A stretch of DNA of 24,471 nt from a virus: positions 1-24,471 of the IMG/VR virus record IMGVR_UViG_3300044631_001202; one strand, 5' to 3'. The notes beneath the pieces are model-generated. The model was not told the DNA's origin, made no database searches, and worked only from the letters and a program-made list of their open reading frames with translations. This document shows, piece after piece, positions 1 through 24,471 of the stretch; the stretch's first letter is position 1; the number at the start of each line of letters is the position of its first letter. The translations under genes and the position numbers were made by a program.

Positions 1-777
1 ATCATTACTAAAACTTGAAATATCATTTGCTACACTTCCGGAAGAAATCATATAGTTAATTTCTACCACATCGGTATCCGGATCTATAGATTTTCCTAAA
101 TTATTTTCTATTCCAAACTGAATAGCAAATCCACCAGTGCTTAATCTTTCTATAAAATATATACGATCCTCTATTATATTTGATCCTATATTTCCTACCA
201 ACTTCCATTCTCGTTGCAATCCACCAGATTCCGATACTAAAACTTTTATAGTTGATAGGTCTACATTTTGATCTTGAATAAAGTATTTTTGTTTTTCTAC
301 ATCTATTGTAACCTGGGCAGAGCTATCAATTACAAGTATTCCTTCTACTACTTCTAGTACAACATCGCTATCGATCATCGCGCCTGCTGATAAATTTCTA
401 AAACTATAAACAACACCGTCTGAATTTATTCCATAAAAAATAGAATGTTTTTCTATTTGATTGGAGGTTACACCCGAAACTTGAATTTTCGCTCTTGCTG
501 ATTTTCTTCCAGGAACGGTAAACCCTAAAGGTTTAGTTAGAGATATTAGCGATTCTACTCTTTGTGCGGAATCTATGAACATCTCACTAGAAACCATATT
601 CATATAATATGCATAATAAAATGTATTATATGCCATCAAATCAATCAATGTTCGTATTGCGGATCCTTCATAATTATAATCTTTAATTATTGATTGTGTT
701 TTTAGATAATCAATTAAACTGTTTTTAATTTCAGAAAAATCTAATTTGCCTAATATGGTTTCTGGTGTGTTGGCCAT
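1..777 (-). CDS. 6: Baseplate wedge protein, gp6-like (N-terminal part, runs off the window)
   Basis: Open from ATG at 777 to the window edge, giving the first 259 residues. The N-terminus (MANTPETILGKLDFSEIKNS) followed by DYLKTQ, NYEGSAIRTLIDLMAYNTFY and YAYYMNM is typical of T4 gp6-type baseplate wedge proteins of the baseplate-J superfamily. In T4, gp6 dimers join the six wedges into a continuous ring around the hub. The ATG overlaps the gp25 stop codon (TAATG), so the two genes are probably translationally coupled, and gp25-gp6 adjacency is the usual T4-like order. The remaining C-terminal part lies outside the window. The call rests on recalled family motifs and gene order, not on a search. 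Confidence 0.85.
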   Translation of the reverse strand, partial: MANTPETILGKLDFSEIKNSLIDYLKTQSIIKDYNYEGSAIRTLIDLMAYNTFYYAYYMNMVSSEMFIDSAQRVESLISLTKPLGFTVPGRKSARAKIQVSGVTSNQIEKHSIFYGINSDGVVYSFRNLSAGAMIDSDVVLEVVEGILVIDSSAQVTIDVEKQKYFIQDQNVDLSTIKVLVSESGGLQREWKLVGNIGSNIIEDRIYFIERLSTGGFAIQFGIENNLGKSIDPDTDVVEINYMISSGSVANDISSFSND

Positions 778-1172
778 TATCTAGTCCTCTCTACGCTTAT
801 AACTAATGTTTGAACTGTTCTTGGCACTAGAACTTGATATGTTATTTCAATATAAAGATTGTATTTATCCGAGGAAAAAGTAATATCGCTGGTGACTACT
901 CTTGGCTCATAAGTATTAATAGCAGATTCCATTTGAACCTTATATTGAGTCATTCTCATGTCTTTATCGTCAACATTTTCAAAAAGTAAAGACTGTATAG
1001 AACTACCAAATCTATAATCAAAAGGTTTTTCCCCAAATCTCGTTAGTATTATATTCTTTATCGAGTGCTTTATACAATTTAAATCTTTTTTTAAATTAAT
1101 ATCATCTGTAAATGTATTTCTTGACAGAAAAAAGGGAATATCAGAATACAGATTGGAGGTTATTTGACTCAT
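777..1172 (-). CDS. 25: Baseplate wedge subunit gp25-like
   Basis: This 131-residue protein is almost the same length as T4 gp25 (132). It shows the gp25/GpW family features: an N-terminal helix region with IKNIILTRFGEKPFDYRFGS, and the conserved EPR triad (YEPRV, residues about 88-92) followed by beta strands. In contractile injection systems gp25 forms the core bundle of the wedge with gp6 and gp7, and the EPR motif holds that bundle. A TATAAATA box lies at 1178-1185, so close that the predicted transcription start falls on the start codon. No Shine-Dalgarno sequence fits in front of the ATG on such a transcript. The stop overlaps the gp6 start. Confidence 0.9.
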   Translation of the reverse strand: MSQITSNLYSDIPFFLSRNTFTDDINLKKDLNCIKHSIKNIILTRFGEKPFDYRFGSSIQSLLFENVDDKDMRMTQYKVQMESAINTYEPRVVTSDITFSSDKYNLYIEITYQVLVPRTVQTLVISVERTR

Positions 1173-1177
1173 GCCAC

Positions 1178-1185
1178 TATTTATA
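1178..1185 (-). promoter_or_regulatory. T4-type late promoter box before gp25
   Basis: TATAAATA on the minus strand, immediately after the stop codon of the giant hub gene (stop at 1186-1188) and 5 bases before the gp25 ATG. In T4 the box covers about -13 to -6, which puts +1 at 1172, the A of the ATG. Confidence 0.65.
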
Positions 1186-4100
1186 TTAAATTAAGAAAGA
1201 ACCAACATTAGCTGCTGCTTTTAATAAAGTATTGAGTGTATTCGATGTGAAGTCTGGTTTCGTGGAAAGACTATCTCTAATTAATGTCATTCTCATTGTT
1301 TGATTTGAATCTTTATAGAATGAATTAACAATTTCAGCAACTAACCATCTACCATGTAGGTTCTTTTCCTGTCTTTCAAACGACAGATTGATTGCACCAT
1401 AGTGGTTTATGTTTATGACATCACCAACTTTAATCTTTCCTGTTGCTGGAACTTTAACAGATATCTGTTGAGAACCAAGTTGGGTTAGTAATGCTTTTCT
1501 TAAAAGTGGAGTAGCTCTTGGTGTATCCCAGAAGGTAGCATAAGTTCTAGCATATTTTAAATATTCTATAAATTTAGGACCAATTTCTGGACAATTGCAA
1601 CTGCATGGATTAGCAGGATCACTCCATATACAACCTAGGTATTCGGGACCAAGATTTTTAGTTATCAACTCGCATTCTTTTATTTCTTTATATTTTCTAT
1701 AAAGTTCAATATAACTTGGTTCTTTTTGTTTGGGCATTTTATCTTTAGATGGACAATTGCAATATGGATCATTTTCTGGACAATTATTATTGGAAATCAC
1801 TCCTTTAGGATTGGCACATGTGAATGACTTGCATAAATTTTGGGTTTCTCTAGAGAAAACTATGAATTGAGCAGAAAAATTATCATCAAAAACATCATAA
1901 TTAGGAGACATAGTTTTCGGAGAAACTAGTCCGTAATCTGTTTCACCTGTAATGTCATATTTCCAAACATCTTTGGTGAGCAAGCCTGGTTTGTACAGTA
2001 TAAAATCACCCCGTAACCAGTGCATGGTAGTTTCATAGAAATACTTTTGAACTGCTCCCCCGATCAATTCTAATGAATTATCTGGATGGACATGGGCATA
2101 ATTTGATAATGGTTTGTTTGGATCTTGGAAATTTTCAGCAGAATTGACACTCAACAATTTAATATTTTCCGCTAATTCTTTTCCTTCTTTTGTTATTCTT
2201 AGCCATCTATCGAGATCATCACCATACCACCAATAATAATCTTGATATTTGTATGCATAGATGTCACCGATAACACCGGTGGATTCTCCAGTCAAAGATC
2301 CAAATTTCTTTGCTAATACTGGGAATAGTTTTTGTGGAACAAAAATATTCTTTGGTATATGGAATGACCACCATGATCTATGTGGTTTTATTCTCCTATA
2401 TGAATACTGTAGATATCCACTGCCATGTGCGCTTTCTTTATACTCTGGATCTACATCCGCAGATCTTGAGAATATATCATAATTGTTATTATTTGTCAGA
2501 CTAAGATCTGGGGTTCCTTCGCCATGATACCAAGGAGATTTCCACCACCATCCCTTTGGATCTGATGCGTAATATGGATAAGAAGTTTCAAACCCAACTT
2601 CTGGCCACAAATCCATACCGTTATTAGTCAAAGAAGTATCATTTAAATTTCTATACTCTTCCCACCAATGATATTGTTTATCCGTTTCCTCATCAGAAAT
2701 TCTAGATTTTTTAACTGCAACATCAAACCCATATGGATCCATTCCTATTACAACTACATTATTTCTTATAGTCTGTCTTCCCGTGGGCCCAGCAGTCAAT
2801 GATATTAAATACGGTAAGAAATATTCTGTTCCAGCATCTCTAACAAATCCATCTGGAAAATCTACAATTCTATCCAACCCTATTGGAGATTCAAATTCAA
2901 TTCTAATATATGTCGATAATTGCTCTTTCTTTAAATTTGCAGGAATCGTCGTATCATCTATTGTAAATATATTGAATGAATTGTGATAATTTATTTCGGA
3001 GACATTAATTAAATCTGTTTGTGTATGTGGTATAAGTGGATTTAATTCCAATTCAAATTCCTGCAATACTTCAGAAACCTGTGTTACTGGTAAAGAGACA
3101 ATTTCTGTTTCAGAATTCACTAAAGTGAAACATTTCTTTTCATCTGGTGAATATGGTTGTTCTCCATATTTTGAAAACGGAAAATCGTTAAATTTGTTAT
3201 AATTAGAGTAATTATAGTTTTTGAACAACTGTCTTTGAGATATGAATGGTGATTGATATTTTTGAGAATAATATGGGTGTTTGTCTGATGCCTGTGTTAT
3301 TGGTTCATTTTGCGCCGGCACATTCCATGCAAAATTATATAACCATTCTCCAATATCAGATCCCGTTACTCCTTTATTTTTAGCAAGTAATTCGTATCTA
3401 CTACCTCTGATTGGTTTTTTCTTTATAGATTTAATATTAAATAAAGATAAATTTGATTGTATTTCTGTTAATCTACCCCCACTTATACTTCCAGTAATTC
3501 CTGTTGATAAATCAGTAAATACATTACTTCCTGGCATCTTAGAATAGAAAAATGCTTTTCTCTTCCACCATTCTTCATATCCCGTGTTAAATTTTGATAT
3601 AATACCATTTTGTGCTAAATCTTTAGTATATTGAAGTAATTTTATTTGTGCTTCTAATATTTTTATTTCTTGTTCTGCTCTTCTGCCTTCAGCTTCTAAA
3701 TATAATGGATTAAAGCATAATTTATTATAGCAATTGTTTTCTTCTATACATCTTTGCGTTGATTGAAGATTTCCATTTAAACCAATATAACCATCTAAGT
3801 CCGTGAATGCGTCACCACCTCCGGAAATAAATCCATAGTTGTTATACCAATTGTCTTCAGTTCCAATATACTGTGGTAAAGATTTAACAAATCTATTCTT
3901 TGAACATTCCCTACACCATTCTAATTTTGGATCTGTTTTATAATCTACAAATGTCTTTTCTTGTTCTTCACTACAATTGCAACAATTTGATTTATCAAAT
4001 TTTATATCTTCTTCTGTTTCTAAAAAGTTATTACATTTTAAACATTTTCCAGGAGGAAGAACTACCAATGGAATTTCACCCAATCCATCGATATAGTTAT

Positions 4101-7100
4101 ATCCTATACATGCTGCCGGCTCTTTGGAAAATACACTACCAGTAAACGGATCAGAACAACCTTTTTGTAAACAGGCAGATCCACCGGGTCTACAAATGCT
4201 TATTTGATCATCTTGTGTTAATTCTTTTTCTAATACAAACGAAGGAAGCCAAATACCACCAGCAAATCCACAATCGTAACATGAAACCCTACCATCATCT
4301 CCTGCAGCTTCGGCAAAGTCTCTATAACTATTACCAGTCATAAGTATTCTTGGAGCATCCCACTTGCCTGAACCTTCATCGCCACCTCCGACATCAACCG
4401 CGCACGGCATCGGGGAATAAGAAGAAGTATAGGACGGTGTTTTACATGGTCCTTGTGATTCCTGTCCTACTCCTCCCGCAAGCAAGCTCTTTGTTCTTGT
4501 GAAATAACAAACTCCCAGCGGAGTAATGTTGGGGCCCACGAAGACCGCTCCAGATGTTTGATCATCAATTGCAACTGGAATATCCTCATATAAATCCAAA
4601 GTAGAAAGAGGTCTGAGAATATATCTTCCGCAAGAATTTTGAGTGTCTTGGTTTATTTTTTCTTCTAAAGTTTTTCTGTAATTTTCCCAAAAGAAATTTT
4701 CAGCTGAAGGTCCAGATACTCCATAATAATCTGGTAGCCATCTTGTTACTTTATAACATTGAGAATTTTCGTTTTCCTCATTGCTTGTTTGCCAAGGACA
4801 ATTGGAACACCAGTTTTGAGTATATGGAAACCAATTATCCGCATTTGCATCTTTATTTTTTTCTATTCTGGGATCACCGTAACAGTAAAACCCGCCGGCC
4901 GGAAATGAAAAATTTTGTATTTCATTATCGTTACCAAAAATATATTCTCTTATTCTTGCTGGTAATCCTGGGTTTACCTTTCCGGTAGTCTCACCACAGG
5001 GGGTGAATGATAAGTCACCAAAACCATAAAATAATAAATTATTTCTAAGAGCACTACCCGTACACCTTCTGGATGTTTCATTTCCTTTTGCTTCAATAAT
5101 TTCTTCCGATTTATATTCCGGAAGATTCAAACCATTGTATTTAGAATTTGACCATACGTTAGTGATGTTTAGTCCAGACATATACCATGTATTCGGACTA
5201 TATATTAATTGATCTGTACTAAATTCTATTGCATAATCATTTTGATTTTTGCCACAATTTTCAAAACTGTAGGTGTTGCCACCTCCAGTAAAACTCCAAA
5301 CCGCTAGATTCAAATCTATGTGTTCTAACCAATCGAAAAGTACACTCCCCAACCTAGCAGGTAACGAGTCAAACGTAGAGTCGTAGATATAATCATATCC
5401 ACTCCAGGTTTTTGGCCAGTAAGATAATCCGTCACCTTTGCTGTAGTTTGAAATACCGTTAAACATGGGAGGATCTTGATACCCCCAATTTTGTATCGAA
5501 CATTTTCCAGTCGCAGGAAAAAAGCGTGACATTGGCGCGCCATTTGGATCTACATTTACACGCTCAAAATTATAAATTGAATTTAAATTTAAAATTATTC
5601 TTATTTGTGATCCCGGATAAGGTAACACATTACAAATTCCAGAATAATCAATATCGTCAATTGGTCCTATACTATATTGTTGCGGTTCGGAAGGTGGTTC
5701 TTCAGCATTACAACAATCCAATAATCTACTTTCTATCCATTCGTTAGACTTCGCAATAAAATTTGGAACTTTTTCTACAAATTCTTTTGCTGCATTTAAT
5801 TTATTTGTTAGAGTTTGAATTTCTAGTTCATATTGATTAAGACCTCTGGTCAATACTGTGCTAAAGTAATTGTTTATATTTGGATTTAAATTAAAAAACT
5901 GTCCGATTGAAGATTTATACCATACATTTGGCTGATAATCTTCTGTTAGTATAGTTGTTGGTATTTTTACATTTGGATTTTCTAAATTTATCGATAGAGT
6001 TAACCCATTTTGTATTTCCGAATAATCAGAATCATAATTTATAGTATCAGTAAATGATCCAGCTGCAACAATTTTATATTCTTCTGACCCACTTAAAATT
6101 CCATTTTTACCAAAAAGAAAATTATATTCTTCCGCATTTGTTATTCCTGATGGATCATTGAAGAATTTAATATCAGCAGTGCTTCCTAAAGAATTTGTAG
6201 TACAACATACAACACATCTATAAACTTCCCACTCTCGTTTTAAATTTTTAAGTTTTACAAATTCCTTTCTCTTTTCCTCTAATGGTTGACGTATTTTTGT
6301 ATAGATTTTGTGTAATTTTTGTATTTCTAATTCGGTTATGTCGAATTGTGGTTGCCATGTTACATTAGACCATCTAGAGTCTCTTTCCCTATCCAAATAA
6401 TCCCACCATATGTGTGCTGGATTATCTGGTTTCTTTCCAAACCCGGTATCGGATGAATAATTTATGTTATAGTCGAAGGGAGTATTTATTATTTTTGTAC
6501 TATAATAACCAAAGGTATTATCTCCAAGACGAGTTGAAGGCATAGGAATTTTTTTATTATCGTCAGAGAGTATCTTTACTGGATTTGTTTTAACTTGATC
6601 TGGTAATAATTTATATTTTTCTACATGTCGAACCGAAGCAAAATCTCTATGATAATCATAATCGACTATAGAATATGTAAACCCACTTTTACTGCTTAAG
6701 AAATCAGAATATAAATTTTCATAATTCGGTTCCATTCTAATATAGTGAGACATAAACGCACTATCTTGAAATAATGATAAATTATCAGAGAGTTTATCCA
6801 CTTCAACCGAAAGTATTCTATACTTATTCTGAAGATCATCACTATTCATGGCAAATGAAACAATTTCATCTGACTCTTCGCTATCTTTTAGAATTTTCTC
6901 TACAGATTTAAAGTGCCAACCATCTCTATCTTTCCAAAAGAAAAAATTTGGTGCTTTAGTGTTCTCTTTTGGAACAGCATTGTTCGTTACATAACTCATT
7001 AATGTAGCTACATTTAATTGTCCTTGTTGTATGCCACTGGGATATGTAATTTCATCGCTTTTCAGCCAAATTCCATTTTTAGTTCCTTCGATTTCTATTG

Positions 7101-7713
7101 GTTGTAGTTTTAATTTTGAAGCTATAGTTTCTATCAATCCCGGAACTGAATTACCACTTTCGCTTTCGCCTTGGCCCCCGCCGCCTTCGGATCCCTTTGC
7201 GATAAGACCAACAAAATCTTTATCTAACTCTAAAATAGACTTATTGAAATTTGCATTAAAAATTTCATCAGAAATAAATTCTAATCTGTAAATTGCTGCC
7301 TTTTCACCTGTTTCTATTTTTGGTGAATTTACTTCTGCAAAATCATTAATTATTCTAGAAGAAAAAACAAAAAATTCAAGTTTTAAATTTTCTTCAATAT
7401 CAATAAAAGAAAATTCTATTGTTATTTTTTCACTACCATTAAGATTCATCTGAGCAATCCAGTCATGTTTATCTAGAACATCGATATGACCGGAAACAAA
7501 TGGTGTAAACATACTCTCGGTTATATGTAACCCCATAAGTCTACTTTGTCCAAGACCAGAGCTTTGTGGATATACTACATCAAATGTACTTAAAGTCTTC
7601 CATTTAGACTTATCTTCTAAAATATTATCAATTTTTTCAATTTTTATAGAAGAAAGAAACGATACGAATGGACTTGGATTGTCTTTTGCTAATTGATTTA
7701 AATCTTCATTCAT
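1186..7713 (-). CDS. Giant baseplate hub protein, gp27-like ends with a very large cysteine-rich insertion
   Basis: 2175 residues, more than five times T4 gp27 (391). Residues 1 to about 300 resemble the first hub tube domain: SGHIDVLDKHDW, then EKITIEFSFIDIEENL, then FFFWKDRDGWHFKSVEK near residue 265. The last 85 or so residues look like the closing tube domain (GKIKVGDVININHYG, HGRWLVAEIVNSFY, TLIRDSLS). Between them lie about 1,750 residues I cannot assign. They are rich in Tyr, Trp, Asn and Gly and contain several cysteine clusters: CVVCC near 501; CLKC, CCNC and CREC near 1224-1272; CNC and CSCNC near 1980-2040. Two short coiled-coil-like stretches lie near 630-650 and 1340-1370. Its place between gp53 and gp25 fits a hub or central-spike component. 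Large proteins annotated vrlC occupy a similar place in some cyanophages, but I recall this only loosely. A TATAAATA box lies 18 bases upstream. Confidence 0.7.
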   Translation of the reverse strand: MNEDLNQLAKDNPSPFVSFLSSIKIEKIDNILEDKSKWKTLSTFDVVYPQSSGLGQSRLMGLHITESMFTPFVSGHIDVLDKHDWIAQMNLNGSEKITIEFSFIDIEENLKLEFFVFSSRIINDFAEVNSPKIETGEKAAIYRLEFISDEIFNANFNKSILELDKDFVGLIAKGSEGGGGQGESESGNSVPGLIETIASKLKLQPIEIEGTKNGIWLKSDEITYPSGIQQGQLNVATLMSYVTNNAVPKENTKAPNFFFWKDRDGWHFKSVEKILKDSEESDEIVSFAMNSDDLQNKYRILSVEVDKLSDNLSLFQDSAFMSHYIRMEPNYENLYSDFLSSKSGFTYSIVDYDYHRDFASVRHVEKYKLLPDQVKTNPVKILSDDNKKIPMPSTRLGDNTFGYYSTKIINTPFDYNINYSSDTGFGKKPDNPAHIWWDYLDRERDSRWSNVTWQPQFDITELEIQKLHKIYTKIRQPLEEKRKEFVKLKNLKREWEVYRCVVCCTTNSLGSTADIKFFNDPSGITNAEEYNFLFGKNGILSGSEEYKIVAAGSFTDTINYDSDYSEIQNGLTLSINLENPNVKIPTTILTEDYQPNVWYKSSIGQFFNLNPNINNYFSTVLTRGLNQYELEIQTLTNKLNAAKEFVEKVPNFIAKSNEWIESRLLDCCNAEEPPSEPQQYSIGPIDDIDYSGICNVLPYPGSQIRIILNLNSIYNFERVNVDPNGAPMSRFFPATGKCSIQNWGYQDPPMFNGISNYSKGDGLSYWPKTWSGYDYIYDSTFDSLPARLGSVLFDWLEHIDLNLAVWSFTGGGNTYSFENCGKNQNDYAIEFSTDQLIYSPNTWYMSGLNITNVWSNSKYNGLNLPEYKSEEIIEAKGNETSRRCTGSALRNNLLFYGFGDLSFTPCGETTGKVNPGLPARIREYIFGNDNEIQNFSFPAGGFYCYGDPRIEKNKDANADNWFPYTQNWCSNCPWQTSNEENENSQCYKVTRWLPDYYGVSGPSAENFFWENYRKTLEEKINQDTQNSCGRYILRPLSTLDLYEDIPVAIDDQTSGAVFVGPNITPLGVCYFTRTKSLLAGGVGQESQGPCKTPSYTSSYSPMPCAVDVGGGDEGSGKWDAPRILMTGNSYRDFAEAAGDDGRVSCYDCGFAGGIWLPSFVLEKELTQDDQISICRPGGSACLQKGCSDPFTGSVFSKEPAACIGYNYIDGLGEIPLVVLPPGKCLKCNNFLETEEDIKFDKSNCCNCSEEQEKTFVDYKTDPKLEWCRECSKNRFVKSLPQYIGTEDNWYNNYGFISGGGDAFTDLDGYIGLNGNLQSTQRCIEENNCYNKLCFNPLYLEAEGRRAEQEIKILEAQIKLLQYTKDLAQNGIISKFNTGYEEWWKRKAFFYSKMPGSNVFTDLSTGITGSISGGRLTEIQSNLSLFNIKSIKKKPIRGSRYELLAKNKGVTGSDIGEWLYNFAWNVPAQNEPITQASDKHPYYSQKYQSPFISQRQLFKNYNYSNYNKFNDFPFSKYGEQPYSPDEKKCFTLVNSETEIVSLPVTQVSEVLQEFELELNPLIPHTQTDLINVSEINYHNSFNIFTIDDTTIPANLKKEQLSTYIRIEFESPIGLDRIVDFPDGFVRDAGTEYFLPYLISLTAGPTGRQTIRNNVVVIGMDPYGFDVAVKKSRISDEETDKQYHWWEEYRNLNDTSLTNNGMDLWPEVGFETSYPYYASDPKGWWWKSPWYHGEGTPDLSLTNNNNYDIFSRSADVDPEYKESAHGSGYLQYSYRRIKPHRSWWSFHIPKNIFVPQKLFPVLAKKFGSLTGESTGVIGDIYAYKYQDYYWWYGDDLDRWLRITKEGKELAENIKLLSVNSAENFQDPNKPLSNYAHVHPDNSLELIGGAVQKYFYETTMHWLRGDFILYKPGLLTKDVWKYDITGETDYGLVSPKTMSPNYDVFDDNFSAQFIVFSRETQNLCKSFTCANPKGVISNNNCPENDPYCNCPSKDKMPKQKEPSYIELYRKYKEIKECELITKNLGPEYLGCIWSDPANPCSCNCPEIGPKFIEYLKYARTYATFWDTPRATPLLRKALLTQLGSQQISVKVPATGKIKVGDVININHYGAINLSFERQEKNLHGRWLVAEIVNSFYKDSNQTMRMTLIRDSLSTKPDFTSNTLNTLLKAAANVGSFLI

Positions 7714-7725
7714 TTTAATCTCATT

Positions 7726-8673
7726 TTATATATTTATAGTGACAGAAAGCACTCTTCCAAGAGTATCGGTTTTAACTGCTTTTTTGTACATGTCATATAC
7801 CGTAGAAATTATTTGTTGTTTTGGAATTTTAACAGTCTGTCTTTTGTATAATTCGTCCATCTCATATTCTTCGAATGTTTTCACCGTTATTCCAAAATTG
7901 GAGCTCAATCCATTCGTTATATATTTATAGAGAACCGTATTATATAATGTATCGGTCTCAGTATATGACGCAGGAACAGTAGTAACATTTGTATTTGGAT
8001 CTGCACTATAATTTGTCAAAGTTGTTCCATTGAAAATTCTATATGGACTTATAATTTCTTTGTTTGTATTTTTATTATTTATGAAATATTTTGGAGTATC
8101 TAAATTTGGTATAGTTCTTCTTGCTAATCTAGCAACATTTGATGTGGTGTTTGTATTTATAATGGAAAACCCATTTCCTTCTTTTCTCAAAAACACGACA
8201 TAATCGTTGTTGCTAAATGTTCCCTCTCCACCATATACAACAACATTTCTAGTTTGTTTTCTCCAATCTAAAACTACAGAATAGACATCTTGATCTAAAG
8301 AGGTTCCTGCGCTATTTGTTTTTATCATTATATCGCCTGGAAGTAATTCGGGAGTTGCTATGATAAAAAAAGAAGTTCCTTTATATTTGTTGGATAAATT
8401 TTCTTTATATGAATAATATTCTGCTGGCCATTCATTATGTGGATCCACTATATTATTTGCCATGAAGATAAACCAAGAAAATTTAGGATCGCCGTAATAT
8501 TCGAATGCTATTTTTTCTGGAGTAGATCCATCGGTTATAAGATAAGTGTCGAATATTTTTGTATTTTCTAAAGTAGTTTGTGTAAATGATATCTTTTTGA
8601 AAATATCAACCAATTCATAAGTTTTGCCGTTTAGAAAGGTATAATTTATTTTTGAAAAAGAGGAAAATATCAT
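7726..8673 (-). CDS. 53: Baseplate wedge protein gp53-like
   Basis: 315 residues with the gp53 signature in the first 90: TYLITDGSTPEKIAFEYYG, DPKFSWFIFMANNIVDPHNE and WPAEYYSY. This is the LysM-like core that clamps wedge subunits together in T4. T4 gp53 has 196 residues, so this protein carries an extra C-terminal part (roughly residues 110-315) of unknown role, ending in DELYKRQTVKIPKQQI and SVTINI. Its ATG lies 2 bases after the stop of the upstream gp48/54-like gene, and its 3' end carries the late promoter box of the giant hub gene. The family call is secure; the function of the extension is not known. Confidence 0.88.
   Translation of the reverse strand: MIFSSFSKINYTFLNGKTYELVDIFKKISFTQTTLENTKIFDTYLITDGSTPEKIAFEYYGDPKFSWFIFMANNIVDPHNEWPAEYYSYKENLSNKYKGTSFFIIATPELLPGDIMIKTNSAGTSLDQDVYSVVLDWRKQTRNVVVYGGEGTFSNNDYVVFLRKEGNGFSIINTNTTSNVARLARRTIPNLDTPKYFINNKNTNKEIISPYRIFNGTTLTNYSADPNTNVTTVPASYTETDTLYNTVLYKYITNGLSSNFGITVKTFEEYEMDELYKRQTVKIPKQQIISTVYDMYKKAVKTDTLGRVLSVTINI
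7731..7738 (-). promoter_or_regulatory. T4-type late promoter box before the giant hub gene
   Basis: TATAAATA on the minus strand, built into the last codons of the gp53 gene. Predicted +1 is near 7725, giving a 12-base leader before ATG 7713. The leader contains ATGAGATTAAAATGA, a four-codon ORF whose TGA overlaps the hub start codon. Confidence 0.6.
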
Positions 8674-8674
8674 A

Positions 8675-9532
8675 TTAACCGCCTGCTACTACACCAGATG
8701 CACCACCACTAACCAAGGCAGTAGATCTGGAAATAATCTGCGTACTGCCAGCTGCTCTGAGAGCGGGTTCTAATTCTACAAAGGTTATTGTAGCGGACTG
8801 TGCTAATGGTTTTAATTTACCACCCTCGGACATTGCATAAGAGTTTTTAAATGCAGATTTGTTGATTGTGCAACCATCCATTAATGCCCATTGTGGTTGA
8901 CCACACCAATCTGGATCCACGCTAGTATTGTTTCCCGATCCGATTCCGAATCTCCATAGGGGAGGATGTCTAACCTTTGATGCAAGAGGATAACCAAGAA
9001 CAGTGGGTAACTGATATGCCTGTAGCGCCTGACATATTGCACTTGCTGCAGCAGAATCTTGTGGGGTTAGAGAACCAAAAAGTATTCTAAATGTATATAC
9101 TCTCTTGTTTATGCCCTGAAATGTTGTGTCTGACATATCCATGCTGGTTATATTTCCAACTGTAAAATCAGAAATAGCCTGTCCTACATTCTCCACAGTA
9201 TCCATAACAGCTAAAGCTCCACTAACTATTGCTTTACCCACGCCTGGTAAAAAATTACCAATCATTCCAATGGTTGCTCTTGGATCTGCTTTGGTTGCTG
9301 TTTCCTCTGAGTTAATTGCAGTATTATATGCTGCATCAGAAAATGTAGAAAATTCTGCTGGAGCAGGAACATATATGGAATCTAGTAGTATCCCGCTTGG
9401 CAAGGAACCATCACCAGACGAAGCAGATGAACGCATTACTGAATTGCTGTTATATTCATATATGAAAAATTTTAACCAAAGTGGTATTCTTTGTTGTAGT
9501 GCGGTAGAAGCTGGATAGATATAAGTTGCCAT
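8675..9532 (-). CDS. Baseplate tail-tube cap/junction protein, gp48/gp54-like
   Basis: 285 residues. The region from RVYTFRILFGSLTPQD (about 146-161) onward fits a tail-tube-like beta domain: a helix with AICQALQAYQLP, then HPPLWRFGIG, and closing strands with SATITFVELEP. In T4, gp48 and gp54 both carry such domains and join the hub to the tail tube. Residues 90-135 are Gly/Ala-rich and helical (IGMIGNFLPGVGKAIV), as in gp48-type caps. Position next to gp53 supports the call. I cannot decide between gp48 and gp54. It starts at ATG 9532, back to back with the gp4 gene on the other strand; only 30 bases separate the two starts. Confidence 0.65.
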   Translation of the reverse strand: MATYIYPASTALQQRIPLWLKFFIYEYNSNSVMRSSASSGDGSLPSGILLDSIYVPAPAEFSTFSDAAYNTAINSEETATKADPRATIGMIGNFLPGVGKAIVSGALAVMDTVENVGQAISDFTVGNITSMDMSDTTFQGINKRVYTFRILFGSLTPQDSAAASAICQALQAYQLPTVLGYPLASKVRHPPLWRFGIGSGNNTSVDPDWCGQPQWALMDGCTINKSAFKNSYAMSEGGKLKPLAQSATITFVELEPALRAAGSTQIISRSTALVSGGASGVVAGG

Positions 9533-9549
9533 TTATTTTTCCAATGTAT

Positions 9550-9557
9550 TATAAATA
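9550..9557 (+). promoter_or_regulatory. T4-type late promoter box before gp4
   Basis: TATAAATA on the plus strand in the divergent gap. With T4 geometry +1 falls on position 9563, exactly the A of the ATG that I take as the gp4 start. An earlier in-frame ATG at 9557 would overlap the box and lie upstream of the transcript. Confidence 0.65.
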
Positions 9558-9562
9558 TGAGG

Positions 9563-9994
9563 ATGCCCTATAAAACGAAATACATTCCAGTAAATCCCAC
9601 AAAATATATAGGTGATACAAATAATATTATTTGTAGATCTCTGTGGGAAAGAAAATTTTGTAAATACCTAGATAGCAATACGAATGTAGTTCGCTGGTCA
9701 TTTGAAGCAATAAAGATACCATATTTGTCTCCCATCGACAAAAAAATACACAACTATATCCCAGATTTTTTGGTAGAGACTAAAGATAAAGATGGAAATG
9801 TAAAAACTAGTATAGTAGAAATAAAACCCAAAAAACAAACCAGAGAACCGGAAAAACTTAAAAAATCAAAAAAAACACTATTAACAGAAAGCATATCCTT
9901 TGCAGTAAATACAGCAAAATGGGAATCTGCTAAACAATTTTGCGACAAGCACGATATAACATTTAGAATATTGACAGAGGAGGAACTATTTTGA
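9563..9994 (+). CDS. 4: Head-completion nuclease-like protein, gp4
   Basis: 143 residues from ATG 9563; T4 gp4 has 150. The protein reads MPYKTKYIPVNPTKYIG, then RSLWERKFCKYLD, then IPYLSPIDKKIHNYIPDFLV, then SIVEIKPKKQT and an ITFRILTEEELF end. The order E (in WERKF), PDF and EIKPK is the E-x-D-ExK-type catalytic core of the restriction-endonuclease/TnsA fold found in gp4 (gp50) head-completion proteins, which act on packaged DNA ends before tail joining. The in-frame ATG at 9557 gives MRMPYK; I prefer 9563 because the late promoter predicts transcription starting there. The stop TGA overlaps the TTG start of the next gene. Confidence 0.88.
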   Translation: MPYKTKYIPVNPTKYIGDTNNIICRSLWERKFCKYLDSNTNVVRWSFEAIKIPYLSPIDKKIHNYIPDFLVETKDKDGNVKTSIVEIKPKKQTREPEKLKKSKKTLLTESISFAVNTAKWESAKQFCDKHDITFRILTEEELF

Positions 9995-10614
9995 CTTACA
10001 ATAGGGCATTTTCACCCGGCCAAACCATAACAGACTTTAAAAAGAAAATATTGACTTTTGGTGGTGGTCTTCAGCAAGTTAGTAGATATGAAGTAATTCT
10101 ACAGGGCCCTGGATCCCTTCCTTCTGTTATAACTTATCCCGAAAATGTGGCATTACCACCAAGATCTTTCGTTTCGACTCCATTTAGTAACTGGGGTCCA
10201 GATTTCAATATACCAATTAAAAGAGAATACGGAGAGTGTGCCATATCATTCATAATATATCAGGATTGGTACGAACGAAAATATATAGAGTCTTGGATGG
10301 ACAAGGTGATCCCAACAGGAATTGTATCTGGTTCTGGTGGTGGAGGAGATGCCGCAGCAAGTGCCTCTGATTTTTCCGATTATACTAATCCTTACTCTAT
10401 TTTTTCTGGATCTGTTCAGATAAACTGTCTTTCTATAAACTCAAACTCCGGCGGCGGAGGAGGAAGAATTACTGCAAAAATAAAACTAAATGACGCCTAT
10501 CCTTTGTCAATTACACCGACTACATTAAGTGCGGAAGCGTCTGGTTATGGAACCTTTGTTTCGATATTTTCTTTTAGGGACTATTCGTTTGAATGTCCTA
10601 CTAGTTTAGATTAA
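9991..10614 (+). CDS. Tail-tube-fold protein (gp54/gp19-like)
   Basis: 207 residues from a TTG start at 9991 that overlaps the gp4 stop (TTGA) and is preceded by a strong ribosome site (AGAGGAGGAAC). RYEVILQGPGS, ENVALPPRSF, then the strand FNIPIKREYGECAISFIIYQ and helix ERKYIESWMDKVIP fit the gp19 tail-tube fold, as does the end AKIKLNDAYPLSITPTTLS with IFSFRDYSFE. The loop at about 112-125 is Gly/Ala/Ser-rich, and another glycine run (GGGGGRI) lies near 152. In T4 this fold serves the tube (gp19) and the baseplate junction (gp54, gp48). Being next to gp4 and gp26 rather than the sheath gene, it is more likely a junction/initiator protein than the main tube, but this is inference. Confidence 0.65.
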   Translation: MTYNRAFSPGQTITDFKKKILTFGGGLQQVSRYEVILQGPGSLPSVITYPENVALPPRSFVSTPFSNWGPDFNIPIKREYGECAISFIIYQDWYERKYIESWMDKVIPTGIVSGSGGGGDAAASASDFSDYTNPYSIFSGSVQINCLSINSNSGGGGGRITAKIKLNDAYPLSITPTTLSAEASGYGTFVSIFSFRDYSFECPTSLD

Positions 10615-10630
10615 TTATGGAGATTTTTAA

Positions 10631-11356
10631 ATGAATATTTCTGATATCTTGAAATCAACAACACCCAAATTTTCAGATACTGTTCCTTCTACCGGAAAAG
10701 TGATATGGTTTAGACCATTTTTGGTTAAAGAAGAAAAAATATTACTAATAGCACAAGAAACTGCAACCGATGGTGGAATAATGAAAGCAGTCAAAGAGGT
10801 TGTGGAAGCATGCTTTGAGGGAATAGGGGATGCATCAAAAATACCAATATTTGATCTGGAATATTTGTTTATAAAACTTAGAGCTAAATCCATACAAGAA
10901 ATAGCAATTCCCATTCTAGTATGTCCAGTTACCTCCGAAGAAATAAAATTAAATATAAATCTAAATGACATAAAAGTATCTAAAAATAAAAACCACACAA
11001 ATAAAATAAAAATAACAGATGAAATAGTTATTGGTATGAAATATCCTTCGATATCTATATTTTTAGAAAATAATATAGAGACTATGGAGTTAATTGATTT
11101 TTACGAACTAGCGGTAAATTGTATAGAATACATTGAAACCAAAGACGAAAAAATAGAAGCTTCAAGTATTACTAAAGAAGAGTTAGTAAAATTTGTAGAT
11201 AATATGACAAAAAAACAATTTGATAATGTAATTGATTTTTTTGCAACAATGCCAAAAATAGAAAAAACTGTAGAATATACGACATCTGATGGTGTAAAGA
11301 GATCGATTGTATTGAGAGGAATTAAAGATTTTTTCGGATTGGCCTCAGTCACTTAA
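10631..11356 (+). CDS. 26: Baseplate hub/tail assembly protein gp26-like (0-frame product)
   Basis: 241 residues. The pattern KVIWFRPFLVKEEKILLIAQ, then FDLEYLFIKLRAKSIQE, then ILVCPV, with a late helical part ending KDFFGLASVT, matches the gp26 baseplate-hub family of T4-like phages. A GGAG ribosome site stands 9 bases before the ATG. Six codons before the normal stop, at codons 234-235, sits the heptamer T TTT TTC in slippery phase. Directly beyond it a -1 frame stays open for 73 codons up to the next gene. The protein is therefore probably made in two lengths, 241 and 308 residues, like the G and GT tail-assembly chaperones of lambda, which also precede the tape measure gene. Confidence 0.8.
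   Translation: MNISDILKSTTPKFSDTVPSTGKVIWFRPFLVKEEKILLIAQETATDGGIMKAVKEVVEACFEGIGDASKIPIFDLEYLFIKLRAKSIQEIAIPILVCPVTSEEIKLNINLNDIKVSKNKNHTNKIKITDEIVIGMKYPSISIFLENNIETMELIDFYELAVNCIEYIETKDEKIEASSITKEELVKFVDNMTKKQFDNVIDFFATMPKIEKTVEYTTSDGVKRSIVLRGIKDFFGLASVT
11329..11335 (+). promoter_or_regulatory. Predicted -1 ribosomal frameshift site (T TTT TTC)
   Basis: The heptamer TTTTTTC is in the X XXY YYZ phase of the gp26 frame (codons TTT TTC at 11330-11335). After a -1 slip, decoding continues CGG ATT GGC from 11335. I see no convincing pseudoknot right behind it. An 8-base complement (GCCTCAGT at 11342-11349 and ACTGAGGC at 11466-11473) could pair over a distance, but it is weak evidence. Confidence 0.7.
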
Positions 11357-11556
11357 CCATTGGTTCTTTCTATGATATAAATTTTAAACTCATACATCAT
11401 TATAAGTATAGTTTAACTGATCTAGAAACACTAATACCCTGGGAAAGAGACATATATCTAGAGTTACTGAGGCAAGAAATAGAAGTAGAGAACAACAGAA
11501 TCCTTAATCAGCAAAATATGGCAAACGCATTATCTAGAAAAGGTAGAATGTTATGA
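11335..11556 (+). CDS. Frameshift extension of gp26 (gp51-like region), -1 frame
   Basis: This frame is open for 73 codons from the slippery site and has no good start of its own; its first ATG (11518) leaves only 12 codons. Translation gives RIGLSHLTIGSFYDINFKLI, then HHYKYSLTDLETLIPWERDI, then YLELLRQEIEVENN and a short tail. The LIPWERDIYLELL motif recalls the C-terminal part of tail assembly chaperones and gp51-type baseplate catalysts. The TGA at 11554-11556 overlaps the ATG of the tape-measure-like gene (ATGA), so the fusion product could be coupled to it. Without the shift, 196 bases between 11356 and 11553 would be noncoding, which is unusual in so dense a genome. The 308-residue fusion would be join(10631..11335,11335..11556). 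Confidence 0.7.
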   Translation, partial: RIGLSHLTIGSFYDINFKLIHHYKYSLTDLETLIPWERDIYLELLRQEIEVENNRILNQQNMANALSRKGRML

Positions 11557-13268
11557 ACGAAAGCAACGAAAAGGACATTTTAAAATTAAAAGAAGAAATT
11601 TTAAATATTTTTTCAAGTTCTATGACAATTAATGCTTTGTCTAGATTTAAAGCCGATGAATTTTCAAATATAAGTGTTCCTGCTCCAGAAAATGAATCTA
11701 AGTCAATGCCCAAAAGTGTATCGGATACTCCAATACAAATTAATGTAAATGTTGATGGCGAAAAAATAGATAATTCAAAAAAATATGAAAAGAGTATTAT
11801 CTTTGATAAAGGTAAACAATCATATAACATTAATTTAAAAAAAAATAATGTATTGCAAAAAATATTAAACTATAATTCTAATTTTATAACAAAATTTAAT
11901 CCATTAAATATACATCAAGAAATAAATCAAAGTGAATTATTTTTCACAAAGAAATATGGATTGACTGAAAGGAACAAGGTTAAAACAAAAAAATCAAAAA
12001 AGTTAGTAGGAGAGATGAATTTTGTTTTTGATAATCCTTATAGTTTCTTTACAAATGTTGGCAATTATTATATAAAAAATAATACAACTACATCTAACAA
12101 TCAAAATTATATAAAAAATAATACAACTACATCTAACAATCAAAATTATATAAAAAATGATATTAACACGGCAACAACCGTCAATCAACTAAATGAAACT
12201 AACAATTCAATTAACGCACCCACCACAAACTATCTAAATGAAACTAACAATTCAATTAACGCACCCGTTACAAGCGTTAATAAACAACTAAATCAAAATA
12301 TGTTCGTAGATGGTAATGTGAAAAATAATACCGAAATTAATAATACAACTCCTATTACAAATATCGACAATAATAATTTTTTAGTTAATGATACTAGTAA
12401 TATAACAAATCAAACTCGTACGGTTGAAAACAATACCAAGGATACTACAAATATCGACAATAATAATTTTTTAGTTAATGATACTAGTAATATAACAAAT
12501 CAAACTCGTACGGTTGAAAACAATACCAAGGATACTACAAAAATAATTAACAATGATACAAATGTAATTGATATGTTTAAAACCAATAATGTAGTCTTAA
12601 ATAGACAAAATGATAACATATACAATTATAATATGACACAGTTAAATAAACCAAATTACGAATTTACAAAAAAAGAACAATATGTAACTGTAGATAAATC
12701 AAAAGGTGAAACGCTCTCTACACTTAAAAAATTAACATTTAGTCAAATGAATCAAAGAACTGTAAATAGAATTCAGGCTAAAACTATAACACAAAACAAA
12801 GAAAATAAACTATTAGTTCCTGCTTTTGCCGGCGGCGGAGAGGGCATAGTTAAGAGTACAACCCCCATCGTAATAGGAGAAAGAGGAACTGAAAGCTTTC
12901 AGGTTATACCACAGAGCAATTCTACCCCTGCAATTTCTTCAAGTCCAACATCTGCTCTTCGTGGGGAATCTGCTGTAGAATTTAAAACAAATGACTCTGG
13001 TGATAAAATATCAGAAGCAATTAAAAAGGACACACAAAATAAGCAATCCAATTCTGAAAAATCATTAGAAAATACAAAGGAAAACGAATCAAAGGATATA
13101 GTAAATGAACTTAAAGATGCATCTAAAGATTTAACTCCAGATAAGGGAAAAAGAAAAACCTCAGCAAAACCGGCAAATATTAAAATTGATAATAAACCAT
13201 TGATAATTGAATCATTTAAAAGATTAACTATCGGAACCACTCCCATATGGAGAACTAAGCACATGTAA
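11553..13268 (+). CDS. Probable tail tape measure protein (gp29-like) with tandem repeats
   Basis: 571 residues; T4 gp29 has 590. Evidence for a tape measure role is the position directly after the frameshifted gp26/51 chaperone, the length, and a C-terminal segment (about 424-453) with LLVPAFAGGGEGIVKS and PIVIGERGTESFQVIPQ, which resembles the FAxGGxV...xxIGExGxExxxP segment common near tape measure C-termini. Residues 170-350 are unusual: Asn/Thr-rich rather than helical, with three perfect or near-perfect tandem duplications (13, 15 and 30 residues). The end (about 470-550) is Lys/Ser/Glu-rich and probably helical or disordered. The family assignment is inferred; a fibrous structural protein is the alternative. 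The ATG overlaps the stop of the frameshift extension. Confidence 0.6.
   Translation: MNESNEKDILKLKEEILNIFSSSMTINALSRFKADEFSNISVPAPENESKSMPKSVSDTPIQINVNVDGEKIDNSKKYEKSIIFDKGKQSYNINLKKNNVLQKILNYNSNFITKFNPLNIHQEINQSELFFTKKYGLTERNKVKTKKSKKLVGEMNFVFDNPYSFFTNVGNYYIKNNTTTSNNQNYIKNNTTTSNNQNYIKNDINTATTVNQLNETNNSINAPTTNYLNETNNSINAPVTSVNKQLNQNMFVDGNVKNNTEINNTTPITNIDNNNFLVNDTSNITNQTRTVENNTKDTTNIDNNNFLVNDTSNITNQTRTVENNTKDTTKIINNDTNVIDMFKTNNVVLNRQNDNIYNYNMTQLNKPNYEFTKKEQYVTVDKSKGETLSTLKKLTFSQMNQRTVNRIQAKTITQNKENKLLVPAFAGGGEGIVKSTTPIVIGERGTESFQVIPQSNSTPAISSSPTSALRGESAVEFKTNDSGDKISEAIKKDTQNKQSNSEKSLENTKENESKDIVNELKDASKDLTPDKGKRKTSAKPANIKIDNKPLIIESFKRLTIGTTPIWRTKHM
12069..12146 (+). repeat. 39-base tandem repeat, two copies plus a partial third
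   Basis: Each copy encodes YIKNNTTTSNNQN (residues 173-185 and 186-198). A partial third copy (YIKN, then Asp) begins at 12147. The unit length keeps the frame. Confidence 0.95.
12189..12278 (+). repeat. 45-base tandem repeat, two copies
   Basis: Each copy encodes LNETNNSINAP plus four residues that differ between copies (TTNY, VTSV); residues 213-227 and 228-242. The first 33 bases are identical. Confidence 0.93.
12357..12536 (+). repeat. 90-base perfect tandem duplication
   Basis: Two identical 90-base copies (12357-12446 and 12447-12536) encode 30 residues that begin TNIDNNNFLVNDTSN and end ENNTKDT. With no base difference by eye, the duplication looks recent or kept uniform by recombination. 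Confidence 0.95.
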
Positions 13269-13274
13269 AAAGAA

Positions 13275-13298
13275 ACAACCCCGAGGCCTCGGGGTTGT
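13275..13298 (-). terminator. Terminator of the gp32 gene
   Basis: A perfect 24-base palindrome (ACAACCCCGAGG and its complement). On the minus strand it is followed by TTCTTTTTAC, so it terminates gp32 transcription. On the plus strand no T-run follows, though the hairpin may still mark the end of the converging tape-measure transcript. A second, imperfect hairpin (CCAGAGAT/ATCTCCGG) lies between it and the gp32 stop. Confidence 0.85.
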
Positions 13299-13326
13299 CG
13301 GACCGGAGATGCTATCTCTGGTGGGG

Positions 13327-14238
13327 TTAGTCGTCAGCGAGCTTCTTGAAATATTCAAGAGCATCGGTCGAGTCATCTGACTCTTCCTCTACTGGGGGCT
13401 TCTTGGTCTTGGCAGACCCACCCCATTGCTTTTCGGCAATTTCCTCTTCTTCAACATCCTCTGCGGTTCGTTGACCCATTGGAGCCTTACCGCGAATGTC
13501 ACCCTTTAGAACGCTTTCCAACTTAGTCTTAAGTTCTTCGTAAGACTTGAAGTTAGAAGGATCTGTGAATTCCTTAAGAGCATTCTGACTGTTCCAGATC
13601 TTTTCTAGTTCTGTATCTGCACCACCGAGTAGAGCAGATGAAGAATCAAACTCGCTCTTGTCATAGTTGACATAACCACCAACATTACGAACCTTGAGCT
13701 TAAAGTTTGCACCAGTCCAGAAATTAAATGGATCAATTGGTTCTTCGTCCTTGAATTCAGGTTGCATTGCCTCCTGAATCTTCTCAAAGATCTTCTGACC
13801 ATACTTGAACAAGAACACCTTTCCTTCATTCTGAGGATTAGCAGGATCACTAATCACATAGATGTTAGAGATGTAGTTCAACTTACGCTTACGCTGCCGC
13901 GCAAGATCCTTATCGCTATCCATTCCACTCTTCCAGAGTAGACTATTCATTTCTGAAACCGGATCTTGCTTTCCAAGGGTAGTGAGTGAATTCTCAATGT
14001 ACCACCCACCCGGACCTTGGAATGCGTGGGAATAGAGCTTGACCCACGGAACATCCTCACCATCTACCGTTGGGAGGAAACGAATAATGGCAAAACCGTT
14101 CTTTGCCTTATCCAGTGTAGGACGCCAGAAACGCTCGTCCTTATAATCCTTCTTGCCACCTTCTTCTTCTGCAAACTTCTTGACTAGAACATCAATGCTA
14201 GTCTTTGACTTCTTCTTAAAATCGCTAAATGAACTCAT
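13327..14238 (-). CDS. 32: Single-stranded DNA-binding protein gp32-like, without the zinc cysteines
   Basis: 303 residues; T4 gp32 has 301. The core aligns by eye with T4 gp32: RFWRPTLDKAKNGFAIIRFL, then GGWYIENSLTTLGKQDPVSE, then NIYVISDPANPQNEGKVFLF, YGQKIFEKI, FNFWTGANFKLKVRNVGGY, and an acidic tail ending DDSTDALEYFKKLADD. The protein coats single-stranded DNA in replication, recombination and repair, and the acidic tail recruits partners. Where T4 has its zinc-binding CPVC, this protein reads DPVSEMN, and it contains no cysteine at all, so the zinc site is absent. The N-terminal KKKSKTSIDVL may serve cooperativity. A strong ribosome site (AAGGAGATTTAA) precedes the ATG, behind two hairpins and a sigma70-type promoter. 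Confidence 0.9.
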   Translation of the reverse strand: MSSFSDFKKKSKTSIDVLVKKFAEEEGGKKDYKDERFWRPTLDKAKNGFAIIRFLPTVDGEDVPWVKLYSHAFQGPGGWYIENSLTTLGKQDPVSEMNSLLWKSGMDSDKDLARQRKRKLNYISNIYVISDPANPQNEGKVFLFKYGQKIFEKIQEAMQPEFKDEEPIDPFNFWTGANFKLKVRNVGGYVNYDKSEFDSSSALLGGADTELEKIWNSQNALKEFTDPSNFKSYEELKTKLESVLKGDIRGKAPMGQRTAEDVEEEEIAEKQWGGSAKTKKPPVEEESDDSTDALEYFKKLADD

Positions 14239-14251
14239 TTAAATCTCCTTC

Positions 14252-14296
14252 CCGAAGTTCTCCTTCGGACTAAACTTTCGGTGGGAACTCCCCACC
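14252..14296 (-). promoter_or_regulatory. Two-hairpin leader of gp32
   Basis: On the transcript, GGTGGG/CCCACC (14280-14296) and CCGAAG/CTTCGG (14252-14268, loop GAGAA) form two hairpins. The second ends only a few bases before the ribosome site. T4 gp32 represses its own translation by binding a structured leader; the same role here is inference. Confidence 0.6.
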
Positions 14297-14308
14297 ACTG
14301 ACAAAACA

Positions 14309-14337
14309 AGTATACCACAACCCATTGTGCCGTTCAA
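14309..14337 (-). promoter_or_regulatory. Sigma70-type promoter of gp32
   Basis: TTGAAC (14337-14332), 17-base spacer, TATACT (14314-14309) on the minus strand. The -35 overlaps the stop codon of the gp33 gene. Confidence 0.7.
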
Positions 14338-14561
14338 GCAAAGGGTAGTGAATTCTTTTTTCTTGGCAAAAGATTTAATCTTTGTCCCTCTTCTTGAAGT
14401 TTTTCAACTATTGGTTGAGATAATAATTTAGACGAAACACTTATATCAATAGAATTTTCTTCTAATGTATAAATAATTGCATCCATGTAAGAACAATCTT
14501 TTTCTTTTACTCTATTTTCGACTTTCTTAGAAAAGTCTTCTTTGGTTAATTCAATAAACAT
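14334..14561 (-). CDS. 33: Late transcription coactivator gp33-like
   Basis: 75 residues against 112 in T4 gp33. VENRVKEKDCSYMDAIIYTL, then EENSIDISVSSKLLS, then IVEKLQEEGQRLNLLP follows the order of the T4 gp33 core (EKMVEEFGMSYLEATTAFLE, then EENSIP, then IIEKIQSEAIDENLL). gp33 binds the flap of host RNA polymerase and links it to the gp45 clamp for late transcription together with sigma factor gp55. The C-terminus (LPRKKNSLPFA) is short. It lies just upstream of gp32 and has its own TATAAATA box, with only about 7 bases of leader. Confidence 0.75.
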   Translation of the reverse strand: MFIELTKEDFSKKVENRVKEKDCSYMDAIIYTLEENSIDISVSSKLLSQPIVEKLQEEGQRLNLLPRKKNSLPFA

Positions 14562-14573
14562 ATGTTATCTTTC

Positions 14574-14581
14574 TATTTATA
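14574..14581 (-). promoter_or_regulatory. T4-type late promoter box before gp33
   Basis: TATAAATA on the minus strand; predicted +1 near 14568, 7 bases before ATG 14561. No ribosome site fits in that leader. Confidence 0.55.
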
Positions 14582-14588
14582 TTACCAT

Positions 14589-14596
14589 TATACATA
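14589..14596 (+). promoter_or_regulatory. Possible variant late promoter (TATACATA)
   Basis: One base off TATAAATA. It is placed so that +1 is near 14602, just before the ribosome site AGAAGGAA of the structural gene at 14616. It diverges from the gp33 promoter. Confidence 0.35.
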
Positions 14597-14615
14597 GTTC
14601 TTAGAAGGAATCAAG

Positions 14616-15875
14616 ATGCCATACACATTAGATAATATTTTAGTTACAACTGCTACCGGAGATGCGTATTTAGCAACAGATTGGGGAACCAGTGGAACTG
14701 GTTTTAGTTTAACACATGTACCAATTTCAAAGATAGCATATGGCACCGATAGTACAACAACTAGAGTTGATACTAGCAGCCCACTTCCGATAAGCATTTA
14801 TGGATGGACTGGAACCAATATAGGAATAACCGGAACTGTCGCAGGAAGAGGTACATTTGTAGTCGGATTATCCTCTGAAAGTTCTTTCTTAAAAATAGCA
14901 GGAACTACGTTTTCCACTATACCAGTCGGAATAAGCGGTAATATACAAGGCATCACAAATGGTGTTTTGGTTGGTGTAACTGGCACAGTAGATATACGAA
15001 CAACTAATTTTGGCGTATTTGGTATTTCTGGTGCCACTGCTGTAGGAATAACAGGCGGAAGACGATTAAACTATAGTAGTGATTCGGTTTCAGTTTATGG
15101 AAATGTAGGAATAAGCGGAAGTATAAATCTAACCGAATCCACAGATAGCATAAGAGTTTATGGCCATGACGGCGATCTTAAACTCTCAAGTAAGATATAT
15201 TCATCCAATGGAACTACTCTTGGTGTTTCAGGTGACGCACTAAAAGTTGCCGTAACAAATCATGGATTTACATTTACAGTATCTATTGGATCTACTGTAG
15301 GTGTATCGAATTATGGGGGTGGATTGATGGTAAAGGGAACAGGTATTACCTCAGACTATCCAATAATAGTGCAGGGCGCGGCCGCTGATGGATCCATAGA
15401 AGTAACTGCAACCGAAGCATTACCCGTAACTGTAGAAAATAATATTGATGTAGATCTATCCTCTATAATACCATTACTAGGGGCAACCGGATCAATCTAT
15501 ACAGCACTTAATAATATAAAAACCAATACAAATCCAATAACCAGTATAAATGATAAACTTGGAAATGGAACAATACAAGTAAAAATTGTAGATAATACTA
15601 AACCATCTTCGGTTTATAGCGGATCAAAAATATCATCTACTGCTGCATCGCAGTTATCAACATTAACTAATAGATTAGTATCTGGAGTACACATCAAATC
15701 ATCAATTTCAAATACTAACACTATTTTTGTTGGTGGTTCTACATTAGTAACTAGATCAACTGAAGGATATCCTTTAGAACCAGGAGAATCTATTTTTATA
15801 GAAACTGGAGCATTAACTACGATTTATGTTAGATCTTCGGCCGGTAATGGAACAATCAACTTCATTGCTTCATGA
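14616..15875 (+). CDS. Virion structural protein, glycine-rich beta-repeat type
   Basis: 419 residues. About residues 60-240 show irregular short beta repeats with G-I/V-S/T-G turns (GITGTV, GISGNI, GVTGTV, GISGAT, GITGG, GISGSI), as in beta-solenoid or stacked-strand fibre proteins of phage virions. Residues about 335-419 form a distinct C-terminal domain (VSGVHIKSSISNTNTIFVGG, then GYPLEPGESIFIETGALTTI, then YVRSSAGNGTINFIAS), a pattern I recognise in phage structural proteins without an assigned role. An AGAAGGAA ribosome site precedes the ATG. The stop overlaps the next start (ATGA). A neck, whisker, fibre or head-decoration role are all possible. Confidence 0.6.
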   Translation: MPYTLDNILVTTATGDAYLATDWGTSGTGFSLTHVPISKIAYGTDSTTTRVDTSSPLPISIYGWTGTNIGITGTVAGRGTFVVGLSSESSFLKIAGTTFSTIPVGISGNIQGITNGVLVGVTGTVDIRTTNFGVFGISGATAVGITGGRRLNYSSDSVSVYGNVGISGSINLTESTDSIRVYGHDGDLKLSSKIYSSNGTTLGVSGDALKVAVTNHGFTFTVSIGSTVGVSNYGGGLMVKGTGITSDYPIIVQGAAADGSIEVTATEALPVTVENNIDVDLSSIIPLLGATGSIYTALNNIKTNTNPITSINDKLGNGTIQVKIVDNTKPSSVYSGSKISSTAASQLSTLTNRLVSGVHIKSSISNTNTIFVGGSTLVTRSTEGYPLEPGESIFIETGALTTIYVRSSAGNGTINFIAS

Positions 15876-16900
15876 ATTTTTCAAATCATAAAAAATCAAG
15901 AAAAAAAAGTAGTACAAATGGAACCATTGTTCCAAATACCAATCTAGTTACTGCCAGAGTTGGAATATTTTATGGTTTGGAATATAAAAAGTCACTAACT
16001 AATAAAGTTAGCACAGTATCTGGATTGGTTGCTACACCAAATATAGTATTTAATAATTCAGAAACTAGTGCGTTTTTTGATTTTTCTGATTGGAAAAATG
16101 TATCTTCTACTGAAAATGATTTTTTGAATTTTTGGAAAAATGTTCCTGTCGGATCTACATTTACTGTATCAAATGCAGAACTTTATAATGAAAAGAATGG
16201 TAATAAATATGATTTATCCGGCGTTTACACGTTAAATGAATTAGAAAATTTAATAGTATTCTGCACTGTAAATTCTGTCACGAATAAAGACAGTGATATG
16301 AATTTATATTCTAAAAAACACTTCAAACAAACTCCAATATTTCATTTTAATTCTGTTCCTTCAAGCGACAATGATAGTAGGTATACTTTTATTGTAAATC
16401 ATTTTGGACAAAATACAAAAACATCTTTCACTTATTTGGGTGCGGCCGCCGGTGATCATCTTCTGATACAGGGTGAAGAGTCATCTTATGAGATAGAAAA
16501 TATTAATATAGATTCTGAAGGGAAAGAAATAATAAAAATAAAAGGTTCACTTCTAGAAGAAAATAGAATAGGTACAAAAACTCTGATACAACTTAAAATC
16601 AAAATTCCACCAAATAGCAGCACGGACGATATAGACATAAACGACAGTAAAATAGGTTCATGTTTAATAGGAAACGCTTGTTTTAATAACCAATCAGAGT
16701 CTCAATGTAAACTTAGACAAATTAAAAATGTAAGTTTAAAATTTACTGAAAACAATGAATGTGTAAATGTTACACCACTAACCGGTCCACCAAAAGAAAT
16801 TAGTTATGTTGAGCCATCTAGCGAAGAAGTCATGGCTAGATTATTAAATGATATATCAAAAAATATATCATCAAATTCTAAGTCTGGTAAAATATTTTAA
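15872..16900 (+). CDS. Hypothetical structural-type protein
   Basis: 342 residues, not recognised. The N-terminus is basic (NHKKSRKKSS); the rest looks mainly beta with Asn/Ser/Thr-rich loops, e.g. SRYTFIVNHFGQNTKTSFTY and GAAAGDHLLIQGEESSYEIE. A cluster of three cysteines lies at about 269-281 (GSCLIGNACFNNQSESQC). The overlap with the preceding virion gene suggests co-translation and a related role, perhaps a partner or attachment part of it. The gene ends in a 4-base convergent overlap with the minus-strand gene at 16897, with no terminator between them. Confidence 0.5.
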   Translation: MNFSNHKKSRKKSSTNGTIVPNTNLVTARVGIFYGLEYKKSLTNKVSTVSGLVATPNIVFNNSETSAFFDFSDWKNVSSTENDFLNFWKNVPVGSTFTVSNAELYNEKNGNKYDLSGVYTLNELENLIVFCTVNSVTNKDSDMNLYSKKHFKQTPIFHFNSVPSSDNDSRYTFIVNHFGQNTKTSFTYLGAAAGDHLLIQGEESSYEIENINIDSEGKEIIKIKGSLLEENRIGTKTLIQLKIKIPPNSSTDDIDINDSKIGSCLIGNACFNNQSESQCKLRQIKNVSLKFTENNECVNVTPLTGPPKEISYVEPSSEEVMARLLNDISKNISSNSKSGKIF

Positions 16901-17241
16901 ATCTTCTTAGCAGTCTTGACCTTAGTGGTCTTCTTGGGAAGTCTATCTTCTACAGATTCAACCATATCACGAATGCCGCGAATTTGAATCTCCTGTGACT
17001 TACTTCTGTGCTTTAGATCTTCATATGCATGCTTATAGTAGAAGTCATGATCGTTATATGTATCGATTTCTTCCCTGAATGCATACCTCTCATGGGGGAT
17101 TAGAATACTCGCAAAGGTATTCATTAGTGTTGCATATAGAAGGCAAATAACAACAACAGTCTGATTGCCTCCAAGAAATGCCCCAGCACCAATTCCAATA
17201 GCAGTACACGCCATAACATTCAAAATTCTAATCTTATTCAT
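16897..17241 (-). CDS. Small membrane protein with cytoplasmic tail
   Basis: 114 residues from ATG 17241, chosen for the ribosome site AAAGGAAAC just upstream; longer versions would run far into the preceding gene. Residues about 5-48 form two hydrophobic segments (ILNVMACTAIGIGAGAFLGG, and VVVICLLYATLMNTFASILI) separated by a short GNQT turn. The rest is charged and helical (YKHAYEDLKHRSKSQEI), ending in a basic KKTTKVKTAKKI. I do not recognise it; a two-pass inner-membrane protein is the most that can be said. It overlaps the deaminase-like gene by 8 bases. Confidence 0.6.
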   Translation of the reverse strand: MNKIRILNVMACTAIGIGAGAFLGGNQTVVVICLLYATLMNTFASILIPHERYAFREEIDTYNDHDFYYKHAYEDLKHRSKSQEIQIRGIRDMVESVEDRLPKKTTKVKTAKKI

Positions 17242-17635
17242 ATAGTTTCCTTTCATTGTCTGACAAAAGTTCAAATCCCGTATCCGTAGTGTACCAAATG
17301 TCATCGAACATTTCAATACACCAAGGAAGACAATGCTTGCATGGTTTGGAGTTACGCAACTGCTCAAACCTATTCATTCTTATATTTACTAGTTTAAGTT
17401 TCCTAAGATCTTTCTTATACTTCTTAGGAAGTTTATTGAAAGCATCCAATTCGGAATGAACGCAACCAATAATATAACCATACTTATTTGCTAGAGGATG
17501 TGTCTTGAAGACATTAGTTCCAATTGAAACTAGTTTATTCTTGTGATAAATCAAACTGACATGCTTCTTTTGTCGTTGAAGACCCAAACAAATTGGTTTG
17601 GCATCACGAAGAATATTATTGAAATCAAAATTCAT
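17234..17635 (-). CDS. Cytidine/deoxycytidylate deaminase-fold protein
   Basis: 133 residues. Motif HSE (H60, E62) in IGCVHSELDAF and motif PCKHC (C99, C102) in NSKPCKHCLPWCIEMF are the paired zinc-binding and catalytic signatures of the deaminase superfamily (HxE ... PCxxC). It is shorter than T4 dCMP deaminase (193), and the substrate cannot be told from sequence; a free pyrimidine nucleotide or an RNA base are both possible. I start at ATG 17635; the ATG at 17644 is in frame, but its first bases abut or overlap the 3' end of tRNA-Arg. The gene probably shares the tRNA-Arg transcript. Confidence 0.7.
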   Translation of the reverse strand: MNFDFNNILRDAKPICLGLQRQKKHVSLIYHKNKLVSIGTNVFKTHPLANKYGYIIGCVHSELDAFNKLPKKYKKDLRKLKLVNIRMNRFEQLRNSKPCKHCLPWCIEMFDDIWYTTDTGFELLSDNERKLYE

Positions 17636-17641
17636 AATAAA

Positions 17642-17715
17642 CATTTCCGACAGGACTTGAACCTGTAACCTATAGCTTAGAAGGCTATTGCTCTATCCAG
17701 TTGAGCTACGGAAAC
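17642..17715 (-). tRNA. tRNA-Arg (anticodon TCT)
   Basis: A complete 74-base cloverleaf: acceptor GTTTCCG/CGGAAAT, D stem GCTC/GAGC, anticodon stem ATAGC/GCTAT with loop CTTCTAA, and T stem ACAGG/CCTGT with loop TTCAAGT. CCA is not encoded. It reads AGA, a frequent arginine codon in the AT-rich phage genes here. A sigma70-type promoter lies immediately upstream. Confidence 0.93.
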
Positions 17716-17727
17716 AAATATAGACAT

Positions 17728-17756
17728 AGTATACTGCACACTATGTCTATAGTCAA
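17728..17756 (-). promoter_or_regulatory. Sigma70-type promoter of tRNA-Arg
   Basis: TTGACT (17756-17751), 17-base spacer, TATACT (17733-17728); +1 about 6 bases before the tRNA. An 11-base inverted repeat (17719-17729 and 17741-17751) overlaps the promoter and may also serve as the terminator of the Sm-like gene or as an operator. Confidence 0.72.
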
Positions 17757-17768
17757 GTCTTTAGATTA

Positions 17769-18092
17769 TTAAACCGTGAGTTTTAGATCTGCCGGATTAA
17801 TTACACTCTTAGTGGGTGGCACAAACAGACCACCTACAATCACGGTCGTATAATGATCTTCAAGTTCCTTCTGCGGAGGAACAGTAAAGACTACATGCTT
17901 ATTGAGAATGGTGATTCCCGTATCCTTGAATTCGGCATAGGGTAGCCACTTCGCAAACATAAGCTTGCCTTCTGGAGTTGGCAGAAGAACCGCCGGATCC
18001 TTCAGATTTACGCTATCTCCATCATTGACGGAGGTAACATTTGCAATGATTTCTTCACCACTAACTAGACGAACGATTTGAATATTTGACAT
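17769..18092 (-). CDS. Sm-like (LSm-fold) phage protein
   Basis: 107 residues: MSNIQIVRLVSGEEIIANVT, then SVNLKDPAVLLPTPEGKLMF, then WLPYAEFKDTGITILNKHVV, then DHYTTVIVGG. The opening (strand, SGEEIIANV, DP) fits the Sm1-type fold of phage proteins related to a structurally characterised Sm-like protein attributed to a cyanophage. Sm proteins form rings that bind RNA. Whether this one binds RNA is unknown, but it lies next to a tmRNA and a tRNA. A strong ribosome site (AAGGAGAT) precedes the ATG. The 10-base gap to the preceding gene implies an operon. Confidence 0.65.
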   Translation of the reverse strand: MSNIQIVRLVSGEEIIANVTSVNDGDSVNLKDPAVLLPTPEGKLMFAKWLPYAEFKDTGITILNKHVVFTVPPQKELEDHYTTVIVGGLFVPPTKSVINPADLKLTV

Positions 18093-18101
18093 AATATCTC
18101 C

Positions 18102-18323
18102 TTAATTATCACACTGACAACAACGACCCATAATCCTATCCCAAAGAGAACACTTTGGTGGCTTATCAACTGGCCAACATTGACCAGTAATATCTTCTAA
18201 TTGATATGCGTTTTTGACATCAATCGCGCGGGATGATGCTTCAACAAATTCATCTTCTGTAAAAAGAAGATCTATGCATCTACCATCAATCACTTTCTTT
18301 ACATGAATATATTCGTTACTCAT
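18102..18323 (-). CDS. Small cysteine-rich hypothetical protein
   Basis: 73 residues from ATG 18323, supported by the AAGGATG ribosome site; a longer reading would run into the tmRNA. It begins MSNEYIHVKKVIDGRCIDLL and ends in a cysteine-rich segment (QCWPVDKPPKCSLWDRIMG, then RCCQCDN) that could bind a metal. I do not recognise a characterised family. It follows the tmRNA 3' end by only 18 bases and precedes the Sm-like gene by 9 bases, so the three are probably on one transcript. Confidence 0.65.
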   Translation of the reverse strand: MSNEYIHVKKVIDGRCIDLLFTEDEFVEASSRAIDVKNAYQLEDITGQCWPVDKPPKCSLWDRIMGRCCQCDN

Positions 18324-18340
18324 AAAAACATCCTTTATAA

Positions 18341-18706
18341 TGGAGGCCGGGGGAGTCGAACCCCCGTGTATCTCATACTTATGTATAAGCATCTACATGA
18401 TTAGTTTCTTTTCGTATAGCAGGATTTGTAAGGTAAGAAACAAACTTACAATCTGCTTTGACCATTTATTTCGATCCGTTTACTGGTCACTCACGGTCTA
18501 TCAGATTTTGAGAAGTCAGGAGTTATCTGAGTAGTTCCTGTACCCTCTTGACGGTCCTAATGAATTAAGGATCGACTGTTTCTCAAGCAGCCATTGCAAA
18601 TGCACGAGTGTTGGCATTTGTGGTTTGGTTGTTTTTAACGAAGCCATCAACCATCTTCGTCATGCTTCTTTACATTTGTTTAAGATATCGAATCCGATTG
18701 GCCCCC
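18341..18706 (-). ncRNA. ssrA: tmRNA (one-piece, phage-encoded)
   Basis: About 366 bases; E. coli tmRNA has 363. The 5' end GGGGGCC pairs with GGCCTCC at the 3' end as a 7-base acceptor. The 5' part carries the conserved GGATTCGA, and the 3' part has a T arm (CGGGGG, loop TTCGACT, CCCCCG). CCA is not encoded. A PK1-type pairing (GACGAAG/CTTCGTT) precedes an A-rich stretch, after which a short ORF (18615-18583) starts at a GCC resume codon and encodes ANTRAFAMAA followed by TGA. That is the length and style of bacterial proteolysis tags (E. coli ANDENYALAA). tmRNA frees stalled ribosomes together with SmpB and marks the products for ClpXP/ClpAP. It begins 10 bases after the stop of the 201-residue gene, which has a late promoter. 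Confidence 0.92.
18583..18615 (-). other. tmRNA tag-peptide reading frame (ANTRAFAMAA)
   Basis: Ten codons from GCC plus TGA, inside the tmRNA. The Ala-Asn start and -AMAA end match known tags. The exact resume codon is inferred from the A-rich context ACAAAT just before GCC. Confidence 0.8.
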
Positions 18707-18716
18707 TTTAGTCTTT

Positions 18717-19322
18717 CTAAAGAACTAAGTCTTTATTAACAATCTTTATTTTACCATCTGATGCGGTATATTTCAAGTTCGGTCTTGGAGTAATTGCATT
18801 CTTTGGTCCGATCTCAATCTGACCGATTGTTTTTGCGTTTCCTTTGCCCTTTGGTACACTTAAAATATTAATTGCACCACCTCTAACTGATCCAAAATTG
18901 TCGGATATTTGTCTGCTATTGCCTCTTGGGCCGACTAAATGGAAAGATCCCTGATGACGAACAATTCGGTGTTGCTCGTTAGGTTTTCCTCTCAATACTA
19001 CATCGATAATTTGACCATGTTCTAGATTTTTCAGTAGATTAAGTTGTTCCTCGTATCGTTTTGCATGTTCTTCGGCCTTTTTAGCGTCTGCGGCCGCCTG
19101 TTTTAATCTTTCTTCTTTATTTTGTCTTGCCGCGGCGGCCTTTTTTCGTCGGATATGAGCGTCATCTCTAATACCTTGAGCAAGCCGTAGTAGTTTATTT
19201 GTTTCTTCCATGCCGGATTGATGCATACCAGCCTGACGAAACATCTTAGCACTAGATTCCTCTAATGATCCCCAAGCACCAGATTTAACTAAAGATTCTA
19301 AAAGTTCTCTGAGTATTTTCAT
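18717..19322 (-). CDS. Hypothetical late protein with Ala/Lys/Glu-rich coiled coil
   Basis: 201 residues, not recognised. Residues about 55-100 form a highly charged Ala-rich helix (RRKKAAAARQNKEERLKQAA, ADAKKAEEHAKRYEEQLNLL). The C-terminal half looks beta-rich (GQIIDVVLRGKPNEQHRIVR, FHLVGPRGNS, KTIGQIEIGP). A TATAAATA box at 19338-19345 and the ribosome site GAGGT precede the ATG, so late expression, and perhaps a virion role, is likely. It ends 10 bases before the tmRNA, which could be read from the same promoter. The GC-rich helix region contains a GCGGCCGC Ala-Ala-Ala run. Confidence 0.6.
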   Translation of the reverse strand: MKILRELLESLVKSGAWGSLEESSAKMFRQAGMHQSGMEETNKLLRLAQGIRDDAHIRRKKAAAARQNKEERLKQAAADAKKAEEHAKRYEEQLNLLKNLEHGQIIDVVLRGKPNEQHRIVRHQGSFHLVGPRGNSRQISDNFGSVRGGAINILSVPKGKGNAKTIGQIEIGPKNAITPRPNLKYTASDGKIKIVNKDLVL

Positions 19323-19337
19323 ATTTTACCTCAGAGA

Positions 19338-19345
19338 TATTTATA
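19338..19345 (-). promoter_or_regulatory. T4-type late promoter box before the 201-residue gene and tmRNA
   Basis: TATAAATA on the minus strand; predicted +1 near 19332, 10 bases before ATG 19322, leaving the GAGGT ribosome site at the very 5' end of the transcript. Confidence 0.6.
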
Positions 19346-19353
19346 ATCTATTT

Positions 19354-19446
19354 TCACTTCATTCGTGAAAGCTTCATAGCCCGGCGCTTCTTTGAACCCA
19401 TCTTACGCCGACGACCAAACTTTGTATGTGTACCTTTGCGACTCAT
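19354..19446 (-). CDS. Tiny basic protein, 30 residues
   Basis: ATG 19446 is preceded by a strong ribosome site (AAGGAGATAAT). The 30 residues begin MSRKGTHTKFGRRRKMGSKK and continue RRAMKLSRMK; over one third are Arg or Lys. A peptide so basic probably binds nucleic acid or an acidic partner. Similar short Arg/Lys peptides occur in other T4-like phages, but I know no function. The 9-base gap to the preceding gene implies one operon. Confidence 0.65.
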   Translation of the reverse strand: MSRKGTHTKFGRRRKMGSKKRRAMKLSRMK

Positions 19447-19455
19447 ATTATCTCC

Positions 19456-19653
19456 TTAAATAAAACTTCTCTGATACCGTTCCTTGATGGTTTTGCATTC
19501 AATCTTTGCAGCACCATCTTTGTGCATCTTTCTTTGCTTGGTAATGACCTTTCCCATACCAATCGTCCTACAAACCATTTGACGATGCTTTGAAATAAAG
19601 GAAGCCTGACGCTCCATCATCAAATCAATTTCATCAATTTTGCGTTTAGCCAT
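19456..19653 (-). CDS. Small basic hypothetical protein
   Basis: 65 residues: MAKRKIDEIDLMMERQASFI, then SKHRQMVCRTIGMGKVITKQ, then RKMHKDGAAKIECKTIKERY. It is mostly helical and basic, with no recognised family. The ATG overlaps the last codons of the preceding gene by 8 bases, which suggests coupled translation. Confidence 0.55.
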   Translation of the reverse strand: MAKRKIDEIDLMMERQASFISKHRQMVCRTIGMGKVITKQRKMHKDGAAKIECKTIKERYQRSFI

Positions 19654-19864
19654 TAGTATCTTCTACTTCATCCTCAAACATTCCATAGGCCATGCCGCTC
19701 TTGCTGTTCTTCCAGTAATCAAGTTCTTTCTGGGGATAGCCGTTGGCAGCAAACCACTCATGGAGTTGTTCCTGAGTCATGTTACGAATGTTCTCTGGAG
19801 CAGGCTTTGGAAAGCCGTACCGCCACCCACTTGGAGGATCAATGAACACCACAGTCTTTTTCAC
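19646..19864 (-). CDS. Small conserved-type phage protein (GTG start)
   Basis: 72 residues. I choose the GTG at 19864 because it overlaps the stop of the upstream 32-residue membrane peptide (GTGA); the longer in-frame reading from 19993 would overlap two other genes. The sequence MKKTVVFIDPPSGWRYGFPK, then the helix NMTQEQLHEWFAANGYPQKE and an acidic C-terminus (FEDEVEDTNG) has a regular protein look. PPSGWRYGFPK followed by EWFAANGYP recalls a short protein family common in phages, without assigned function. Confidence 0.65.
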   Translation of the reverse strand: MKKTVVFIDPPSGWRYGFPKPAPENIRNMTQEQLHEWFAANGYPQKELDYWKNSKSGMAYGMFEDEVEDTNG

Positions 19865-19959
19865 GGCTTCTTCTTTCCCCACAACAGGGCAATACCAGTA
19901 ATCAGTTGTCCGGTAAGAACACCCAATAGGTAGATAGCAGCAATAAGTAGTGTTTCCAT
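19861..19959 (-). CDS. 32-residue single-pass membrane peptide
   Basis: Starts at ATG 19959, overlapping the stop of the 98-residue gene (TAATG), and ends at a TGA that overlaps the GTG of the next gene. The peptide METLLIAAIYLLGVLTGQLI, then TGIALLWGKKKP is one hydrophobic helix of about 25 residues with a positive tail, as expected for an inner-membrane miniprotein with its C-terminus inside. AGGAG occurs about 16 bases upstream, far for a ribosome site, so coupling to upstream translation is more likely. The evidence is purely architectural: two stop/start overlaps and the membrane-helix composition. Confidence 0.55.
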   Translation of the reverse strand: METLLIAAIYLLGVLTGQLITGIALLWGKKKP

Positions 19960-20255
19960 TATAGTAATCCATTCTCCTGATCGAATTGTGCAATGCGATC
20001 TAGTGCAGCATTGCGTTCTTCTTTCTTAAAGCAATCCCAGCCCCGACGAGCTGCTTCACGATGCGGGTCTGCCATTGTTGGTAGATGATTGGCTTCGTTT
20101 CTACACACTTCTCGCCGTGCCTCATCCCGTTCAGCACGAAGAGAAGCAATAACTTGAAGTAGATCAACTCTTTCATTTTCCATTCGTCTAATCTGATTAA
20201 GCAGATCAACAAGAATTGGGGAGCTTTCTACTGTTGGAAATTGTTGATTACTCAC
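19959..20255 (-). CDS. Hypothetical protein, paralog A of an ERDEARR/WDC[FY]K pair
   Basis: 98 residues from a GTG start that overlaps the stop of the upstream gene (GTGA). A helical coiled-coil-like part (LLNQIRRMENERVDLLQVIA, SLRAERDEARREVC) is followed by ADPHREAARRGWDCFKKEER. The same order (AERDEARR, a Cys, an H-P pair, WDC, aromatic, K) occurs in the next gene upstream, so the two arose by tandem duplication. Function unknown. Confidence 0.65.
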   Translation of the reverse strand: MSNQQFPTVESSPILVDLLNQIRRMENERVDLLQVIASLRAERDEARREVCRNEANHLPTMADPHREAARRGWDCFKKEERNAALDRIAQFDQENGLL

Positions 20256-20473
20256 TTGCTCTCATCCTTGTAGCAGTCCCAACGCATTTCCTTTGCAAGT
20301 TGCCTTGGGTGAGTGTAAGTGCCATTTTCGCACCACATCCGCCTCGCCTCATCCCGTTCAGCAGTAAGCCGAACAATGTCTCCGTAAGCTTGTTTCATGA
20401 TGATCTGCTCCATCGTGGAGCCACTTCCACCATCAAGGTACGCTTGAATCATTGCCAGTGTATTAGATGTCAT
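20252..20473 (-). CDS. Hypothetical protein, paralog B of an ERDEARR/WDC[FY]K pair
   Basis: 73 residues: MTSNTLAMIQAYLDGGSGST, then a helix with IVRLTAERDEARRMWCENGT, then YTHPRQLAKEMRWDCYKDES. Related to the 98-residue protein beside it: ERDEARR, the following Cys and Asn, and WDC-aromatic-K are shared. The conserved Cys and His residues could form a small metal site, but this is a guess. The ATG overlaps the end of the preceding gene by 11 bases. Confidence 0.65.
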   Translation of the reverse strand: MTSNTLAMIQAYLDGGSGSTMEQIIMKQAYGDIVRLTAERDEARRMWCENGTYTHPRQLAKEMRWDCYKDESK

Positions 20474-20921
20474 TGTTCTTCACACTTTCGATTTGGTTCA
20501 CAATATTCAGAACGCGATTCATTTGATCTTCTGTGGGTTTTCCACCACATTCAGGAGAACGAGTAGCCCATATCCACACATTGTTGCTGCCAATATCTCC
20601 TGTAATCTCACAGACATTGCGGCTCATGGCTTCTGCCATCTTGATCATACCAAACACTTCTTCATCGCCACCTTCAATGTAAAAACGAAGAGTTCCAAAT
20701 TTTTCTTTGACTTGAACAGCCTTCACATAAAAGTCTGGATTGGTCTTACGCTTCCATTCCACATGGTTCTGAATGCAGCGGCACAGATTGTCGATGATGA
20801 AATACCAACCATCACCGTGGGTGAATCCAAACCCCATGAGGGAGTCTGTGAGCGGTGCATCCTTATCCGCAAAGATTTCTGGATAGCGATTGTATAGGAG
20901 TTTTTCTAGATCGCCATGCAT
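20463..20921 (-). CDS. Conserved-type phage protein of unknown function
   Basis: 152 residues from ATG 20921, 1 base after the stop of the 61-residue gene; an upstream in-frame ATG (20996) would overlap that gene almost fully. Characteristic parts are MGFGFTHGDGWYFIIDNLCR, then VKAVQVKEKFGTLRFYIEGG, then IKMAEAMSRNVCEITGDIGS. The GDGW, KEKFGTLRFY and AE-S-CE-TG order recurs in a protein often labelled hypothetical in phages of many kinds; in that family a pair of cysteines usually follows, which here is mostly lost (VCEITG, then SPECGG). No function is known to me. Confidence 0.65.
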   Translation of the reverse strand: MHGDLEKLLYNRYPEIFADKDAPLTDSLMGFGFTHGDGWYFIIDNLCRCIQNHVEWKRKTNPDFYVKAVQVKEKFGTLRFYIEGGDEEVFGMIKMAEAMSRNVCEITGDIGSNNVWIWATRSPECGGKPTEDQMNRVLNIVNQIESVKNNDI

Positions 20922-20922
20922 T

Positions 20923-21108
20923 TTAGATTGCCTTGTTACTTGCCCAATTCTTTGAAGCCTGTTCGGCGAGTGTATAACTGTTGTAAGTTTTGGCATTCAC
21001 TATGATATCATTTTCATAAAAATTCACAACATAAACAGGCATGTTGTGCTCTCCACTTAGCATGATTTCAATTTCAGATGACTTGTTCACTTTTGCTTTC
21101 GTTTCCAT
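20923..21108 (-). CDS. Small hypothetical protein behind a structured RNA leader
   Basis: 61 residues: METKAKVNKSSEIEIMLSGE, then HNMPVYVVNFYENDIIVNAK, then TYNSYTLAEQASKNWASNKA. A short beta-beta-alpha pattern, not recognised. It is the first gene behind the promoter at 21191-21218 and the structured RNA at 21112-21181, whose 3' strand ends 3 bases before the ATG. No free Shine-Dalgarno sequence is left, so translation may depend on opening of that RNA structure. Confidence 0.6.
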   Translation of the reverse strand: METKAKVNKSSEIEIMLSGEHNMPVYVVNFYENDIIVNAKTYNSYTLAEQASKNWASNKAI

Positions 21109-21111
21109 AAT

Positions 21112-21181
21112 GCGCCGGCCTGGTGCTGCCCCAGTTTTAGACCGTTATAAGCGGCCCTGCGAAGCTGTCCGCCCCCGGCGC
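21112..21181 (-). ncRNA. Predicted structured RNA (three-way junction) in a 5' leader
   Basis: On the minus-strand transcript, GCGCCGG (21181-21175) pairs perfectly with CCGGCGC (21118-21112), closing a 70-base element. Inside, GCGG/CCGC and CTGG/CCAG (7-base loop GGCAGCA) form two further stems, joined by an A/U-rich strand (TTATAACGG, TCTAAAA). It is much richer in G and C than its surroundings. A consensus promoter puts +1 about 3 bases upstream of the element. It matches no riboswitch or tRNA class that I recognise. Confidence 0.55.
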
Positions 21182-21190
21182 GTTGAGTAG

Positions 21191-21218
21191 ATTATACTCT
21201 ACTCATCGTGATTGTCAA
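21191..21218 (-). promoter_or_regulatory. Consensus sigma70 promoter of the structured RNA
   Basis: TTGACA (21218-21213), 16-base spacer, TATAAT (21196-21191) on the minus strand, both hexamers at consensus. It lies in the last codons of the 81-residue gene; +1 is near 21184. Confidence 0.8.
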
Positions 21219-21444
21219 TAGGTGTTTCAAAAGAAATTTTACATTTCTTTTGAGTAACATGACCATTAGTGGTCTTGACGAGATAATTGGACTTTTGCCG
21301 ATCATCGTCATGACCGAGGCGATAACCAAGTTCAGGAAGACCAGAACTCTTGAATGCCTCAAGAATCTGAATCAACTCCTGAGACTTGGCAACTGCCTCT
21401 TCTTCAGTCATATTAAGTGGGATGTCAATATAGAATCTGAACAT
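21199..21444 (-). CDS. Small hypothetical protein
   Basis: 81 residues: MFRFYIDIPLNMTEEEAVAK, a helix with SQELIQILEAFKSSG, then PELGYRLGHDDDRQKSNYLV and KKCKISFETP. A small alpha/beta protein that I do not recognise. Its ATG overlaps the stop of the upstream membrane peptide (TAATG), and its 3' end contains the promoter of the next transcript. Confidence 0.6.
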   Translation of the reverse strand: MFRFYIDIPLNMTEEEAVAKSQELIQILEAFKSSGLPELGYRLGHDDDRQKSNYLVKTTNGHVTQKKCKISFETPIDNHDE

Positions 21445-21566
21445 TATTCTTCTTCTTTCTTAGAATTAAGATACATTACAATCAATCCAACAATAACAAA
21501 TGTGTAGAAAAACATAACACCCATGAATTGTGGCCAAGATATGTAATTTTGTAATTGTTCTTCCAT
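21444..21566 (-). CDS. 40-residue membrane peptide
   Basis: ATG 21566 has a GGAG ribosome site 6 bases upstream; the longer in-frame reading to 21626 would run through the terminator at 21584-21613 and is rejected. MEEQLQNYISWPQFMG is followed by one hydrophobic segment (VMFFYTFVIVGLIVMYL) and an NSKKEEE tail, so this is probably a single-pass membrane peptide. Unknown function. Confidence 0.6.
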   Translation of the reverse strand: MEEQLQNYISWPQFMGVMFFYTFVIVGLIVMYLNSKKEEE

Positions 21567-21583
21567 ATCAACTCCAAGGTAAA

Positions 21584-21613
21584 CGGGGCCAGACCCTCTC
21601 GAATCTGGCCCCG
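21584..21613 (-). terminator. Terminator downstream of the HTH gene
   Basis: CGGGGCCAGA and its exact complement form a 10-base stem with a 10-base loop, followed on the minus strand by TTTACC. Strong stem, weak T-run, so some read-through into the 40-residue gene is likely. Confidence 0.75.
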
Positions 21614-21633
21614 TCGAATCAATCAAGATTTAA

Positions 21634-21897
21634 TCAGGCGATCTGGAACCGCGAACCGTCACGACGGAAGCGGTAGGTGCGCTGACCCGGGTGCGTGTCG
21701 CGCATGAAGTAGCGACCGCGAGAGTCAGTCACGATCTCCCAGTTGCCGTACTTTTCGACCATTTCACGAATGTCGCTGATGGTTGCACGGAGATTGGCAA
21801 CGCCATACTTGTTGGCGGCCTCGGTGGGGCAAAGACCCCATCCACGGGCGAGATGATTGATGACCTGACGCTTCTTGCTAAGATTGTTGTTACGCAT
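21634..21897 (-). CDS. Small helix-turn-helix protein
   Basis: 87 residues. The N-terminal half (KKRQVINHLARGWGLCPTEA, then ANKYGVANLRATISDIREMV) is a winged-helix-like helix-turn-helix of the kind found in short phage proteins: a helix, TEAANKYGV turn, and a recognition helix with RATISDIR. The second half (WEIVTDSRGRYFMRDTH, TYRFRRDGSRF) would form the wing. A DNA-binding, regulatory role is inferred. It has its own sigma70-type promoter and is followed by a terminator, so it is expressed as a single gene. Confidence 0.7.
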   Translation of the reverse strand: MRNNNLSKKRQVINHLARGWGLCPTEAANKYGVANLRATISDIREMVEKYGNWEIVTDSRGRYFMRDTHPGQRTYRFRRDGSRFQIA

Positions 21898-21982
21898 AAC
21901 TTTAAAAATTCACTTTCCTTACGATGCACTCTTCAAACAAATCGGCGAAACTGAGTGCTTGTTTCCCGATTACTATGCAAGT

Positions 21983-22011
21983 ATTGTAGCAGTTCGTTTC
22001 CGTTCTGTCAA
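21983..22011 (-). promoter_or_regulatory. Sigma70-type promoter of the HTH gene
   Basis: TTGACA (22011-22006), 17-base spacer, TACAAT (21988-21983). +1 near 21976 gives a leader of about 80 bases before ATG 21897. Confidence 0.75.
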
Positions 22012-22016
22012 TACCC

Positions 22017-22048
22017 TGAGAAAAACTTTCCTAAGATTGTTTTTCTCA
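22017..22048 (-). terminator. Terminator-like hairpin after tRNA-Lys
   Basis: TGAGAAAAAC and GTTTTTCTCA form a perfect 10-base stem with a 12-base loop, one base behind the 3' end of tRNA-Lys. It has no T-run behind it, so it may act in 3'-end formation rather than as a classic terminator. Confidence 0.6.
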
Positions 22049-22049
22049 A

Positions 22050-22124
<75 letters not shown>

Positions 22125-22240
22125 ATACGGGAGGCGATCTCCGTTTACGCCAAGGTTTTATTCATGATCCACTCAACCTTAAACGATGGATTCACGGTCC
22201 CGGTGGGTCGGGTACACACCTTATATAATATGCAATTAAA

Positions 22241-22258
22241 AAGAACTAATTTGTTCTT
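22241..22258 (-). terminator. Short hairpin with T-run behind the promoter of tRNA-Lys
   Basis: AAGAAC, loop AAATTA, GTTCTT, then TTTAATT on the minus strand. It can end transcripts of the upstream gene at 22285, but it also lies just downstream of the promoter at 22274-22302 and could attenuate the tRNA-Lys transcript. The rest of the leader (22123-22240) holds only short hairpins and a six-codon ORF; I see no gene there. Confidence 0.5.
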
Positions 22259-22273
22259 CTTTATTACACTATT

Positions 22274-22302
22274 ATTATAACAGATCAGGGGGTGGTTGTC
22301 AA
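22274..22302 (-). promoter_or_regulatory. Consensus sigma70 promoter upstream of tRNA-Lys
   Basis: TTGACA (22302-22297), 17-base spacer, TATAAT (22279-22274): both hexamers and the spacer are at consensus. The -35 overlaps the stop region of the gene at 22285. Confidence 0.85.
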
Positions 22303-22836
22303 TACCCACCACTGAGGAATCTTATTATTCTTCCATCTGGCAAACCTTGCCTTTGCACCAATGTAATAGGCACGATATGCCTCAACTGCGTCAGTATTCT
22401 TGTAAATATCTGGCATTGCTTGTGCAAACGGCGTAAGAGGACCAATTGGAAGCCCAAGTGGTCTTTTCTCTTGTAACCAAGTCAATAGATTATATGAAGT
22501 ATGAATCTTACCATAACGAGATGTGTATTCGTGACACATTTCAATGGCATGATTTGCCAACCAATCATAATTTGAAGTTGTATGCCGAGTCCAAATTGTG
22601 CAAGGATGATTGATCATCGTGGATCGATAAATGAAACCATCTGTGATTGGATTAGGATGAATGTAGGTTGTATATTTCCTACCACCCTTTCCCAGTTTAG
22701 TTGACACTGTGCCATCCAAGTAACGATGTGCAGTTGAGAGTAATTGAGCACTCTCAAGAATCATTTTAACTACATGCTTGTCACATAGATTCTGTGCAGC
22801 AACTCTTGGATCATTATCTAAAACAAAAATATTCAT
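22285..22836 (-). CDS. Conserved-type phage protein of unknown function
   Basis: 183 residues from ATG 22836, which overlaps the stop of the 49-residue gene (ATGA); the longer GTG reading to 22872 would overlap that gene further. Characteristic parts are MNIFVLDNDPRVAAQNLCDK, HVVKMILESAQLLSTAHR, MINHPCTIWTRHTTSNYDWL and CHEYTSRYGKIH, with invariant-looking Asp, His, Cys and Trp residues that suggest an enzyme. I recognise the pattern as recurring in phage genomes but cannot name a proven activity. It ends the GMP reductase operon. Confidence 0.7.
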   Translation of the reverse strand: MNIFVLDNDPRVAAQNLCDKHVVKMILESAQLLSTAHRYLDGTVSTKLGKGGRKYTTYIHPNPITDGFIYRSTMINHPCTIWTRHTTSNYDWLANHAIEMCHEYTSRYGKIHTSYNLLTWLQEKRPLGLPIGPLTPFAQAMPDIYKNTDAVEAYRAYYIGAKARFARWKNNKIPQWWVLTTTP

Positions 22837-22982
22837 AGAAATGTTTTTGGAATCAAACCGGTCTTTTCCCACAACTCACGAGTTTTCTTCTTTGCGTCCT
22901 TACGCATTTCAATACTCTTATTACGATCTCTGATGATACGCTTACGATGCTTTCGCTTTACGATTCTTCCTGACTTATTCAT
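22833..22982 (-). CDS. 49-residue very basic protein
   Basis: ATG 22982 follows the GMP reductase stop by 1 base (TAAAATG), and the TGA overlaps the next ATG (ATGA). MNKSGRIVKRKHRKRIIRDR, then NKSIEMRKDAKKKTRELWEK, then TGLIPKTFL: about 40 percent Lys/Arg/His. Nucleic-acid binding is plausible; no family recognised. The tight coupling on both sides is the main evidence that it is a gene. Confidence 0.7.
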   Translation of the reverse strand: MNKSGRIVKRKHRKRIIRDRNKSIEMRKDAKKKTRELWEKTGLIPKTFL

Positions 22983-22983
22983 T

Positions 22984-23991
22984 TTATGCTCCAAAAATAT
23001 TATTAATCTGATTATTCACACGAACAAAAGTAGTACGCTTTGGTAGATGCTTGATACGACTTGCACCAACATAAGTACAAGCGGATCTCAACCCACCTAG
23101 AATTTCCCCCATGACTGCGGAGGCACTTCCCTTGTATGGTACACGAACAAGTTTCCCTTCGCTAGCCCGATGGGATGCTACGCCACCAAAATGCTTTGTC
23201 ATGGCAAACTCCGACGACATGCCATAAAAAGTTTTATGAGTCAGAACACCATTTTCATAGATTGGTGTTCCTGTTGACTCATCGGTGCCAGATAACATCC
23301 CACCGAGCATAACGAAGTCCGCGCCGCCTCCGAAGGATTTTACAACATCACCGGGACAGGTGCACCCGCCATCCGCCATGATATGACCGCCCAGTCCATG
23401 CGCTGCATCGGCGCACTCCATTACTGCCGAGAGTTGAGGATAACCCACTCCCGTCATTTTCCGAGTGGTGCATACGCTTCCTGGGCCGATTCCAACCTTT
23501 ACTATATCCGCGCCGGATAGGATCAGTGCTTCCGTCATTTCCGCCGTTACCACATTCCCTGCGATTAATATTGCATTCTTCCATTTTTGTCTAGTTTCCT
23601 TTACTAAATCAACAAACACTTCCGTATAACCATTTGCTACATCTAGGCAAATGAACGGAATATCATCCGTATAAAAATCCTGTAAATTTTCTCTACTTGC
23701 TTCATCCAAACCACAAGTCAGTGCGATATATTCTTTATTTAGAATTTGATCGTATTCGCTCTTGGTGATAAACTTGTGCATACAAGTAATTGCTTTAAAT
23801 GGACTTAAAGTATTTGCCATTTTTGGCACACCAATAGTATCCATATTTGCAGCAACAATAGGAACTCCTGTCCAAGTTCTTTTGCTGTGTAAAAATGTAA
23901 ATGTTCTATTTAGATCTACTTCTGCTCTCGATGTTAATTTAGAACGCTTTGGTCGAATCAATACATCAGAATAATCAAGTTTCATTTCCAT
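22984..23991 (-). CDS. guaC: GMP reductase
   Basis: 335 residues from ATG 23991; E. coli GuaC has 347. It follows E. coli GuaC closely: [50 protein letters not shown], then [20 protein letters not shown] with catalytic Cys174, [56 protein letters not shown] and [14 protein letters not shown]. No CBS domains, and GuaC-like rather than IMP-dehydrogenase-like throughout. The enzyme reduces GMP to IMP with NADPH, releasing ammonia. All core motifs are present, so it looks active. The start follows a GGAAAG site; a longer in-frame start at 24033 would overlap the upstream gene. It heads a tight run with the 49- and 183-residue genes. Confidence 0.93.
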
Positions 23992-24190
23992 TAGATTTCT
24001 TTCCACCACTCTTACCACCCATATGATTTTCAATATGAAGTTGTAGAGATTTCATCTTCTTTGCTAGTGTCTTTCGATCTGCTTTGTCGAGAAGATACTG
24101 TTCATAAGTATACACTGCCTGCGTTGCAAGTTCAATCAATTCGATAATATAATCATTATCGTAAGCGTTTGCTTTAGTTTTCCCGAACAA
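23975..24190 (-). CDS. Small hypothetical protein
   Basis: 71 residues from a TTG at 24190 that has AAGGA 8 bases upstream; a TTG at 24214 is the alternative (79 residues). The body [20 protein letters not shown], then [20 protein letters not shown], then [18 protein letters not shown] is mostly helical, with a Gly/Lys-rich tail ([12 protein letters not shown]). Not recognised. It overlaps the GMP reductase start by 17 bases and the upstream gene by about 17 bases. Confidence 0.5.
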
Positions 24191-24471
24191 TATTGGTTTC
24201 CTTAATGTTTTCAAAAAGATTTAACTGATTATTAAATTTATCAGATTTAATACTACTTAAGAAATTTATTGCCTCATGGAGGGTATCAATTAATTCTTGT
24301 GCATCTGACACATCATATATCTCTATACTTTCTTGAGAATCCCATCCACTAAGATGAATTCCAATATTACCTTCTGAATCATTCTTGAAAGTAATATTTG
24401 GATTTTTAATTTTATCTTGAAATATTTCGGATATAAATGTAATATTTCCATCTAAAAAATTATTTGTTGTA
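24174..24471 (-). CDS. Hypothetical protein, C-terminal part (start outside the window)
   Basis: Open from the window edge to TAA at 24176-24174, 98 codons. It includes FLDGNITFISEIFQDKIK, EGNIGIHLSGWDSQESIEIY, then a helix DAQELIDTLHEAINFLSSIK and [18 protein letters not shown]. The beta-then-helix order is protein-like, but I do not recognise a family. It shares the direction of the GMP reductase operon. Confidence 0.6.
   Translation of the reverse strand, partial: TTNNFLDGNITFISEIFQDKIKNPNITFKNDSEGNIGIHLSGWDSQESIEIYDVSDAQELIDTLHEAINFLSSIKSDKFNNQLNLFENIKETNIVREN

What the first reader, a model, noticed from the sequence alone, without database searches (positions are those of the whole stretch)
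18341..18706. Phage-encoded one-piece tmRNA with tag ANTRAFAMAA
A full tmRNA (7-base acceptor, GGATTCGA, PK1-like pairing, tag frame ending in TGA, TTCGACT T loop) sits in the accessory region of a T4-like phage. tmRNAs are known in some phages but are uncommon in T4-like ones as far as I know. The tag keeps a degron-like -AMAA end, but its interior differs from the host tags I remember. It could keep ribosomes recycling during host mRNA destruction, or replace a host tmRNA damaged by infection. The one-piece form also argues against a recent origin from alphaproteobacteria or marine picocyanobacteria, which use two-piece tmRNAs.
Basis: partly seen in the sequence, partly recalled or inferred. 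Interest (0 to 1): 0.9.

Follow-up and report, generated by a model that had tools for sequence, protein, structure and literature searches.

The report
One-piece tmRNA of a T4-like phage
An uncultivated T4-like phage carries its own complete ribosome-rescue RNA (tmRNA), apparently switched on late in infection; phage tmRNAs are already known, but at the same spot related phages carry either a rearranged two-piece tmRNA or a short, undescribed RNA with tmRNA-like ends, so the locus is a good place to ask what phages want from ribosome rescue.

Summary
Window 18706-18341 (minus strand) is a one-piece tmRNA: ARAGORN, and Rfam RF00023 end to end (109.8 bits, E 2e-42). It has a G3-U70 acceptor, a GGATTCGA D-loop analogue, four pseudoknots and the tag ANTRAFAMAA. 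Ten T4-like contigs share it; helices covary, and the tag stays identical despite CGT/AGA and AAC/AAT codon changes, so it is selected as a translated peptide. The tag was not found in about 85,000 GTDB species genomes. It is a new member of a known kind: about 2% of phages have tmRNAs, and two-piece ones are published for marine T4-like phages (PMC9004378). New here: (1) the RNA lies in a unit headed by a T4-type late promoter (TATAAATA), conserved in 10 of 10 relatives, pointing to late ribosome rescue rather than early host-mRNA destruction. (2) Upstream of the same downstream gene (p73), relatives carry a permuted tmRNA or a 144-167-nt RNA with covarying acceptor, long helix and T arm but no conserved tag (17 contigs, no Rfam match); I read it as a tmRNA-like, TLD-only RNA. 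(3) No SmpB gene was found in eight related contigs. Host unknown; nothing was tested experimentally.

The parts
18341..18706 (-). one-piece tmRNA gene (5' end at 18706, discriminator A at 18341, CCA not encoded)
   Evidence: ARAGORN; RF00023 109.8 bits, E 2e-42; conserved in 10 contigs
18700..18706 (-). acceptor 5' strand GGGGGCC; pairs with 18342-18348 (GGCCTCC), G3-U70 wobble
   Evidence: sequence; G-U pair invariant in 10 of 10
18342..18365 (-). T arm GGGGG-TTCGACT-CCCCC (18349-18365) and acceptor 3' strand (18342-18348)
   Evidence: sequence; invariant T stem
18627..18659 (-). pseudoknot PK1 (CGAAG/CTTCG and GGTTG/CAACC)
   Evidence: hand-built structure, invariant in 10 sequences
18583..18615 (-). 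tag reading frame GCC...TGA: ANTRAFAMAA, stop included
   Evidence: ARAGORN; peptide identical in 10 sequences with synonymous changes CGT/AGA and AAC/AAT
18501..18540 (-). pseudoknot PK2 (CAGGA/TCCTG and TCAGAT/ATCTGA)
18460..18496 (-). pseudoknot PK3 (CCGT/ACGG and GACCA/TGGTC), covarying
   Evidence: pairs changed on both sides across relatives
18404..18451 (-). pseudoknot PK4 (TTGTAAG/CTTACAA and GTTTCTT/AAGAAAC), covarying
19338..19345 (-). T4-type late promoter motif TATAAATA upstream of p201 and the tmRNA
   Evidence: TATAAAT at -23/-24 of the p201 start in 10 of 10 relatives
18717..19322 (-). p201, ORF of 201 aa directly upstream of the tmRNA; function unknown
   Evidence: no PHROG or Pfam match; orthologues at the same place
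18102..18323 (-). p73, ORF of 73 aa directly downstream of the tmRNA; marker of the locus in relatives
   Evidence: alignment A3; 79 loci

Best explanation
A functional phage one-piece tmRNA. Shown: sequence, fold, tag conservation, gene order, conserved late-promoter motif. Inferred: it is transcribed late together with p201 and p73 from the TATAAATA promoter, cut out of that transcript by host tRNA-processing enzymes, given CCA and alanine by host enzymes, and bound by host SmpB. It then enters ribosomes stalled on truncated messages, adds (A)ANTRAFAMAA so that the fragment is degraded by host proteases, and frees ribosomes for virion-protein synthesis.
For: Full-length RF00023 match and ARAGORN. 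Ten sequences with covarying helices and invariant G3-U70. Tag peptide identical through synonymous codon changes. TATAAAT at -23/-24 of the p201 start in 10 of 10 relatives; in the window the motif also precedes gp25, baseplate, head-closure and gp33 genes. No SmpB gene in eight related contigs including one of 123 kb, so host SmpB is implied. [quoted passage not shown]
Against: No expression, charging, SmpB-binding or tagging data. A sigma-70-like site inside p201, 42 nt upstream of the tmRNA, could add earlier expression. Melnitz authors place their phage tmRNA after an early promoter (PMC9004378). Contigs are fragments, so a phage SmpB is not excluded.
Confidence: 0.72

Rival explanations
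1. The main benefit is the altered tag: by out-competing host tmRNA, the phage version changes which adaptor or protease handles tagged proteins (DEN of the common ANDENYALAA tag is replaced by TRA, Y by F, L by M).
For: The tag is kept letter for letter in ten phages and was not found in genomes of 84,980 species.
Against: Overall length and the hydrophobic-AA end are kept; -AMAA ends occur in bacteria such as Endozoicomonas, so the fate of tagged proteins may be ordinary. The host tag is unknown.
Confidence: 0.13
2. The RNA acts mainly as a competitor or sink for host SmpB or host tmRNA, not as a tagging RNA.
For: A TLD-only tmRNA-like molecule strongly inhibits tmRNA according to PMC4131195; related phages carry a short tag-less RNA upstream of the same gene.
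Against: Here the tag, PK1 and the alanine signal are all conserved, which a pure competitor would not need.
Confidence: 0.05
3. A passing fragment of a bacterial ssrA gene picked up at a prophage site or misassembled into the contig.
For: Host ssrA genes can be prophage integration sites and ssrA fragments occur in prophages (noted in PMC9004378).
Against: Full length, covarying and conserved in ten phage contigs at one locus; no close bacterial relative among those in hand.
Confidence: 0.02

Closest known systems
Two-piece (permuted) tmRNA of Methylophilales phage Melnitz and related marine T4-like phages (PMC9004378)
   Same: Phage-encoded tmRNA in marine T4-like phages, in a gene neighbourhood upstream of gp33/gp32.
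   Different: Permuted two-piece gene, glutamine riboswitch and early promoter reported there; here one-piece, late-promoter motif, different tag.
One-piece tmRNAs of mycobacteriophages (Bxz1 group, Wildcat) and Bacillus phage G (PMC4131195, PMC7474061)
   Same: Complete one-piece phage tmRNA; [quoted passage not shown]
   Different: Different phages, hosts and tags; no nucleotide similarity to any of 50,697 phage records.
Bacterial one-piece tmRNA (Rfam RF00023)
   Same: Same fold: tRNA-like domain, helix 2, PK1, tag frame, PK2-PK4, G3-U70.
   Different: Only about 62-70% identical to the bacterial tmRNAs in hand; tag not found in bacteria.
Mycobacteriophage DS6A TLD-only tmRNA-like RNA (PMC4131195), compared with the short RNA of related phages
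   Same: Acceptor, T arm and helix-2-like arm without a tag domain.
   Different: The short RNA here is conserved in 17 contigs, has its own core motifs and no Rfam match. The DS6A sequence itself was not compared.
T4 RNA C (species 1 RNA), compared with the short RNA of related phages
   Same: Phage RNA of about 140 nt annotated as small and stable, with a T arm near its 3' end.
   Different: The model of the short RNA does not match it at E up to 1; it folds with an extra hairpin before the T arm.

Membership tests
one-piece tmRNA (RF00023) | covariance-model match over the whole RNA, standard gene order | tested here: met
   109.8 bits, model 1-374
one-piece tmRNA (RF00023) | 7-bp acceptor with G3-U70 alanine signal, and T arm | tested here: met
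   invariant in 10 sequences
one-piece tmRNA (RF00023) | resume codon after PK1, short tag frame ending in a hydrophobic residue + AA and a stop | tested here: met
   ANTRAFAMAA*, conserved through synonymous changes
one-piece tmRNA (RF00023) | helix 2 and pseudoknots PK1-PK4 | tested here: met
   98.9% standard pairs; helix 2, PK3 and PK4 covary, PK1 and PK2 are invariant and so uninformative on covariation
one-piece tmRNA (RF00023) | alanylation, SmpB binding and tagging of stalled peptides | not testable with these tools
   needs biochemistry
two-piece (permuted) tmRNA | permuted gene order, match to RF04321 or RF01849-RF01850 | tested here: not met
   no such match in the window; ARAGORN gives standard order
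T4-like phage | T4-type core genes next to the RNA | tested here: met
   gp25, gp53, head closure, hub, gp32 and gp33 families; T4 portal in the 123-kb relative
TLD-only tmRNA derivative (for the short RNA of related phages, not the window RNA) | tmRNA-type acceptor, T arm and long helix without a tag | tested here: inconclusive
   Acceptor and T arm covary, long-helix arms pair best with their own partner in 8 of 9, no conserved tag frame by inspection; but no Rfam match, G3-U70 absent, linker to the long helix only about 6 nt

The most novel reading that the evidence does not exclude
One T4-like phage lineage uses a fixed locus (upstream of p73) to set trans-translation during infection in opposite ways: some members supply a full tmRNA with their own tag, one-piece or permuted, while others carry a tag-less tRNA-like RNA, lacking the alanine signal, that binds SmpB and blocks trans-translation.
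Probability: 0.12. Interest if true: 0.75.

Novelty: new member of a known kind. Interest (0 to 1): 0.42.

Why it matters
Why phages carry tmRNA is unsettled; the published guess for a T4-like phage places it early in infection (PMC9004378). A conserved late promoter in front of a one-piece tmRNA gives a testable alternative: late ribosome rescue while virion proteins are made. The locus also offers a natural comparison, because related phages carry a full tmRNA, a permuted tmRNA, or a short TLD-like RNA upstream of the same gene. The short RNA is a candidate new RNA family.

Tried and rejected
Host assignment by tag: no hit in GTDB genomes. Host by tmRNA similarity: the bacterial tmRNAs in hand are all about 62-70% identical and none groups with it; that bacterial sample came from one motif scan and is biased. 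General enrichment of late promoters directly upstream of viral tmRNAs: TATAAAT occurs within 120 nt in 9 of 84 loci, several of them near-copies and many AT-rich, so I make no general claim; the ten loci were selected by the motif and prove nothing. Weak RF00023 matches at the short RNAs (11.5-11.9 bits) are far below the threshold of 47 and were not used. An in-frame ending VIE* in two short-RNA types is not kept in the others, so I do not call it a tag. Kinship of the short RNA with T4 RNA C: suggested by CCGAG..AGCGTT, but the model does not match. Contamination or prophage-site remnant: rejected by conservation in ten phage contigs.

Full report
WHAT IS THERE. The window is a 24,471-base virus record from a T4-like phage: baseplate wedge (gp25, gp53 types), head closure, tail tube, gp26-type hub, gp32 and gp33. 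Its nearest cultivated relatives by gp32 and the hub protein are mostly cyanophages, at only 57-59% and about 40% identity. At 18706-18341, minus strand, lies a one-piece tmRNA: ARAGORN and Rfam RF00023, 109.8 bits, E 2e-42, end to end.

IS IT REAL AND KEPT? Nine further IMG/VR contigs carry it. A scan with the PK1 sequence alone and a scan with the downstream protein p73 return the same nine contigs, so the shared tag is not produced by searching for it. The sequences are 86.5-99.7% identical to the window's. A hand-built structure with acceptor, T arm, helix 2 and four pseudoknots gives 98.9% standard pairs, falling to 34-48% when partners are slid by 1-3 columns; five pairs show changes on both sides (helix 2, PK3, PK4) and the covariation score exceeds all 500 shuffles. 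That shuffle control does not allow for relatedness, and a structure drawn from these sequences favours itself in the slide control; PK1 and PK2 never vary and so show no covariation. The tag peptide is identical in all ten although the Arg codon is CGT in four and AGA in six, and Asn is AAC or AAT. This is the signature of a translated, selected peptide. The G3-U70 alanine signal is invariant.

THE TAG. ANTRAFAMAA has the length and outline of the common ANDENYALAA, with DEN replaced by TRA, Y by F, and L by M. A scan for DNA encoding it found nothing in genomes of 84,980 species (contigs under 3 kb are not held). The -AMAA end does occur in bacterial tags, e.g. Endozoicomonas, so degradation by ClpXP-like proteases is plausible but untested.

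TRANSCRIPTION UNIT. The tmRNA is wedged between p201 (stop codon 10 nt upstream here, 0 nt in seven relatives) and p73 (ATG 17 nt downstream of the discriminator base). TATAAATA, the T4 late-promoter motif, lies 15 nt upstream of the p201 start (19338-19345). TATAAAT is present in 10 of 10 relatives at -23/-24, including one whose upstream gene differs (L015). In the window the motif also lies at the starts of the gp25, 2175-aa baseplate, head-closure and gp33 genes: five of eight exact sites are at gene starts in the right orientation. I infer late transcription of p201-tmRNA-p73 and excision by host tRNA-processing enzymes. A sigma-70-like site inside p201 (18776-18748) could add earlier expression. 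The published view for Melnitz is an early promoter (PMC9004378). [quoted passage not shown]

PARTNERS. No SmpB gene (PF01668) was found in eight related contigs, including one of 123 kb, while the ten bacterial control genomes ring. Host SmpB is therefore the likely partner; the contigs are incomplete.

THE SAME LOCUS IN RELATIVES. p73 anchors the locus. Among 79 p73 loci: (i) the full one-piece tmRNA in nine, all in the window clade; (ii) permuted tmRNAs 0.4-0.8 kb upstream of p73 in L403, L411, L420 and L437 (ARAGORN; RF04321 63-70 bits); (iii) in 17 contigs, a 144-167-nt element ending 4-44 nt before the p73 match; (iv) nothing recognised in the rest. More distant gp32 relatives also carry permuted tmRNAs. 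In a p73+p107 tree the short-RNA contigs form one clade (support 0.998) and the full-tmRNA contigs another (0.982), and they are not clear sisters. So one-piece or two-piece form changes within this phage lineage and says little about a bacterial donor.

THE SHORT RNA. It folds as a 7-bp acceptor, a short GG-containing loop, a long helix and a T arm with loop TTCGACT, TTCAACT, TTCAATT or similar. The acceptor varies in step (GGGAATA/TATTCCY, GGGAGTA/TACTCCT, GGGACTA/TAGTCCT, GGGGATA/CATCCCC with one A-C mismatch), and so do the T stems; five pairs have double changes. The long-helix arms pair best with their own partner in 8 of 9 types (mean -11.1 against -5.5 kcal/mol for crossed partners). 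Folding energies are below shuffles in all nine types (z -1.6 to -4.1), though some upstream coding windows fold about as well. Core motifs ATTACGCT and CTT..GG...GTCATA are invariant. No Rfam family matches. By inspection no tag frame is conserved, and G3-U70 is absent. It was not found elsewhere in four contigs that have the full tmRNA. I read it as a tmRNA-like, TLD-only RNA, comparable in plan to the DS6A TLD-only RNA; PMC4131195 notes that a similar molecule strongly inhibits tmRNA, perhaps by titrating SmpB. Common ancestry with the window tmRNA rests on position and plan, not on sequence, and is not shown. T4 RNA C is a loose analogue only.

HOW COMMON. PMC9004378 counted tmRNAs in 402 of 18,146 phages, with 53 of 133 unique structures two-piece, 50 of those from marine or aquatic samples. 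The finding is therefore a new member of a known kind; the late unit and the mixed locus are what is new, as far as the open-licence literature held here shows.

LIMITS. Host unknown; contigs are fragments; no expression data; subscription papers are not held, so prior notice of one-piece tmRNAs in T4-like phages may exist elsewhere.

Noticed in passing
L406:500-643, L413:326-480, L399:729-879, L410:2835-2986, L418:2824-2974, L422:2851-2998, L433:1110-1258, L440:2832-2998, L441:1968-2115: Conserved 144-167-nt RNA with tRNA-like ends upstream of p73 in related T4-like phages; covarying acceptor, long helix and T arm, no Rfam match. Candidate new RNA family.
   Followed up: partly
L015, L202, L205, L060, L206, L201, L203 (GACTAAGGGGGCC): The p201 stop codon directly abuts the first base of the tmRNA. 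Cutting the tmRNA out would leave a p201 message ending at its stop codon, a possible substrate of the tmRNA itself.
   Followed up: no
L007, L017, L033, L034, L108, L115; L008, L044, L078; L035, L036, L107, L346: Families of viral one-piece tmRNAs with long, conserved, unusual predicted tags (21-31 aa), e.g. AKTAKYKGHISARASLVEMTASVA and ANNIVDMAPSLDEADAILAKFGWAEEAAVAA.
   Followed up: no
L015 ORFs at 9771-11384, 11388-12599, 12601-13425, 13445-14377, 14370-14852; window p201 18717-19322: Several proteins share an N-terminus like MKSFxxFIxE, recalling the T4 capsid-targeting sequence of internal head proteins (from memory, untested); p201 has a similar MKILRELLES start.
   Followed up: no
window 22984-24033 and 22285-22872 (minus): An IMP dehydrogenase/GMP reductase-type gene and a pyrimidine-dimer glycosylase-type gene in the phage.
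   Followed up: no
window 17641-17716 and 22049-22123 (minus): tRNA-Arg(TCT) and tRNA-Lys(TTT) genes flank the tmRNA; tRNA-Arg(TCT) lies near gp32/p107 in many relatives.
   Followed up: no
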